Source of the DNA: Nitratireductor indicus C115
GTDB taxonomy: Bacteria; Pseudomonadota; Alphaproteobacteria; Rhizobiales; Rhizobiaceae
DNA: 64,000 bases
NCBI RefSeq assembly: GCF_000300515.1
Contig: NZ_AMSI01000014.1
Span: 1-64,000, forward strand
Direction of reading: 5' to 3'
Shown here: positions 1-64,000 of the stretch, one piece after another
Layout: each line of letters starts with the position of its first letter
Position numbering within the stretch: position 1 is the stretch's first letter
Made by a program: the position numbers and the translations under genes
Notes under the pieces: model-generated
What the model saw: the letters and a program-made list of their open reading frames with translations, nothing else
What the model was told of the DNA's origin: nothing
The model's database searches: none

Positions 1-13
1 CCACATACGAGAA

Positions 14-50
14 GCCCCAGCGCTTGGCTGGGGCGTTCTGTGCATTTTTT
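14..50 (+). terminator. Hairpin terminator at window edge
   Basis: A perfect 8-bp stem (14-21 with 27-34, GCCCCAGC/GCTGGGGC) with a 5-base loop is followed after ten bases by TTTTTT at 45-50. It probably ends a rightward transcript from outside the window, facing the end of the leftward operon. The spacing to the T run is longer than ideal. Confidence 0.5.
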
Positions 51-59
51 GCAAAAAAG

Positions 60-287
60 TCAGGACGGTCGCGGGGCCGGCGTGAAGTCGAGATAGTACT
101 CGTCGCCAACCGTGAATTCCCTCGCAGCCTCTGCATTGATGGTGCCGAGCTTCAACTCGCCCCATGGCGTGTATTTGAAGAACTGATCGTTCTCGGGGCT
201 GCCCGATGTCACCGGCTCGAATTTGAGCGAGAAGCCTTCGCTACCCTCTTCACGACGAACCAGCTTGAATTTCGCGCGTACACTCAT
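60..287 (-). CDS. Small phage protein of unknown function
   Basis: 75 residues beginning MSVRAKFKL and ending in a YYLDFTPA segment. Short proteins of this type (N-terminal VRAKFKL, a GSPEN-FFKYTPWGE core, C-terminal EYYLDFTPA) recur in alphaproteobacterial phages from memory, but I know no function. AAGGAG lies seven bases before the ATG at 287, supporting this start. It is the last gene of the leftward transcript visible here, separated from the next upstream gene by a non-coding stretch with a tRNA and two inverted repeats. Confidence 0.75.
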   Translation of the reverse strand: MSVRAKFKLVRREEGSEGFSLKFEPVTSGSPENDQFFKYTPWGELKLGTINAEAAREFTVGDEYYLDFTPAPRPS

Positions 288-338
288 GTGTCTTCTCCTT
301 GTTGGCGAATGGCTGGCGAGGGCCGGGTTGCCATCCCG

Positions 339-371
339 CTAGATCACCCGCAGGGTGCCCTACTGATCTAG
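339..371. repeat. 8-bp inverted repeat in the phage leader
   Basis: CTAGATCA at 339-346 pairs exactly with TGATCTAG at 364-371 around a 17-base loop. It lies 50 bases upstream of the small gene starting at 287. It could be a transcript hairpin or a protein-binding palindrome; no T run follows on either strand. Confidence 0.4.
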
Positions 372-382
372 ACCGCTCTGTT

Positions 383-437
383 TCAGGACGGAACGGCCGG
401 GATACCCCAACTTTCTCGACTTGAACCGCCGTCCTGA
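383..437. repeat. 9-bp inverted repeat between tRNA and small phage gene
   Basis: TCAGGACGG at 383-391 is the exact complement of CCGTCCTGA at 429-437. The 37 bases between contain a further short GGG/CCC hairpin. The minus-strand arm includes GGTTCAAGTCG, which resembles a tRNA T arm, but no complete cloverleaf could be drawn. The rest of 288-664 holds the tRNA at 493-569 and a GCTGGG/CCCAGC hairpin near 580-596; I see no protein gene there. Confidence 0.4.
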
Positions 438-492
438 TCTTGGTTGACAAATCGCGCTCACATTCGGATTTGGTTGCGCAGGTGCCTTTGTC

Positions 493-569
493 TGGTTGCA
501 GCGGCCGGATTTGCACCGGCGATCTCCTGGTTATGAGCCAAGCGGGATAGACTGCTTCCCCACGCTGCT
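493..569 (-). tRNA. Phage tRNA with CAT anticodon (Met/initiator-like or Ile2)
   Basis: The minus strand folds as a cloverleaf: acceptor AGCAGCG/CGCTGCA, D stem GGGA/TCCC, anticodon stem CTTGG/CCAGG with loop CTCATAA, five-base variable loop, T stem GCCGG/CCGGC with loop TGCAAAT, and an encoded ACCA end. The anticodon is CAT. Base 1 (A) faces base 72 (A), a mismatch at the position where initiator tRNA is also unpaired. However, the anticodon stem lacks the three consecutive G-C pairs of initiators. Whether it carries Met, or Ile after C34 modification, cannot be told. The D loop lacks the usual GG pair, so the fold is somewhat divergent. Confidence 0.75.
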
Positions 570-664
570 GAAATTGATGCTGGGCTACCCTCCCAGCTTG
601 GCCACCGGCCATGACCCTAAGCCATGGTCTCCACGTCGGGGCGCGGTGGCTTCCCCTTTTATCT

Positions 665-1348
665 CTACGCCGCTTCCTGCTTCTTCTTCGCTTCGCGCTG
701 GCGGCGGCGTTCCCACCGCTTTTGCGCCCAAGAGAAGTCGGCTGGCTTGTCTGAAAGATAGCTTGTGAACGCCTCGTCTGAGGCCCAGGCAGTGATGCCT
801 TTGTGCTCTGTGACAGCGCCCGCGATGTTAGCGTCAATATGGCCGTTTTCGGGGGTATCGAGCAACACCCCGATTTCACCGTCATCGCAATGCTGCACAC
901 CCTCGCGAGCAACATGTGCAGAAATTCGAGCCAAAGCGCGGTTTTTCCGCCTTCTGCCCGTCTCTGGATGAATGCCCTCGACCTTGAAGCACCACTTGTT
1001 GAAGGATCGGCCACCGGCCTTTGCCATGGACCATGCCAAGAGCGCGCGGCGCTGCCCCTCATCATCCACCATCAGGAGCCATTCGCGCAAGCATTCCAGT
1101 TCGGAAAGTTCCTGTGATGAAGCCTGTAGGCCAAGCCGCTCCCAGAACAGGCGGCGTTCCTCAGCCAAAGGGTCTTCTCCTGGCTGGAGCTTGTCGCCCT
1201 TCTCCTTACGCCATCCGAGCTTGTCGACCCAATCATGGACATATGGGAGCGACATGGATCGCATCGGCGCCGGGCCTATCTGCTCTGGCGTGCTTCTCTC
1301 GATCTCCGCGGCGCGGATAAAGCGCTCTGCAATATCTCCGATGTTCAT
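665..1348 (-). CDS. Phage protein, possibly DUF6362-like
   Basis: 227 residues, basic and rich in Arg/Glu toward the C-terminus (last 20 residues highly charged). The middle, around LLMVDDEGQRRALLAWSMA and then FNKWC-VEGIHPETGRRRKNRALARI, suggests a helix-turn-helix-like end similar to the DUF6362 proteins of rhizobial phages; this is a family impression, not a proof. The start at 1348 overlaps the stop of the preceding gene (ATGA), as is usual in this operon. A role in late-gene control is possible but unproven. Confidence 0.7.
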   Translation of the reverse strand: MNIGDIAERFIRAAEIERSTPEQIGPAPMRSMSLPYVHDWVDKLGWRKEKGDKLQPGEDPLAEERRLFWERLGLQASSQELSELECLREWLLMVDDEGQRRALLAWSMAKAGGRSFNKWCFKVEGIHPETGRRRKNRALARISAHVAREGVQHCDDGEIGVLLDTPENGHIDANIAGAVTEHKGITAWASDEAFTSYLSDKPADFSWAQKRWERRRQREAKKKQEAA

Positions 1349-1791
1349 TGCATCCTCCGACGATCATCCAGCATATCGAGTTGATCCGAGTTCGGCCCGA
1401 AGCGGCGGAACAGGCGCTCATAGACCATCCCGCCAAGGGCAAAGCGCGTCGGCACGAAGCCGCGCAGTTCCTGAGCCACAAACTGGAGCTCTCCACCGGG
1501 GATGATGTCCCATGTGTCCAGCCAAGCGCCGGCCTCGCGCTCTATCAGGCTACGGCATTTCAATACCATGTCCGAGACCATCCATAGGCCTTCCTTGTCG
1601 AGGAGAAGCTTGTTGTTCCCTGCCTGGGTGATGGTGGTCATCACAAGGCGAGCATGTTCCATTCCATATCGATCGATGATGCGCCGAAGGGTGTCCGGTG
1701 CCCGCGTCTGGCCAATCTCCGGATACTTGTTGCCGGGGATGATCTCGACATCAAACTCCCGGCACAATGCTATGACGCGCGGATCGATCAT
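1345..1791 (-). CDS. Hypothetical phage protein downstream of dnaB
   Basis: 148 residues starting MIDPRVIALCREFD. The frame is open 57 bases further upstream, but the ATG at 1791 has GGAGG eight bases before it and overlaps the previous stop as ATGA, so I prefer it. The sequence is soluble, with a conserved-looking centre (TLRRIIDRYGMEHARLVMTTI, TQAGNN). I do not recognise the family. Its place between the helicase genes and the tRNA suggests a replication or packaging accessory. Confidence 0.75.
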   Translation of the reverse strand: MIDPRVIALCREFDVEIIPGNKYPEIGQTRAPDTLRRIIDRYGMEHARLVMTTITQAGNNKLLLDKEGLWMVSDMVLKCRSLIEREAGAWLDTWDIIPGGELQFVAQELRGFVPTRFALGGMVYERLFRRFGPNSDQLDMLDDRRRMQ

Positions 1792-2060
1792 CGAGCCTCC
1801 ACGGGGATGGGCTTCTTGCCCGGTCGAAACACAGTCTCCGCTTTCCACCGATATTCGGCCTTCTGGCGGGTGCTGGTGTATTTGCCGTTCATATAGGCGA
1901 TCAGGCTCGCTTGCGCTGCCTCACGGGCTTCTCTGGCTGTCTGGAAGGGCCTTACCTCGCCGTTCTCCATCACTGGCTTGTATTCGCCATGCTCACCGGC
2001 TCGGAATTCACCGATCCGGATATAGCCGTTATGCCGGGCGCGGGCGTCGAAGATGTTCAA
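1788..2060 (-). CDS. Small hypothetical phage protein
   Basis: 90 residues. The start is a TTG that overlaps the TGA of the dnaB gene (TTGA), with GGAGG about ten bases upstream. The centre (REAREAAQASLIAYMNGKY) looks helical. No known family. It overlaps the next gene by four bases and is translationally coupled on both sides. Confidence 0.65.
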   Translation of the reverse strand: MNIFDARARHNGYIRIGEFRAGEHGEYKPVMENGEVRPFQTAREAREAAQASLIAYMNGKYTSTRQKAEYRWKAETVFRPGKKPIPVEAR

Positions 2061-3493
2061 AGCATTGCCTCCTGCAGCTCAGCATCGGCTTGTCTGTCTG
2101 ATTTGTATCTGGTGAAGCGCGCCTCAAAGATCAGGCGGCTTGTGATGTGCGGATTTCCGAAACGGCTCTTGATGACTCCGATCTCCGCAATATCCTCGTT
2201 ATTGTCCCGAACGGCAGACGGGAAAACCTTCTCGATTGCTTTCCAATCGGATCCGGTTGAGGCCGTCGCCTTTCGCTCCTGATAGAATTTCAGGAAGCGA
2301 TACAGGTAGAAGATGGCGTCGAAGGGAGCCAAAGCCCCCTCGCCTCCAAACAGGTCGGCAATGATAGGTCGAGGGTTGGGCCGCCGCATGCCAGACGTGT
2401 TCCGCTGATTGAGAACCAGCCACGCCGCACGCGTCTGCTCGGCGCCTCCCTTGAGAATATTTCCGATCTGGAGCGCTTTGGTTCCTTCGTCTGCGCGACG
2501 GTCTTCCGCCTTAATCGCCCGGATATGGTCGACCACGATCAACGGCACCTTTCCATTCCCGTTTGTGCGGATGAAGGAGCGGGCCAGCGCGACAAGCTGC
2601 GGGGCGCTCTGGTCAGTGCATTTGATGACCTTGAAGGGCTGTCTATCAATCCATGTTGCGAAATCGACGGCCTTCCCCATTTCCTTCTCGGATACGTCCC
2701 CAAAGAGCTGCCGGCGCGCTTCAATCGCATATTCCTGGGCAACCATCTGCCTGATGCATTGGTCTGCCGCTTGATCGAACGACAGAAACAGGACTGGGTG
2801 CCCCTTCTTGAGAGCATGCGCGATCATCTGGAGCGTTAGTGAGCTTTTACCCTCACCGCTCGACGCCAGAAGGCCATAGAGATTTCCGGCCTCGAATACA
2901 GGGGATGAAATAACCTCTGAAATCTCACCCAAGCAGATCGGGACGCCGGATACCCCGCCGCGCTGCCGGGCCTTCGTGATGCTGTCCAGATAGGCTTGCC
3001 CATGTCGATTTGCCTCGCCAGTGGCGATGCGCTCTCCGCGAAGCTTGGCGATTTGATCCTCAATCGGGGAAATGACGGAAAACGGGTCAACATCCGGCTC
3101 CCTGCCTGCCAGTGCGGCGCGGATGTCGTCACAAGCCGCCATGAGATGGCGCGATACCCATAAGTCCCGAATGCCGATGGCATAGTCCCTCGCCATAACG
3201 GGGGAGACAGCATTGACCGCAAGGCGGGCCAGATACTGCCCGAGGTTCAGATCGTCGGCGATCTTCGCATCCTCCGGCATATAGCTCTTGAGCGTCGTTG
3301 GGTTCACCTTACGGCCAATGGTGATCATCTTCCCCATGGCTTCAAAGAGGATCTGGTGAACCTGCTCGTAGAAATGCTCGGGCTGCAGAGATCGAGAAAC
3401 CAGATCGTAGCAATCGTTGTTCATCAGGATGCAGCCGAGAAGTTCGGCTTCGAGATCGATGTTGTGAGGGAGTGGCTTCTGGATATCGGTCAT
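2057..3493 (-). CDS. dnaB: Replicative DNA helicase, DnaB type (phage)
   Basis: 478 residues. The N-terminal domain has the DnaB pattern PHNIDLEAELLGCILMN, followed by a helical linker and a RecA-like motor domain. The Walker A is ASSGEGKSS and the Walker B is LIVVDHI. The C-terminal segment reads FGGEGALAPFDAIFYLYR, where typical DnaB has a run on nearby charged residues, so it is phage-divergent. It should unwind the phage fork. The frame is open to 3550, but the ATG at 3493 has AAGGAGG at ideal distance and overlaps the upstream stop by ATGA. No DnaC/DnaI-like loader was found in view, so it either self-loads or uses host factors. Confidence 0.92.
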   Translation of the reverse strand: MTDIQKPLPHNIDLEAELLGCILMNNDCYDLVSRSLQPEHFYEQVHQILFEAMGKMITIGRKVNPTTLKSYMPEDAKIADDLNLGQYLARLAVNAVSPVMARDYAIGIRDLWVSRHLMAACDDIRAALAGREPDVDPFSVISPIEDQIAKLRGERIATGEANRHGQAYLDSITKARQRGGVSGVPICLGEISEVISSPVFEAGNLYGLLASSGEGKSSLTLQMIAHALKKGHPVLFLSFDQAADQCIRQMVAQEYAIEARRQLFGDVSEKEMGKAVDFATWIDRQPFKVIKCTDQSAPQLVALARSFIRTNGNGKVPLIVVDHIRAIKAEDRRADEGTKALQIGNILKGGAEQTRAAWLVLNQRNTSGMRRPNPRPIIADLFGGEGALAPFDAIFYLYRFLKFYQERKATASTGSDWKAIEKVFPSAVRDNNEDIAEIGVIKSRFGNPHITSRLIFEARFTRYKSDRQADAELQEAML

Positions 3494-4044
3494 GCGACCT
3501 CCTTCGCCCTTTGGATCATGCGAAGCTCCTGACAGTGCCCAGCCGCCCACATCGCGATGATGCAGGCGTCCCGGCTATCCATGTTGGGCGAGACAATCCG
3601 GTGCATGTCGCAGAAGGCCTTGGCCCGCTGCTTGGGCTTGCCCTTGATGGTCTTCGGGATGATCGTCTGCCAGGTACGGGCGGCGACTTCGACACATGGA
3701 ATATTGTTGCCCATGACGGCCATTTCGGCCGCGCCGGCATATCGGTTCAGAACAGCAATGGTCTTGGAGTTGATCGTCGTCTCCTGCTCTTGCTCCCCAA
3801 GCATGTCTGTCTTGGCTCGCGTGAACCGAGGCGCGATCTCCATTGGCGCTTCAATGGCAGCGAAGTCTGGCCGGTGCTCCTTGATCAGCCGGGGCAGATG
3901 CGAGCGCATGTAGCGCACCCGCTCGAAAGGTGTTGCACCCTGCAGCTTGAATGAGCCGGAAACAATGGCCGACGGCGTCTTGTCGGTGTCGTAGATCGCC
4001 CAGCCCGTCGTCGTGGCGATATCCAGTCCGAGAATTAGCGCCAT
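3490..4044 (-). CDS. RuvC/RNase H-fold Holliday junction resolvase-like nuclease
   Basis: 184 residues. The N-terminus LILGLDIATTTGWAI carries the first acidic residue of the RNase H fold (Asp in GLDIA). Further acids follow in the IEAPMEIAP strand and in the SRDACIIAMWA helix near the C-terminus. That spacing matches phage RuvC-like resolvases. It would cut branched recombination intermediates before packaging. The gene is coupled to dnaB by ATGA and follows a 30-residue membrane peptide; GGGGAG and GAGGG precede its ATG. Confidence 0.85.
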   Translation of the reverse strand: MALILGLDIATTTGWAIYDTDKTPSAIVSGSFKLQGATPFERVRYMRSHLPRLIKEHRPDFAAIEAPMEIAPRFTRAKTDMLGEQEQETTINSKTIAVLNRYAGAAEMAVMGNNIPCVEVAARTWQTIIPKTIKGKPKQRAKAFCDMHRIVSPNMDSRDACIIAMWAAGHCQELRMIQRAKEVA

Positions 4045-4047
4045 CCC

Positions 4048-4140
4048 TCACTCCCCTCCCCACATAGCCGCGCCAAGGATGAGAATGCTCGCAATGGCGA
4101 GGGTCCAATTCACGATCATGAAACGGGTGCGCTCGGTCAT
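4048..4140 (-). CDS. Small single-pass membrane peptide
   Basis: 30 codons: a short polar N-terminus (MTERTRF), a hydrophobic stretch of about 18 residues (TLAIASILILGAAM) and an acidic end. The ATG overlaps the stop of the methyltransferase-like gene (ATGA), and the stop lies just before the resolvase ribosome site, so it fills the operon gap exactly. Function unknown. Confidence 0.6.
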   Translation of the reverse strand: MTERTRFMIVNWTLAIASILILGAAMWGGE

Positions 4141-4871
4141 GCTGCGGCCTCGTGTGCAAAAAGCTGGGTCTGGATCGGTTCAGACACTGGAATTGTCACG
4201 CTATCGGGATCGCCCGGCCATTGATCGGCCATCGCCTCTGCCATGCTCGGAAAGAAGCGGCTGCGCTCATGTCCGCGGTTTGCGCTACGGGACATCCGCC
4301 ATACGCGGTTCCAGCGCTTCCATTCATCGCTGCCGCGCTCCGGCTCCGGCAGGCGGTTGGTTTCAACGAGACGTGGGAGACCTCGGAGATACCAGCCGGT
4401 GGCCTTGTATTCGGGATGGCCGAACCAGAACGGCTGAACGATGTGCGGCTTGGGCAAGTCGGCCGGCATGTGCCGCTTGGCAATGTCGTGCATTTCGGGG
4501 TTTTCGATTGCCACGCGGTCGATAGGCGCGCGCCAACAGGTGACGAACAGGTCGACGCCCTCGGCAAACTCCGCCTTCATGCTGTCCCAGGTCCGCCCAG
4601 TCGGAAGCTTCTTCGGGGGCGTCATGTATCCGGGACCGGAGAGCCATCGGCGGCCGGATCGGCACAGGCGTGTGCAAGGCGGGTGACAGACGATGAGCAA
4701 ATCCCAGCCGTCATGCAGATGGTCGCGCACGTCTCCGACGATATGCTTGTTGCTGCGGTCTTCGCTCGGAAGGAGATCACAAGACCAGGCATCGTGTCCG
4801 CGAGAGGCGAACGCGCGGCGCACGACACCTGAGAACTCGCATGCCACCAGAACTTTGAGAGATTTGCTCAT
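4137..4871 (-). CDS. C5-cytosine methyltransferase-like phage protein
   Basis: 244 residues. LVACEFSGVVRRAFASRGH at the N-terminus fits the SAM-binding motif I of C5 methyltransferases. HPPCTRLC supplies a PC dipeptide like catalytic motif IV, and VAIENPEMH resembles motif VI (ENV). No recognisable target-recognition domain follows, and the protein is shorter than typical restriction-linked enzymes. It might modify phage DNA or be a divergent base-modifying enzyme; activity is not proven. It starts at 4871 after a 54-base gap and is coupled downstream to the small membrane peptide. Confidence 0.75.
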   Translation of the reverse strand: MSKSLKVLVACEFSGVVRRAFASRGHDAWSCDLLPSEDRSNKHIVGDVRDHLHDGWDLLIVCHPPCTRLCRSGRRWLSGPGYMTPPKKLPTGRTWDSMKAEFAEGVDLFVTCWRAPIDRVAIENPEMHDIAKRHMPADLPKPHIVQPFWFGHPEYKATGWYLRGLPRLVETNRLPEPERGSDEWKRWNRVWRMSRSANRGHERSRFFPSMAEAMADQWPGDPDSVTIPVSEPIQTQLFAHEAAA

Positions 4872-4925
4872 ACCATCTCGCCCTAGATCAGGGTGCGCCG
4901 ATAGCCCCGGCGCCGGGCACGCGGT

Positions 4926-5159
4926 TCAAAACGGGATTTCGTCGTCACACGGGTATGGAAGGCCCTCGCGGAGCCGGATGGTCTCGACATCGACACGGCG
5001 GGAGACTGAGACGGCCTCAAGCACGTAGAAGGCCACTCCGGGAACAGTGCGGGCCAAGCGCTCGGCTTCGCCCTGTGCGCTGGCGAAGGTCTTGTGGCGC
5101 ACCGTGGGCTGGCGTTGGCCAAGCCCGTAGACCATCCAGAAGGTTTCCGGAGCCGCCAT
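4926..5159 (-). CDS. Small phage protein of unknown function
   Basis: 77 residues starting MAAPETFWMVYG; GGAGG lies before the ATG and overlaps the end of the preceding gene. The pattern VRHKTFASAQGEAERLARTVPG then FYVLEAV suggests a compact alpha/beta domain seen in many phages. It ends CDDEIPF. No function known. Confidence 0.7.
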   Translation of the reverse strand: MAAPETFWMVYGLGQRQPTVRHKTFASAQGEAERLARTVPGVAFYVLEAVSVSRRVDVETIRLREGLPYPCDDEIPF

Positions 5160-5162
5160 GGT

Positions 5163-5675
5163 CTACGCCTCCGCCGCTTCCGGCTCTTCGTCGGGAAACT
5201 CGGGATCGCCCTCATTCAGGACGTGCGACAGGTCCTTGTTGGCGAATGCGTGCCCGTCATTCAGACCGCGCTGCCACTCCTGCCCTGCCTTGCTGTCGGC
5301 GCCATATGGGTTCGTCGCATCCTTGCGGAGCTTGCCGGCGGCCAAACCTTCCTCGTAAGCGCGCTCTTCAATGGGGGTGCGGTCTTCATCGAACATGTCG
5401 AACTGGCGGGCGACTCCGTGGCCGAACATGCGAGCGATGCGCAGGCGGCGCTTCATCGTGGAAATGATCTCGCCCGCGTCCTTGTCTTCGAGTTCCTTGG
5501 CCCATTTCACGTCAGACTTGGTGAAGCCCAGGTTCTTGATCCGGTCGTAGATGCCCGCCATCTCGCCTTTGAGACCGGCCATGTCGGAATCGTGTTCCTT
5601 GATCTGGCGGAAGGCGTTGAGGAACTGCTGTTCCTCGAACTGCTCGCGTTCACTGTTATGGCCAATTTCAGTCAT
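5163..5675 (-). CDS. DUF2312/GapR-like coiled region with an RMF-like C-terminus
   Basis: 170 residues. Residues 1-60 look like the helical DUF2312/GapR kind of phage protein (MAGLKGEMAGIYDRIKNLGF). The C-terminal third contains a YEEGLAAGKLRKDATNPYG segment followed by W-RG-NDG, the pattern of ribosome-modulation-factor (RMF/CrpP) proteins. I infer a two-part protein that could bind DNA or ribosomes; both matches are from memory of families. It is coupled to the neighbouring gene by ATGA at 5672-5675. Confidence 0.7.
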   Translation of the reverse strand: MTEIGHNSEREQFEEQQFLNAFRQIKEHDSDMAGLKGEMAGIYDRIKNLGFTKSDVKWAKELEDKDAGEIISTMKRRLRIARMFGHGVARQFDMFDEDRTPIEERAYEEGLAAGKLRKDATNPYGADSKAGQEWQRGLNDGHAFANKDLSHVLNEGDPEFPDEEPEAAEA

Positions 5676-6040
5676 GCTTTCTCCCTTTCCGCGCTTTGCG
5701 TCGGCGCGTCATAGCCGCCCAAAGCTGCTTGATTGCGCGCCATAGCCGCATTGGTTTCCTCGATTGATTGGGCTTCCCGCTCGATGCGGTCGGCTGTGTT
5801 TTCGATCATCGTGCAGAGGTGGCCGTAGGCGTTGCGAAGCCCGCGATAGACATCGGCGTTCATCGACTTCATTTCGCGCCAGCGCTTCCACACCCGTTCG
5901 GCCTGGGCCGGTGTAATCCCGGCCTTTCTCGCCGCCCTGTCACGCGCCGCAGTCTGGGTGTCTCCCCAGCCGCGATACTCTTTTCTCGTTGCGGCGTTCA
6001 GCATTTCGAACGCCTCATGAGCAGCCATACTCGTACTCAT
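5672..6040 (-). CDS. Hypothetical phage protein
   Basis: 122 residues from the ATG at 6040, which has GAGGA eight bases upstream; the frame is open to 6088. Residues 15-55 (ARDRAARKAGITPAQAERVWKRWREM) look like a helix-turn-helix, so DNA binding is possible. The second half is helical. It heads a segment of the leftward operon downstream of an operator palindrome at 6101-6124. Confidence 0.7.
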   Translation of the reverse strand: MSTSMAAHEAFEMLNAATRKEYRGWGDTQTAARDRAARKAGITPAQAERVWKRWREMKSMNADVYRGLRNAYGHLCTMIENTADRIEREAQSIEETNAAMARNQAALGGYDAPTQSAEREKA

Positions 6041-6100
6041 TGGCTCGTCCTCAATGGGTGCGAATCCGCACCGTTTGTGGTCACACATGCACTGTCTCCA

Positions 6101-6124
6101 TCGCTACATTCATCCTCGTAGCGA
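6101..6124. promoter_or_regulatory. Putative repressor operator (third site)
   Basis: TCGCTAC at 6101-6107 and GTAGCGA at 6118-6124 form a perfect inverted repeat with ten bases between. The plus-strand text ATCGCTACATT almost equals the operator ATCGCTACAAT found at both early promoters, and would place a -10 like TACATT at 6105-6110. No good -35 is visible. Binding by the prophage repressor or Cro is inferred. Confidence 0.55.
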
Positions 6125-6179
6125 CGGGGTTCATCGGGCCGGAAAGGCTCGACCTCGAAAGGAAGGAAAGGAACAGAGA

Positions 6180-6404
6180 ATGCACGCTCAGAACCGCCAA
6201 GCTCATGCCGTGCAACTCGATCTGTTCGAAGGGGCTGAGGCCCCCATGGTGAATAAGCGGAGGTCAAGACGAGGCCCTCCGAAAACGTTCTTCGGGAGAC
6301 GCGGACGCAAGGGCCGCGCGATCCTGACACCGGCAGGCAGGCTTACGCTCGATGATGCGATAGCCAGAAGCGGCCCGCCCGAGCAGATAGCCTGCGCACA
6401 GTGA
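6180..6404 (+). CDS. Possible small basic phage protein
   Basis: 74 codons reading MHAQNRQAHAVQLDLFEG, then a basic stretch (KRRSRRG, FFGRRGRKGR). AAGGA lies eight bases before the ATG, and the operator palindrome lies about 60 bases upstream. It runs against the leftward operon. On the other strand an open frame ends at 6037 with an ATGA overlap with the 6040 gene but has only a GTG or TTG start. I cannot decide between them with certainty. Confidence 0.35.
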   Translation: MHAQNRQAHAVQLDLFEGAEAPMVNKRRSRRGPPKTFFGRRGRKGRAILTPAGRLTLDDAIARSGPPEQIACAQ

Positions 6405-6424
6405 GAGAAAGGCAGAGAGGATCG

Positions 6425-6613
6425 TCATGCGGACTTCCTCACTTTCACGCCCATGTCGTCACAGACGCGCAAAACCTCATCGGTAGCTACGGGCCTCCCC
6501 TGCCGGATGAACCAGAGGGCTATCGCGTAAGCAGTGCGTCCAGACTTCGCCATGTTTCGAATGGCGTCTGTGTCTTTGACCGAAAACTTGAGATTGAGGT
6601 GCTTGGTGGTCAT
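6425..6613 (-). CDS. Small phage protein
   Basis: 62 residues, MTTKHLNLKFSVKDTDAIRNMAKSGRTAY. The ATG overlaps the stop of the GcrA-like gene (ATGA). The frame is open to 6661, inside that gene, so the inner start is preferred. The C-terminal part (PVATDEVLRVCDDMGVKVR) looks like a small regulatory fold; family unknown. Confidence 0.65.
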   Translation of the reverse strand: MTTKHLNLKFSVKDTDAIRNMAKSGRTAYAIALWFIRQGRPVATDEVLRVCDDMGVKVRKSA

Positions 6614-7158
6614 GCATCCACCCCGCGCGGGCGATACGCGATCTGAGCGTGATGTTGGCAATAGGAGCCGCGATGAGTGCGAATGCCGCAGAAGCCGAAG
6701 TCTTCTTCCTTCGGATCACCCAAAGGCCAGCGGCAGGTGAATGCGGTCAGCTGATCGAGGCGGAGCCGCAGAGGCTCGACGCTCTCTGGCGTTTCGATTT
6801 CGATATGCCCCACGTCCTGCTTGAGACGATAGAGATTGACCTTACCGCCACGGACCGCCTTCTTGCGGTTTTCGGCAATGCTGACCCGTTTCTTGTTTGC
6901 ACCAAGCCGGTCGCCAGTATTGCCAATCTGGCCTTTGTGGGCCTGCTGAGCGCCTACCCATCCAGTTTGATTGGCGAAGCCATTGCAGTGGCCCGCACGC
7001 TGGAGGCGGTGAACCTTGCCGATGATGGAATTCCGGGTTCTTCCGCGAAGCTGTTTCGCGATCTGGCCCGCAGACAGGCCTTCATCGACCAAGGCGACAA
7101 GCTCCTTGATCTGTTCTTCGCTCCATGCCGAAGTGGTGGCGAGGGGTTGCATGGTCAT
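6610..7158 (-). CDS. GcrA-family cell-cycle regulator homologue (phage)
   Basis: 182 residues. The N-terminal AWSEEQIKELVALVDEGLSAGQIA is followed by RTRNSIIGKVHRL, the GcrA helix-turn-helix. The C-terminus has CRWPLGDP, FGFCG and YCQHHAQIAY, the conserved cysteine/histidine end of the family. In alphaproteobacteria, GcrA binds sigma-70 RNA polymerase and methylated GANTC promoters. A phage copy may redirect host cell-cycle transcription; this is inference. The start at 7158 forms ATGA with the HNH gene; the frame is open to 7173. Confidence 0.88.
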   Translation of the reverse strand: MTMQPLATTSAWSEEQIKELVALVDEGLSAGQIAKQLRGRTRNSIIGKVHRLQRAGHCNGFANQTGWVGAQQAHKGQIGNTGDRLGANKKRVSIAENRKKAVRGGKVNLYRLKQDVGHIEIETPESVEPLRLRLDQLTAFTCRWPLGDPKEEDFGFCGIRTHRGSYCQHHAQIAYRPRGVDA

Positions 7159-7817
7159 TTGACCCACCCCCATCTACTACCGTTCAGAACTCTCCAGATG
7201 TTGACTCTGGACACGCCAAATTTCTCGGCCAGATCGCGAGCAGTATGTGTCGCTCGCAGAGATCGGATTGCACGAACATCACTGACCGTGAGCTTAGAAT
7301 TTTTTACAGCCTCTCCACGGACAACAGTTCCATGAATCTTCTTGTCGGCTTCGTTCTCTTCGGGAGTAGCCCACCTAAGATGCTTTGGGTTGACGCATCC
7401 ACCGCTACCGTTCCCGCAGGAATGGGCGGCCTGATGTCGATCCGTTGGAGGAGGACCGAACACGTTGTTGCAGACAATATTGCCAGCCAGTGTGCTCCTC
7501 CGCTTGTAGGCAAAGACAGCATAGCCCTTCTGTTCACGCTGAAACGGCCATATCAGGCAATCGTCTCCTTCGTAGTTGAGAACGACGCGATAAAAGTAAT
7601 CGGCGGCTTCCCCCCAGTGAGCGCGCCTCTGAACAGAAGACGCCGGCCGGTCTTGGGTGACAGTGGATTTTCCAGATTTACTTGCGAGAGAGGCAGAGCC
7701 GCCGACCGGCTGACCCTGGATTTGACGCTCTTCCTGATAGATCGCGCTGGAAGCAGAAGCCCCGCCACGCTCCAGGGAATTGGTGTTGGGTTCGGAGGTC
7801 ACGCCGCGATACTCCAT
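7155..7817 (-). CDS. HNH endonuclease with C-terminal DNA-binding helices
   Basis: 220 residues. The HNH core is AAHSCGNGSGGCVNPKHL followed by RWATPEENEADK, typical of phage HNH/homing-type nucleases. The last 45 residues (KLTVSDVRAIRSL...ARDLAEKFGVSRVNIWRVL) form a helix-turn-helix like the NUMOD modules of homing enzymes. The first 60 residues are low-complexity and may not be translated if a later start is used. It lies inside the operon rather than splitting a gene. Confidence 0.82.
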   Translation of the reverse strand: MEYRGVTSEPNTNSLERGGASASSAIYQEERQIQGQPVGGSASLASKSGKSTVTQDRPASSVQRRAHWGEAADYFYRVVLNYEGDDCLIWPFQREQKGYAVFAYKRRSTLAGNIVCNNVFGPPPTDRHQAAHSCGNGSGGCVNPKHLRWATPEENEADKKIHGTVVRGEAVKNSKLTVSDVRAIRSLRATHTARDLAEKFGVSRVNIWRVLNGSRWGWVK

Positions 7818-7939
7818 AACCAGTCAATGACGCCGCGAACGGCGAGGATGATCAGAAACCACCCGAGTGCACCGGAAAGCGCTATGGCTGCGGCTATCGC
7901 TGCCGCGACAAGCATTTGGCGGGTGGTGTGGGGAGTCAT
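7799..7939 (-). CDS. Small phage membrane protein
   Basis: 46 residues from the ATG at 7939 (GGGAG upstream). Residues 9-42 are almost continuously hydrophobic, enough for one long or two short membrane passes. It overlaps the HNH gene start by 19 bases. The frame is open to 8116, but the extension crosses the divergent gene at 8027. Function unknown. Confidence 0.55.
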   Translation of the reverse strand: MTPHTTRQMLVAAAIAAAIALSGALGWFLIILAVRGVIDWLWSIAA

Positions 7940-8026
7940 GCGGCCGCTCCCATGGATGGACGCTCCTTCCCGCCGTGCGCATGATGGGAGTGCATGATTC
8001 CAACATGGGACGAGAAGGAGCGAACT

Positions 8027-8263
8027 ATGAAATTGGAACTCGAAACGATGGGTTTCGACCGGGAAGACACCGGCAACTGGTTTGCGGAGTTCACAGTGAG
8101 AGGCGAGCAGAACCAAGAGGTGCTCCGCTTCTCGGAAGCGGTCTTTGCCGGGAAGAACGGAAACGAGACACAGCGATACCAGGACTTCCCGGCCAAAGAG
8201 GCCATGGAGAAGCTTTTCGCAAAAGCCAAAGACCGATTAAGAAAAGCTGCAGAGTCCATCTAA
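8027..8263 (+). CDS. Small phage protein on the opposite strand
   Basis: 78 residues, MKLELETMGFDREDTGNWF. AAGGAG lies seven bases before the ATG; an in-frame ATG at 7994 is possible but lacks a clear ribosome site. The protein is acidic and mixed alpha/beta with a helical end (KEAMEKLFAKAKDRLRKA). It sits alone on the plus strand between leftward genes and ends tail-to-tail with the 8260 gene, overlapping by four bases. Its expression may be separate from the lytic operon. Confidence 0.6.
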   Translation: MKLELETMGFDREDTGNWFAEFTVRGEQNQEVLRFSEAVFAGKNGNETQRYQDFPAKEAMEKLFAKAKDRLRKAAESI

Positions 8264-8520
8264 GCCTCCACATTGTACCGGAGGCCGGATGCGAGACGGA
8301 TCATGCGGGCAATGTGCTCGCCTTCCGTCTCGCCCGGTGCCTTCCGAACGTCCGGAAGATCACCAAGGGCGGTGTACAGCGCACGTTTGAGCGTCGTGAG
8401 ATCACCCCGGCCAAGAAGATGCGGGAGGCTTTCGAGGGAAAAGGTCAGGCGCTCGGAGTTTACATCCAGCCCCATGACGAGGCATCCATTCGAGCTTTCG
8501 ATAAGATGTGCGATGCTCAT
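8260..8520 (-). CDS. Small phage protein in the early leftward operon
   Basis: 86 residues; the second gene after the Cro-like gene, starting inside its stop (ATGA). The sequence contains RLTFSLESLPHLLGRGDLTTLKRAL and reads like a helical regulator. No family recognised. CII-like function is possible from position only. Confidence 0.6.
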   Translation of the reverse strand: MSIAHLIESSNGCLVMGLDVNSERLTFSLESLPHLLGRGDLTTLKRALYTALGDLPDVRKAPGETEGEHIARMIRLASGLRYNVEA

Positions 8521-8765
8521 GCCGCGGCCTCTGGGCTTTGTGGGGCGGGGGTGGAGGGAAGGAAGTCATCAGCAGAAAGGTCAACGCCCTTCTTCCTTGC
8601 GGCATCCAGAAGCGCAGGAACGTGCTTGAACGGGATTACGCCTCCCGTTCCGCCCTTTTCCTTGGCGCGAGACCAATTCGACACACGGGTGCGGTGAACG
8701 CCTGCGATTTCCGCAACTACGCTCGGTCCACCCAGGTTCTTGATGATTGACTGTGCAGGTTCCAT
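8517..8765 (-). CDS. Cro-like helix-turn-helix repressor
   Basis: 82 residues. Residues 6-30 (SIIKNLGGPSVVAEIAGVHRTRVSNW) are a YdaS/Cro-type helix-turn-helix where the recognition helix reads RTRVSNWSR. The gene is the first of the leftward operon and faces the repressor gene, as cro does in lambdoid phages. Its promoter ends just before the ATG, so the mRNA may be leaderless (see the 8773-8800 feature). The last 15 residues are Pro/Ala-rich. Confidence 0.8.
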   Translation of the reverse strand: MEPAQSIIKNLGGPSVVAEIAGVHRTRVSNWSRAKEKGGTGGVIPFKHVPALLDAARKKGVDLSADDFLPSTPAPQSPEAAA

Positions 8766-8772
8766 GTCCGCG

Positions 8773-8816
8773 ATTGTAGCGATTTTAGAAACATCTGCAA
8801 CAAAATTCGTAGCGAA
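8773..8816. promoter_or_regulatory. Repressor/Cro divergent control region
   Basis: Reading leftward, -35 TTGCAG (8800-8795) and -10 TACAAT (8778-8773) are 16 bases apart. The -10 sits in the operator ATCGCTACAAT. The predicted transcript start falls at or next to the ATG at 8765. A second operator copy, GTAGCGAA, is at 8809-8816 inside the small palindrome TTCG-TAG-CGAA. The repressor's own promoter could not be assigned with confidence. This pattern matches two further sites in the element. Confidence 0.7.
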
Positions 8817-8859
8817 TACAGAAAATGCGCTTTCTTCTGGTTCACGCTATGGATTTTGG

Positions 8860-9432
8860 ATGTTGTCCAGATGGCTACAAGAAGCGCTCGAAGCGTCCGG
8901 TGTCTCGCAATCCGAACTGTCGCGTCGGTTGACGGAGGCGCTTGGCCGCTCGATTGATCGCGCGGCAGTGAACAAGATGGCAAAGGGCACGCGGGCGATT
9001 GCTGGCGATGAACTCATTGCCATCCAGACAATTACCGGCATGGAAGCGCCGAGTGAAATTCAAGTCCCTCTCAAGGGACGTGTAGGTGCGGGTCAGCAGG
9101 TCGAAGCAATCGACAACGGCGACATTGATACAGTACCGGCTCCCCGAGATTCAAAGCCTGGGACTGTCGCCGTCGAGGTATCCGGGACATCCATGTTCCC
9201 CGCCTTGGAAGACGGGTATTTGTTATACTATTCCAAGCAGCTTCCGCCGGCGGAAATGGTGAACAGACGCGCGGTCGTGCAACTCGCAGATGGTCGTATC
9301 TTCGTGAAGATCGTTCGGCCAGGTTCTTCGCCTGATGTGTGGACGCTGCAAAGCGTGAACGCATTGTTCGAGGACATGAACGATCAGATTGTCGAGTGGG
9401 CCGCTCCTATCGATTGGATCCGGCCTCGATAA
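8860..9432 (+). CDS. Phage repressor with S24/LexA-type autocleavage domain
   Basis: 190 residues from the ATG at 8860. The N-terminal helix-turn-helix covers about residues 2-60 (LEASGVSQSELSRRLTE). The C-terminal S24 domain has VSGTSMFPALEDG with the probable nucleophile Ser111, the probable base Lys150 in RIFVKIV, and an Ala77-Gly78 pair in RVGAGQ as candidate cleavage site. RecA-stimulated self-cleavage on DNA damage is the family expectation. The frame is open back to 8740, across the Cro start, so the later ATG is chosen even though no strong ribosome site precedes it. Confidence 0.9.
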   Translation: MLSRWLQEALEASGVSQSELSRRLTEALGRSIDRAAVNKMAKGTRAIAGDELIAIQTITGMEAPSEIQVPLKGRVGAGQQVEAIDNGDIDTVPAPRDSKPGTVAVEVSGTSMFPALEDGYLLYYSKQLPPAEMVNRRAVVQLADGRIFVKIVRPGSSPDVWTLQSVNALFEDMNDQIVEWAAPIDWIRPR

Positions 9433-9444
9433 TGGGGGAATTCT

Positions 9445-10056
9445 ATGCGTGGGATTTTCGTTGGCATGGTCGCTATGGCTGCGACTTGCGCGCCGGGGTT
9501 TGCGGCCGGAGAAGGCTGCATCCAAATTTCAAACGATCTGGATCGATTGGCTTGCTACGATAAAGCGCTTGGACGGACACCAGAACAAAAGGTTGAGCCG
9601 GCTGCAAAAGGCAATTGGTCGGTCACGTCCGAAACGTCCAAACTCACCGATCAGACAAATGTTTTCCTCCGCGTGGAGTCCAACGAAGCGGTCAATTGCG
9701 GATGGAACAGAGGCGGGAAAGTAACGCTCTACGTGCGCTGCGTTGAAAATAAGACCGGACTGATATTCGCCACCGGCTGCCATATGACGTCCAGCCAGTA
9801 CAACGACTATGGTGACGTTACCTATCGCCTGGATGATGAGAAGGCGAAGACCGTTGGAATGCAAGAATCGACCAACAATCGATCGCTGGGTCTTTGGAGT
9901 GGCGGGCGCTCTATCCCGGTCATCAAGCAGATGTTCGGCAGGTCGCAGATGGTTGTGAGGATGACGCCATATGGCGAAAACCCTTTCACCGCAACCTTTG
10001 ACATCACCGCGTTGGAAGAATCCATCAAGCCTTTGCGGAAAGCCTGCAACTGGTAA
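9445..10056 (+). CDS. Secreted VasI/TagO-like protein
   Basis: 203 residues with a signal peptide (MRGIFVGMVAMAATCAPGFAA) and a periplasmic domain. The domain starts DRLACYDKAL and ends with a LRKACNW tail. The arrangement matches VasI/TagO-type proteins known next to type VI secretion genes, but here it follows a phage repressor by 12 bases. GGGGGAA precedes the ATG. In a lysogen it is likely expressed with the repressor, so a role in superinfection exclusion or envelope change is possible; this is inference from position. Confidence 0.7.
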   Translation: MRGIFVGMVAMAATCAPGFAAGEGCIQISNDLDRLACYDKALGRTPEQKVEPAAKGNWSVTSETSKLTDQTNVFLRVESNEAVNCGWNRGGKVTLYVRCVENKTGLIFATGCHMTSSQYNDYGDVTYRLDDEKAKTVGMQESTNNRSLGLWSGGRSIPVIKQMFGRSQMVVRMTPYGENPFTATFDITALEESIKPLRKACNW

Positions 10057-10069
10057 GGGATGACACCCC

Positions 10070-10351
10070 ATGACCGACAAGCTCTCTGCCCAACTGATGG
10101 AATCTGCCGATAGGCTGGAAGAGCTTTCGCGCTCCGAAATCCAGGTTTTGCTCCGCCGGGCTGCGCTTCGCCTCGACGGTCGCATGGTGCCGGTCGGCTA
10201 TGTCACGCTGATACCGGAAGCTTCCGAAATGGTCGATGAGTTTGCGAAAGAGCACGACCTGAACATGGATGAGGCGGTCAACTCCATCCTGATCGATTGG
10301 GGAATCTCGGCTGGAATGATCGAGGTCGATGATCTGGATGATGAGGATTAG
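10070..10351 (+). CDS. Hypothetical protein of the lysogenic operon
   Basis: 93 residues, acidic, with a predicted helix near residues 13-33 (RLEELSRSEIQVLLRRAALRL) and an acidic tail (EVDDLDDED). It follows the VasI-like gene by 13 bases and precedes the HEPN gene by two. Similar short proteins occur in rhizobial phages by memory. No function assigned. Confidence 0.65.
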   Translation: MTDKLSAQLMESADRLEELSRSEIQVLLRRAALRLDGRMVPVGYVTLIPEASEMVDEFAKEHDLNMDEAVNSILIDWGISAGMIEVDDLDDED

Positions 10352-10353
10352 GG

Positions 10354-10779
10354 TTGAGCCATCCTCAGTCGATTACAGATTGGCTTGCGTTATGCCGCCA
10401 ACACGAGCGAGCAGCGATGGCAATCGTCGAAGACAAAAAGGCTTGCGCGCAAGCAGTTCAACATGCTGGGTTTGCTGTTGAATGCGCGCTGAAGGCCTAT
10501 ATTTGGCACCAGGAACGGTTCAATCAATGGCCCTCAAGAGAAGCCCGCCCAGATTTGTATACCCATAGCCTTGTGACATTGCGGACCGTAGCCGGAATTA
10601 AAGTGGACCCCACGGAACCCTCTGCACCACATTGGCATATCATGCTACAATGGAACCGAAATCAGGGTTATGACCCTAGACCGATGCCCCGGAAAGTCGC
10701 TCGTTCATATGTGGATGCCGCTTTTGGGGCGGATGGAGTTGCAACATGGCTGCGCCAGAAATTGACGAAAAGTTCTTAG
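10354..10779 (+). CDS. HEPN-domain protein
   Basis: 141 residues starting at a TTG two bases after the previous stop. HAGFAVECALKAYIW matches the helix of HEPN proteins (usual form AxExALKA), and RPDLYTHSL gives the R-x5-H spacing (Arg65, His71) of catalytic HEPN RNases. HEPN proteins act as toxins or RNA-cleaving effectors in defence and toxin-antitoxin pairs. There is no nucleotidyltransferase partner; instead a gene of unknown family overlaps its end by 34 bases. It is cleanly placed in the lysogenic operon. Activity needs testing. Confidence 0.7.
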   Translation: MSHPQSITDWLALCRQHERAAMAIVEDKKACAQAVQHAGFAVECALKAYIWHQERFNQWPSREARPDLYTHSLVTLRTVAGIKVDPTEPSAPHWHIMLQWNRNQGYDPRPMPRKVARSYVDAAFGADGVATWLRQKLTKSS

Positions 10780-11249
10780 CCGCCGGTCGCGAATATGGCG
10801 ATGCGTTGATCGCGCTTGGTCTCGACCCGCATGCCCTTTTTTGGGCATTCGACAAGACCGAGAAGCGACATGTGCTGGTCCTAGTTACAGACTTCTTCGA
10901 CTACACCGGCCCTCTTGAAATCTCAAAACAGTTGCTCAGGGCCTACAACGCATCGATCACTCCCAAGGAGATTGATCCTTTCGTAGTGAGGCTGCACAGC
11001 ATCCATCAGTCAATTAGTGAGCGCTATGTTGGCGCTGCACTGTCTGATGGGACATTTCATGTTTGGGACAAGAACATGAACCCCAAACATGTCCCGCCAG
11101 GGGCTCGCGTTGAATATTTCGACATTGGAGATCTAACGCTCAAGCCAGAATGGACGATCAAAGCCAGGAGCCTTCAGACTCGAAATTCAGTAGAGATCGG
11201 AAGGAAGTGGAAACGCTTCGTCAGGAACGTTGACAAGATTGCCGCATAA
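10746..11249 (+). CDS. Partner of the HEPN gene, unknown family
   Basis: 167 residues beginning MAAPEIDEKFLAAGREYGDAL. The core includes LVTDFFDYTGPLEISKQLLRAYNAS and KEIDPFVVRLHSIHQSISERYVG; the latter half includes a conserved-looking YFDIGDLTLKPEWTIKARS. No signal peptide or membrane segment. The 34-base overlap with the HEPN gene implies coupling. It could be an antitoxin, regulator or effector partner; I do not recognise it. A strong terminator follows ten bases after the stop. Confidence 0.65.
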   Translation: MAAPEIDEKFLAAGREYGDALIALGLDPHALFWAFDKTEKRHVLVLVTDFFDYTGPLEISKQLLRAYNASITPKEIDPFVVRLHSIHQSISERYVGAALSDGTFHVWDKNMNPKHVPPGARVEYFDIGDLTLKPEWTIKARSLQTRNSVEIGRKWKRFVRNVDKIAA

Positions 11250-11258
11250 TCAGGGCAG

Positions 11259-11283
11259 CCCCGCTCCGGCGGGGTTTTCTTTT
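11259..11283 (+). terminator. Terminator of the repressor/HEPN operon
   Basis: CCCCGC at 11259-11264 pairs with GCGGGG at 11269-11274 across TCCG, followed by TTTTCTTTT. It ends the rightward lysogenic transcript after the 10746 gene. Confidence 0.9.
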
Positions 11284-11709
11284 GCCCCTCCCTTCTCAAT
11301 CTCCCCTTTCCTACAGAGAAAAACCTTCAACGTATGAGCTATCTCTACGTCTGAGATTATCTTGGTTCTGAATGATGGAGAGCCAGGAGCCCGAACATAG
11401 GAGGACTAAGCCCCGTGCTCTGAGAGCATCCGAGGTTAGCCCCTATGCTGGACGATTCTGAACGACCGAGCCGCCTATCGCCCTTCCGAGTTGGTCATAA
11501 CCAGCGCCAACCCTCGACCTCACTTTTTCGTTGCCTCTGGCAAGGCCACGGCGGACTCCCCTTCGGTCTTTCGGAGTGGGGATTGCACTTTGTCCGCGCC
11601 CTGTGGTATGCATAAGCCACTGCTTATGTGACCCGAGAGCGCCACAGTCTTCAACCTTCCGCTCTCGTTATCGCCCCGGCCAGCAAATCGCTGCCGGGGC
11701 TTTTCTTTT
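11284..11709 (+). ncRNA. Structured non-coding region between two terminators
   Basis: About 390 bases without a credible protein gene separate the terminator ending at 11283 from another at 11673-11709. Pairings include ATCTC/GAGAT (11341/11353); the nested hairpin CATAGG/CCTATG (11396-11401/11442-11447) enclosing CTAA/TTAG (11406/11436) and GTGCTC/GAGCAT (11415/11424); and CTGTGG/CCACAG (11601/11642) enclosing CATAAGC/GCTTATG (11611/11622). I infer a phage small or large structured RNA. No promoter could be fixed, and there is no match to a named RNA family that I can state. Confidence 0.4.
11673..11709 (+). terminator. Terminator after the structured region
   Basis: GCCCCGGC at 11673-11680 pairs perfectly with GCCGGGGC at 11693-11700 over a 12-base loop, followed by TTTTCTTTT. 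It lies just upstream of the rightward early promoter, insulating it from upstream transcription. Confidence 0.9.
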
Positions 11710-11726
11710 CGCGCATGTTTTTCGGC

Positions 11727-11792
11727 TTGTCAAATTTTGTTTCTTAAATCGCTACAATCCGATTGACAGGTCGTAGCGATAAGCGCTACAGT
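11727..11792 (+). promoter_or_regulatory. Rightward early promoter with repressor operators
   Basis: TTGACA at 11763-11768 and TACAGT at 11787-11792 are spaced by 18 bases. The spacer holds GTAGCG-ATAAG-CGCTAC (11773-11789), a perfect palindrome. Just upstream, ATCGCTACAAT (11748-11758) is identical to the operator/-10 of the Cro promoter on the other strand. TTGTCA at 11727 with that TACAAT would be a second promoter at a poor 20-base spacing. This is the lambda pL-like control point for the recombination/integration operon. Confidence 0.75.
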
Positions 11793-11846
11793 CATTTCCA
11801 TCACCACCTTGGATCACCCGATCCCTGAAACGGAGATGGAGAGCAG

Positions 11847-12221
11847 ATGGCCTACACCACAAAGTCAGCATTGCACCTAGCCCTTTGGGAAGGCGGCGGC
11901 GAAGTCGAGGTTGAGGCCGTCATCACTTTCACGGTGACGAAGTTTTCCCCCGCTACGCACGAGCAGCCAGAAGAGCCGCCGATGGCGGAGGTGTCGGACT
12001 TCCGCATTCGAAAGCCCAAGACAGGCGAATGGTTGGCCTGCCCTGCGTGGATATCTGACGCATTCGAGAGCGACGACAGTTTCATGGATTGGCTCGTCTC
12101 GGAAGCTCAGGAGCAGAACGCATATGCAGAAGAATGCGCTGCCGAAGCCTCACGCGAAGAGCGCCATCTGCTCGAAAACGAGGAAATGGCCCGTCACTTT
12201 GAAAAGCACCCGCACGGATAA
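11847..12221 (+). CDS. First gene of the rightward operon, hypothetical
   Basis: 124 residues, MAYTTKSALHLALWEGGGEVEVE; acidic, with a helical, Glu-rich second half. GGAGA precedes the ATG. Its leading position after the strong promoter suggests an early regulator or host-takeover factor, but no family is recognised. Confidence 0.7.
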   Translation: MAYTTKSALHLALWEGGGEVEVEAVITFTVTKFSPATHEQPEEPPMAEVSDFRIRKPKTGEWLACPAWISDAFESDDSFMDWLVSEAQEQNAYAEECAAEASREERHLLENEEMARHFEKHPHG

Positions 12222-12285
12222 GCGCTCCGGTCAGGGGCGTCAGCGCCCCATTCCCGAACGCTTTTCACAACGAAGGATGAAGGCA

Positions 12286-12708
12286 ATGAACGCCTACAGC
12301 CGAACAGCAGTCGAGCTTGCAGCGGCCATCGGATTTGACCCGGAGAACATCGTGGTTGTTCGTCGCCGTCTGGCGGACGCGATTGATCTCTATGACAACG
12401 AGGATGGCTTGAGCCGTGACATTGCGGTCGAGGCGATCATCGGCAAGCGCCCCGCGTTCTGGACCACCGCCAAGTATCACAGCGCCATTGCCTGCGAACT
12501 GGTGAACGACGCCAATCGCACGTCTCTCGAAGAAGCCATGGAGAATATTCCGGCGCATCGGCGTGCTGATATGGCCCGGTATCTCGATACGCTGGTTCCT
12601 CTGAACCGCCTCGCGGCCAATGAGCTTTCAGAAGCCTATGAGACCGTCGCAGGAACCTTTCGCGATTGCTCGGAGCTTGAGAGCCGTCGCATTCGGAGGG
12701 CCGCATGA
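12286..12708 (+). CDS. Hypothetical phage protein
   Basis: 140 residues from the ATG at 12286 (AAGGA eight bases upstream); another ATG at 12277 and a longer open frame exist. Mostly helical (SRTAVELAAAIGFDPENIVVVRRRLADAIDLY). It ends with the ATGA overlap into the 60-residue gene. Function unknown. Confidence 0.65.
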   Translation: MNAYSRTAVELAAAIGFDPENIVVVRRRLADAIDLYDNEDGLSRDIAVEAIIGKRPAFWTTAKYHSAIACELVNDANRTSLEEAMENIPAHRRADMARYLDTLVPLNRLAANELSEAYETVAGTFRDCSELESRRIRRAA

Positions 12709-12887
12709 CCTCCCTCCCCCTGAGCATCAAGCGCGCCACCCTCTTACACGAGGAATCCAAGGCGCTCCGGCGGTCGATGGTCTTGATCGACGCGCATCAA
12801 TTCAAACTCGCGAACGAGTTCAAGGAAGCTGCCGACAGTTTCCGAAATGCTCGGCTCGCGCTTGAGAACGAGAGGGCAGCATCATGA
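12705..12887 (+). CDS. Small hypothetical phage protein
   Basis: 60 residues, strongly helical and charged (IKRATLLHEESKALRRSM). Coupled by ATGA overlaps to both neighbours. Too short for a family call. Confidence 0.55.
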   Translation: MTSLPLSIKRATLLHEESKALRRSMVLIDAHQFKLANEFKEAADSFRNARLALENERAAS

Positions 12888-13120
12888 ACCCCCGCGATTT
12901 CCACAACGCCTTGCGCATCGTTCACTGCCTTGGCCTAACGGATCTGCAATCCGCCGGCGTGGTCGATGAAAACTGGGGCACTCCCGAAGCGAGCAATCGC
13001 GATCAGATTGCAGCGTTCTTCGATGACCGCTTCACCGAAATTCTCCGCATGCCAGACGCGAACTTCGACCGGCTTTGCAAGCTGATCGAGAGCCGCCAGC
13101 CGAGCAGGAGGGCAGCATGA
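12884..13120 (+). CDS. Small hypothetical phage protein
   Basis: 78 residues, MNPRDFHNALRIVHCLG; helical, acidic centre. It starts inside the previous stop and its own stop overlaps the next start (ATGA). No function known. Confidence 0.6.
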   Translation: MNPRDFHNALRIVHCLGLTDLQSAGVVDENWGTPEASNRDQIAAFFDDRFTEILRMPDANFDRLCKLIESRQPSRRAA

Positions 13121-13983
13121 GCAAGACACAATATGAGGTCGGTCGCGCCTACTGGCTGCGGGATGGCCGCGAGGTCGAGTACCTGGGCCGAATAGATGAT
13201 GGAAAGCATGTCGTTGCTCCAACCATCGAACTGGAAACGTATGAAGGATATGAGGTCGGTCGTGGACATGCCGAATTCACTTCGGAGCTATTCACCAAGC
13301 CACCGGTTGAAAAGCGTAGTGAGCAGATCGCGTCTCTTCAAGCGGAAGTCCGCGGTCTGGAAAACCGCAAAAACAAGCTCTACTCGGAATGCCTCCATTC
13401 GGAACGCGATACTCGCGCCCGTCTGGACCGGTTGAAGAAGTTCGAAGGGCTGGAACGGATCGAGGAATTCGTTGAAGGACGGATCACCCATGTAGTGATC
13501 GAGTCCTATGGCGACACGGTCTATGATGTTCTGCCGCTTGGTGATCTACAGCAGTACGACTGTGGCTACAGCCGGAAGCCTGAAGGCGTAAGGCTCATCA
13601 GCCTGTTCGGGCTGGCCAACGGCGACCTTCAATGGAAAGTCAATCAGTGGAGAGATGAAAGCGGCACTTGGAGGGTCATTCTCCCGTGCATCTCCGAAGA
13701 TGACGCCCGCGAGAAACGACGCGACCTCATCCAGAAAGGTCTTGCCGAACATTGGGCGGAATACATGCCGCCGAGAGGGTGGCAATTTCTTCGCTTCGCT
13801 GCTGCGGCGATTACGGAAGGCATCGAGCTTTCCGCCGATCAGAATAAAGCATACTGCGCCGCAATGGAGAAGGCCCGCGAACAGCAGCGTGAAAACCTGA
13901 TCAAGGAAATCGCAGACCGGCAGATGCGCCTTGACGCCCTTTCCAATTCAGAAACGGAAACGCGCAAGGCGACCAATGCTTAG
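13117..13983 (+). CDS. Hypothetical phage protein with central coiled coil
   Basis: 288 residues from the ATG at 13117, which overlaps the preceding stop; the frame is open to 13075. Residues about 60-115 form a charged coiled coil (QIASLQAEVRGLENRKNKLY). A mixed alpha/beta segment follows (HVVIESYGDTVYDVLPLGD). No catalytic motif recognised. Confidence 0.65.
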   Translation: MSKTQYEVGRAYWLRDGREVEYLGRIDDGKHVVAPTIELETYEGYEVGRGHAEFTSELFTKPPVEKRSEQIASLQAEVRGLENRKNKLYSECLHSERDTRARLDRLKKFEGLERIEEFVEGRITHVVIESYGDTVYDVLPLGDLQQYDCGYSRKPEGVRLISLFGLANGDLQWKVNQWRDESGTWRVILPCISEDDAREKRRDLIQKGLAEHWAEYMPPRGWQFLRFAAAAITEGIELSADQNKAYCAAMEKAREQQRENLIKEIADRQMRLDALSNSETETRKATNA

Positions 13984-14080
13984 CGCCCTCCTCCCCTTTC
14001 TTTCGCACCCCACGGCCCGCGCCATTGTCATGATCGTGCTTTGCGCGGCGGTCACCGGGTTCTTTGAGACACCGCACTGA
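13976..14080 (+). CDS. Short single-pass membrane peptide
   Basis: 34 codons: MLSALLPFLSHPTARAIVMIV, then a hydrophobic stretch to FFETPH. It overlaps the end of the previous gene by eight bases and fills the gap before the next. No clear ribosome site, so it may be coupled. Function unknown. Confidence 0.4.
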   Translation: MLSALLPFLSHPTARAIVMIVLCAAVTGFFETPH

Positions 14081-14087
14081 GGATTGA

Positions 14088-15098
14088 ATGATGAACACAT
14101 TCGCGAACGCGGGCGAAGTCGCCCAGGTGGCAATTGTCGAGCGCTGGGGCTGGTGGCAAGGCGCCCTCGCCGATCCGTCCAAGATTGGAACGGAAGAACT
14201 GCCGATCCATCCCGGCGAGTATCAGCTCGGATACTACCGCACCCGCCGTAAGAATGGCCCTTGGGAACCGGTCGGGATTTATCCGGACGAGAATGGCGTT
14301 GTTGTTGGGTTCCGCAACGGTCGGCAGGTCGAGGACCTGGTCGATCTGTTCCTTTGGTCCTGCCGCAACCCCATCAGCTACGAGGCCTATGTCAAAGCGG
14401 ACGCAGGCGAAGGCTTCGATGATGAGCCGCCGGCACCGGCTATCGGTGACAACAGCGGCGCTTCTGATCCATTTGAAGCCCTGAAGCTCGAGCTCGCTGG
14501 CGAAGTCGAGCAGTTGACCGACTTCATGCGCAAGCCAGTGGAGACACAGGCCGACGCAGACCGGTGCGGCATCTGGGCAAAGCGATGCTCAGACCTTGCC
14601 AAACGCATCAACTCGCTGCGCGAAACCGTCAAGGCCCCGCACCTCGCCAAATGCCGTGAGATCGACGGCGAGTTCAAGCCGGTTGAGGCAGAGGCAAAGG
14701 AATGGGCCACCAAGGCGAAGCGCCATGTCGAGCCATTCCTGATCGCTGAGAAGCGCAAGCGCGACGAAGAAGCCCGAAAGGCCCGCGAAGAGGCCGAGAG
14801 GAAGCGCCAAGAGGCAATTAAGGCCCAGAACGAGGAAGCGAAAGCAATCGCGCTCAAAGCCGCACAGGACGCCGAGAAGGCTGCGGAAGCACCCAAGGCC
14901 AGTGCAGGTCGAACAGGTGCGCGTGTGTCCATCCGCGTCGAGAAGCGTGGCGAGATCGTTGATCAGGACGCGTTCTATCAAGCGGTTCGGGACCGCTCGG
15001 AAATCACCGACTTGCTGCAGTCGCTGGCGAACCGCGCCGCCAAGTCTGGCTTTGACTTGCCAGGCATGAAGATCGTTGAAATCGAGAAGGCTGTTTGA
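14088..15098 (+). CDS. Phage coiled-coil protein upstream of RecT
   Basis: 336 residues (a second ATG is at 14091). The N-terminal 100 residues form a globular part (WGWWQGALADPS, EYQLGYYRTR). Then a PAPAIGDNSGA linker leads to a long Ala/Glu/Lys-rich coiled coil, residues about 200-270 (AEKRKRDEEARKAREEAERK). The C-terminus (FDLPGMKIVEIEKAV) resembles the ends of proteins commonly encoded beside phage RecT/Bet. It probably assists recombination or DNA protection; unproven. Confidence 0.65.
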   Translation: MMNTFANAGEVAQVAIVERWGWWQGALADPSKIGTEELPIHPGEYQLGYYRTRRKNGPWEPVGIYPDENGVVVGFRNGRQVEDLVDLFLWSCRNPISYEAYVKADAGEGFDDEPPAPAIGDNSGASDPFEALKLELAGEVEQLTDFMRKPVETQADADRCGIWAKRCSDLAKRINSLRETVKAPHLAKCREIDGEFKPVEAEAKEWATKAKRHVEPFLIAEKRKRDEEARKAREEAERKRQEAIKAQNEEAKAIALKAAQDAEKAAEAPKASAGRTGARVSIRVEKRGEIVDQDAFYQAVRDRSEITDLLQSLANRAAKSGFDLPGMKIVEIEKAV

Positions 15099-15100
15099 CC

Positions 15101-16027
15101 ATGAACGCAATCGTTCAGCACGACCCCGAGCGCCTGCCCTCACTGCAATCAGGAGGCGCTGTCAAAGCCATCGTCCCGCAGGACTTTGATGGTGCTTGGC
15201 GGATTGCGCTCGCCGTCTGCAAGGCCGGCATGGCTCCGAAGGGGCTCGAGACACCAGAAAAGGCCATGGTCGCAATCATGCATGGCATGGAAGTCGGCAT
15301 GACGCCGATGGCCTCTCTGCAGTCAATCGCCGTGGTCAACGGCCGCCCGACGATATGGGGTGACGGTGCAATCGGTCTCGTTCGCGGTTCTGGCAAACTC
15401 GAATGGATCAAAGAGAAGCTAACCGGCGACGGCGAGAACATGGCCGCGTCCTGCGAAGTCAAACGAAAGGGCGAGGCCGATCCGACCAAGGCCACATTCT
15501 CGGTCGCCGATGCCAAGAAGGCCAACCTCTGGGGCAAGCAAGGGCCGTGGCAGCAATACCCGAAGCGGATGCTCGCAATGCGCGCCCGTGCCTTTGCGCT
15601 GCGCGACGCCTTTGCTGACGTGCTGCGCGGCCTTGGCATCGCCGAGGAAGTGCAGGACACGCCACAGGAGCGCCCGCAGGCTCCGAAGCCTCCAGCGCCT
15701 CCGGCCCCGCCGACGCAGAAGATCGAGAATCAGGAAACTATCGACGCCGGGACCGGCGAAGTGATCGATGACAGCCAGATCGTGCGCGAAACCGGCGAGG
15801 ATATCGGCGCGGTGATGGCAGACGGCGAATTCGATGCAGCCGCCTTCTTCGAAGAAATGGAGACATCTTTCGCCGCCGAAAACAGTGTCGAAGGCGTCGA
15901 GGAACGCTGGACAGAATTCGACCCCATGGCGCAGTTCGAGGGTGACGAATCCAATCAAGGCATCGCCCTAGCCATCAAAAAGCGGAGACTGCGGGAAATC
16001 GAAAGGGCGTCCAATGAGCAAGAGTGA
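15101..16027 (+). CDS. RecT-family single-strand annealing protein
   Basis: 308 residues from the ATG at 15101. Hallmarks are MEVGMTPMASLQSIAVVNGRP, then GDGAIGLVRGSGKLEW, SVADAKKANLWGKQGPWQQYP and ARAFALRDAFADVLRGLG, all typical of phage RecT/Bet-like proteins. The C-terminal third is Pro-rich then acidic. It anneals complementary strands during phage recombination. No exonuclease partner (lambda Exo/YqaJ type) is visible in this operon. Confidence 0.88.
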   Translation: MNAIVQHDPERLPSLQSGGAVKAIVPQDFDGAWRIALAVCKAGMAPKGLETPEKAMVAIMHGMEVGMTPMASLQSIAVVNGRPTIWGDGAIGLVRGSGKLEWIKEKLTGDGENMAASCEVKRKGEADPTKATFSVADAKKANLWGKQGPWQQYPKRMLAMRARAFALRDAFADVLRGLGIAEEVQDTPQERPQAPKPPAPPAPPTQKIENQETIDAGTGEVIDDSQIVRETGEDIGAVMADGEFDAAAFFEEMETSFAAENSVEGVEERWTEFDPMAQFEGDESNQGIALAIKKRRLREIERASNEQE

Positions 16028-16844
16028 CACCCCTCCCTTCCGCATGATTGTCGAGAAAGGACCGCGGCTCGCCCCGGCCACGTCTGGCGATGCGGAGCGG
16101 CTCGACACCTGGCGGGCCGGCTCTCAGGTAAATGTCACCTTCGTGCGAGACGGAAGCCGCCCCATGGAACGCAAATGGTGGGCGATCCTCGGTCTCGTCG
16201 TCGACCGCTGCAATGTGCCGTGGTCAGCCAAAGAGCAGGCTAGCGAAGCTGTGAAGCTATCGCTTGGCATCGTCCACTACGGAAAGACGGTCAACGGCAA
16301 CTTCATGCAGTGGCCAAAGTCACTGACAGAGCTTTCGGACCCGGAGCTCGATGAAGCCGTGCGCGACATGATGTACCTCCTTCATCGAATGACCGGCGTC
16401 GATCCAGAGACCCTCAAGAAAGAGGCCAAGGTCGAGGACGAACACAGTTCACCGGCAGAAAGCCCCGCCGACGAAGGCAGCGACACTGCCGCCTCATCTC
16501 CGTCCAGTGTCGCTGCCAACCCTTCCTCCGCACAAGCGGAAACCAGCGAGGCCGGCTCCGACAACATGGGAGAGACGAAGAAGGAGCCGGCCTCAGCCGA
16601 TGCAGGTGAATGGCTCAAGACTTTCGCGAAAGCGATCATCGGAGCCATCGGCCCGGATGAGACTGTCGTGGTCAATCAGTCCAAGGGTCTCTTTGTCGAA
16701 GGCTTGACCGATGCCGTCCGCGCCAAGGCGAGGTCTGTGACCAATTACGCTCGTGCATGCTGCCGAGGGGAAATTGAACTGGCAGACTGTCGGGAAACGA
16801 TTGCCGGCGTTGTCGGGTGCGATGAGAAGGAGCTGGCATCATGA
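16014..16844 (+). CDS. DUF1367/NinB-like phage recombination accessory
   Basis: 276 residues overlapping the RecT gene end by 14 bases. Residues 38-140 (VNVTFVRDGSRPMERKWWAILGLVVDRC) resemble the DUF1367/NinB fold of lambdoid phages. A disordered Ser/Pro/Glu linker covers about 145-190, and a C-terminal domain (WLKTFAKAIIGAIG...NYARACCRGE) follows. Lambda NinB (Orf) is a recombination mediator that binds SSB and branched DNA; a like role is inferred from the fold impression and neighbour. Confidence 0.6.
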   Translation: MSKSDTPPFRMIVEKGPRLAPATSGDAERLDTWRAGSQVNVTFVRDGSRPMERKWWAILGLVVDRCNVPWSAKEQASEAVKLSLGIVHYGKTVNGNFMQWPKSLTELSDPELDEAVRDMMYLLHRMTGVDPETLKKEAKVEDEHSSPAESPADEGSDTAASSPSSVAANPSSAQAETSEAGSDNMGETKKEPASADAGEWLKTFAKAIIGAIGPDETVVVNQSKGLFVEGLTDAVRAKARSVTNYARACCRGEIELADCRETIAGVVGCDEKELAS

Positions 16845-17053
16845 CAGCCCTCATCCCGTGGATCACCTGGTTCTCAAAACGCCGCCATGCCCGAGTTGCA
16901 GCCCGCAAGGAGCAGGAGCGGGCCGCGTTGATGCGCTCCATTGAGCACCGCAAGGCAAAGCATATGCCTTTCCGTCCGAAACAAGGCGAGTTGATGCGTG
17001 TGACGTGTGAAGCGCTCGCCGCAGAATGCGGCCGGGAATGGAGGGTGCGGTGA
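16841..17053 (+). CDS. Small basic phage protein
   Basis: 70 residues, with many Arg/Lys (FSKRRHARVAARKEQERA). It begins in an ATGA overlap and its TGA overlaps the next ATG. No family recognised; nucleic-acid binding is possible from composition. Confidence 0.5.
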   Translation: MTALIPWITWFSKRRHARVAARKEQERAALMRSIEHRKAKHMPFRPKQGELMRVTCEALAAECGREWRVR

Positions 17054-17220
17054 TGGCAAGGCCGACACTCGGAAACAGCCCGACCGAACGGTTGCAAGTG
17101 AAGATCACGGCAGACGAAATCAACGCGATTGATGATTGGCGCTATGAAAATCGCGTCCCGTCCCGCTCCGAAGCTGTGCGCCGTCTCATTGAGATTGCAC
17201 TGAAATCGGAGGGCACCTAA
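17053..17220 (+). CDS. Ribbon-helix-helix DNA-binding protein
   Basis: 55 residues. The first strand is ERLQVKIT and two helices follow (ADEINAIDDWRYE and RSEAVRRLIEIALK), the ribbon-helix-helix (Arc/MetJ) layout. It probably regulates phage genes as a dimer. The ATG at 17053 overlaps the previous stop; the frame is open to 17026. Confidence 0.7.
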   Translation: MARPTLGNSPTERLQVKITADEINAIDDWRYENRVPSRSEAVRRLIEIALKSEGT

Positions 17221-17609
17221 TGGCCTTCGAGATCGTCAAAGCCCCGACCGCCTTTGCACTCGACCCGTCGAGCAAGGCCACGGCCCGCATCAAAGACGAG
17301 CGTCACCTGGCTTGGATCCGCACCTTGCCAAGCGTGATCTCTGGCGAGATCGGCCGGTGCGAGGCCTGCCATATCCGCTATGGCGATCCGATGTATCGGA
17401 AGAAACGAACGGGAAAAGGTCAGAAACCCGACGACTGCTGGACCGTCCCCATGACACCGGAAGAGCATCGCGAACAGCACAGCATGAACGAGAAGGCGTT
17501 CTGGGACGCGCAAGGGATCGACCCTTTGAGGATCGCCCATGCGCTCTATGCCGTCACTGGCGAGACCGATGCAGCAATCAAGATCATTGTGAACGCGAGG
17601 ATGAGATGA
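17220..17609 (+). CDS. YbcO/DUF968-like HNH nuclease
   Basis: 129 residues. CEACHIRYGD, then KPDDCWTVPMTPEEHREQH, is the arrangement of cysteine, histidine and PxxxEH residues of the YbcO/DUF968 nuclease group in lambdoid phages, which replace RusA- or NinG-like resolvases. Start is at TAATG. It sits between the RHH gene and small unknown genes. Confidence 0.7.
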   Translation: MAFEIVKAPTAFALDPSSKATARIKDERHLAWIRTLPSVISGEIGRCEACHIRYGDPMYRKKRTGKGQKPDDCWTVPMTPEEHREQHSMNEKAFWDAQGIDPLRIAHALYAVTGETDAAIKIIVNARMR

Positions 17610-18064
17610 CCAGAGAGCAGAAGCTTGAGGAAGCGCTGCGGCGATTGACCGCTATGCGCAAAGGGATAGAGGCCGATGTTTCGTCCGCGCACAGCAATCG
17701 GGGTAACGGCGCATCCGAGTGGATGCGCGAAGATGACAGAGATTTCAGACGAGAACTCTGCGAAGCGTTTGATGCCGCCCACGCCGCCCTCACCGCAGGA
17801 GAGGAAGCGGAGGTGTTGCGTGAGATGAAATCCGACGCTGATCTAATCGCGCGCCTCAAGGCAATCGCTGTCGATGTTTTTCCAAGTGCCAACAAATACG
17901 CCGTCTCAGCTGGCGTGGAGAACATCATCAGAATTTTGGAGCATATCGACCCGGATGAATATGCGGCGCTCCACCGCGCCATGTACCCGTTTAGCTACAC
18001 AGACAACGTAGATGGACAGCCCACAGAAGCGCAGGAGTGGCAGGACTATGACCCGGATTGCTGA
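17606..18064 (+). CDS. Hypothetical phage protein
   Basis: 152 residues starting MTREQKLEEALRRLTAMRKGIEAD in an ATGA overlap (the open frame begins at 17312 inside the nuclease gene). Helical, charged. The stretch HAALTAGEEAEVLREM resembles part of the next gene (AAGEEAGG), which may reflect modular phage genes. Function unknown. Confidence 0.55.
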   Translation: MTREQKLEEALRRLTAMRKGIEADVSSAHSNRGNGASEWMREDDRDFRRELCEAFDAAHAALTAGEEAEVLREMKSDADLIARLKAIAVDVFPSANKYAVSAGVENIIRILEHIDPDEYAALHRAMYPFSYTDNVDGQPTEAQEWQDYDPDC

Positions 18065-18584
18065 ATTAGCTGACCGTCTCCAGCGCCTCGCGAAGCGCCG
18101 TGAGGACGAGGGGATTTATACGGACGCCGCCCTATGCGATGAGGTCGCAACCTATCTTCGCGCCGCAGGAGAGGAAGCGGGCGGCGTGAAGGTGAGGGCG
18201 CTGGAATGGAAGCGCTATCGAGATGGTGATGCAGATGCGGTCACGCCATTCGGTGACGTTTATACAGCCTACGCCGGTGGCTATTGGCGGATAACGGAGC
18301 GAGGCAAGGCTGGCAAGTTCATTCGCGCGGGGTTCGATACTGCATCCGCCAAAGCCGCCGCACAGGCCGACTATGAACGCCGCGTTCTCTCCGCACTAGA
18401 ACCCGCCCCTTCCCCCATCGTAGACGATGCGATGGTGGAGCGGGCGGCGCGAAATGCACTGATGTATCTGAAGACAGGGTTCATTGAATGCGACCATTGC
18501 GGCCACGAAATCAAAACCAATACTCTTGACGCTGTCTATGAACTTAACGCCGCTCTATCAGGAGCGCGGGAGGAAGGGGAATGA
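18048..18584 (+). CDS. Hypothetical phage protein with a CxxC pair
   Basis: 178 residues from the ATG at 18048. It begins MTRIAELADRLQRLAKRREDEG, has a centre VTPFGDVYTAYAGGYWRIT and ends with ECDHCGHEIKTNTL, a possible half zinc ribbon. It overlaps the previous gene by 17 bases. No function known. Confidence 0.55.
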   Translation: MTRIAELADRLQRLAKRREDEGIYTDAALCDEVATYLRAAGEEAGGVKVRALEWKRYRDGDADAVTPFGDVYTAYAGGYWRITERGKAGKFIRAGFDTASAKAAAQADYERRVLSALEPAPSPIVDDAMVERAARNALMYLKTGFIECDHCGHEIKTNTLDAVYELNAALSGAREEGE

Positions 18585-19414
18585 CAACTGTCTATCAAGC
18601 ATCCCTTCCGCTGCGCCGAGAAACGACAAATCAGCCTATTCGATTTGTGATTTTCGTCAGCTACGGCAACGATAGCGTCGCATTGATACAATGGGCTCAC
18701 GAAAGCAATCTTGAAGGCGTAGCTGTCGTTTTTACAGATACTGGATGGGCCGCTGATGGCTGGATGGATCGCGTTGATCAATGCGAAACTTGGGTTAAGT
18801 CTCTCGGGTTCACCCCTTACCGAACTTCATCCATCGGCTTCCGCCAGCTTGCCCGCGAGAAGAAAGGTTTCCCGACACAACGGTATCAGTGGTGTTCTTT
18901 CATCCTGAAAATTGAACCGGGCCAACGGTGGTTGGATAAGTATGACCCTGACGCTAGGGCTGTGTGTCTGATAGGGGTTCGCCGAGAAGAGAGTGAGGAC
19001 CGATCCGACTTCCCAGAATGGTTGCCCCGTAGCGATAACCACGGCGGTCGAGTCATGATCGCGCCGTTCGCCACATGGTCAACCGAGCAGAGAGACGCAC
19101 TGATCCGACGCGCAGGGTTTGATGTTCTGCCGCATCGCTCTCGCGAGTGCAAATGCATCAACTCCAAGCGATCCGATATGCGGCGTTTCACTGATGCCGA
19201 TTGGCAAGAAATCTCTGACGCCGAGGCGGAAATTGGAAAGACGATGTTCCGTCCACATCGACACATGGGCGCGAAGGGTGCCGCCGAGGTGAGGAAGTGG
19301 GCAAACAGCGAGCGTGGGAAATATCAACCACCAGACCCTTCCGACGCTATTCCTCCTGATGATCTTCCCGATGAAGATTTGTCAGGATGCAAACCTGGAT
19401 GGTGTGAGCAATGA
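18581..19414 (+). CDS. PP-loop (PAPS reductase-like) phage protein
   Basis: 277 residues. The pyrophosphate loop is FVSYGNDSVAL (Ser27 to Ser32; canonical SGGxDS), followed by VVFTDTGWAADGW and a Cys-containing RYQWCSFILK, with ECKCINSKR further on. This matches the phage group of phosphoadenosine-phosphosulfate reductase/DndC-like ATP-dependent sulfur or adenylation enzymes. Its substrate is unknown; DNA or tRNA modification is possible. No other phosphorothioation gene is near. It starts in an ATGA overlap and ends in one. Confidence 0.75.
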   Translation: MTTVYQASLPLRRETTNQPIRFVIFVSYGNDSVALIQWAHESNLEGVAVVFTDTGWAADGWMDRVDQCETWVKSLGFTPYRTSSIGFRQLAREKKGFPTQRYQWCSFILKIEPGQRWLDKYDPDARAVCLIGVRREESEDRSDFPEWLPRSDNHGGRVMIAPFATWSTEQRDALIRRAGFDVLPHRSRECKCINSKRSDMRRFTDADWQEISDAEAEIGKTMFRPHRHMGAKGAAEVRKWANSERGKYQPPDPSDAIPPDDLPDEDLSGCKPGWCEQ

Positions 19415-19668
19415 GCGACTTTGCTACGCTAAACAGCCCCACCGCCATCGTCTGCCATAGGCAGGTTCATGGAGAAATGGGCGGTGCAACGGTCTGGTGC
19501 GTCGTTCTCGCAGATGGCTTCATCATTGATTGCGGTTCCGATGGATATGCCCAAGGGCGGGCCGCGCTGCTTGCTGAGGCTGTCAACCAGTTTGGGCCTG
19601 AGAAGTTCAAGCAGGATGGATTGCGGGAGGCTCACCTGAGCGCCCTGAAGGATAAGTGCGATGGGTAG
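19411..19668 (+). CDS. Small hypothetical phage protein
   Basis: 85 residues, beginning MSDFATLNSPTAIVCHRQVH. Hydrophobic-to-polar strands (TVWCVVLADGFIIDCGSDG) suggest a compact fold. It overlaps the excisionase-like gene by eight bases. Function unknown. Confidence 0.6.
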   Translation: MSDFATLNSPTAIVCHRQVHGEMGGATVWCVVLADGFIIDCGSDGYAQGRAALLAEAVNQFGPEKFKQDGLREAHLSALKDKCDG

Positions 19669-20068
19669 GCCTGAACCGAACATCGTGGATATCGGGGACG
19701 ATGAGCCCATGACGCTCATTGAGGCATGCCGCATCGTCTTTCGGGATGCCATCAAGCCTGCCACACTGAGGGCCGAGGCTGCGCGAGGCAACCTTGTCAT
19801 GGAAAGGATCGGGCGGCGTGACTTTGTCACTCGATCCGCATTGATGGAGATGAGGGAGAAATGCCGCGTCCAGCAAAAGGCGCCAGATTGTGGTTCGACA
19901 AAAAAGCCGCCCTCTGGTTCATCCGAGACGGATCGATCAAGCGTGGCACTGGCTGCGGCTTTGAGGAGCGCTCGAGCGCTGAGGGAAAGCTCAGGGCATA
20001 CATCGAAGAAAAATACGAACCGCCAACAGACAGTCGTTCATCTGCTCTCCTCGTCGCAGACGTCCTGA
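19661..20068 (+). CDS. Excisionase-like helix-turn-helix protein
   Basis: 135 residues. TLIEACRIVFRDAIKPATLRAEAARGNL is followed by VMERIGRRDFVTRSALMEMREKC, the layout of phage excisionase/MerR-like helix-turn-helix proteins. Its last 208 bases overlap the integrase in another frame, where the sequence turns Ser/Thr/Arg-rich and is likely unstructured. The Xis function is inferred from the fold and the position directly before int. Confidence 0.75.
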   Translation: MGRPEPNIVDIGDDEPMTLIEACRIVFRDAIKPATLRAEAARGNLVMERIGRRDFVTRSALMEMREKCRVQQKAPDCGSTKKPPSGSSETDRSSVALAAALRSARALRESSGHTSKKNTNRQQTVVHLLSSSQTS

Positions 20069-20973
20069 CCTACTATTCCAGAGAGGTCGCAGGCGGACAG
20101 CGTTCCAAGACCTCGAGCTATTCTATCGAGCGCCTGCTTGGCTGGTGGGGGGCCAAGCCTCTCTCGGAGGTGAAGCGCTCTACCTGCCAAGCTTATGTCG
20201 AGCATAGGGCCTCTCAGCCGATCCGGCAGGCCACCAAGTCGAAGAAGCCCAAGCTCGTATCCCGTGAGACCGCCAGACGCGAGCTTACCGTGCTCCGGGC
20301 AGCCATTAATGCCTATCACGCAGAAACGCCTCTGGACGCCCTTCCTGTCGTCACCATGCCCAAGCAGTCACCAGCACGAACACGCTGGCTGACACGTGAT
20401 GAAGTCGCGCGCCTTCTACGGGCTGCAAGGAAGTTGGAGGAGAAAGATTCTGCCCGCGCATTGCAGCGGTTCATCATGATCAGCATCTACACCGCGACTA
20501 GATCCGGCGCAGTTCGTCGCCTTGGGTGGGTGGAGAACACACTTGGAGGATATGTCGATACCGGTGCCGGCGTCATGCATCGGCGCGGGGCAGATGAGGA
20601 AGAAACCAGAAAGCGCCGCCCCCCGATTCGTATCCCCAACCGCCTGTCAGGCTTCATGAGGCGGTGGAAAGACGAAGACATGCGGGAGACGAAGGAGCGC
20701 AAAGCCATACCCTTTGTGATCCATTTTCGCGGCAAGCCGGTGAAGGCGCAAAGGAAATCATGGGAAGAAGCCCGGGCAAACGCCGGTCTGGGGAAGGAAG
20801 TGACGCCGCACATCCTCAAGCATACAGCCGTGACCTGGATGATGCAGAGCGGTGCCGACCCATGGGACGTTGCCGAATACGCTGGAACGAGCCTGAAAAT
20901 GATCGAGGATGTCTACGGGCACCATCACCCGGACTTCCAAGGGGACATCGCATCGAGGATCGGAAGACGATGA
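19861..20973 (+). CDS. Phage tyrosine integrase
   Basis: 370 residues. The N-terminal arm/core-binding part is followed by the catalytic domain with Arg214 (TATRSGAVRRL), His317 in HILKH, and Tyr352 in VYGHHHPD. The box usually written HxLRH reads HILKH here: Lys320 is in place of the second Arg. The gene ends 59 bases before the tRNA-Thr 3' end, its likely target. The gene overlaps the excisionase by 208 bases, so the two are probably co-expressed. Confidence 0.93.
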   Translation: MPRPAKGARLWFDKKAALWFIRDGSIKRGTGCGFEERSSAEGKLRAYIEEKYEPPTDSRSSALLVADVLTYYSREVAGGQRSKTSSYSIERLLGWWGAKPLSEVKRSTCQAYVEHRASQPIRQATKSKKPKLVSRETARRELTVLRAAINAYHAETPLDALPVVTMPKQSPARTRWLTRDEVARLLRAARKLEEKDSARALQRFIMISIYTATRSGAVRRLGWVENTLGGYVDTGAGVMHRRGADEEETRKRRPPIRIPNRLSGFMRRWKDEDMRETKERKAIPFVIHFRGKPVKAQRKSWEEARANAGLGKEVTPHILKHTAVTWMMQSGADPWDVAEYAGTSLKMIEDVYGHHHPDFQGDIASRIGRR

Positions 20974-21032
20974 TTTCTGTCATCATTTCTGTCACGCCGA
21001 CATGACAGATACCGCCTAAGTCATTGATTTTA
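20971..21032. other. Right-end attachment/arm region of the prophage
   Basis: Two near-identical TTTCTGTCA copies (20974-20982 and 20986-20994) are followed by the inverted TGACAG at 21003-21008. They lie between the integrase stop and the tRNA 3' end, where integrase arm sites would be expected. The crossover itself probably lies in the T-arm/acceptor part of the tRNA. No copy of the core was found elsewhere in the window. Confidence 0.45.
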
Positions 21033-21107
<75 letters not shown>

Positions 21108-21361
21108 GCCGGGATGGCCAAGTCGCGCTCCATTCACAGGATGAAAGCCGCCTGCCATGCAAAGGCCACAGAACACCTTCAGAAAAAGGCCGTGACGCGG
21201 CGGTCTTCTGCCACAATGCAGTGCATTGCGCAAGCGCACATCGGCAGGAATTTCAGCCCTCCGCCCAACGCTGTGAAAATCGCCTCGTCAACATGCGCCA
21301 CGACGATTGCAGCCCGGCGATTGCGCACTACGATGGAGAGTTCGATGACTTGGGGGTTTAT

Positions 21362-21553
21362 GTGACGAATTCCGCGGACAACAAAGGTCCTGCCGGCTCG
21401 AAGAAGGGCGACGACGAGCGCGCGCGCCGGCTCGCATCCGAATTGCGCGCCAATCTGGCAAGACGCAAGGCGCAGTCGCGCTCACGCCGTAACGGCCAGG
21501 CCGACAGTCGCCCGGAGGGTTTGGAGACAAACGGCAATCAGGACGAGAAATGA
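21362..21553 (+). CDS. Small basic protein upstream of murA
   Basis: 63 residues: a KKGDDERARRLASELRANLARRKAQSR core, of the type found before murA in Rhizobiales by memory. I place the start at the GTG at 21362, which has GGGGGT about eight bases upstream; an in-frame ATG at 21293 is an alternative, and anything earlier runs into the tRNA. Function unknown; the sequence is highly charged. Confidence 0.55.
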   Translation: MTNSADNKGPAGSKKGDDERARRLASELRANLARRKAQSRSRRNGQADSRPEGLETNGNQDEK

Positions 21554-21768
21554 AACCCGGGCGTCAGCAAGCATTTCTTGCGCGCGGCGCGGCCTTGTTC
21601 TAGGACCGTCCCGAAGACACGAGCCTTGATCGGTAGAGCAAAGAATTCGCGGGCATTGCAGAGTGCCATTTGCGAAATGTTTACCATCCCGCAAGGCTAT
21701 GGGTGCAGTGTGGCCTGCAGATGCTGCAGGCACGACGAGGCCGGGGGAGCCCCGGAAAGTGAGAACAT

Positions 21769-23058
21769 ATGGATCGCATTCGCATAACCGGCGGTAACGC
21801 GCTCAACGGCACGCTGCCCATTTCCGGCGCCAAGAATGCCGCGCTGCCGCTGATGATCGCCTCGCTCCTTACGGACGATACGCTGACGCTTGAAAACCTC
21901 CCGCACCTGGCCGATGTGGAAAGCCTGATCCGCATCCTGGGCAATCACGGGGTCGATTACTCGGTCAACGGCCGACGTGAAAGCCAGGAGAAGGGGTATT
22001 CGCGCACCATTCACTTCACCGCACGCAGCATCGTAGACACGACAGCGCCTTATGAACTCGTCTCGAAAATGCGCGCGAGCTTCTGGGTCATCGGTCCGCT
22101 GCTTGCCCGCATGGGCGAGGCAAGGGTTTCGCTGCCTGGCGGTTGTGCCATCGGCACGCGCCCCGTCGATCTCTTTATCGACGGCCTGCGTGCGTTGGGC
22201 GCGGAGATCGACATCGAGCAGGGCTACGTGAACGCCACGGCCAGAAACGGCCTGATCGGCAATCGCTATGTTTTTCCGAAGGTCTCGGTTGGTGCCACCC
22301 ATGTGCTGATGATGGCCGCGGCCCTCGCCAAGGGCCAGACCGTGTTGGAAAACGCAGCCCGCGAGCCAGAGATCGTCAATCTCGCCGACTGCCTCAATGC
22401 GATGGGCGCGAGAATTCACGGCGCGGGAACGGCCACGATCACCATTGACGGCGTGACCAGCCTCTCGGGCGCGCGGCACCGCGTGATCGCCGACCGCATC
22501 GAAACGGGCACATATGCCATGGCCGTCGCCATGACCGGAGGCGACGTGCTGCTCGAGGGCGCTGAGGCAGACCTTCTGGAAAACGCGCTGGAAACGCTGG
22601 AACAGACCGGGACCGAGATCACGCGCCTCAATACCGGCATCCGGGTGCGGCGCAATGGCGGGGGCATTGCGCCGGTGGATGTGACCACCGAGCCCTTCCC
22701 CGGCTTCCCCACGGATCTGCAGGCCCAGTTCATGGGTCTGATGACCATGGCCAAGGGGCGCTCCCACATTACCGAAACGATTTTCGAAAACCGCTTCATG
22801 CATGTGCAGGAGCTTGCCCGTCTCGGCGCGAAGATCTCGCTTGCCGGGCAGACGGCCGTGGTGGAAGGTGTTCCGGTTCTGCGCGGCGCTCCTGTCATGG
22901 CCACGGACCTGCGGGCCTCTGTCTCGCTCGTGATCGCCGGCCTTGCGGCGGAGGGTGTGACCGAAGTCAACCGCGTCTACCATCTGGATCGCGGCTTCGA
23001 GCGGCTTGAGGAAAAGCTGTCGGGCTGCGGCGCGACCATCGAACGCATTTCGGGCTGA
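21769..23058 (+). CDS. murA: UDP-N-acetylglucosamine 1-carboxyvinyltransferase
   Basis: 429 residues, the usual length. It catalyses the first committed step of peptidoglycan synthesis (enolpyruvyl transfer from PEP to UDP-GlcNAc) in the cytoplasm. Lys22-Asn23 ([10 protein letters not shown]) and the active-site Cys126 in GGCAIGTRP are present. It starts a tight cluster with the DUF2948, UPF0262, phosphatase and infA genes. Confidence 0.98.
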
Positions 23059-23080
23059 ACCGGGACGGGTGCGGCAGGCT

Positions 23081-23524
23081 ATGGAATTTCTGAAACTCGT
23101 AGCGCTGGATGAGGTCGACCTCGGCATTCTTTCCGCACATCTGCAGGATGCCGTTGCCAAGGTGAGCGACTTGTCCTTCGAACGCAGCGAAAAGCGCTTC
23201 GCGGTCGCCTTCAATCGCTTCGTCTGGGAAAAGGAAGTCCGCAGAACGGCCTTCAGGCGTTCGCCGCACGAGCGCCGGCGCGCGATCCTTCACTTCGACC
23301 GGGTGCTCACCGTGCGCGCCATAGGCATCGACCGAAACCGCCCGAACGATGTCCTTTCCCTGCTTGCGATCAATTTCATCGCGGGAGAGGCTCCGTCGGG
23401 GACGATAGAACTTATCTTTTCCGGGGACACCGCCATTCGCCTCGAAGTCGAATGCATCGAGGCGCGCCTGACGGATCTCGGCGCGGCGTGGGAAACGGCG
23501 TCGCGACCAGCGCACGATTTGTAA
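23081..23524 (+). CDS. DUF2948 family protein
   Basis: 147 residues, [24 protein letters not shown]. It resembles the DUF2948 proteins encoded after murA in many alphaproteobacteria. The core [18 protein letters not shown] and the [20 protein letters not shown] ending are typical. Function unknown. The start at 23081 follows murA by 22 bases; the frame is open to 23006. Confidence 0.85.
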
Positions 23525-23525
23525 A

Positions 23526-24011
23526 ATGAGCGGCGCGGGCTCGGACACGTCACGGCTGATCGATGTCGAGCTCGACGAATCAGTCGGGCGCGCCACTCCC
23601 GACATCGAGCACGAGCGGGCCGTCGCCATTTTCGATCTGGTCGAGGAAAACTGCTTTCACCCTGTTGGAGACGACAAGGGCGGCCCTTACAAGCTCAGGC
23701 TTTCTCTGGTCGATTCCCGCCTGGTCTTCGCCATTTCCCGCGGGGATGGTGAGGCCGTCGTTACCCATATCCTGTCGCTCACGCCTTTCCGGCGCATCGT
23801 GAAGGATTACTTTCTTATCTGTGAGAGCTATTACGATGCCATCCGCAGTTCGACGCCAAGCCAGATCGAGGCCATCGACATGGGGCGACGCGGCCTGCAC
23901 AATGAGGGTTCACAGACACTGATGGACCGCCTGAACGGCAAGATCGATATCGATTTCGATACGGCACGGCGGCTTTTCACGCTGGTTTGCGTTCTTCATT
24001 GGCGGGGCTAG
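23526..24011 (+). CDS. UPF0262 family protein
   Basis: 161 residues. Typical UPF0262 features are [31 protein letters not shown], the [18 protein letters not shown] box and the C-terminal [12 protein letters not shown]. It is found only in alphaproteobacteria as far as I know, with no known reaction. It starts two bases after the DUF2948 stop. In relatives hisD normally lies between these two genes; here it does not. Confidence 0.9.
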
Positions 24012-24041
24012 GCATGAGCCCGCACGCCGTGGGGCACGGCC

Positions 24042-24521
24042 ATGAGTGACTTCTCCCCTTTTTCGGCTCCGGCCGCATCCCGTGCGCCGCAATCGGTCTT
24101 ATTCCTGTGCGGGATGAACTCGATCCGCTCACCCATGGCAGAGGTTCTTGCCCGACGCGCTTTGCCGCGGGGCGTATTCATCGCCTCGGCAGGTGTGCGG
24201 GCGGGAGAGCGCGATCCGTTCGTGGATGCAGTGCTCGCCGAAGAAGGCCTTTCGCTTGATGACCGCCAGCCGCAAAGCATCGACGAGCTTCCCGACACCA
24301 ATTTCGATCTCATCATAACGCTCTCGCCCGAGGCCCATCATCGCGCGCTCGACATGACCAGAACGGATGCCGCCGAGGTCGAATACTGGCCGATGCTCGA
24401 CCCGACGATCGTGTCGGGAACACGCGACCAGATCATGGCCGCATATCGCGACGTGAGGGAGCGCCTGGCCAGTTCCATCGCCTCGCGCTTTGGCTCCGAC
24501 AACAAAAGCGCAACAAAATAA
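24042..24521 (+). CDS. Low-molecular-weight tyrosine phosphatase-like protein
   Basis: 159 residues. The phosphate loop Cys23-GMNSI-Arg29 fits CX5R, and MLDPTIVSG holds the Asp-Pro dipeptide of the general acid. The gene lies between UPF0262 and infA, as in many Rhizobiales. The substrate is unknown; the fold is shared with arsenate reductase ArsC, so arsenate activity cannot be excluded. Confidence 0.85.
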   Translation: MSDFSPFSAPAASRAPQSVLFLCGMNSIRSPMAEVLARRALPRGVFIASAGVRAGERDPFVDAVLAEEGLSLDDRQPQSIDELPDTNFDLIITLSPEAHHRALDMTRTDAAEVEYWPMLDPTIVSGTRDQIMAAYRDVRERLASSIASRFGSDNKSATK

Positions 24522-24622
24522 CACTTGCCAGCGCCAAGCTTGTTCACAAAACCCCAGGAATGGGATAGGTTCCGCGCCACATTCGGCTGAAGCCGACACA
24601 GTTCACACGACAAAGGTAACGG

Positions 24623-24841
24623 ATGCCCAAGGAAGAAGTCCTGGAATTTCCAGGCGTGGTTACGGAATTGCTGCCCAACGCGATGTTTCGCGTCAAGCTG
24701 GAAAACGAGCACGAGATCATCGCCCATACCGCTGGCCGCATGCGCAAGAATCGCATTCGCGTTCTGACCGGTGACAAGGTGACGGTTGAAATGACGCCCT
24801 ACGATCTCACCAAGGGCCGCATCACCTACCGCTTCAAATAA
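24623..24841 (+). CDS. infA: Translation initiation factor IF-1
   Basis: 72 residues, starting [13 protein letters not shown] and ending KGRITYRFK; the complete S1/OB fold of bacterial IF-1. It binds the ribosomal A site in the 30S initiation complex. It lies 101 bases after the phosphatase. Confidence 0.98.
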
Positions 24842-24868
24842 GTTTTATCGAGCGGCCGGCGGAGAGCC

Positions 24869-25501
24869 ATGAGCGCATTGCAGAAACTCGTGCTTGCTTC
24901 CGGTTCGCCGCGCCGCGTCGAACTCCTCCAGCAGGCAGGGCTCCAACCGGATCGTCTGGTTCCAGCGAACATCGATGAAACGCCCGTCAAGAGCGAACAT
25001 CCCCGTTCGCTCGCCAAACGACTTGCGCAGGGCAAGGCGGAGAAGGCGCTTGAGCGGCTCAAGAAGGAAGGAAGGGCCGAAGGCAATTTCATCCTTGCCG
25101 CCGACACGGTCGTGGCCGTCGGGCGCCGCATCCTGCCAAAGGCGGAAATGGTCGACGAGGCATCGAACTGCCTGCAACTGCTTTCGGGTCGTTCGCACAG
25201 GGTCTACACCGGCATCTGCCTCATCACACCTTCCGGCAAGGTGCGCCAGCGCCTGGTGGAAACACGCGTGCGCTTCAAGCGCATTTCCCGGGAAGAGCTG
25301 GAAGCCTATCTCGCCTCCGGCGAATGGCGCGGCAAGGCCGGCGGCTATGCCATTCAGGGCTTTGCCGGAACCTTCGTGGTCAAGCTTGCCGGTTCATATA
25401 CGAATGTCGTGGGCCTGCCTCTCTACGAAACGGTGAACCTTCTGGTGGCCGAGGGCTACAAGGTGCATTTTAACTGGCTTGCGGGTATTGGAGCGCAGTA
25501 G
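24869..25501 (+). CDS. maf: Maf-type nucleoside triphosphate pyrophosphatase
   Basis: 210 residues. [18 protein letters not shown] is the Maf signature, with ADTVVAVG further on and a [10 protein letters not shown] segment. Maf enzymes hydrolyse non-canonical or modified NTPs (dTTP/UTP or m7GTP types). It starts 27 bases after infA and is followed by yacG after two bases, a conserved pair. Confidence 0.95.
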
Positions 25502-25503
25502 AA

Positions 25504-25695
25504 ATGGCCGACATCCGCGATGAGAAAGTGACGCCCCTGAGGCCCAAGCGCCCCTGCCCCGAATGCGGAAAGCCTTCGCAGCGCGCCTATTATCCTTTCT
25601 GCTCGAGCCGCTGCAAGGACGTGGATCTGAACCGCTGGCTTTCAGGCCATTACGTCCTGCCCGGACGCCCCGCCGACGAAGACGACGACGAATAG
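25504..25695 (+). CDS. yacG: DNA gyrase inhibitor YacG
   Basis: 63 residues with a four-cysteine zinc site CPECGK ... FCSSRCK and the DLNRWLSG motif. It binds GyrB and inhibits gyrase in other bacteria. The acidic tail is EDDDE. The 355 bases after it, up to the DUF1127 gene, hold a GCGGGC/GCCCGC hairpin at 25712-25732 and the terminator at 25871-25902; no gene is seen. Confidence 0.95.
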
Positions 25696-25870
25696 AATAT
25701 TTTGCGGTTGGGCGGGCTCAACTGAGGCCCGCATAAGTGCTGAAAAATGAGCGAGTTGCGGCCTCCAGGGAATCCAGGAGATTCGGAAGGGCGCATGGCA
25801 CACCGGACCCAAGCCTCCGACGGCGGCAGGTCATTCCTCCGATTTAAGAACACCTTGGAAAGCACTGCAT

Positions 25871-25902
25871 AAAAAAAGCCCGGTCCGTTTCGGGGACCGG
25901 GC
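25871..25902 (-). terminator. Terminator of the DUF1127 gene
   Basis: GCCCGGTCC at 25878-25886 pairs perfectly with GGACCGGGC at 25894-25902. Reading leftward it is followed by seven T (A run 25871-25877). It ends the leftward transcript starting near 26343. Confidence 0.92.
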
Positions 25903-26049
25903 AGGAGATGCAGGCTTGCCGGAGGGATACCGGCGGTGCGGGAGTTATGCCTGCAAGGGGAAATGGAGGGGCTTCATGAAACCTTCCCGAAGCATCGCTT
26001 CGCAAGAGCTTTCCTTCCGCCGGCATTTTTCGGCCGACGGAAAGGCGCG

Positions 26050-26343
26050 TTAAAGGTTACGGTTGTTCAAGACCATGGAGCGCGCGCGCTCATGAGCGAT
26101 GGACTGGAGTTCACGCGTCGCACGGACCTTCGACGAGCGCAGGACGACGGTGTCGACGTCGCAGCGGGTCAAACCAATGTCGGCCAGATGGCTTTCAGAC
26201 ATTTCCGAAAGCTGGCGCAGCGCGGTGCGCGTTTTCCAAAAATGCATCCAGGCGGACACGACATTGCGAGCCACCAGGCGCACATTGCCGGTCGGCCGCG
26301 TGGAAGCGGGCAAAGCAAGGGCATCCGATTGCGCTCGGGACAT
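26050..26343 (-). CDS. DUF1127 small protein
   Basis: 97 residues from the ATG at 26343 with AGGAGA upstream; the frame is open to 26418. The DUF1127 core is WMHFWKTRTALRQLSEMSESHLADIGLTRCDV. Such short proteins in Rhizobiales are linked to stress, phosphate and RNA turnover, and some are activated by the LysR regulator VtlR/LsrB. Divergent from a LysR gene, which fits that regulation. Confidence 0.88.
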   Translation of the reverse strand: MSRAQSDALALPASTRPTGNVRLVARNVVSAWMHFWKTRTALRQLSEMSESHLADIGLTRCDVDTVVLRSSKVRATRELQSIAHERARSMVLNNRNL

Positions 26344-26445
26344 CGTCTCTCTCCTGAATTTGGCGCTGACGGGAAACGGGATCGTCGCGCACTCCGAAAG
26401 AGCTGCCCGCCAATCCATTCACAAGAAAACGATATGCCGACCTTA

Positions 26446-26461
26446 TTGATTAGTCGAACAA
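26446..26461. promoter_or_regulatory. Possible LysR binding site between divergent genes
   Basis: TTGATT-AGTC-GAACAA at 26446-26461 is an imperfect palindrome in the 162-base gap shared by the DUF1127 and LysR genes. The arms match at four of six positions. LysR regulators often bind such sites near their own start; binding is inferred. Confidence 0.35.
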
Positions 26462-26505
26462 ATGTTTTTAATCTTTATCATCAACCAGGATGATGGATCT
26501 CTGCC

Positions 26506-27468
26506 ATGGCCGCTCCGCTTGATCTCGATCAGCTTTCCACCTTCATCGCCATTGCCGATACGGGCAGCTTCACCCGCGCTGCAGAGGAGGTGCACCGCAC
26601 CCAGTCGGCAGTCTCCATGCAGATGCGCCGGCTTGAGGAACGTGTGGGGAAAACCCTCTTCCTGAAGGACGGGCGCACCAACCGCCTTACGGAAGATGGC
26701 GAGAGGCTTCTCGGTTATGCCCGCCGCCTGTTGCGGCTCAACCGCGAAACACTCGCCGCATTCGACGATGCCAGCCTTGAAGGGCATATCCGCATCGGCA
26801 CGCCCGACGATTATGCGGATCGTTTTCTGCCGGAGATCATGGGGCGGTTCTCACGCTCCAATCCGCGCGTTGAGCTTTCAATTCTATGCGAACCGACGCT
26901 CAATCTGGTGGAGCACATCAGGCGCGGCAGTCTCGACCTTGCTCTTGTCACCTATGACGACGCCAAGGGCGGATCAGAAGCCGTGCGGCGCGAGCCTGTG
27001 CTCTGGGTGTGTTCGGCAAACCATCCGCTGCATGAGCGCGATGTGCTGCCCATGGCCTTCGGGCGGCCTAGCTGCCAGTGGCGGCGCGATGCCTGCATCG
27101 CACTTGAGCAGATGCAGCGCGAATATCGCGTGCTGTTCACCAGCTTTTCAGCGACCGTCATAACGTCGGCAGTCCTGGCAGGGCTTGCGATTTCCGTCTT
27201 GCCGGAATGCGCCTTGCGACCCGGCATGCGCGTACTTGGCGAGGCAGACGGCTTTGCTCCGCTTCCCGATTGCCGCATCGGGCTCATGCGAGGGCATAGT
27301 GGCCAGACAGAAATCATCGATGCTCTGGCGCGGCATATCAGCGAAAGCCTGGACAATTTATCCGTCCCCGCTTTCATCGAGGAGACAGGCAATATCGATT
27401 TCAATTCCGGTTTCCACAACATCAAAGGCCGCCGGCTGAAGCCCGGCCATGTGATGGCCGGCTGGTGA
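26506..27468 (+). CDS. LysR-family regulator, VtlR/LsrB-like
   Basis: 320 residues. The helix-turn-helix ([24 protein letters not shown]) is typical of LysR proteins; the rest is the effector-binding domain ([19 protein letters not shown]). The N-terminus [17 protein letters not shown] resembles, from memory, Brucella VtlR and Sinorhizobium LsrB. Those activate small DUF1127 genes and the AbcR2 sRNA; a DUF1127 gene is divergent here, supporting the idea, though the usual neighbour trxB is not seen. Its last 30 residues are extended. Confidence 0.85.
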
Positions 27469-27514
27469 GGGGTGCGGGCTTGACCCGCCCCCCTTCCGCC
27501 GTCTCAATCAGACC

Positions 27515-29086
27515 ATGACCGACCAGCCGCAAACCGATTCGTCCTCCAACGTGGCGGAATTCTCCGTCAGCGAGATTTCCGGCGCGCTCAAGCGCATGGT
27601 GGAAGATGCGTTCGGGCATGTGCGTGTGCGCGGCGAAGTTTCGGGATATCGGGGGCCGCATTCCTCGGGTCATGCCTATTTCGCCCTGAAAGACGATCGC
27701 GCACGCATGGAAGCCGTGATCTGGCGCGGGGTCTTCTCGAAGCTCAAATTCCTGCCGCAGGAAGGGCTCGAGATCATCGCCACCGGCAAGCTCACGACCT
27801 ATCCCGGCTCGTCGAAATACCAGATCGTCATCGAAAGCATCGAACCGGCAGGCGCCGGAGCCCTTATGGCGCTTCTTGAAGAGCGAAAGCGGAAGCTTGC
27901 CGCCGAGGGTCTTTTCGACGATGCCCGCAAGCGCGCGCTCCCTTACATGCCGCGCGTGATCGGCGTCGTCACCTCCCCGACCGGTGCTGTTATCCGCGAT
28001 ATCATCCATCGCATTTCAGACCGTTTCCCGGTGCATGTCATCGTGTGGCCCGTGCGCGTGCAGGGAGAAACGACGGGCGATGAAGTTTCGGCTGCCGTGC
28101 GCGGCTTCAACACAATCAGCGAAAGTACGGGCTTGCCGCGCCCCGATGTGCTGATCGTTGCGCGTGGCGGTGGCAGCCTGGAAGATTTGTGGGGCTTCAA
28201 CGACGAGGCTGTGGTTCGCGCCGTGGCCGCATCGGAAATCCCGGTCATTTCCGCAGTCGGCCACGAAACCGACTGGACGCTGATCGACCTTGTGGCCGAC
28301 CGGCGCGCGCCCACGCCAACGGGCGCTGCCGAAATGGCCGTGCCGGTGAAGGCCGATCTCGAAGCTGCCGTTGCGCGGCTGTCGGCGCGGCTCAAGGGTG
28401 CGATCTCACGCGAGGGCGAGCGCAAACGGCAAGCGTTGCGCTCGCTTGCCAGAGCTCTTCCATCCGCCGATCAGCTTCTGGCGCTGCCGCGCCGGCGCTT
28501 CGACGAGGCGGCCAGCCGCCTCGGTCGCGCACTGACGGCGGCAACACAACGCAAACGGCTGACCTTCAACGCGTTGCGGCTTTCGCCGGCAACCCTCGAA
28601 CGACGGCTTGCGGAAACGGGACGACGCGCAGCGCTTTCCGGCGAAAGGCTTCCAGGCGTTTTCCTTGCCATGGTGCGCGGACAGCGTAACCGCTTCGACC
28701 GCGACGCCGCCCGCATCACGCCGGCAGCGCTCAACCAGCGCATTGCGCATGGCCGCGAGCGGCTGAAGGTCATCGAGCACCGCTCAGACATGCTGATTGC
28801 AACGCGGCTCGAACGCGCGGGACAAAAGCGCACGCAAGCCGAACGCCTTCTGGAAACGCTGTCCTATCGCGCTGTGCTCGACCGTGGTTTCGCATTGGTG
28901 CGCGGTCCCGACAGCGAGCCGCTCAAACGGGCCAGCGATATCCAGCCCGGCCTTGAGCTTCAGATCGAGTTTGCCGATGGAAGCACGCGCGCCATCGCAG
29001 CCGGAGACGGGCATAAGAGCCCCCCTCCGCCGCGCACACCAAAGAGCGCGCCCCCAAAGAAGCAGGATCAGGGCTCTCTTTTCTGA
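27515..29086 (+). CDS. xseA: Exodeoxyribonuclease VII large subunit
   Basis: 523 residues. The OB-fold N-terminus ([23 protein letters not shown]) is followed by the catalytic XseA segment ([18 protein letters not shown] and the [16 protein letters not shown] box). It then has a long coiled coil and a short Pro/Lys-rich tail. With XseB (not in this window) it degrades single-stranded DNA. It is an independent gene downstream of the LysR gene. Confidence 0.96.
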
Positions 29087-29180
29087 AGGCAGCTTGTCGC
29101 AGCTTCGGTTCTTCACAGGCAGCTTTACCGGTTGGAAACCCCGGCGTTTTTAGGTTGCGTTTCAACACGAGGAAGTTGCA

Positions 29181-30272
29181 ATGACGACAGCGGCCCTGTT
29201 CGCAGGCTTTTTACAGAATCTCGGCATCGCGGCCCTGGTGGCGATTGTCTATGATATGGCGCTGCGGAATGCATCGGACCGGCGTATCCGGCGCTTCGTG
29301 ACCGCCTTCGTGTTGGCTGCCGGCGCGGTCGGCTCCATGATGATGCCATTCGAACTCGCGCCTGGGCTGATTTTCGACCTGCGCCACTCCTTCCTTATCC
29401 TTGCCATGAGTTACGGCGGCTGGCCGGCCGCAATACTCTCCGCCGCATGCGCAATCGCCTTTCGCATCTGGGTCGGCGGGGCCGGCATGTGGGCTGGCGT
29501 TTTGGGAATAGCGATCAGCGCGAGTGCAGGCGTCGCCTTTGCCCTTTACTTCCGACAGGCGCGATTACGCATGCTGACTTTCGCGCTCCTGGGGCTAGGC
29601 GCCAGCCTTCCCATGGCATCGCTTTTTGTGTTGCCCTGGGAGACCGCGCTGATGATTTTGGAAACAGTCAGCGTGCCGATGACCCTTGCCAATATCGCCG
29701 GCACGGTTCTGGTGGGAGAAATCCTTGAGCGTCGACGCATCCAATACTATCGCGAAAACGTGCTGAGCCAGGAAGCTTCCACCGACGCACTGACGCAGCT
29801 CGCAAACCGACGCGTATTCGATATGCGCGGCCCGGATCTTCTGATGAATTCCGCCCGCAAGGGCGAACCGTGCACGGTCATGGTCGTCGATATAGATCAC
29901 TTCAAGCAGATCAACGACACATATGGGCACGACACCGGCGACAAGGTGCTGCGGCACCTCTCGCAGATCGTGCGTTCCAACGTGCGCAAGAGCGACCTCG
30001 TAGCGCGATACGGTGGCGAGGAAATCGCCCTGGTGCTGCCCGGCCACGACAGCCGCGGTGGCAGTGGACTGGCGGAGCGCCTGCGGCGCGCCGTCGAGAA
30101 CGCGCCGTTTCCGCTCGACAATCGGAACACAATCCCGCTGAGCGTGAGCATCGGCCTCTATGCGAATGAGGGTTGGCCGGAATCCTTCTGGGCGGCTTTC
30201 AAGCGTGCAGACACCGCTCTTTATCGCGCCAAGTCATCAGGCAGGAATCGTGTCGAGGTGGCCCTCGCCTGA
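29181..30272 (+). CDS. Membrane-bound diguanylate cyclase
   Basis: 363 residues. The N-terminal 190 residues hold five or six membrane helices of a 5TM sensor type. A coiled linker (ILERRRIQYYRENVLSQEAS) leads to a GGDEF domain with DALTQLANRR, VVDIDHFKQINDTYGHD and the active GGEEI. RKSD sits five residues before it, a good product-inhibition I-site (RxxD). It should make cyclic di-GMP and be feedback-inhibited. The signal is unknown. Confidence 0.95.
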   Translation: MTTAALFAGFLQNLGIAALVAIVYDMALRNASDRRIRRFVTAFVLAAGAVGSMMMPFELAPGLIFDLRHSFLILAMSYGGWPAAILSAACAIAFRIWVGGAGMWAGVLGIAISASAGVAFALYFRQARLRMLTFALLGLGASLPMASLFVLPWETALMILETVSVPMTLANIAGTVLVGEILERRRIQYYRENVLSQEASTDALTQLANRRVFDMRGPDLLMNSARKGEPCTVMVVDIDHFKQINDTYGHDTGDKVLRHLSQIVRSNVRKSDLVARYGGEEIALVLPGHDSRGGSGLAERLRRAVENAPFPLDNRNTIPLSVSIGLYANEGWPESFWAAFKRADTALYRAKSSGRNRVEVALA

Positions 30273-30283
30273 TCAAAGCCTTT

Positions 30284-31618
30284 CTAGAAGTCTTTGGTCA
30301 GACGCAGCTCGACCTCATGGCGGGTGTAGTCCTCAAAGGCAGCGTTGGAGGAAACGCGCTCGAAGCGATATTGCAGCTGCGGCGCAAAACCGGCGATGTG
30401 CAGGTCACGCTTGGTGGCTATGATGTCGCCGGTGAAGCGTATGTCGCTCTGGCCTTCGTCAAGACCGGGATAAAGCCCGTGATAATCGCGCCATGACAAT
30501 GCAGCTTGTGCAAAAACGTTGATGCCCAAAGGCAGCGGGCGCGCATATCCAACAAGCAGGCCTGCCTCGTCATAGGAAAAACGGCCTTCCCGTAGCCGGG
30601 CTAGCTCGCCGCGCACGCCGAAGCGGATGAAGTGGCCGGTAGCGAACATACGGTCTAGATTGAAGCCTAAATTGGCCACATAGCCATCGCGGGCATCCGA
30701 AACGAGATCGTCCTGGATGCGGGCCTGACCGCCCAGATACCAGAACCAACGAGGTGCTGCGGCAAAGCGGCCGGACAACTCGCCGCGGATACCCGTCTGA
30801 ACGGTGGTGACGGCATCGGGCGTCACCACGATGCTTCCCGTCAGAGCGACCATCGCCCTTGTACTGCCGATGCGTTGCTCGACGCCGAGCGCGCCATCAA
30901 CCTGCAATGAGGAGGCAGAAGGCAGTTTCGGATAGAAGCGTCCTGTCGCGCTCGTCACGGAAATCAATCGGCGCGTGGGGCTGAGCGGCTTCTGGTAAAT
31001 CATCTCGCCACCGAGCAGAAGGCCGATACCGGACTTGCGTCGCGCGTCCGGATTGATCCGCAGGTCGATGGGACCGAAGGCCACGGTCTCGTTGTCCGTA
31101 CCCCGGTTGATGTTGGTTGAGGGGAGAAGCGACAGATAACCGCGGAACCGCAGTGGCCGGCCTGCATCGACCAGATCGGCAAGCCGGGTGATCGCTCCGC
31201 CCAATCGATCATCGATGCCCGAGGCTCGCAGAAGCTCGGCCTGGGCGCGCACGCCATCGGCATCGTTGAGCGCGGCAAGCGAGCGGGCGAGCTCTATGCG
31301 CGCCACATCGTTCTGTGGGTCGACAGCCAATATTTCCCGGAAGATGGCCGCAGCCTGAGCGTGCCTGCCGGAACGCGCAGCAATCAAACCTTCAACGAAC
31401 GCAACGCGCATGGAGTGACTGCGGCTGCCCGCATTCCACCGGGCAATGAAGCCGCGCGCCTCCTCGAAGCGACCTGCATCGACGAGACTGCGCACCGTGG
31501 CGACTGCCTGCGCACTGGAAACGATAGCCGTGCTGCCTCCTTCGGCCGCCGGCGCCGAGACAGCGGGGCCGGTGATCGCTCCGAGGCACATGAGAGCGGC
31601 CAAGAACAGACTGCGCAA
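30284..31618 (-). CDS. Slam-like outer-membrane lipoprotein translocon
   Basis: 444 residues if started at the TTG at 31618 (AAGGG eight bases upstream, signal peptide LRSLFLAALMCLGAITG); the frame is open to 31717. After a TPR-like segment (residues about 30-150, AARSGRHAQAAAIFREIL) the last 270 residues alternate as a beta barrel and end in LTKDF, a typical barrel end. This is the Slam (DUF560) layout: it moves surface lipoproteins across the outer membrane. Immediately upstream lies a TbpB-like lipoprotein, the likely cargo. A hairpin separates the two. Confidence 0.85.
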   Translation of the reverse strand: MRSLFLAALMCLGAITGPAVSAPAAEGGSTAIVSSAQAVATVRSLVDAGRFEEARGFIARWNAGSRSHSMRVAFVEGLIAARSGRHAQAAAIFREILAVDPQNDVARIELARSLAALNDADGVRAQAELLRASGIDDRLGGAITRLADLVDAGRPLRFRGYLSLLPSTNINRGTDNETVAFGPIDLRINPDARRKSGIGLLLGGEMIYQKPLSPTRRLISVTSATGRFYPKLPSASSLQVDGALGVEQRIGSTRAMVALTGSIVVTPDAVTTVQTGIRGELSGRFAAAPRWFWYLGGQARIQDDLVSDARDGYVANLGFNLDRMFATGHFIRFGVRGELARLREGRFSYDEAGLLVGYARPLPLGINVFAQAALSWRDYHGLYPGLDEGQSDIRFTGDIIATKRDLHIAGFAPQLQYRFERVSSNAAFEDYTRHEVELRLTKDF

Positions 31619-31641
31619 ACTCGAAACCCTTACGCTGAACA

Positions 31642-31666
31642 GCCCCGTCCCTTCGCGGGACGGGGC
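31642..31666 (-). promoter_or_regulatory. Intercistronic hairpin between lipoprotein and Slam
   Basis: GCCCCGTCCC at 31642-31651 pairs perfectly with GGGACGGGGC at 31657-31666. It lies just after the lipoprotein stop and just before the Slam start. Without a T run it is more likely a partial block or stabiliser that gives more lipoprotein than Slam. Inferred. Confidence 0.5.
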
Positions 31667-31695
31667 GCACGCTTTTTCATGCATGGAGCCCGAGA

Positions 31696-32784
31696 TCATT
31701 CGCTTGCGGCGAACCATCCCTTCACCATGCCGGGGGTATTGCCGTTGATGGTTCCGTTGCCCTGGAACACACCACCGACATGCTCGGCGTTGTCGCCGAA
31801 GAAGGCACCCGAATAATCGGAACTGCCCGGCGAAAGGTTGGAGATTGTGGCACCGTTGGATTCGTCGAACATCCGCACCGTGCCGCCGGAGAAATGGCTG
31901 CCGTTGATCGATGCGCCGGCGAGTTCGACACCCACCTGCGACGGTCCCTTGGTGCCGTGCTGGCGCTGGGTGTTGTCGATGAGCACATCGACCTTGCCGG
32001 TGTCGAAGTTCGCGTTCACCGTGGCATCGCCGGTGAAGGTGGCCCCCTCCTGGGAGAAGCCGGGACCAGTCTTGTACTGGAACTCGGCGCCGCCCTCGCT
32101 GCGAGTGCGCTGATAGACCGCTGTCTGCTTGCCTGCGAGTGCCGAGGCAGGAGCAATCTTGCCGCCATACATGGTGGTGATGGTTTCGGTACCGCTGAAA
32201 TATCCGTATCCGAGATGCTGCTCGACCACGAAGAAATCGTCGTCATTGTCGCCATCGAAATCGAGCGAGGTGACGCGCATTTGGTCAAGCGCCGTCGCCG
32301 GATCGCTCGTTTGCGAAGTCACGAAATCGCCACGCAACGTGCCGTTGGCGCGCGGCAGCACCGTGCCGTTTTCAGCCACTACCGTGCCCGCGCTCGAGGT
32401 GGAAGTGGCGTCAACCTTGTCGACCAGCTTGCCACCATCGAGTTCGAGGGAACCCGTTATAGTCTGTGCGCCCGTGCTCGCCGTATCGTCGGATACGTAG
32501 ACCTCGCTGCCTTCATAGATGTCAGGGCCGACGCCCGTGGAGGTCTGCAGCTTCTTGTTATAGGTCGACTTCAGACCGAAAAGCTGGATGCCGCTGCCGG
32601 CCCCACCCCCACCCGAGCCACCGCTCGAACCGCCGCCCGATCCGCCACCGGATCCACCGCTGCCGCCGGAACCACCGCCCCCAAGGGAACCGCCCGAACC
32701 GCCAGAGCCGGTGGTGGCGGATGAACAGGCTGCAAGGCTTGCCGATACGAGCAGCAAAGCCAGTGTTGAACTGATTTTCTTCAT
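31696..32784 (-). CDS. TbpB-like surface lipoprotein (predicted Slam cargo)
   Basis: 362 residues. The signal peptide ends at the lipobox LAAC. A Gly/Ser-rich linker of about 45 residues follows, then two beta-rich parts. The last part (GVELAGASINGSHFSGG, PGSSDYSGAFFGDNAEHVGGVF, ending GWFAASE) resembles the transferrin-binding/factor H-binding beta-barrel lobe (TbpB_B_D). The start MKKISS at 32784 is preferred over the longer frame to 32868. It is probably displayed on the cell surface by the adjacent Slam; ligand unknown. Confidence 0.85.
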   Translation of the reverse strand: MKKISSTLALLLVSASLAACSSATTGSGGSGGSLGGGGSGGSGGSGGGSGGGSSGGSGGGGAGSGIQLFGLKSTYNKKLQTSTGVGPDIYEGSEVYVSDDTASTGAQTITGSLELDGGKLVDKVDATSTSSAGTVVAENGTVLPRANGTLRGDFVTSQTSDPATALDQMRVTSLDFDGDNDDDFFVVEQHLGYGYFSGTETITTMYGGKIAPASALAGKQTAVYQRTRSEGGAEFQYKTGPGFSQEGATFTGDATVNANFDTGKVDVLIDNTQRQHGTKGPSQVGVELAGASINGSHFSGGTVRMFDESNGATISNLSPGSSDYSGAFFGDNAEHVGGVFQGNGTINGNTPGMVKGWFAASE

Positions 32785-33071
32785 TTTCGATCCCAGATCG
32801 GTCTTGTGTTGTGCCGTGCAGGATCGACCTGTGACACTCACACCCGAGGCCCCCCTCAACTCCCGCAACTCTTACGGACGGGACGATAATCGAGAGCGAA
32901 AGGATCAGTTATCCCCGGAACAGAGTAGCCCGCTCACGGGGAAATCAGTTTGTAGGTAAAATGATCGCCGCCCCGTGAGTGAGCCCAAATTTCCCGAAGC
33001 AATGCCCGTCCGAACGGAAGTGGCAATCGCGTTTCTCCGGCCATCTCGATCAATCGCCGAAACGAGCCGCC

Positions 33072-33743
33072 TTAAAGGTTTTCGGCGGAGACGAATAAGA
33101 GTCCCGTCAGGTTTTCACCGCAACAGGCATCTCGTAACGTGTCATCGCAAAACACGACCGGTGCGTAAGGTGTGCGAAAAATATGTGCCGACCTGATCCT
33201 GTTTTCTCTGAAAACCGCATTCGAGAAATTTGAAAAGATATATCGCTTGTCCTCTTCCCCGGTTTCGCGGTTCTTGCGTGTCTCGATCCATAACCTTGAT
33301 TTTTCCTCATCGAGCGCATCAATCGTGCGGACCACATCACACAAGAAATAGGGTGCCCCTCGTGAGCCATCGGCCTGCATGAAATCGCAGGCCGCGAAGA
33401 CAAATCCCTGTGGATCCGTCCTCTCGAAAATATGCTTCAACCTCTGTGAGATCAGCCAAAAGCTTCCGTAAGATTCCATATCCCGGAAAAGACGGCGGCC
33501 CTTCTTCTCGAAGATTTTGGGTTTTTCCTTGAAATATCCAAAGCTTGACCATTTTTTGTAGATGGCAGTTCGCTCAATCGGCGGAGATAAGAAATCCAAC
33601 CCTGGGGCCATCAACCGGTCGGCATTTGCTATATCGATCTGACGCCCCCAATTTTCTGGTATATTTGGCTCCAGGCGAAAGAATTTTCTTTTGTTTTTTG
33701 AATTCCCAGAATTCACGATGCTTATTATATTAGAAATCGCCAT
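33072..33743 (-). CDS. Imm11/DUF1629-type immunity protein, orphan
   Basis: 223 residues. The C-terminal half has YFLCDVVRTIDALDEEKSRLWI and FRENRIRSAHIFRTPYAP, then LTGLLF, matching the DUF1629 (Imm11) family of polymorphic-toxin immunity proteins. The upstream DNA is AT-rich, unlike its neighbours, suggesting transfer. No toxin or secretion gene is nearby, so this is an orphan; it may protect against toxins of competing strains. The 322 bases from 33744 to tRNA-His hold no other gene I can support. Confidence 0.8.
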   Translation of the reverse strand: MAISNIISIVNSGNSKNKRKFFRLEPNIPENWGRQIDIANADRLMAPGLDFLSPPIERTAIYKKWSSFGYFKEKPKIFEKKGRRLFRDMESYGSFWLISQRLKHIFERTDPQGFVFAACDFMQADGSRGAPYFLCDVVRTIDALDEEKSRLWIETRKNRETGEEDKRYIFSNFSNAVFRENRIRSAHIFRTPYAPVVFCDDTLRDACCGENLTGLLFVSAENL

Positions 33744-34065
33744 ATATAATTTCGCTTGATAATAAATTTACTTAAATAGTATTTTATCTGAAATTATTAA
33801 TTACTATTTTTAATTCATTCGTGAACGCCCCTTGAAACGCTTCTTTTCGGATGAATTATTTCATATATCAAGAGATGTATTTTTTATTTCCGCGATTTTT
33901 GCGTGCACCAATTCTCCTCTGACAACGGATCAGAGAGCAGAAGCACATCGGATAGCTTCGCGCCGCAGGCCAGCCTTTTCACGCTTACCTGCAATACTCA
34001 GGATCAGACAACCGATTGAACGCTCTCGGAAGCTTCAGATGTATGGAATCGACGGGAAAAGAGAA

Positions 34066-34142
34066 TGGTACGGTTGGGTGGATTCGAACCACCGACCTCA
34101 GGAGCCACAATCCTGCGCTCTAACCAACTGAGCTACAACCGC
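34066..34142 (-). tRNA. tRNA-His (GTG)
   Basis: The minus strand gives acceptor GCGGTTG/CAACCGT, anticodon stem CAGGA/TCCTG with loop TTGTGGC (anticodon GTG) and T arm GGTGGTTCGAATCCACC, then A73 and CCA. In most bacteria tRNA-His has an extra G-1 and C73; here base 73 is A, and pair 1-72 is G-T. This fits the known alphaproteobacterial exception. Confidence 0.95.
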
Positions 34143-34221
34143 CCGCACCGTGGACCGGCGTTCGCGTCAATAAGGGCTATTCGAGCCTTTTTCAAGCCAA
34201 AACAACCATCCACAGACAAAC

Positions 34222-34254
34222 AAAAAAGACCGGGGGGAGGATCCCGGTCTTTTT
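34222..34254. terminator. Bidirectional terminator
   Basis: GACCGGG at 34228-34234 pairs with CCCGGTC at 34243-34249, flanked by six A on the left and five T on the right, so both strands read a stem plus T run. It can end the phasin transcript coming from the right and transcription from the left. Confidence 0.92.
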
Positions 34255-34347
34255 CGTAGATTGGGCCGAAGGGAGGAGGAGGTTCCGACCCGTCCCCGAC
34301 GACAATGGGAGGAGGATTTGCCGTCGGGTAACTCGTACTGCGACGCC

Positions 34348-34803
34348 TCAGGCGACGCGGACTTCCTTGAAGGCTTTCTCGAAGACATCCTTCATCGGCT
34401 TCGACAGGGTCTCAACCGACTTCTGCGAAGTCACCTGGAATTCCTTCATCTGGTCGACGGCCACTTCCATGCGCTTGCGCAGGAAGGAGCTCTGCATCTC
34501 GATCAGATCAGCAAGCGAACGGGCACCGGCCAGAGCCTCAAGATGGGCAAGATTGGCCTCGGCACCTTCGCGCATCGCGGCAATCGACTTGCTGGTGAAC
34601 TCATTGCCAGCCGTCTTCGCGGTCTCGAAGGTCTGCTCGAAAGCCTTCTGGGCATCTTCAGCGCCAGCCTTCATGCGGGCATAGATTTCCTTGGTCTGCT
34701 CGGTGCTCTTTTCAGCAAAGGCACGGAACTGCTCGTTCGCCTTGGTGGCGTCGAACGTCGGAAACTCAAGGGCTTCCGTCTCTTTCTGCGTGGTCTTGGT
34801 CAT
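34348..34803 (-). CDS. phaP: Phasin (polyhydroxyalkanoate granule protein)
   Basis: 151 residues from the ATG at 34803 with AAGGA upstream; the frame is open to 34881. It is helical with no cysteine (QTKEIYARMKAGAEDAQKAFEQTFETAK), then EFTSKSIAAMREGAEANLAHLEAL, matching the Phasin_2 family. It coats storage granules and controls their size. The promoter carries a candidate PhaR site (see 34872-34921). Confidence 0.9.
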   Translation of the reverse strand: MTKTTQKETEALEFPTFDATKANEQFRAFAEKSTEQTKEIYARMKAGAEDAQKAFEQTFETAKTAGNEFTSKSIAAMREGAEANLAHLEALAGARSLADLIEMQSSFLRKRMEVAVDQMKEFQVTSQKSVETLSKPMKDVFEKAFKEVRVA

Positions 34804-34871
34804 ACCGAGATCCTTTCGTCCTTTAGCCCCGACCTCATGCCGCGGCCCCGAACAACGTTTTCCATGGCTGC

Positions 34872-34921
34872 TATATAGCAAAGCATTTTGTGCAATGCAA
34901 CATATTTTTGCAGTGCAGCAA
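34872..34921 (-). promoter_or_regulatory. Phasin promoter with candidate PhaR operator
   Basis: Reading leftward, TTGCAT (34900-34895) and TATATA (34877-34872) are 17 bases apart. TGC/GCA-rich words, TTGTGCAATGCAA (34888-34900) and TTGCAGTGCAGCAA (34908-34921), overlap or precede the -35. PhaR repressors bind TGC-rich palindromes, so this is a likely PhaR site. The rest of 34804-35153 holds a long-range AAGGTCCA/TGGACCTT pair (35046-35053/35077-35084) before the kinase. Confidence 0.6.
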
Positions 34922-35153
34922 AATCCGAAGTCCGGTTAACCAACTGCTAATTTTTCCTTCTCCCCCGGCTCATGCATCGGTGGACCCCGAGGCCACATGG
35001 TTTTATTAATGAGTTGTTAACAGCGTTGCCGGGATGCCGTGGGTGAAGGTCCAAAAGAATCTCCCGGAAGCCGTTGTGGACCTTTTAAGGGTTACTGGGC
35101 AGCCGGTATGCGTGGTTGCTCAATCGCTGGGATGGTCAATCGGTTCGTTTTGA

Positions 35154-38100
35154 ATGGCGTCAGTCTCTTACTCCTTCGTCGATGTGGCGGTTCTGGATGT
35201 CGTGCGCGAGCGCTTTGCGGCCGGTGATGCGCTCGTCATCCTTTCGGAGGACCTTGCCGAGGTGATCTGGGCCAATGGCGCCGGAGCGGCGCTGCTTGGG
35301 TTCGACGACATCGAATCGGCTATCGGCGCAGATACCAGCCTCCCCGTCACCGCCAAGCGCCAGATCGCAGCCGCCCCCCGCTTTCCCGATATCGGGCCGG
35401 ATCAGGTGATCGCCGTGCGTCTTGCGCGCAGCGTTTTTGCCCCGGTCATCAATCTGCATGCGAGCGCCCTTGCGCTTCCCGATGGGGAAAGAGCCATCCT
35501 TCTTGCACGTCCCGCTACGGGACATGAAGGGCGCCGCGCAACGGCGATCGTGGAGGGTTTCGATTCGAACGGGCAATTCGCCGCTCTCGTCGATGCCGAA
35601 GGCATTGTCGCTGCGGCTTCGGAAGGGTTTGATCGCCTTGGCGTTTCACCCGGCACCCTGCGCAATCTCGTTTCAGAGGTGCGTGAGGAAAGCGACCGGC
35701 TCGTGAAAAGGCTGATCAATGGTTCAATGCGCCGCCTGCCTGCCGCCTTCGCCAGGCTGACGGACGACCCGGCCAGCCATCTGCTCATCGTTGTCGACGA
35801 GCAGAATGAGGAACCGCAACAGCAGCCGCAGGCTCCCGTGCCCGAGGTTCTGACGCCGGAGACCGATCTGCCTGGGGCTCCATCCCTTTCCGAAGAGCCG
35901 GAACCGATCGCCCCGTCGATCACCACGGATGTGGCGGACGAACTTGCGGAACCCGAAACTCCAAACGACGAAACCATTGCGGAAGACACCGCGGTAGAGC
36001 TTCCCGCGAATGAAATGCCCGTAGCCGATACGGCCTCCGAAGAAACACCATCGGAAGATCACTCCGAAACGACCGAGATCGCATCTTCCATGGAAGACGC
36101 GCAGGCGGCGCTCGAGGCTCCGGCAGAGCCGGCGATGGGAGACGAAGTTCTTCCTCCTCCGGCCACGGCCCCGGTTCCCCCGGAAGAGCCCCACGAGAGT
36201 GCGCAAGAGGAAGTCGTCGCGGCCAGCGAAAGCCCGAAAGATGACGACAAGTCGCGCCCGTCCGGCACGGTGCGTTTTGCCTGGCGTACGGATGCAGACG
36301 GCTGTTTTACCTCGCTGTCGGATGCTTTCGTCGAAGCCATGGGATCTGCATCAGCCGATATTATCGGCCGCCGGTTCCGCGACGTCTCCAATGCATTCGG
36401 GCTTGATCCGGAAGGCCGCATCGCCGGGCTCCTGGAGCGTCGTGACACATGGTCGGGACGCACCGTTCTGTGGCCGCTGGCCGGCACGGAACTGAAAGTG
36501 CCCGTCGACCTCGCCGCTTTGCCGATCTACGGGCGCGGGCGGGTTTTCGAAGGCTTCCACGGTTTCGGCCTTGCGCGCATGGGCGATGCCGTCAACGATC
36601 CGGAGAAGATCGGGCTTGCCCTTCTGCCCGGCGCGCCGTTGCCCGAGGGCTCCACGATCCTCGAAGAGCCTCATATCGAGCTGCCCGACGATGATATCGA
36701 GCCCGCGGCGGAAGCAAGGGATACGACGGAGCATGGACCGGAAGACCGGGAAGCCGGCAGCAACAAGGTCATCCGTCTTGCCGAGCACAGGGCGCCGGCG
36801 CGTGAGGGCAATCTTTCGCCGAATGAGCAGACCGCGTTTCGCGAAATCGGTGATCGATTGCGCCGCGAAAACGCCTTGAGCGAAGAAAAGCCCGAAGAGA
36901 AATTCAGCAAAGACGAAGCCGATGAGCACGCTGCTGCTCCTTTCGAGGCGGAAATGCTGACGCACCCCACTGTGAGTGAGGAAGCGCTTCCACAAGAAGC
37001 CATTTCCCCCGATACGGACGATGCGAATACCTCCTCCGATATCGACACAGAAGAGGTTTCGGACGCGGAGAATAACGAGCCGTCTGAAAGCCTCACAGCC
37101 GTCGAACGCGAGCTGGGAAGCGAAAGCACGCCCCCGGAATCCCCTGAAGCAAGCCTCCCCGCAGAAGAAGGCAAAGAAGAGCTGCCGCTCGAGGCCGTTT
37201 CATCCGAAGACACGCCGCCCAGCGCTGTGGACGACGCTGAAGACGCCGCGACCGAACAAGAAGCGCCCGACGACGCCACTGCGACCGGGCACCGGGAAGC
37301 GGCCGTAGAACCGGCGATCGCAGCAGAAGCAAAGTCGGCACCTGTGGTAAGCGCCCGCTGGGAAGCGCCGCTGCGGGCGTTTCTGCCCTCCGCCTTTCAC
37401 GGCGAGCCGTTGCAGCATGCGCAGAAAGACGCGGCCGGATCCGACACCACATTCCTTGCGCATCTTCCCCTGCCCATACTGATCCACACGGGCGATGTGC
37501 TGCACTACGCCAATCAGGCTTTTTTCGATCTCACCGGGTATGGCGATCTCAACGCGCTTGCCGATGCAGGCGGGATCGATGCTCTGTTTGCAGACACCTA
37601 TGAGGATGAAGAAGATCGCGGCGAAACCGACCGCTGCCTGCAGCTTCAGACTGCCGGCGGCGAAACTCTGCCCGTAAAGGCACATCTGCAGTCTGTACCC
37701 TGGAACGGCGGTAAAGCGCTGCTTCTGGCGCTGCGTCGCAGCACGGAAAGCCAGGCACCTGGCATCGCCCAGATTGCCAGCCAGCCTGAAGCGCCGGGCG
37801 AGGACATCCAGACGGCAGAGCTGCAGGCCAATCTGGCCGAGATGCGCGCTATCGTGGATACGGCGACCGATGGCATCGCCATTATCGACGATGACGGCAA
37901 GGTGCGGTCCACCAACCGGCCCGCAGAAGCGCTTTTCGGCTTCGATACCGAAGAGGTGGCCGGAAAGCCTTTCACCAACCTGTTCGCAATCGAAAGCCAG
38001 CGCGCGGTTCAGGAATATCTGAACGGGTTGTCCGAGCACGGCGTGGCAAGCGTGCTCAATGACGGGCTGGAAGTGATCGGCCGCGAGGCACAGGGGCGCT

Positions 38101-38939
38101 TCATTCCGCTGTTCATGACCATTGGTCGCCTGCCCGGCCAACGCGGCTATTGTGCCGTTCTGCGCGATATTACCCAGTGGAAACGGACGGCCGAGGAACT
38201 GACCCAGGCAAGAGCTGAAGCGGAACGGGCCTCAGCCCAGAAAACCGAATTCCTGGCGCGTGTCAGCCATGAAATCCGCACGCCGCTCAACGCGATCATC
38301 GGCTTTTCGGAATTGATGATCGATGAGAAATTCGGCCCCATAGGCAACGACCGCTACCGCGATTACCTGCAGGACATCAACCGCTCCGGCAATCACGTGC
38401 TCGACCTCGTCAACGACCTGCTCGATATCTCCAAGATCGAAGCGGGCGAGCAGGAGATGCACTACGAAGCCGTGCCGCTCAACGATGTGCTCGGCGAGAC
38501 GGTGGCGATGATGCAGCCGCAGGCTAATCGCGAGCGCGTCATCATCCGCTCCAGCTTCGCCTCGAACCTGCCCGATGTGGTGGCCGATCCGCGCAGCGTA
38601 CGCCAGATCGCGCTCAACCTCCTGTCCAATGCCGTGCGCTACACGCAGGCCGGCGGGCAGGTGATCGTCTCGACCGCTTATGCCAATGACGGCTCCGTCT
38701 TCATGCGGGTGCGCGACACCGGCGTCGGCATGACCTCTGCCGAGATCGACGAAGCCATGAAGCCCTTCAAGCAGATCAACAGCCTGAAGCGCAAACGCGG
38801 CGACGGAACCGGGCTTGGCCTGCCGCTCACCCGCGCCATGGTCGAGGCCAATCGCGCTTCCTTCTCTATCAGCTCGGTGCCGGGGGAAGGCACATTGGTG
38901 GAGGTGAGTTTTCCGCCAACCCGAGTTCTTGCGGACTAG
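35154..38939 (+). CDS. Multi-PAS sensor histidine kinase, PdhS/CbrA-like
   Basis: 1261 residues. An N-terminal PAS-like unit (about 1-200) is followed by a very acidic Pro/Glu linker (215-360), a PAS at about 372-480, another acidic linker (490-730), PAS at about 762-865 and 895-1010. Then come HisKA with His1039 (SHEIRTPLNAIIGFSELM) and HATPase with GDGTGLGLPLTRAM. The kinase core matches the PdhS/CbrA/DivJ-PleC kinases of alphaproteobacteria that control DivK and cell polarity; the assignment is from memory of their cores. No membrane segment is evident, so it is cytosolic or pole-recruited. It stands alone. Confidence 0.88.
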   Translation: MASVSYSFVDVAVLDVVRERFAAGDALVILSEDLAEVIWANGAGAALLGFDDIESAIGADTSLPVTAKRQIAAAPRFPDIGPDQVIAVRLARSVFAPVINLHASALALPDGERAILLARPATGHEGRRATAIVEGFDSNGQFAALVDAEGIVAAASEGFDRLGVSPGTLRNLVSEVREESDRLVKRLINGSMRRLPAAFARLTDDPASHLLIVVDEQNEEPQQQPQAPVPEVLTPETDLPGAPSLSEEPEPIAPSITTDVADELAEPETPNDETIAEDTAVELPANEMPVADTASEETPSEDHSETTEIASSMEDAQAALEAPAEPAMGDEVLPPPATAPVPPEEPHESAQEEVVAASESPKDDDKSRPSGTVRFAWRTDADGCFTSLSDAFVEAMGSASADIIGRRFRDVSNAFGLDPEGRIAGLLERRDTWSGRTVLWPLAGTELKVPVDLAALPIYGRGRVFEGFHGFGLARMGDAVNDPEKIGLALLPGAPLPEGSTILEEPHIELPDDDIEPAAEARDTTEHGPEDREAGSNKVIRLAEHRAPAREGNLSPNEQTAFREIGDRLRRENALSEEKPEEKFSKDEADEHAAAPFEAEMLTHPTVSEEALPQEAISPDTDDANTSSDIDTEEVSDAENNEPSESLTAVERELGSESTPPESPEASLPAEEGKEELPLEAVSSEDTPPSAVDDAEDAATEQEAPDDATATGHREAAVEPAIAAEAKSAPVVSARWEAPLRAFLPSAFHGEPLQHAQKDAAGSDTTFLAHLPLPILIHTGDVLHYANQAFFDLTGYGDLNALADAGGIDALFADTYEDEEDRGETDRCLQLQTAGGETLPVKAHLQSVPWNGGKALLLALRRSTESQAPGIAQIASQPEAPGEDIQTAELQANLAEMRAIVDTATDGIAIIDDDGKVRSTNRPAEALFGFDTEEVAGKPFTNLFAIESQRAVQEYLNGLSEHGVASVLNDGLEVIGREAQGRFIPLFMTIGRLPGQRGYCAVLRDITQWKRTAEELTQARAEAERASAQKTEFLARVSHEIRTPLNAIIGFSELMIDEKFGPIGNDRYRDYLQDINRSGNHVLDLVNDLLDISKIEAGEQEMHYEAVPLNDVLGETVAMMQPQANRERVIIRSSFASNLPDVVADPRSVRQIALNLLSNAVRYTQAGGQVIVSTAYANDGSVFMRVRDTGVGMTSAEIDEAMKPFKQINSLKRKRGDGTGLGLPLTRAMVEANRASFSISSVPGEGTLVEVSFPPTRVLAD

Positions 38940-39179
38940 AGATTTTTGCCTTCGGAAAGAGATGGCAGACGTCCGCATAGGTATAAAAAAACAAGAACAT
39001 AGATGAGGTCAGCATCTCCGCTGGACCGCGGATTTTCCAATCGCTGCGCGACTTGATTGCAAGGGCACGGCGTCCCCTGCCCAGCTCTCTTCATCGCTGC
39101 CGGCGTCACACCGCCGCATCTGCCTGCCGGGTGACAGAGCGCAAGCCTTTGCATATGCCCGATAAAAGGTGAATTGGCC

Positions 39180-39200
39180 AGTTTAGAATACTTCTAAACT
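39180..39200. promoter_or_regulatory. Irr-type iron control element (ICE box)
   Basis: AGTTTAGAA at 39180-39188 and TTCTAAACT at 39192-39200, separated by three bases, form a perfect palindrome. The inner TTTAGAA-N3-TTCTAAA is the ICE consensus bound by the rhizobial regulator Irr. It lies 125 bases before the iron-binding protein gene. The gap from the kinase (38940) to 39324 holds no gene I can support. Confidence 0.8.
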
Positions 39201-39324
39201 ACTGATATTACTCGCATTTTCCTTGACCTTTGATAGTTTTTCTCCCAGAAGCGGCAGCGTCGGGGTGCAAGATGCGCCCGGCTCACACCATGGGACCTTG
39301 AACCCCACAGGCGAGGAAACGCTT

Positions 39325-40383
39325 ATGTCCTTCAAAATGCTTCAGTTCTGCAAAGCGGGCGTTGCTGCCCTGGCGCTTGCCGGCGGGCTTGCCGCCTCGC
39401 AAGTCTCGGCGATGGCCGATGGCGTCGTGAACATCTATTCCTACCGGCAGCCTTTCCTCATCCAGCCGCTCCTGGATGCGTTCACCAAAGAAACCGGCAT
39501 CAAGACCGAAGTGCTGTTTCTGGACAAGGGACTTGAGGATCGTATCGCAGCCGAAGGCACCAATTCCCCGGCCGATGTCATTCTGACAGTCGATATCGGG
39601 CGCCTCGTCAACGCCAAGGAAAAGGGCGTGACCCAGTCGGTCGAGGACGAGACGGTCAATTCCGAAATTCCTGCCGAGTTCCGCGATCCGGAAGGCCACT
39701 GGTTCGGCGTGACGACGCGCGGTCGTGTCATTTACGCCTCCAAGGAGCGCGTCGCGCAGGACACGATCACCTATGAAGAGCTTGCCGACCCCAAGTGGAA
39801 GGGCAAGATCTGTATGCGCAGCGGCCAGCACAATTACAATATCGCCCTCATCGCCTCCATGATCGCCCATCACGGCGAGGAGAAGACCGAAGAGTGGCTG
39901 AAGGGCCTCAAGGCCAACCTTGCCCGCAAGCCCAACGGCAATGACCGTTCGCAGGCACAGTCCATCTACGCAGGCGAATGCGACCTTGGGATCGGCAACA
40001 CCTATTATGTCGGCATCATGCTGAACAACGATAAGGAGCCGGAGCAGAAGGACTGGGCGAATGCCATCAAGGTTCTGTTCCCCAATTCCCAGGATCGCGG
40101 AACGCATGTGAACATCTCCGGCATGGCCATGGCCAAGCACGCGCCGAACAAAGACAACGCACTTGCCCTGATGCGCTTCCTCGGCAGCTCCGAAGCCCAG
40201 TCGATCTATGCGGAAACCAACTACGAATATCCGGTTCTGCCGGGCGCCAAGGTTTCCGAAACGGTCAAATCCTTCGGCGAGATCAAGCCGGACAGCCTGC
40301 CGCTTTCCGAAATCGCCAAGTTCCGCAAGGCGGCCTCCGAAATGGTGGACCGCGTCGCCCTTGATGATGGTCCGGCTAGCTGA
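39325..40383 (+). CDS. Iron(III) ABC transporter substrate-binding protein
   Basis: 352 residues with a signal peptide (MSFKMLQFCKAGVAALALAGG). The mature part has IYSYRQPFLIQPLLDAF, FTKETGIKTEV and GNTYYVGIM, where the paired tyrosines bind ferric iron in FbpA/FutA proteins. It is periplasmic. The start at 39325 has GAGG nearby; the frame is open to 39223. It is likely under Irr via the ICE box. A strong hairpin follows the stop, with the permease gene after it. Confidence 0.9.
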   Translation: MSFKMLQFCKAGVAALALAGGLAASQVSAMADGVVNIYSYRQPFLIQPLLDAFTKETGIKTEVLFLDKGLEDRIAAEGTNSPADVILTVDIGRLVNAKEKGVTQSVEDETVNSEIPAEFRDPEGHWFGVTTRGRVIYASKERVAQDTITYEELADPKWKGKICMRSGQHNYNIALIASMIAHHGEEKTEEWLKGLKANLARKPNGNDRSQAQSIYAGECDLGIGNTYYVGIMLNNDKEPEQKDWANAIKVLFPNSQDRGTHVNISGMAMAKHAPNKDNALALMRFLGSSEAQSIYAETNYEYPVLPGAKVSETVKSFGEIKPDSLPLSEIAKFRKAASEMVDRVALDDGPAS

Positions 40384-40401
40384 TCCTGCCGGCAAACATG
40401 G

Positions 40402-40424
40402 AGCCGGTCCCCAAGGGGGCCGGC
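40402..40424 (+). terminator. Hairpin terminator/attenuator after the iron-binding protein
   Basis: AGCCGGTCCCC pairs with GGGGGCCGGCT (40402-40424, one T bulge or mismatch), followed by TCTTGCGTTTT. It probably makes binding protein more abundant than permease, a common arrangement in ABC importers. Confidence 0.65.
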
Positions 40425-40557
40425 TTCTTGCGTTTTCCGACGCCTTTGCCGCCGGCTTAATGACCCGGCTGGCGAACTATTCCGTTTCAACCGCATTTGT
40501 GCGATGTGGAGCTTTTCAGCCAGCTCGCATATGCCGCAGCCAGCCTCGTGCCAGCCG

Positions 40558-42255
40558 ATGACCGTCACCCCCCTTCCCACAGCGCCCGAGCGGCCAAGCC
40601 GCTTTGCCCGCGTGCGCGGCGAGCGCCATCTTGGGGCATTTGCGGGAAGCGTTTTGGTGGCGTTGGCGGTCTTGCTGCCGATCCTGACCATACTCCTGGT
40701 GGCTGCCGGCAGTTCAGGAGATACCTGGCCCCACCTTCTGCGATATGTTTTGCCGCGCTCGGCCGGCACAACCTTCCTGCTCTTGTTTCTGGTGGCTCTG
40801 GGCACCGGCATTGTCGGGGTGGGCTGCGCGTGGGTGGTGGTGGCTTATGATTTTCCGTTGCGAAGCTTCTTCGCATGGGCGCTCGTGCTGCCCCTTGCCG
40901 TACCGCCCTATCTGGCGGCCTATGCGTTCGGCGAGTTCTTTCATTATGTCGGGCCGCTTCAGAGCGGACTGAGAGCGCTTTTCGGCTTCACCAGCCCGCG
41001 CGACTACTGGTTCCCCGATATCCGCTCCACCTGGGGCGCGGCACTCGTGGTCACTTCCGTGACCTTCCCCTATGTCTATCTGACGGCGCGCGTCGTGTTT
41101 CTCATGCAGGGACGCAACATCGCCGACGTCGCGCGCACATTGGGCGCCACACCTTCAAGGGTCTTTTTCCGGATTCTGCTGCCCGTTGCACGCCCGGCAA
41201 TCGTTGCCGGCATCGCACTCGTAATGATGGAAACCCTCAACGACATCGGTGCGGTCGAGTATCTGGGAGTGCGCACCCTCACCCTTTCGGTTTATTCGAC
41301 CTGGCTGAACCAGGGCAGCCTCGAGGGCGCAGCCCAGATCGCCGCCGTGATGCTGGTGATCGTGTTTCTGCTTTTAAGCGCCGAACAGTGGGCCCGCCGC
41401 AAGCAGCGTTTCCACGCAGCGCGGGGCACACAAATGCGCTCTCGCCCACCTCGCGCGCGGCTTGCGCCCATGCGCGGTCTGACTGCGAGCGTGGCGCTTA
41501 TCGTGCCGATCCTTTTCGGCTTCGGCATTCCTGTTTATGTGTTCGGGCAATATGTATCGCGCCGGCTTTACCAATTTTCGGACCCACAGGTTCTCCAGGC
41601 CTTCGTGACCAGCGTGACGGTCGCCGCCATCACCGCCGCGCTGACACTGACGCTGGCTCTGCTCATCCTCAATGCGGTGCGCCTCTCGCGTGGCGCATCG
41701 ACCATGTTCCTGGTGCGGCTTGCGTCCGTCGGCTACGCCTTGCCCGGCACGATCCTGGCGCTCGGCCTCCTTCTTTCGCTGGCTCGCCTCGATAATTTCA
41801 TCGACGGGCTGGCGCGCAGCTTCGCGGGCGTATCGACCGGGCTCCTTCTGACCGGCACCGCCGCATCAATCGTCATTGCCTGCACGATCCGTTTTCTGGC
41901 GCTGGCTGAAAGCGCAGTGCGTTCGGGACTGGAAAAGCTGCCGCCCAATCTGGACCTTGCCGCGCGCAGCCTCGGCAAGTCGGCAAATCAGAGCGCTTTC
42001 ATGATCCTGCTGCCACTTTTGAAACCTGCTCTTCTGACGGCAGCGATCCTCGTTTTCGTCGACACGGTGAAGGAGCTTTCGGCGACGATCCTGCTGCGTC
42101 CCTTCGGCTTCCGGACACTTGCAACCCACGTCTATGAAAACGCTTCACGCGGCGCTGTCGAAGATGGCGCGGTGGCCGCTCTTCTGATCATTGCCACGGC
42201 CATTGTGCCGGTGATCCTGTTGTCGCGCCCCCTGATGCGCGACCACAACACCTGA
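40558..42255 (+). CDS. Iron(III) ABC transporter permease, duplicated
   Basis: 565 residues from the ATG at 40558; starts at 40504 and 40531 are also possible. Two homologous permease halves hold about 12 membrane helices, with EAA-like loops at GRNIADVARTLGATPSRVFFRILLP and SGLEKLPPNLDLAARSLGK. This is the FbpB/SfuB layout. No ATPase gene follows: 42256-42606 is non-coding and the next gene is on the other strand. The ATPase must be elsewhere, or another is shared. Confidence 0.9.
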   Translation: MTVTPLPTAPERPSRFARVRGERHLGAFAGSVLVALAVLLPILTILLVAAGSSGDTWPHLLRYVLPRSAGTTFLLLFLVALGTGIVGVGCAWVVVAYDFPLRSFFAWALVLPLAVPPYLAAYAFGEFFHYVGPLQSGLRALFGFTSPRDYWFPDIRSTWGAALVVTSVTFPYVYLTARVVFLMQGRNIADVARTLGATPSRVFFRILLPVARPAIVAGIALVMMETLNDIGAVEYLGVRTLTLSVYSTWLNQGSLEGAAQIAAVMLVIVFLLLSAEQWARRKQRFHAARGTQMRSRPPRARLAPMRGLTASVALIVPILFGFGIPVYVFGQYVSRRLYQFSDPQVLQAFVTSVTVAAITAALTLTLALLILNAVRLSRGASTMFLVRLASVGYALPGTILALGLLLSLARLDNFIDGLARSFAGVSTGLLLTGTAASIVIACTIRFLALAESAVRSGLEKLPPNLDLAARSLGKSANQSAFMILLPLLKPALLTAAILVFVDTVKELSATILLRPFGFRTLATHVYENASRGAVEDGAVAALLIIATAIVPVILLSRPLMRDHNT

Positions 42256-42331
42256 ACAGGCCTGAATACAGGGCATCCACGCCCGGCGACCACTTCTTCC
42301 AAAACTTCATCGGCTAATTATTTGTCAGCGC

Positions 42332-42358
42332 AAAAAAAAGCGCCCGACAGGGCGCTTT
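42332..42358 (-). terminator. Terminator of the acetoacetyl-CoA synthetase gene
   Basis: GCGCCC at 42340-42345 pairs with GGGCGC at 42350-42355 and the stem is extended by AAA/TTT; reading leftward it ends in eight T. The other bases of 42256-42606 hold no gene I can support; the part 42470-42580 is AT-rich. Confidence 0.85.
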
Positions 42359-42606
42359 GAAGTCAGAAATGCTGTCAAAAACGGGGCTTGGCGAACATCT
42401 GGCTAATCAGTCGGGCGAATGGCTTTCCGCCCGGCTCGTCAAGTTGCCCCCAATATCGCGATGATCCGTTAACAAGACCTTACCGAGATCATTAAAAGTT
42501 TACGGAAGTGTATCATGTATGAAATCGCGGTAAATTTCGCGGTTACATTTCCTTAACCAAGAAAATTAATCCAAGCCGGGAAATGACATGGCTAACTCTC
42601 AACGCG

Positions 42607-44565
42607 TCAGCTGCGCAAGACATCTATATCCCGGTAAAATTCCAGCGCCTCCGGGTTGGCGAGAGCTTCCTTGTTCTTCACTTCCCGACCATGGACTATA
42701 TCGCGCACGGCCAATTCCGTGATCTTGCCGGACTTGGTGCGTGGAATGTCACTGACAGCAACAATCCGCGCAGGCACATGGCGCGGGCTCGCGCCGGTTC
42801 GTATTTTCGTGCGAATGGCCTTTTCCAGATCCGCATCGAGCGCGACACCATCGGCAAGCCGGACAAAAAGAACGACGCGCACATCGTCATCCCAATCCTG
42901 GCCAATGCAGATCGCCTCCAATATCTCGGGCATCTGCTCGACCTGATTGTAGATTTCGGCGGTGCCGATACGCACACCACCGGGATTGAGCGTCGCGTCG
43001 GAACGGCCATGGATGATCATGCCGCCATGGTCCGTCCACTCTGCGAAATCGCCATGACACCAGATATTGTCGAATCGTTCGAAATAAGCGGCCCGGTATT
43101 TGGCATTGTCCGGGTCGTTCCAGAAGCCGACCGGCATGGACGGGAAGGCCCGGCTGCACACCAGCTCTCCCTTGCCGCGCGACATAGGCCTGCCCTCCTC
43201 GTCCCAGACCTCGACGGCGAGCCCGAGCCCTGCTCCCTGGATTTCACCCAGCCAGACAGGGAGGGTCGGCACGCCGAGCACGAAGCAGGACACAATATCC
43301 GTACCGCCGGAAATCGAAGCCAGATGAACGTCCTGCTTGATTGCCTGATAGACGAATTCGAAATTTTCAGGCGCCAGAGGAGAACCGGTCGAGGAAATCG
43401 TGCGGACCTTGGAAAGATCGTGCGTTTCCATGGGCTTCAAACCAGCCTTGCGTACGGCATCGATGAACTTTGCGGAGGTGCCGAAATAGGTGATCCCCTC
43501 AGCTTCGGCAAAGTCGAACAGAATGTTGCCGTCGGGATGAAACGGCGAGCCGTCATAGAGCAGCAGTGTCGCCTCCGAGGCGAGGCCGCTTGCCAGCCAG
43601 TTCCACATCATCCACCCGCAAGTGGTAAAATAGAAAAAGCGGTCACCGGGAACGATGCCGGCATGAAGACGATGTTCCTTCAGATGCTGTAGCAGAGTGC
43701 CGCCTGCCGAATGAACGATGCATTTGGGAACGCCGGTCGTGCCGGAAGAAAACAAGACATAGAGAGGATGCGCGAATGGCAGACGCTCGAATTCGAGCGT
43801 TCCGGACGCAAAGGCCGAGATAGCCTCGCCAAAAGCCTGGGCGCGGTCAATCTTCCCAGCAGCCTCCGCCGCATGGCCCAGATAGTCGACAATCAGCGCA
43901 CGGCGAACACTTGGCAACTGCGCGAGGATTTCACCTACCTTGCCACTCACATCGAAGGATTTGCCGCCATACCAGTAACCGTCTGGCGCCAGAAAGATGG
44001 TCGGCTCAATCTGGCCGAAACGATCAAGCACCCCCTGCACGCCAAAATCGGGCGAGCAGGAAGACCATACCGCCCCGATCGATGCCGCAGCCAGCATGGC
44101 GGCTATAGTTTCGGGCATGTTCGGCATCATCGCGGCCACCCGATCACCCGCCTTCAGCCCTTCGCTGCGAAACAGCTGTTGCAGGCGCGAGACCATTTCC
44201 GAAAGCTCGTCCCAGCTCAGGCGTCGCTCGACCTTGTCTTCGCCACGGAAGACCATCGCCTCGGCGGAGCCTGAACGACGCAGAAGATTTTCTGCGAAAT
44301 TGAGCCGCGCGTCCGGGAAGAAGGATGCGCCCGGCATCCGCTCGCCGTCCACCAGAACCCGCGCGCCTTTGTCGCCGATCACACCGCAATGATCCCATAT
44401 CAGCGACCAGAAGCCTTCCCTGTCGTCGACAGACCAGGCATGCAGGGCTTCGTAGTCAGGCAGAGGGCGACCGGCGGTTTTTTCAGCTAAAGCAGTAAAT
44501 GCGGTAAGCGATGCATTGCGTCTTTGTTCCTCGGATGGGGTCCAGAGCGGCCCGGCTTGATTCAT
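42607..44565 (-). CDS. Acetoacetyl-CoA synthetase
   Basis: 652 residues, the usual length. The AMP-binding motif is [18 protein letters not shown], followed by GCTTG-type [11 protein letters not shown] and [10 protein letters not shown]. The C-terminal [13 protein letters not shown] has the catalytic lysine site. The enzyme activates acetoacetate to acetoacetyl-CoA, feeding ketone body or PHB-derived carbon to central metabolism. TTAGGAGG lies before the ATG. Its neighbour set (phasin, isocitrate lyase) fits storage-polymer turnover. Confidence 0.93.
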
Positions 44566-44829
44566 GATGTCCTCCTAACAGATCCCGAGGCCGATCAAAG
44601 GTTCCGCAGCTTCCCCGCGCGCAGTCCCGTGTGCGACCGCGCCATTTATGCAATCCCCGGTTTGCCACGGCAATGTCGGGCCGGAAGATTCTTTTGAAAT
44701 GCCCAAATGGAAGAAACCCGTGCAAGAAAGCTGCATGAAGCGACAAATCCTTGAAATGGATCACGCCTTGTTTAAACCCGATATCTGGTTTCATTAGTCG
44801 ATGAAATACGCCCGAACGGGTGAGGATGC

Positions 44830-46656
44830 ATGCCCCAGTCGGCAGTAAAGAAGAGCCTATGGACACTCGCTATCGCGGCGTTGATAGCGGTGGTGATCGT
44901 TCTGTGCCTGCCGATGATCGCTTCCACGCAGATCGTGCGCGACAGTGTGGCCCAGCAGGTGAGCGCCTGGAGCGGATATCGCGTGCGTCTCGACGATGCC
45001 CCTGAAATCCGTGTCTGGCCTTCATTCAAGGCCGTTTTGAACGACGTCGTTCTTTCGGACTGGCGCGACAACCAGCATCCGCCGGTGATGGAAGCCGAGC
45101 GCGTGGAAATCGATCTCTCCGCACTCGCAGCCCTGCGTGGCGAGGTGGTGTTCACCAAGATCCGTCTGGTGCGTCCCATCATGCGTCTCGATGGCACCGC
45201 AGGCGCTCCCAAATTCCATACCCTGCCCAAATGGGGGCGGCTCGCCCAGTCGATCGAACTTGCCAAGGAACTCATCAACCAGAACCCCAACGGACCCGAC
45301 CTCTCGGCACTGCCGAGCGATGCCTTCGCGACCGTGGAGGTGGAGGACGGGCGCATCGTTTCGGCAGACGACCGCAGCCAGCCAGCTTTTGCAAGCGGCC
45401 TTGCCGGAACGCTGAGCTGGCCCGCGCTCAACCGCTCGGCAGCACTTTCGGCCCGAGGAATTTGGCATGGCGAAGCCATCAATGTGGAAGCCACGTCCGA
45501 GCAACCTCTGCTGCTTCTGGCGGGGGGCAAGTCTGCGCTTTCCCTGTCGTTGAAAACCTCTCCCGTCAGCCTTTCCTTCAAGGGCGAGGTCGACATAGAA
45601 GGCAATGCCTTTATCGACGGGCAGCTTGAAACCTCCGCCCCCTCGCTACAACGGTTTCTGGAATGGGCAAGCCGGGAAGACTGGCCAGGTACGACGATCA
45701 AGGCCGCCTCACTGAAAACCAGGGTGCAGGGCGATCCCACCCGCATCAAGTTCGAGAACACCGAAATCGGGCTCGGCGACAACAGCGCCACTGGCGTTTT
45801 CGATATCGGCTTCTCGGAACCGACGCCCATTGTCAGCGGCACACTCGCCTTCAAATCGCTCGATATGGACGCGTTGATGCGAACACTGGCGCCGGACCCG
45901 GCCAAGGGCGGCGCACAGACGCCAACCATTGCGCATCAAACCAATTTCGACCTGCGGCTTTCTGCGGCCACGGCCAATGCCGGCTCGATCACCATGTCCA
46001 ATGTCGCAGCCACCGCCCAGGTGCGAAACGGCCTCACCAGCCTCGACATTTCGGACGCAACCGCTTTCGGCGGCATGCTGCAACTTGGCATTCGCCGCGA
46101 CACGCTGGAGGGGCGCAGCCAGGTCGAGCTGCGGGTGAATGCGGAAAATGTCGATGGCGGCGAGATCGCTTCAAAGCTGCACCTGACCAATCTCATGCCC
46201 AAGGCACGAGGCAGTTTTACCGTTTTCATCAAAGGATTGGGCGACGATATCAAGAACGTTCTGGAAACGGCTGACGGCTCCATCTCCGCAAGCTTCGGCA
46301 AGGGCGTCATTCCGGGTCTCAATCTTGATTCGTTCCGCCAACACAATGACCGGGGAACGTTTTTCCCGCTCGCCGATATCGCCGATGGAGAACTGCCCAT
46401 CGACGGGATAGAGCTCAAGAGCACGCTTGCCGGTGGCATCGCCTGGATAGACAAGGCAGAAATACAGCTCACTTCGCGAGAGAAGATCACGCTTGGCGGA
46501 CTCATTCCCTTCGCCGGGAGAGGCATCGCCCTTTCAGGCAGTATCCTGCCGGCAACGCCACAGACGGAAACGCCCGAGGAAGAACAGCCGAAGGAAACCT
46601 TCTTCATCGGCGGTTCGTGGAGCGCTCCCTTTATCGCCCCGTTCCTGGTGGAATAG
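44830..46656 (+). CDS. AsmA-family protein
   Basis: 608 residues. The N-terminal anchor is a single hydrophobic segment (LWTLAIAALIAVVIVLCLPM), followed by the AsmA domain (SAWSGYRVRLDDAPEIRVWPS, FKAVLNDVVLSDW) and a large beta-rich periplasmic part to the C-terminal ILPATPQTETP. AsmA-like proteins bridge inner and outer membranes and move phospholipid. The 264 bases before it hold the divergent promoters for this gene and the synthetase. Confidence 0.9.
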   Translation: MPQSAVKKSLWTLAIAALIAVVIVLCLPMIASTQIVRDSVAQQVSAWSGYRVRLDDAPEIRVWPSFKAVLNDVVLSDWRDNQHPPVMEAERVEIDLSALAALRGEVVFTKIRLVRPIMRLDGTAGAPKFHTLPKWGRLAQSIELAKELINQNPNGPDLSALPSDAFATVEVEDGRIVSADDRSQPAFASGLAGTLSWPALNRSAALSARGIWHGEAINVEATSEQPLLLLAGGKSALSLSLKTSPVSLSFKGEVDIEGNAFIDGQLETSAPSLQRFLEWASREDWPGTTIKAASLKTRVQGDPTRIKFENTEIGLGDNSATGVFDIGFSEPTPIVSGTLAFKSLDMDALMRTLAPDPAKGGAQTPTIAHQTNFDLRLSAATANAGSITMSNVAATAQVRNGLTSLDISDATAFGGMLQLGIRRDTLEGRSQVELRVNAENVDGGEIASKLHLTNLMPKARGSFTVFIKGLGDDIKNVLETADGSISASFGKGVIPGLNLDSFRQHNDRGTFFPLADIADGELPIDGIELKSTLAGGIAWIDKAEIQLTSREKITLGGLIPFAGRGIALSGSILPATPQTETPEEEQPKETFFIGGSWSAPFIAPFLVE

Positions 46657-46782
46657 CCCCCGGTCGCCTTCCTGCCTCACTGCATTCCCAGATATGGATG
46701 GTGCATGTGCCGGGCGTTTCCGGCTGGTGCTCAAACACTCTAGATCGGTTCACTGTTTCACGGAAACCCTGAACCTGTTTTT

Positions 46783-46848
46783 CCGCATTTGTGCAGTCCG
46801 CATTTGTGCAGACGTCAGGTGTTTCCACCTGACTGCAAAACGCTCTAG
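46783..46848. repeat. Palindromic intergenic repeat, copy 1
   Basis: CCGCATTTGTGCAG occurs at 46783-46796 and again at 46798-46811. The second copy leads into arms GTCAGGTG (46814-46821) and CACCTGAC (46826-46833), then TGCAAAACGCT. The flanks CCGCATTT-TG and CTGCAAAA-GCT recur in the repeats at 59943-60075 with a different stem. It lies between the AsmA stop and the potI stop. Confidence 0.7.
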
Positions 46849-47657
46849 GCGACTGCCTGCTCGTCGCGGCGGCGCTGGATTTCCTGCCGTTTGGTGACGA
46901 TGGAGGCGATAATCACGCCGATTGCCACAATGCCGATCAGGATCGTGCAGATGGCATTGATTTCCGGCGTCACACCAAGCCGCACCTGGCTGTAAATCTT
47001 CATGGGCAGAGTGGTTGCGCCCGGTCCCGAGGTGAAGCTTGCGATGACGAGATCATCGAGCGACAGGGTGAAAGCCAGCATCCAACCTGCAATGACCGCC
47101 GGCAGGATGACCGGCAGCGTGACCTGAAAAAAGGCTCTTGCGGGCGTCGCACCAAGATCGAGTGCCGCCTCTTCCAGTGACTCGTCGAAAGTGACCAGCC
47201 GCGACTGCACGACCACAGCGACGAAACACATGGAGAAGGTGATGTGAGCAATCGTGACCGTGAAGAAACCGCGGTCGAAATTCATCGCAACGAACAGGAG
47301 CAGTAGCGACAGGCCGGTGATGACCTCCGGCATGACGAGCGGGGCAAAGACCATACCCGAAAAGAGAAGCCGCCCACGGAAACGTGTGTAGCGGGTCAAC
47401 GCAACCGCCGCCATGGTGCCGAGCACGGTTGCGACCGTCGCGGAGAGGAAGGCCACCCGCGCCGTCACCCAGGCAGCGTCCATCAGGCCGCGATTGGAAA
47501 AAAGCGAGACATACCACTTGGTGGAAAAACCGGCCCAGACGGTGACCAGGCGCGACTCGTTGAAGGAATAGACCACGAGCAACACGATGGGTAGGTAGAG
47601 AAAGGCAAAGCCCAGCACCAGCGATACGATGTTGAAGCGTCCCCAGCTTCCTGCCAT
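46845..47657 (-). CDS. potI: Putrescine ABC transporter permease PotI-type
   Basis: 270 residues with six membrane helices and the EAA loop (EEAALDLGATPARAFFQVTLPVILP). It is the last gene of potFGHI, two bases after potH. With PotH it forms the inner-membrane channel. Confidence 0.93.
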   Translation of the reverse strand: MAGSWGRFNIVSLVLGFAFLYLPIVLLVVYSFNESRLVTVWAGFSTKWYVSLFSNRGLMDAAWVTARVAFLSATVATVLGTMAAVALTRYTRFRGRLLFSGMVFAPLVMPEVITGLSLLLLFVAMNFDRGFFTVTIAHITFSMCFVAVVVQSRLVTFDESLEEAALDLGATPARAFFQVTLPVILPAVIAGWMLAFTLSLDDLVIASFTSGPGATTLPMKIYSQVRLGVTPEINAICTILIGIVAIGVIIASIVTKRQEIQRRRDEQAVA

Positions 47658-47659
47658 GG

Positions 47660-48574
47660 CTATTTCTCCGCCTCGCGCGCCCGCGCCTGCGAGCGCTGGA
47701 AGAATGCGATGGGCACCACCAGGATCAGAAGCAGCACCACGGCGACCGCCGAGGAAACCGGCCAGTCGCGATTGTTGAAGAATTCATTCCAGAGCGTCTT
47801 GCCGATCATCAGCGTCTCGGACCCGCCAAGGAGATCGGGGATCACGAACTCGCCGACGGCTGGAATGAACACCAGCATGCACCCCGCAACGATGCCCGGC
47901 AGCGATAACGGAAAGGTGACCTTCCAGAAGGCTGCGAGCGGCGGACAACCGAGATCGCGCGCCGCCTCGATCAACGAATTGTCCATCTTCTCCAGCGCCG
48001 CGTAGAGCGGCAGCACCATGAAGGGCAGGTAGGAGTAGACAATGCCGATATAGATGGCGGTCGTGGTGTTCAGTATGACCAGCGGCTGGTCGATCACTCC
48101 GAGATAGAGAAGGAACTGGTTGAGCAGTCCCTCGGGCTTCAAAATGCCGATCCACGCATAGACGCGGATCAGGAAGCTCGTCCAGAAAGGCAGGATGACG
48201 AGCATCAGAAGTGTCGGGCGGACCGAGGCTGGCGCCCGCGCCATGCCATAGGCGATGGGATAGCCCACCGCGAGCGTGATCGCTGTCGACACGCCTGCAA
48301 TCCAGATGCTCGACAGATAGGCGTTGCGATAAAGCGGGTCCCCTGTCAGCCAGAGATAATTGGCGAAGGACAAATCGCCAATCCTGTCGATCAGCGTCTT
48401 TACTCCCTGAGCAAAATCGAAAACCGGCTGATAGGGCGGCATGGCGATGGCCGGCTCCGACAGCGAAATCTTGAAGACGATCAGGAAGGGCGCGAGGAAG
48501 AAGACGAGGAGCCACAGATAGGGCACCGCGATGACGAAACGGCCGGCAAGCGCTGAAAGAAAACGGCCCATCAT
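47660..48574 (-). CDS. potH: Putrescine ABC transporter permease PotH-type
   Basis: 304 residues, six membrane helices, and the EAA loop IEAARDLGCPPLAAFWKVTFPLSLPG. The first periplasmic loop is longer than in PotI. Gene spacing: five bases after potG. Confidence 0.93.
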   Translation of the reverse strand: MMGRFLSALAGRFVIAVPYLWLLVFFLAPFLIVFKISLSEPAIAMPPYQPVFDFAQGVKTLIDRIGDLSFANYLWLTGDPLYRNAYLSSIWIAGVSTAITLAVGYPIAYGMARAPASVRPTLLMLVILPFWTSFLIRVYAWIGILKPEGLLNQFLLYLGVIDQPLVILNTTTAIYIGIVYSYLPFMVLPLYAALEKMDNSLIEAARDLGCPPLAAFWKVTFPLSLPGIVAGCMLVFIPAVGEFVIPDLLGGSETLMIGKTLWNEFFNNRDWPVSSAVAVVLLLILVVPIAFFQRSQARAREAEK

Positions 48575-48579
48575 GCCAC

Positions 48580-49719
48580 CTATCGGGTCAGGATGACGCC
48601 GGCATCGGCGGGGAAGGAAACCCAGGCGCGGTCATGCCATGTCAGCACATCCTCGACAGCACGCTTGCGGTTGATGCTGCTGGCCTTGACGATGCGGCCG
48701 TCATCCAGCTTCACATGATGAATGGTCATGTCGCCGAGATAGGCGATGTCCCAAACTTCGCCCTCAATGGCATTGGGCGCGTTTTCCGGACGACTGCGGG
48801 AGATATCGATCTTTTCCGGGCGTACGGCGAACCAGACGGTCGCGCCCTTCTCAGCCCCCGCGCCGTTGACAACGGAAAGTTCTATCCCGGCGCCATCGGC
48901 AATCGTGGCGGTCTCCCTATCGGCGGCCATAACCGTGCCTTCGAACATGTTGATGGAACCAACGAAATCAGCCACGAAGCGGGAATTCGGCGCTTCATAT
49001 ATCTCGGCCGGCGTCGCGACCTGAATGACCTTGCCCTTGTCCATCACCGCAATGCGATCGGCCATGGTCATGGCTTCTTCCTGATCATGCGTGACAACCA
49101 TGAAGGTGAGGCCAAGGTCGTATTGCAGGTCGATCAGCTCGAACTGGGTTTCTTCACGCAATTTCTTGTCGAGTGCACCCAGCGGCTCATCGAGCAGCAG
49201 CAGCTTGGGCCGCTTGGCGAGTGAACGGGCCAGCGCCACACGCTGTCGCTGGCCGCCGGAAAGCTGATGCGGCTTGCGTTTGGCGAAGGGTTCGAGCTTG
49301 ACCAGCTTAAGCATGGAGGCGACGCGGTCGCGGATTTCGCCCGCCGGCATGCGATCCTGCTTGAGGCCGAAGGCAATGTTTGCTTCCACCGTCATATGCG
49401 GGAAAAGCGCATAGGACTGGAACATCATGTTGACGGGCCTTTTGTGCGGCGGAATGCCGGAAAGGTCCTGCCCATCGAGGAAGATGCGGCCGGCAGTGGG
49501 CTGCTCAAAGCCCGCCAGCATGCGCAAGAGCGTGGTCTTGCCGCATCCCGATGCGCCCAGAAGCGCGAAGAACTCGCGCTCATGGATGTTCAGCGACAAG
49601 TCATCGACCGCCGTGAAGTCACCGAAACGCTTGGTGACCTTTTCGAAGGCGATATAGGGCTTCGCCTGGGGATCGGCCCAGGGCGCGAAGCTGCGGCGCG
49701 TGCTGCCGAGCGATTTCAT
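48580..49719 (-). CDS. potG: Putrescine ABC transporter ATPase PotG-type
   Basis: 379 residues from the ATG at 49719 (GGGGGAGA upstream); the frame is open to 49746. The Walker A is GASGCGKTT, signature LSGGQRQRVALARSL and Walker B LLLLDEPLGALD; a TOBE-like C-terminus follows (MVMAADRETATIADGAG). It powers the importer. It overlaps the potF stop only in its unused upstream extension. Confidence 0.95.
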   Translation of the reverse strand: MKSLGSTRRSFAPWADPQAKPYIAFEKVTKRFGDFTAVDDLSLNIHEREFFALLGASGCGKTTLLRMLAGFEQPTAGRIFLDGQDLSGIPPHKRPVNMMFQSYALFPHMTVEANIAFGLKQDRMPAGEIRDRVASMLKLVKLEPFAKRKPHQLSGGQRQRVALARSLAKRPKLLLLDEPLGALDKKLREETQFELIDLQYDLGLTFMVVTHDQEEAMTMADRIAVMDKGKVIQVATPAEIYEAPNSRFVADFVGSINMFEGTVMAADRETATIADGAGIELSVVNGAGAEKGATVWFAVRPEKIDISRSRPENAPNAIEGEVWDIAYLGDMTIHHVKLDDGRIVKASSINRKRAVEDVLTWHDRAWVSFPADAGVILTR

Positions 49720-49742
49720 CGCGTCTCCCCCGCCCCGCGCCG

Positions 49743-50843
49743 TCACTGGCCCGTGACGACCTTGGTCCAGATGCGGGTCACGACGCGCTGCGTGCGCATA
49801 TCATAGGGCAGCGGTGCCTTCAGCTTGGCCATGGTGGCCTCGTCCGGATAGACCGCGGGATCGTTGACGATTTCCTGATCCATATCGGCCTGCGAGGCCA
49901 CGTTGCCATTGGCGTAGACAACGTAGTCGGACGCCTTGGCGATAACATCGGGACGCATGATGTAGTTCAGGAACTCATGCGCCTCTTCCACATGCGGCGC
50001 ATCGGCGGGGATGGCCATCTGGTCAAACCACAAAAGCGCACCTTCCTTGGGAATGCTGTAGCCCACCTCGACGCCCTGATCAGCTTCGGCCGCACGATCG
50101 CGCGCCTGGAAGATATCGCCGGAATAACCGAGCGCCAGACAGACATCGCCATTGGCAAGCCCGTTGATATATTCAGAGGAGTGGAACTTACGGACATAAG
50201 GACGAACCGCCACGAGAAGCGCTTCTGCCTTGGCGAGGTCCTCGGCCGATGGCGTATTCGGATCGAGACCCTGATAGATCAGCGCTGCGCGAATGACCTC
50301 GCTCGCGGAATCCAGCATATGAATGCCGCAGTCCTTGAATTTGGCGGCGAGCTCCGGCTTGAACAGAACATCCCAGGTGTCGATTTTCGAGGTGCCGAGA
50401 ATTTCCTCGGCCTTGCCGACATTGTAGCCGACGCCGGTGGTGCCCCACATGTAATTGATGGAATATTCGTTGCCCGGGTCATAGACCGCCACACGCTCGC
50501 TGATCATGTTCCACATGTTGGAGAGGTTCGGCAACTTGGACTTGTCGAGCTTCTGGAACACGCCGGCATTGATCTGCCGGCCGAGAAACTCGCCCGAGGG
50601 AACGACCACATCGTAGCCCGATCCGCCGGCGAGCAGCTTCGTTTCCAGAATCTCATTGGAATCGTAGACGTCGTAGACAACCTTGATGCCCGTTTCCTTG
50701 GTGAAATCCTCAAGGATCGAATCGTCGATATAGTCCGACCAGTTGTAGACGTTGACGACACGCTCCTGAGCGTTGGCGCCCGTCACGAAAGCGACGGCAG
50801 CAAGCGAGGCGCAGGACAGGAGGAAGGTCTTACGAAGCATCAA
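49743..50843 (-). CDS. potF: Putrescine-binding periplasmic protein PotF-type
   Basis: 366 residues with a signal peptide ending at ANA. The mature part starts VVNVYNWSDYIDDSIL and has the PotD/PotF fold; NWSDYID is typical for putrescine binding. The C-terminus is PLPYDMRTQRVVTRIWTKV. First gene of the operon. Two ATG codons start the frame; either may serve. Confidence 0.95.
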   Translation of the reverse strand: MMLRKTFLLSCASLAAVAFVTGANAQERVVNVYNWSDYIDDSILEDFTKETGIKVVYDVYDSNEILETKLLAGGSGYDVVVPSGEFLGRQINAGVFQKLDKSKLPNLSNMWNMISERVAVYDPGNEYSINYMWGTTGVGYNVGKAEEILGTSKIDTWDVLFKPELAAKFKDCGIHMLDSASEVIRAALIYQGLDPNTPSAEDLAKAEALLVAVRPYVRKFHSSEYINGLANGDVCLALGYSGDIFQARDRAAEADQGVEVGYSIPKEGALLWFDQMAIPADAPHVEEAHEFLNYIMRPDVIAKASDYVVYANGNVASQADMDQEIVNDPAVYPDEATMAKLKAPLPYDMRTQRVVTRIWTKVVTGQ

Positions 50844-51046
50844 ATCATTCTCCCAGGGATAGCGTTGCCGGCTCTCGGTGCCCGGCGAAAACCCATGTCT
50901 TTCGTTCCACCCTATTTTTGTTTCCGCAGTGCGACAAGCCGCATTTTCAATGCGTTGCCGAAGATCAGCGGTTTATGACAATGCCTTGGAAAACCCCTTG
51001 AAATGCAAGGGGCGCAGCGGGGGCACGACAGAAGGCAACCTGCCCG

Positions 51047-52492
51047 TCACTGAAAATCGAAAGCGGACAGGCCGGTTACCATTTCATCGAGCCCAAGGGG
51101 GCGGGTGACCGGGGGCTCGGCACGCGCCAGGCAGCCCGCCCGCTCGCACAGCCGGCAGGCCGGACCGATGGGCGTGAGCGCCGGAGAGGACACACCTGCC
51201 GTCTTCACCGAAGTACCGGCAAGAGCTGCGCCATAGACGACGCTGTCGCGGAAAGCGAGATCGCAACCGATCAGGAGAGCGGTTCGCCGCGGCCGCTCGC
51301 CGAAAGCGCCTTGCGGTCCCTCCAGCGTGCGCGCGACCGTCAGGAATTCGGCACCGTCAGGCATTTCCACCGCCTCCACCAAAATCTGCCCGGGTTGCGC
51401 AAAGGCAGCATGGACAGCCAGTTTCGGGCAACCGCCACCAAAACGGCTTTGCGGAAAGCCCTGTACTCCCGCCTTGCGAAAACGGTTTCCGGCATTATCC
51501 ACCTCAAGCATGAAGAAGGGGACGCCCGAGGCGCCGGCCCGACCGAGGGTTACCAGACGATTGGCTGCCTGCTCGAAGGAGACGCCGAAGCGGGAGCGCA
51601 GCACGTCCAGGTCGTAGCGGGCGCGCTCGGCAGCCGCGAAAAACGCCTGGTAGGGCATCATCAGGGCATGGGCGGCATAACGCCCGAGCTCGAAGCGAGC
51701 CAGCCGCCGCGCCTCATTCCCGGAGAATTTCAGCGCTTCGATCTCTGCGGCAATGGCAACCGACATGCGCAGGAGACAGGCTTCCATAGCGATCTCGCGC
51801 AACTGATCGGCAGGGGAAAGACGCTCCGAAATGAACAGGCGTTGCGAATGCCTGTCGTAGCGCCGGCGCCAGTTGGGCATGGTTGCGACAGGCAGGACAC
51901 GCACGACGATGCCGTGCTCGCGCCTCAGCCATGCCTTGATCGCGCCGGCAAGATCATCGCCGGGTTCCAGGAGCTTGTGAAAGCTCTCCGCCTCCTCCTC
52001 GATCGACGGGAAATGAGCGGCGCGCCGCTCAAAGACTTCCCGCACCTCGTCGATTGGAAGGCGCGCTGCCGATATCGCCGTGGTACGCCCTTCCCGTGCG
52101 AGCATTTCGGAAAGGTCGGACATCCGGTCCGCCTGCTCGCGATAGGCGCGATAAAGCTTGACCAAGGCTGCAGCCGCATTGGGCGCCGCCTCAGCTACAT
52201 CCACCAATTCCTGCTCGCCCGGCAGTTCCCCGGAAAGAAGTGGGTCGGAGAAAACCTCGCGCAGCGCCTGCAACGAAAGCCCCGCCTCACCTTGCAATTC
52301 ATCCGGATCGACCTTGTAGACCGAGGCGAGCTTGAGAATAAGCGGCACGGTGAGCGGGCGCTGGTTGCGCTCGATCAGGTTGAGATAGGATGGCGAGATA
52401 CCGAGCCCCTCGGCCATGGCCGTCTGGGTGAGCCCCTTGGCATTTCGCACGCGCCTGATGCGCGGCCCGGCAAATATCTTCTGGTTGGCCAC
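51047..52492 (-). CDS. XRE-family ScfR/RamB-type regulator
   Basis: 481 residues. The helix-turn-helix is IRRVRNAKGLTQTAMAEGLGISPSYLNLIERN, followed by the ImmA/IrrE-like and DUF2083 domains and a C-terminal CRLCERAGCLARAEPP with clustered cysteines. It is divergent from isocitrate lyase. RamB/ScfR-type proteins regulate glyoxylate or propionyl pathways, so control of aceA is likely. The 301-base gap contains TTTTACA repeats. Confidence 0.9.
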   Translation of the reverse strand: MANQKIFAGPRIRRVRNAKGLTQTAMAEGLGISPSYLNLIERNQRPLTVPLILKLASVYKVDPDELQGEAGLSLQALREVFSDPLLSGELPGEQELVDVAEAAPNAAAALVKLYRAYREQADRMSDLSEMLAREGRTTAISAARLPIDEVREVFERRAAHFPSIEEEAESFHKLLEPGDDLAGAIKAWLRREHGIVVRVLPVATMPNWRRRYDRHSQRLFISERLSPADQLREIAMEACLLRMSVAIAAEIEALKFSGNEARRLARFELGRYAAHALMMPYQAFFAAAERARYDLDVLRSRFGVSFEQAANRLVTLGRAGASGVPFFMLEVDNAGNRFRKAGVQGFPQSRFGGGCPKLAVHAAFAQPGQILVEAVEMPDGAEFLTVARTLEGPQGAFGERPRRTALLIGCDLAFRDSVVYGAALAGTSVKTAGVSSPALTPIGPACRLCERAGCLARAEPPVTRPLGLDEMVTGLSAFDFQ

Positions 52493-52572
52493 GATTGAAG
52501 CCTCTCATTGCGCCGTCGCCGGCGTTCAGGATCGTGCACGCGCGTCCAACGTTCCGGCATAGGACCTTACAC

Positions 52573-52625
52573 ATCTTTACAAGATGCACATGCAAAATCG
52601 CTTTTACATATTTTACAATTTTACA
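52573..52625. promoter_or_regulatory. Repeat array between the regulator and isocitrate lyase
   Basis: ATCTT-TAC-AAGAT at 52573-52585 is a palindrome, and TTTTACA occurs at 52602-52608, 52611-52617 and 52619-52625. They lie in the divergent gap, at the distance expected for an operator of the XRE regulator or RamB-like sites. Function inferred. Confidence 0.45.
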
Positions 52626-52793
52626 AGCGTCTTTGGTCAAAATCCAGACATGCTGACACGAAATTTTCGGCGAAAATCCCGTTTCTCCTACGATATTGCT
52701 GCGCCGCAGTGTAAATTCTGTAACGAAATCGGGGCGCAGAAGCATCACGCTATATGGCCTCACAAACGAAGCAAATTCCGCACGGAGGTCATA

Positions 52794-54083
<1,290 letters not shown>

Positions 54084-54116
54084 CAAGACGGCAAAAGCCG
54101 GGGAAGGAAAACCGAA

Positions 54117-54362
54117 ATGACACCGAATACCCGCGTCAAGGAACGTGCAGAAGAACAGTCCAGCGCCATGACGAGCGACCAGCAGGCCATGATCCGCATG
54201 GTGGCCAATGACCTTCACAGGCTGAACCAGTCGGTCATGAAAGCAGTCGATTCGGGTGTGTCGGTCGAACTCGTCCGCTCGGCGCGCCACCATGGTGGGG
54301 AGGGCAACTGGGGGGATCTGCTGGTGCCTGTCATTGTCACCAATCGTCTCGCCGGTTCCTGA
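54117..54362 (+). CDS. Small protein downstream of isocitrate lyase
   Basis: 81 residues, MTPNTRVKERAEEQSSAMTSD. It is helical and Glu/Arg-rich, then VIVTNRLAGS. It begins 33 bases after aceA with GGAAGG before the ATG, so it is likely co-transcribed. No function known. Confidence 0.65.
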   Translation: MTPNTRVKERAEEQSSAMTSDQQAMIRMVANDLHRLNQSVMKAVDSGVSVELVRSARHHGGEGNWGDLLVPVIVTNRLAGS

Positions 54363-54389
54363 TCCCGTCCGAGGCATCCTCCAGTCAGA

Positions 54390-54424
54390 ACGCTCGCGCG
54401 ATCCCCGTCGTGCGGGCGTTTTCC
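54390..54424 (+). terminator. Terminator after the aceA operon
   Basis: ACGCTCGCGCGA at 54390-54401 pairs with TCGTGCGGGCGT at 54408-54419 (two G-T pairs) over a six-base loop, followed by TTTCCTG. The following 240 bases, to 54635, are AT-rich and hold TTTACA/TTGTAA words and no gene. Confidence 0.8.
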
Positions 54425-54635
54425 TGTAAACACCTCAAATAAATCGGCAAAATTTAAAACCTTTGTTTTAAATATAATTTTATAACAACTTTTGCGTTAT
54501 GATTTTTTTAACCCTCGCAATTTCACTTGTTTACATACAATGTTTGTAACTTGACTTCGGCAAGCCGGCGAATGCAACTATCCGCATTCGCACAACTCTT
54601 CATTGAAATTGAAGCGCACGATTTCTCGAGGTGGC

Positions 54636-55112
54636 ATGACGATGACATATACGGCGGCAGGCACACCGGTGGGCAGCGAACCCGAGGCCAAGGCATTCGA
54701 TGCGATGCAATGCATGGCCGATCTCTCCCGGGCTCTGGTCATAGCCGCCTCCCCCATCAACCGGATCGTGCTTTCACGCATTGCAGAGCGAGCCTGCCTC
54801 AAAACAGCGTCCATGGACCCGGGCGAGGCGGCCCACAAACTTGCAACCCCGCAAGCCGGCGCCCCGCAACCGGGCATGATCATTCTCGACCTCGACACCG
54901 CCTTTCAGGACCATGATGAAGTTCTGGCGCAGATTGAGACCCGCCGACGAATTTCGCCGGCGGGCCTGCCCTTCGTGGTCGCGGTGGTCGCCACGCTGCA
55001 GCAAGTCGATTTGCAGAGTTCCGCCTTCGACGCGACCGTTGCACGCCCTGTTACCCCTGAGACACTTCAGCCAGTGATCGAACGGCTGCTTGCAACCGCA
55101 AAGGCTGCCTGA
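54636..55112 (+). CDS. Receiver-like response-regulator protein
   Basis: 158 residues; the ATG at 54636 has GAGGTGG upstream and a second ATG follows at 54642. MIILDLDTAFQDHDEVLAQI resembles the phospho-acceptor strand of a receiver domain, and the end DATVARPVTPETLQPVIERLL is the usual receiver C-terminus. There is no output domain. It is divergent enough that phosphorylation is uncertain. Confidence 0.6.
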   Translation: MTMTYTAAGTPVGSEPEAKAFDAMQCMADLSRALVIAASPINRIVLSRIAERACLKTASMDPGEAAHKLATPQAGAPQPGMIILDLDTAFQDHDEVLAQIETRRRISPAGLPFVVAVVATLQQVDLQSSAFDATVARPVTPETLQPVIERLLATAKAA

Positions 55113-55186
55113 ACCCGCTCTGCGGGCCTTCCTTCGCCTCGGCCGGCTGTCTATACTCGGGTATCCGAAACGATATCTGGTGCCTG

Positions 55187-56620
55187 ATGCCTGACAGGAA
55201 AAAGCTAGCCCGCCCCGCCAGTCGAGGCGCTGTTGCCCGCACGCCCGCCTTTCTGAAGAATTTGCGCGGCGTGAAGGACTGGAAGCAGGCGACTGCCTGG
55301 CTCGAATGGCGCGGCATCGAGGATATCGAGTGCATTACGCCGGACCAGGCCGGCGTGGCGCGCGGCAAGATGATGCCGTCGAAGAAGTTCACGTCGAACA
55401 CATCGCTGGCCCTGCCCTCGGCCGTCTTCATGACGACCATATCCGGAGAATATCCCGAGAGCGGCGGCGGCTTTGTCTATCCCGAGGATGACGGTGACCT
55501 GAAACTCCTGCCCGACCTCTCCACGCTTACGACCGTGCCCTGGGAAACGGATCCGACGGCGCAGGTGATCTGCGACCTGGTGCATCAGGACGGGCGGGCC
55601 GTGGAATACAGCCCCCGCAATCTGCTTAAACGCGTCGTTGCCGAATATGCCCGGCATGGACTGAAGCCGATTGTCGCGCCGGAGATCGAGTTCTACCTTG
55701 TTCACAAGAACCCGGATCCCGATTATCCGCTGACCCCACCCGTCGGCAGATCCGGCCGCCCCATCGGTGGCGGGCAGGGCTATTCGATCGCCGGTGTCAA
55801 CGAGTTCGACGAGCTGATCGACGATATATACCACTTCTCGGAAGCGCAGGGTCTGGAGATCGATACCCTCATCCACGAAGAGGGCGCAGGCCAGCTCGAG
55901 ATCAATTTGCGCCATGGCGACCCGGTGGAACTGGCCGACCAGGTGTTCATGTTCAAGCGAACGATCCGTGAGGCGGCGCTCAACCACGACACCTATGCCA
56001 CATTCATGGCCAAGCCCATTCAGGGCCAGCCTGGCTCGGCCATGCATATTCACCAATCGATCGTCTCGCTGAAGACCGGCGACAATGTCTTTTCAAAAAA
56101 GGACGGCTCGGAAACGGACGCGTTCCGCCACTTCATCGGCGGCTTGCAGCGGCATATTCCCAATGCGCTGATCATGTTCGCACCCTATGTGAACTCCTAT
56201 CGCCGCCTGACCCAGGGAACCGCCGTTCCCGTGAACACGCGATGGGGTTACGACAACAGAACGACGGCCTTCCGCGTGCCCAGATCGGACCCGGCTTCGC
56301 GGCGTGTGGAGAACCGTATCCCCTCCTCCGATGCCAACCCTTATCTCGCGCTCGCGGCCTCTCTCAGCTGCGGGCTGATTGGCCTTCTGGAGAAGATCGA
56401 GCCGGACGCTCCGGCTGGCACGGCCGTCAATCAGGATGAGATCGAGCTGCCCCGAGGCCTTCTGGAAGCTGTCGCGCTCTTCGAGAGCGACGAGGCGCTG
56501 CTCAGGATACTCGGCGCACCGTTTGTCACCACATTCGCAGCTATCAAGCGGGCGGAATTCGAGACCTTCATGCAGGTTATCAGCCCTTGGGAGCGTGAGT
56601 ATCTCTTGTTGAACGTGTAG
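55187..56620 (+). CDS. puuA: Glutamine-synthetase-like gamma-glutamylputrescine synthetase
   Basis: 477 residues of the glutamine synthetase fold. EIEFYLVHK, GAGQLEINLRHGDPVELAD and VENRIPSSDANPYLALAASL are typical. The next gene is a PuuB-like oxidase, so the Puu pathway is likely. It joins glutamate to putrescine with ATP. The spacing to puuB is 45 bases. Confidence 0.85.
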   Translation: MPDRKKLARPASRGAVARTPAFLKNLRGVKDWKQATAWLEWRGIEDIECITPDQAGVARGKMMPSKKFTSNTSLALPSAVFMTTISGEYPESGGGFVYPEDDGDLKLLPDLSTLTTVPWETDPTAQVICDLVHQDGRAVEYSPRNLLKRVVAEYARHGLKPIVAPEIEFYLVHKNPDPDYPLTPPVGRSGRPIGGGQGYSIAGVNEFDELIDDIYHFSEAQGLEIDTLIHEEGAGQLEINLRHGDPVELADQVFMFKRTIREAALNHDTYATFMAKPIQGQPGSAMHIHQSIVSLKTGDNVFSKKDGSETDAFRHFIGGLQRHIPNALIMFAPYVNSYRRLTQGTAVPVNTRWGYDNRTTAFRVPRSDPASRRVENRIPSSDANPYLALAASLSCGLIGLLEKIEPDAPAGTAVNQDEIELPRGLLEAVALFESDEALLRILGAPFVTTFAAIKRAEFETFMQVISPWEREYLLLNV

Positions 56621-56665
56621 GAGCGGGGACAGAGCGTTCCCACTCTTTTCCTGCGGCATCAGGCC

Positions 56666-57958
56666 ATGGCAAAACCCCATCATTCTCCCATATCGCCCGG
56701 CTTCTCCTGGTATGAAGCCACTGTCGGCGAACGCCCGGAATATCCGGTGCTTGCCGGTGATCTTTCCGTTGATGTCGCCATCGTGGGAGGCGGCTTCACC
56801 GGCCTGTCGGCGGCAGCGCATCTTGCCGAGCGCGGCGTGCGGACCGCGCTCATCGAGGCGCATCGTTTCGGAGATGGCGCCTCGGGGCGCAATGGCGGGC
56901 AGATCGGCACCGGGCAGCGCGCCTGGGCCGAAGAGCTGGAAAATGAACTGGGCCTCGCCCGTGCCAGGGCGCTTTTCGACCTTGCCGAGGAAGCCAAGGC
57001 GCATCTGCACGATTTTACCACCCGACACGGCATCGAGATCGACTACCGTCCGGGGCAGCTTTCGGTGGTGCACAAGAAGCGCTATCTCGACGACTACCGG
57101 CGGCATGTGGACATCATGCGCGAGCGTTTCGGCTACCCGCATCTGACCTTCATGGAGCGGAGCGAAACGGAGGAGCGGCTGGGGTCCAGCCTTTATTTCG
57201 GCGGCATTCGCGATGCTGGAACCGGACATGTTCATCCGCTCAAGCTCGTCATTGGCACGGCGCGCGCGGCGCAAAAGGCCGGCGCCCAGCTTTATGAAAA
57301 CAGCCCGGCAAAGGGGATTGTCTCCGAAGGCGGCGAGGTGCGGATTGCCACTGCGCACGGAACGATCCGTGCGCAGAAATGCCTGGTCGCGGTCAATGCC
57401 TATGGGAACGGGCTGGAGCCGGTGAGTGCAGCCCATGTCATGCCCATCGGCTCCTTCATCGGAGCAACGGTGCCGCTTGGTGCAGACAGCCCTGTTCTTC
57501 CCGGCGGCGAATCGGTCGATGATTCACGCTTCGTCGTGCGCTATTTCCGACGCTCGGCGGATGGACGGCTTCTGTTTGGCGGGCGTGAGATCTACGCCCC
57601 CGGCGAGGACAAGGCGATCCAGACCCATATCCGCCGGCAGATTGCCGAAATCTATCCGGCATTGAAGGATGTCGAGATCACCCATGCCTGGGGTGGTTAT
57701 GTGGGCATAACCATGCCGCGCAAGCCGTTCGTGCGGGAGGTGATGCCCAATGTCATATCCGTTGGTGGCTATTCCGGGCATGGCGTCATGCTGTCCAACT
57801 TCGTGGGCCGTCTCTATGCTGAGACCGTCATCGGGAACCGGGATCGTTTGAAGCTCTTCGAGGACCTGAAAGTCCCGCCCTTTCCCGGCGGACGCATGAT
57901 GCGACCGATCCTGATGTTCCTGGCGCTCAACTGGTACGCGCTGCGCGACAGAATCTAG
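56666..57958 (+). CDS. puuB: Gamma-glutamylputrescine oxidase (FAD-dependent)
   Basis: 430 residues. The FAD-binding dinucleotide fold is DVAIVGGGFTGLSAAAHLAERG, followed by GASGRNGGQIGTGQRAWAEELE. The C-terminus has GGYSGHGVMLSNFVGRLYAE, typical for DAO-type PuuB. It oxidises gamma-glutamylputrescine to the aldehyde. An aldehyde dehydrogenase (60841) lies near but on the other strand. Confidence 0.88.
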   Translation: MAKPHHSPISPGFSWYEATVGERPEYPVLAGDLSVDVAIVGGGFTGLSAAAHLAERGVRTALIEAHRFGDGASGRNGGQIGTGQRAWAEELENELGLARARALFDLAEEAKAHLHDFTTRHGIEIDYRPGQLSVVHKKRYLDDYRRHVDIMRERFGYPHLTFMERSETEERLGSSLYFGGIRDAGTGHVHPLKLVIGTARAAQKAGAQLYENSPAKGIVSEGGEVRIATAHGTIRAQKCLVAVNAYGNGLEPVSAAHVMPIGSFIGATVPLGADSPVLPGGESVDDSRFVVRYFRRSADGRLLFGGREIYAPGEDKAIQTHIRRQIAEIYPALKDVEITHAWGGYVGITMPRKPFVREVMPNVISVGGYSGHGVMLSNFVGRLYAETVIGNRDRLKLFEDLKVPPFPGGRMMRPILMFLALNWYALRDRI

Positions 57959-58024
57959 ACCCGCCTGTCATCCGCATGAAATCGGGCAAGCAAGGAAGCG
58001 TGTCCTCGCACCTTGAACTTCATG

Positions 58025-59794
58025 TCAAAGCGGCCAGAAGAACAGGATCGCCGGCACCGCCACTGCAATGATCAGGAGTTCAAGCGGCAGGCCCATGCGC
58101 CAGTAATCGCCGAAACGATAGCCACCCGGCCCCATGATGATGGTGTTGTTCTTGTGGCCAATGGGCGTGAGGAACGCGCAAGAGGCCGCAACAGCAACCG
58201 CCATGAGAAACGGGTCGGGAGAAACATCCAGCCCATTGGCGACCGACAGGCCGACAGGAGCGGCGATCAAGGCCGTTGCGACATTGTTCAGGAAGTCTGA
58301 CAGCGTCATGGTGACGACCATCAGGATTGTCAGAATGGCCCATGCCGGGAGGGAACCGGTAAGCGACAGGATACCTTCCGCGATCAAACGCGTTCCGCCT
58401 GAATCCTCGAGCGCCAGTCCCAGCGGGATAAGCGATGCAAGAAGCACGATGACCGGCCATTCGACCGATTCATACACCTCACGCGCGCTCACCACGTTGA
58501 ACAACGCATAGATGGCGACTGCAGCGGCCAGAGCAATCACCAGCGGTACAAACCCCATGACGGAACTGGCCACCGCAGCGGCGAAAACGCCCATGGTGAA
58601 AAACGCCTTGCCGCGCTGGATGACCGTATGGCTTTTCTCCGCCAGCGGCAGCACGCCAAGCCATTCGGCGGCATCAGCCACCCGGCTTTCCGGCCCCAGA
58701 AGGAGCACCACATCGCCGGCCCGGATAGGCAGTTTGCGAACCCGTTCGCGAAAGCGCTTGCCCTGGCGGGAGACGCCAAGCAGCGTGACGCCGCGGCGGT
58801 AGAGAAGGCGAAGATCGAGCGCGGTGCGCCCCACCATGCGTGCGCTGTCAGGCACGATTGCTTCGATCAGAACCAGCGACTGGCCGCGAAGGCCGCCGTG
58901 TTTTTCAGCCCCCGGCGCATCGAGTTCGGCAGCACCGATAAATGCCTCAATGGATTTCGGATCGCCTTCCAGGATGAGATGATCGCTCTTGCGAACCTCT
59001 TCGCCGGCAGCAAAACCCGGCAGACGCTTGCCGCGGCGCACGAGGCCGAGGATCGTGACATCATGCTCATCGGCCAATGGATAGAGATCGCTGACCGGCT
59101 TGCCGAGCGCCTTCGACTTCTCCTTGACACCAGCCTCCGCAACAAACAGGCCCGCATCGCCTTCTTCCTCGACATCGGCCTGCCCCGCATTGGGGATCAA
59201 TCGCCAGCCAAACAGCGCCACGAAGGCGATGCCGGCGGCCGCGCAAACGAGACCGACGGGCGAGAAATCAAACATGGAATAGGAATCGCCCAGCGCCCTG
59301 TTGCGAAACTCGGAAACGACGATGTTCGGAGGGGTGCCGATGAGCGTGATCATGCCACCCAGAATGGTTGCGAAGGAAAGCGGCATAAGCGACCGGGAAA
59401 CCGGGCGCCTGGCTTTCTTTGCGGCCTCGATGTCGAGCGTCATCAGCATGACCAGGGCCGCCACATTGTTGATGACCGCCGACAGCCCCGCGCCAACCAC
59501 CGCCATCAGGCCAATATGCGATGAGAGCGAGCGGCCCGTGGATAAGACGAAGCGGGAAATGAGTTCCACAGCACCCGCATTCATCATGGCTCGGGAGACA
59601 ATCAGCACCAGAGCGATGATGACCACCGCCTCATGCCCGAAGCCGATGAAGGCATCGTGCGCATCCACGACGCCCCCCACCACGGCTATGATGAGAGCGG
59701 CAAAGGCGACCAGATCGTAACGAATACGACCCCAGACAAGGAAGGCGAAGACAATCCCGAGAAGGCAAAACAGGAATATCTGCTCGTAGGTCAT
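58025..59794 (-). CDS. SLC13-type permease with TrkA-C domains
   Basis: 589 residues. Two sets of membrane helices flank a central cytoplasmic part with two TrkA_C-like units (LGKPVSDLYPLADEHDVTIL and LLYRRGVTLLGVSRQG). The motif NNVAALVMLMTLDIEAA and the late NNVATALIAAPVG are typical of the SLC13/ArsB-like carriers. A dicarboxylate, citrate or sulfate substrate is possible; not determinable. Confidence 0.9.
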   Translation of the reverse strand: MTYEQIFLFCLLGIVFAFLVWGRIRYDLVAFAALIIAVVGGVVDAHDAFIGFGHEAVVIIALVLIVSRAMMNAGAVELISRFVLSTGRSLSSHIGLMAVVGAGLSAVINNVAALVMLMTLDIEAAKKARRPVSRSLMPLSFATILGGMITLIGTPPNIVVSEFRNRALGDSYSMFDFSPVGLVCAAAGIAFVALFGWRLIPNAGQADVEEEGDAGLFVAEAGVKEKSKALGKPVSDLYPLADEHDVTILGLVRRGKRLPGFAAGEEVRKSDHLILEGDPKSIEAFIGAAELDAPGAEKHGGLRGQSLVLIEAIVPDSARMVGRTALDLRLLYRRGVTLLGVSRQGKRFRERVRKLPIRAGDVVLLLGPESRVADAAEWLGVLPLAEKSHTVIQRGKAFFTMGVFAAAVASSVMGFVPLVIALAAAVAIYALFNVVSAREVYESVEWPVIVLLASLIPLGLALEDSGGTRLIAEGILSLTGSLPAWAILTILMVVTMTLSDFLNNVATALIAAPVGLSVANGLDVSPDPFLMAVAVAASCAFLTPIGHKNNTIIMGPGGYRFGDYWRMGLPLELLIIAVAVPAILFFWPL

Positions 59795-59942
59795 GTGCTT
59801 TCGCCCCTCTTTGATGATCCGGGACGAAGAACCTCACCACCCCGGTTATGGGCAATTCAGAAAACGGGAAGCGGTTCCCGTCTTCCGAATCGGAAATTGC
59901 AATGCATCACCGCGCTTGAGGTGAATGGTTGCATCTGTCGAC

Positions 59943-60075
59943 GCCAGACGTGCCGTCCGGCTGCAAAATTCATACCCTACCGCATTTCTGCGACGCCAAG
60001 CTCAGGCTTGGCTGCAAAATGCTTGTCCAACCGCATTTCTGAGGCGCCAGACGTGCCGTCTGGCTGCAAAATGCT
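59943..60075. repeat. Palindromic intergenic repeats, copies 2 to 4
   Basis: Three related units occur. Copy at 59943-59961: GCCAGACG/CGTCCGGC (one mismatch). Copy at 59980-60023: CCGCATTTCTG then GCCAAGC/GCTTGGC then TGCAAAATGCT. Copy at 60031-60075: CCGCATTTCTG then GCCAGACG/CGTCTGGC then TGCAAAATGCT. Stems differ but stay paired, while flanks are identical. The 46.8 kb copy shares the flanks. The gap 59795-60073 holds nothing else. Confidence 0.75.
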
Positions 60076-60823
60076 AGATACAGCGCCCGCCGTCCACCTC
60101 CAGAGCCACGCCGGTGATGAACTCCGCCTCGCTGGAAGCCAGCCAGAGTGCGGCATTTGCAATGTCCAGCGGGGTCGACAGGCGCCCCAGCGGAATGGAA
60201 GCCCGGAACTGGGCGCGCTTTTCGGGCGTATCCTCGCCCATGAACTGCCCCAGCATGCCCGTTTCGCCGGCGACCGGGCACAGGCAATTCACGCGAATGT
60301 TCTTCGGCGCCAGCTCGACCGCCATCGACTTGGTGGCCGTGATCGCCCAGCCCTTGGACGCATTGTACCAGGTGAGGCCGGGGCGCGGCCGCAGGCCGGC
60401 GGTGGAAGCCGTGGTGATGATGGAACCGCCGCCCTGCTTTTCCATGATCGGCACAACGGCAAGCGTCGAATGATAGATGGCCTTCATGTTAACGGCGGTG
60501 ATCAGGTCGAAGGTTTCTTCGTCCACTTCCATCAGCGGCCCGTTGCGATGCGTGAAACCGGCATTGTTGACCATGATGTCGAGACGGCCAAAGGCCTGCA
60601 TGGCAGCATCGACCATGGCATCCACATCAGCCTTCATGGAAACGTCCGCAGTGACCGGAAGAGCCGCTTCGCCAATCTGGCTTGCGATATGTTCCGCACC
60701 TTTGGCGTTGAGGTCGGCAACGATGATCTTCGCGCCCTCCTCGGCGAAACGTTTCGCCATTCCCGCGCCAAAACCGGATGCTGCGCCGGTGATGACGGCG
60801 ACCTTGCCAGCAAGTCTTGCCAT
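60074..60823 (-). CDS. Short-chain dehydrogenase/reductase
   Basis: 249 residues. The NAD(P) motif is VITGAASGFGAG, then NNAGF, and the catalytic Tyr-x3-Lys is in WYNASKGW. It ends VDGGRCI. Substrate unknown; it follows the aldehyde dehydrogenase by 17 bases, so they probably act in one pathway on alcohols and aldehydes. Confidence 0.92.
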   Translation of the reverse strand: MARLAGKVAVITGAASGFGAGMAKRFAEEGAKIIVADLNAKGAEHIASQIGEAALPVTADVSMKADVDAMVDAAMQAFGRLDIMVNNAGFTHRNGPLMEVDEETFDLITAVNMKAIYHSTLAVVPIMEKQGGGSIITTASTAGLRPRPGLTWYNASKGWAITATKSMAVELAPKNIRVNCLCPVAGETGMLGQFMGEDTPEKRAQFRASIPLGRLSTPLDIANAALWLASSEAEFITGVALEVDGGRCI

Positions 60824-60840
60824 AATGAATTCCTGTGAGA

Positions 60841-62316
60841 TTAGCCGTGATTGAAAACGATGGTCTTGGTGGCGGACATGTCGAACAGGGCTTCAAAGCC
60901 CTTTTCCCGCCCGTGACCCGACTTCTTGAAACCGCCGAACGGCAATTCTATGCCGCCACCGGCACCATAACCGTTGACGAAAACCTGGCCCGCGCGCACG
61001 CGCTTGGCAACCCTGTGCTGACGGGCGCCGTCGCGCGTCCAGACACCGGCGACCAGACCGAATTCCGTGCTGTTGGCAAGCCGCACCGCATCCGCCTCGT
61101 CGGTGAATGGGAAGAGCGAAAGGACGGGACCGAAGACTTCCTCCTGAGCAAGTGCGGCATCCGGATCGACATTTCCGAACAATGCCGGCGCCTGATAATA
61201 GCCGCCTTCCGGCGCGTCGGGCGCAACGGTGCCGCGCGCAAGCAACGGGATGCCTGCATCCTGCGCGGCGGCGATGAAGCCGCCGACCCGGTCGCGCTGG
61301 GCCGGGTTGATGAGCGGGCCGATGTCCAGATCGGCATCGTGGGGACCGGCGACCAATGCGCCGAAGCGCTCTGCGAGTGCCGCCGCCACTTTTTCATAGG
61401 CGGGTCTTTCCACCAGGACGCGGCTGCCCGCCGAGCAGGTCTGGCCGCCATTCTGGATGATGGCGTTGACGAGCACGGGAATTGCCGCATCGATATCGGC
61501 GTCGGCAAAGACGATCTGGGGTGACTTGCCGCCCAATTCCATGGTCACGCCGCGATTGTTGACGGCGGCGGCCTGCTGGATGGCAGTTCCGGTCAAGGGG
61601 GAGCCGGTGAAGGTGACATAGTCGATCAACGGATGGGCGGAGAGCGCTGCCCCTGCCGCACGGCCATAGCCGGTGATGACGTTGAACACGCCAGCGGGAA
61701 TACCCGCTTCGAGCGCCAGCTCTGCGATGCGCAGCGTGGTGAGCGAGGCATCCTCGGCAGGCTTGACCACCAGCGTGTTACCCATGGCAAGGGCAGCGCC
61801 GACGACGCGGGCAAGAATTTGCATGGGATAATTCCATGGCGTGATGGCCGCGACCACGCCATGCGGCTCACGCAAGGTCAGCGCCGTATACCCTTCGAGG
61901 AAGGGGATGGTGTCACCGTGGATCTTGTCCGCCGCGCCGCCATAGAACTCGTAGTAGCGCATGGTTGCCGTCACATCTGCCTTGCCCTGGCGGATCGGTT
62001 TGCCGGTATCCCGCGATTCCAGAGCGGCCAGCTCCTCGCCGTTCTTTTCAACCAGCTGGAACAGCCTGGTCAGGCAGCGACCGCGCTCGACAGCCGGCAT
62101 GCGCCCCCACGGCCCCTCATCGAAAGCATGGCGTGCAGCCTTCACGGCACGGTCCACATCGGCCTCGCCAGATGCGGGAATCGACGCAAACACCTTGCCA
62201 TCCGATGGGGATGCGACGTCAATGCGCTCGCCCGACAACGCGTCGACCGGACGCCCGTCGATGATCTGCATGAAAGCGCGGCCCTCGGCGACGCTGCGCG
62301 AAAAATGGGTGCCCAT
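60841..62316 (-). CDS. Aldehyde dehydrogenase
   Basis: 491 residues from 62316 (GGAG upstream); an ATG at 62271 is another option. MELGGKSPQIVFAD carries the catalytic Glu and GGQTCSAGSR the catalytic Cys. It could oxidise the gamma-glutamylaminobutyraldehyde made by puuB (PuuC role), or betaine aldehyde; the sequence alone does not decide. It is the first gene of a two-gene operon with the SDR. Confidence 0.9.
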   Translation of the reverse strand: MGTHFSRSVAEGRAFMQIIDGRPVDALSGERIDVASPSDGKVFASIPASGEADVDRAVKAARHAFDEGPWGRMPAVERGRCLTRLFQLVEKNGEELAALESRDTGKPIRQGKADVTATMRYYEFYGGAADKIHGDTIPFLEGYTALTLREPHGVVAAITPWNYPMQILARVVGAALAMGNTLVVKPAEDASLTTLRIAELALEAGIPAGVFNVITGYGRAAGAALSAHPLIDYVTFTGSPLTGTAIQQAAAVNNRGVTMELGGKSPQIVFADADIDAAIPVLVNAIIQNGGQTCSAGSRVLVERPAYEKVAAALAERFGALVAGPHDADLDIGPLINPAQRDRVGGFIAAAQDAGIPLLARGTVAPDAPEGGYYQAPALFGNVDPDAALAQEEVFGPVLSLFPFTDEADAVRLANSTEFGLVAGVWTRDGARQHRVAKRVRAGQVFVNGYGAGGGIELPFGGFKKSGHGREKGFEALFDMSATKTIVFNHG

Positions 62317-62583
62317 CCCTGAAGCTCCGGTTTAAAATTCTTTCGGTTCGAGCCATGCTCGCGATTTGGCCCATGGGAAACCCGCCATGCGAGACTATGT
62401 CAAGGCACAATGCACCATGCATGTTGGCGCAGCCATGCCTGAAAGCAATCGTGAACCGCGGCCGGGGCCCGCCGCGACATCACGCCGGGCATTTCAGCGC
62501 CCTGCGGCGTTAAATCGAGTCTGGCGTTATTAAATCGATTAGATTATAGCAACTGCAAAAAGGCAAAGGTCAGCGGAGCAAGA

Positions 62584-64000
<1,417 letters not shown>

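Follow-up and report, generated by a model that had tools for sequence, protein, structure and literature searches.

A HEPN gene and its overlapping partner as a putative two-gene cassette in a Nitratireductor indicus prophage

Four genes follow the repressor of a presumed lysogenic operon in Nitratireductor indicus C115, and the locus raises the question of which of them belong together and what they might do for a lysogen. The window (the whole stretch of 64,000 nucleotides that was analysed) begins with base 1 of contig C14 in a 4.99-Mb genome. The first 21 kb resemble a prophage arm, with genes for a DnaB-like helicase, a DNA methyltransferase, a GcrA-like regulator, an HNH endonuclease, a CI-like repressor, an exonuclease, RecT, a NinB-like protein and an integrase. 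A perfect 52-bp copy of the tRNA-Thr end lies on contig C27 and probably represents the expected other attachment site. When 15 kb of the window was compared with phages, no match was found. Positions 18581-19414 hold a phage gene (phrog_424, 1.8e-32) for a phosphoadenosine phosphosulfate reductase-like protein; such a reductase is annotated in Labrenzia phage vB_LagS-V1, which also gave the best phage match to the VasI-like gene (55%). The features that the analysis draws on are these:

8740..9432, plus strand: CI/S24-type phage repressor (Pfam 4.3e-7, PHROG 2.9e-10)
9445..10056, plus strand: VasI/TagO-like protein (PF11319 5e-17, phrog_1848 2.7e-33)
10070..10351, plus strand: 93-aa protein without a Pfam family or phage match
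10354..10779, plus strand: HEPN protein, 141 aa, TTG start (model pLDDT 87.3; best PDB match the archaeal HEPN ST0689)
10746..10779, plus strand: 34-bp overlap of the HEPN and partner genes
10746..11249, plus strand: partner protein, 167 aa, alpha/beta (model pLDDT 83.9)
11257..11276, plus strand: terminator-like stem-loop with a T run and more base pairs than any other of the 8 sites detected in 7500-13000
19861..20973, plus strand: prophage integrase (phrog_1 1.4e-36), adjoining tRNA-Thr and marking the prophage end
21033-21107: tRNA-Thr, beside the integrase

The repressor, VasI-like, 93-aa, HEPN and partner genes run in one direction; after the repressor, they are separated by gaps of 12, 13 and 2 bp, followed by the overlap. 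The repressor, whose true start is probably further in, would be the first gene of the presumed operon and stands outside the cassette proposed below. A small divergent protein (8517-8765) gave a weak YdaS match (21.6 bits versus a cut-off of 30) and is possibly a Cro-like partner of the repressor. A sequence-only reading of this DNA had described four genes downstream of the repressor and in its direction, the last of them a 167-residue gene overlapping a HEPN gene and followed by a terminator. All four ORFs and the overlap were found where that reading had put them. The stem at 11257-11276 is present as well and is a plausible, unproven terminator; the scan of 7500-13000 gave 8 sites versus 5.2 +/- 2.4 in shuffled sequences. 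A weak promoter scan found no plus-strand site within the four genes, and Rfam gave no match in window positions 8500-12000. As with Tha of phage 80alpha, whose HEPN gene the available part of PMC11087260 places on the cI transcript, the pair would be expressed in the lysogen, together with the other genes of the row.

HEPN and partner genes

The structure model of the 10354 product (pLDDT 87.3) matched ST0689 with a probability of 1.00 and TM scores of 0.63/0.71, the sacsin HEPN with a probability of 0.98 and AF_0298 with a probability of 0.93. Foldseek E-values against the PDB were weak (0.041 at best), and the HEPN profile gave no match in the PDB. The model supports a HEPN fold for this product, in agreement with the sequence-only reading. 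When 13 family members were scanned with the Pfam HEPN family (PF05168, cut-off 22 bits), three scored above the cut-off (L002 28.7, L069 27.8 and L034 26.8 bits), three scored below it (L008 21.5, L001 21.1 and L009 15.5 bits) and seven gave no match (the window, L006, L064, L036, L047, L044 and L043). At L044, near a viral contig end, a second HEPN-like protein (1808-2302; PF05168 21.6 bits versus 22) stands directly after the pair.

Helix 2 of the HEPN model spans residues 31-54 and contains E43-x3-K47, helix 3 spans residues 91-98, and H71 lies between them. E43, K47, H71 and Y106 were invariant in all 17 aligned loci, and R102 was arginine in 10 of them, the other 7 having an arginine three places later, directly before Y106. 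E43-x3-K47, H71, R102 and Y106 make up a candidate site. The Rx4-6H motif is placed at the end of helix 3 in the accessible text of PMC3710099, and a canonical Rx4-6H was found there in none of the 17 loci within the aligned segment; the window HEPN has R102-x4-D107 at that place. According to the same text, Asp can stand for His in PF05168-type HEPNs (PMC3710099). The sequence-only reading had pointed to Arg65-His71 as an Rx5H motif. Its positions and spacing were correct and H71 was kept in 17/17, but the motif stands outside its usual place and Arg65 is arginine in 8/17 (8 of the 10 loci of the long-partner branch and none of the 7 of the short branch). Conservation of the HEPN residues, on which that reading had staked its proposal, was split between an invariant histidine and a variable arginine, and R65-H71 was rejected as the active site. 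The Rx4-6H spacing does occur elsewhere in the long branch, as in R65-H71 between helices 2 and 3, and a role of R65 confined to that branch is conceivable. AF0298-like and AbiV HEPNs are described as having another conserved His in an insert between helices 2 and 3, which, combined with the basic residue still present, could make up an alternative site (PMC3710099, as far as accessible). The HEPN studied here has a His in the helix 2-3 insert, the helix 2 E-x3-K/R and a basic residue ending helix 3, and its residues fit this alternative-histidine class.

The partner gave no match in Pfam, PHROGs, NCBIfam, PADLOC or phages, and no scanned member of its family had a confident match in any family library. 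Neither its profile (against the PDB) nor its model (against the PDB and viral structures) produced a match, significant in the latter case, to a known fold. W33 was the only invariant residue among the partners (17/17 aligned), and Walker A was found in 0/17. On this evidence, a binding or sensing role seems likelier for the partner than an enzymatic one. Its relatives form a long branch of 162-189 aa with a C-terminal extension and a short branch of 127-134 aa. A comparison of the long and short profiles gave 93% (E 3e-7), and one G731 protein was matched by both (1.4e-23 and 1.1e-5); by sequence, the two branches look like one family.

The ATG of the partner was located inside the HEPN gene in 17/17 loci, with an overlap of 34 bp (9 loci), 25 bp (2) or 22 bp (6). 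The differences between these lengths are multiples of three, so the two genes keep one relative frame throughout. This set of 17 includes L004, which is nearly the window, and contains no E. coli locus; outside it, L038 (from the frames, as a contig end cuts off most of the HEPN) had an overlap of 34 bp and L069 from E. coli one of 22 bp. The 17 loci used for residues include L069 and leave out L004. Both sets were chosen for having both genes and are not independent (L002/L058 and L039/L045 are close). For the HEPN of L037, an in-frame CTG at 2579 was taken as the start, and L057 and record CP140831 (H3) were taken to the level of motif check or listing. At loci found by one gene, the other gene was beside it in every case read, except G709. 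Purifying selection was seen on both genes, with dN/dS of 0.16 for the HEPN and 0.07 for the partner in L039/L045, and of 0.05 and 0.12 in L002/L058; the other three pairs were saturated or nearly so at synonymous sites. The HEPN and its partner are well supported as a unit.

G709 (L029:1863-2252 and L084:1890-2279) has a HEPN of the same class with a different overlapping partner of 129 aa. Its order of features is alike by eye, and it gave no profile match to the partner of the pair (probability 0.3%). G709 was left out of the partner alignments and the 17-row count, and its HEPN was kept in alignment A5.

At the order level, the partner search matched 1 of 397 genomes, the window's own, and at the class level HEPN profile A3 matched 3/289. 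At the phylum level, the partner profiles matched 2/299 and 3/299 genomes and HEPN profile A5 matched 19/299. Five of these 19 had E < 1e-40, four with the partner (G000, G424, G459 and G731) and one, G709, with the different one; four of the five matches are themselves rows of A5. In each of the 14 weaker genomes, one locus or more had a ParA/MinD-like ATPase motif next to it. A relative was present in 189/5426 complete E. coli genomes (about 3.5%), at one place each and always on the chromosome, and each of the 189 matches spans 80% or more of the pair, so that both genes are present. Nine E. coli loci, picked non-randomly from printed rows, were viewed, and in them the pair lies in the lambdoid early region before ybcN-ninE; this single kind of prophage slot may be due to common phage descent and not to selection for defence. 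The pair stands downstream of a repressor in the window, L004 and L047. Its other homes are a Klebsiella phage, viral contigs, G424 and G459 (both of the window's class) and, between apparent host genes by eye, G731 and L006, the latter beside flagellar genes on a Caulobacteraceae contig. It is also found on a 13.9-kb Acinetobacter plasmid (L034), one gene from BrnT/BrnA. This BrnT/BrnA toxin-antitoxin pair occupies L034:1882-2470.

Possible action of the pair

We propose, with about an even chance of being right, that the two genes are a mobile cassette in which a HEPN effector is accompanied by its own regulator, in the manner of toxin-antitoxin or abortive-infection systems. By analogy with known dyads, such an action would be reasonable, and the suggestion of the sequence-only reading that this is phage cargo of a toxin-antitoxin or anti-phage kind is supported. 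Gene 1 would encode a small all-helical HEPN of the alternative-histidine class, like AF0298, AbiV and the HEPN of the PADLOC candidate PDC-M28. Gene 2 starts within gene 1, and the two products would probably be made in a fixed proportion. In a healthy cell, the partner would bind the HEPN and keep it off. Phage infection or gene loss would upset this complex, and the freed HEPN would then cut or clamp RNA and stop translation, leaving the cell killed or arrested. Cleavage of RNA is doubtful, because Rx4-6H is absent from the end of helix 3 in 17/17. The HEPN-first gene order, opposite to that of MNT-HEPN systems, also counts against this reading, as do the weak HEPN E-values against the PDB, the selection of the 17 loci for having both genes and the single kind of prophage slot in E. 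coli. That the partner acts as an antitoxin is a guess, because one residue, W33, is conserved in 17/17 and no fold match was found; it may be an antitoxin or a sensor, and the lysogen may benefit. More tentatively still, and rather against our expectation, the partner could be a third kind of dedicated partner for alternative-histidine HEPNs, in addition to MNT enzymes and ParA-like ATPases, namely a phage-sensing small alpha/beta protein that switches the HEPN on.

The pair could instead be a plain addiction (toxin-antitoxin) pair that stabilises a prophage or plasmid and plays no role against other phages. Its overlapping genes, its presence in prophages and its place on a small plasmid close to a second toxin-antitoxin pair are what such a pair would show, but it is also chromosomal between apparent host genes (L006 and G731; by eye) and its HEPN-first order is unusual by the account in the accessible text of PMC3710099. 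We regard plain addiction as possible, though not likely.

An unlikely explanation is a non-catalytic regulatory pair, with a HEPN that binds RNA or nucleotides under modulation by its partner and does not kill, for example in the lysis-lysogeny choice or in host translation. To our knowledge, neither ST0689 nor sacsin, the two best structural matches, has been shown to be an RNase. Rx4-6H is absent from the end of helix 3, and HEPN domains without this motif are thought to be RNA-binding domains (PMC3710099, as far as accessible). The four polar residues that are invariant in 17/17, however, suggest a working site rather than a pure scaffold, and the location on mobile elements also argues against a regulatory pair.

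We consider it very improbable that the pair is a HEPN/MNT (type VII) system that modifies Y106, with a degenerate MNT nucleotidyltransferase as the partner. Of the seven PDB chains that the partner model matched best, four came from entries of HEPN-MNT complexes, the chain type (HEPN or MNT) not being given, and Y106 is conserved in 17/17, as noted for class II HEPN/MNT in the accessible part of PMC7641770. Those PDB matches were, however, non-significant (E 0.39 to 0.76, probability at most 0.14, TM at most 0.34), and the strict GSx10DxD was found in 0/17 partners, a loosened pattern fitting L009 alone.

HEPN dyads are described as very abundant toxin-antitoxin systems (PMC7641770), and the action of HEPN proteins without the classic RNase motif is unsettled in the accessible texts of PMC3710099 and PMC7641770. 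The cassette proposed here is a compact case, with a motif-less HEPN and a partner without recognised enzyme identity, and its E. coli copy makes tests possible in a laboratory strain. If the phage-sensing reading of the partner is true, the pair would be an immune or toxin-antitoxin system of temperate phages in several proteobacterial groups, including about 3.5% of complete E. coli genomes (189/5426).

VasI-like and 93-aa genes

The 9445 product was VasI/TagO-like, as the sequence-only reading had it, scoring 62.6 bits with PF11319 (cut-off 26.5). With the T6SS VasI model TIGR03360 it scored 53.6 bits, below the equivalog cut-off of 124.2, and its signal-peptide-like N-terminus was judged by eye. 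VasI/TagO-like genes are common phage cargo, and 26 phage records match the 9445 gene. The 93-aa protein gave no match among phages; to the eye, its second half reads like a ribbon-helix-helix.

Locus L004, a metagenomic phage contig from a mosaic sister phage, matches the window blockwise, at 97-98% in 7641-8553 and 10069-11849. The stretch with the repressor and VasI is replaced there by another repressor (S24 34.4 bits; phrog_4 1.9e-19) and two small genes. Over the 896 bases of the HEPN-partner pair the two differ by a single mismatch, and over the 282 of the 93-aa gene by 6. In L047, the pair is preceded by another repressor and a different small gene. Among the loci compared by tblastn, VasI was confined to the window's own, three phage loci chosen for their VasI gene and five from E. 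coli; the other long-partner loci, where some flanks are short (e.g. L043 and L038), gave no match. Matches to the 93-aa protein were limited to the loci of the window itself and of the L004 contig, some flanks again being short. These results indicate that VasI is separate phage cargo, swapped along with the repressor block.

The two small genes of L004 (4624-5328), at the end of the swapped repressor block and in place of the window's VasI, had no confident family; by eye, their products look like secreted proteins or lipoproteins. Each immunity block may come with an envelope protein of its own.

The TagO/VasI, HEPN and partner trio was intact in 8 of the 263 E. coli genomes that matched any of the three. 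Among the 60 rows listed from this count, the trio was seen in 2, while 41 contained the pair but no TagO and 17 contained TagO but no pair. At E. coli L069, TagO is set off from the pair by 464 bp and a terminator-like stem. The TagO/VasI gene and the pair behave as independent cargo. Because the pair stands without VasI and the 93-aa gene at other loci (a Rhizobium plasmid, L006 from Caulobacteraceae and G731) and VasI is swapped in L004, we limit the cassette to two genes. A single four-gene lysogenic defence module of VasI, the 93-aa protein, HEPN and partner, for which the shared strand, the short gaps and a TagO/VasI gene before the pair in 5 of the 9 E. coli loci viewed might speak, is largely refuted by the absence of VasI from other long-partner loci (some with short flanks), the low count of trios and the interval in L069, and retains almost no credibility. 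The sequence-only reading had placed VasI in one module with the pair, a proposal that finds no support in the sister phage, which keeps the pair without it; the combination that it had singled out does recur, with TagO before the pair in those 5 loci, but its members are mostly apart (8/263). The VasI-like cargo is thereby set apart from the HEPN cargo as something exchanged independently.

Comparison with known systems

The defence catalogue used was PADLOC-DB 2.0.0, in which the nearest candidate, PDC-M28, combines a HEPN (model A, of PDLC04557/04558) with a ParA/MinD-like ATPase (model B, of PDLC04559/04560). PDC-M28 probably corresponds to the dyad of a MAE_18760 HEPN and a ParA/Soj-like ATPase in PMC3710099. 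That dyad is proposed there, in the part accessible, as a toxin-antitoxin system with the ATPase in an MNT-like position (PMC3710099). The likeness lies in the HEPN and the layout: in seven aligned HEPNs of the PDC-M28 type, E-x3-K, H and W..RY were invariant, as in the HEPN of the pair; profiles of the two HEPNs matched at 97% (E 1.3e-10); and in the PDC-M28 loci read, the HEPN is the 5' gene with its partner adjacent or overlapping, as in the pair. The partners differ, that of PDC-M28 being a large ATPase (PDC-M28B 7e-180 for L012) and that of the pair a protein of 127-189 aa without Walker A. PDC-M28A matched the window HEPN at 5.7e-5 and 21.6 bits, versus 169.6 bits for L012, and the partners of the window, L001, L002, L006, L064 and L069 matched no PADLOC model. 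With A weakly matched and the ATPase absent, membership in PDC-M28 was ruled out.

HEPN/MNT (HepT/MntA, type VII) is likewise a two-gene HEPN dyad with a conserved tyrosine. Class II HEPN/MNT also occurs without RX4H, and its conserved tyrosine is noted in the accessible part of PMC7641770. The pair lacks the marks of this system, GSX10DXD being found in 0/17 partners and RX4HXY being absent from the HEPN. MNT-HEPN systems are described with an antitoxin-first gene order (PMC3710099, in the part accessible), the reverse of the pair, whose 5' gene is the HEPN.

The G731 HEPN scored 21.1 bits with NCBIfam AbiV and 19.6 bits with Pfam HEPN_AbiV, below the cut-offs of 27 and 27.1, and the window HEPN matched neither AbiV model (PF18728 and TIGR04498). 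We know of no such partner with which AbiV acts. Its HEPN belongs, like that of the pair, to the alternative-histidine class as described in PMC3710099, in the part accessible. Tha, from a Staphylococcus prophage, is HEPN cargo read from the cI transcript, as the pair would be, but Tha-1 is one protein of 301 aa and has an Rx4H site, whereas the pair consists of two proteins without such a site (PMC11087260, in the part accessible). The 9445 gene is an ordinary member of the VasI/TagO-like phage cargo of phrog_1848, outside the cassette. The searched literature on prophage or two-gene HEPN systems and on TagO/VasI, at the level of titles and the starts of abstracts, describes no such pair, and no papers were found for PDC-M28, WP_001038620, WP_000520499, WP_000520500 or WP_130818609, most subscription papers and all preprints being outside the scope of the search.

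By the tests made, the pair stands outside PDC-M28, HEPN/MNT and AbiV. It shares the HEPN class and the layout of PDC-M28 and not its partner, and it would most likely work like these dyads.
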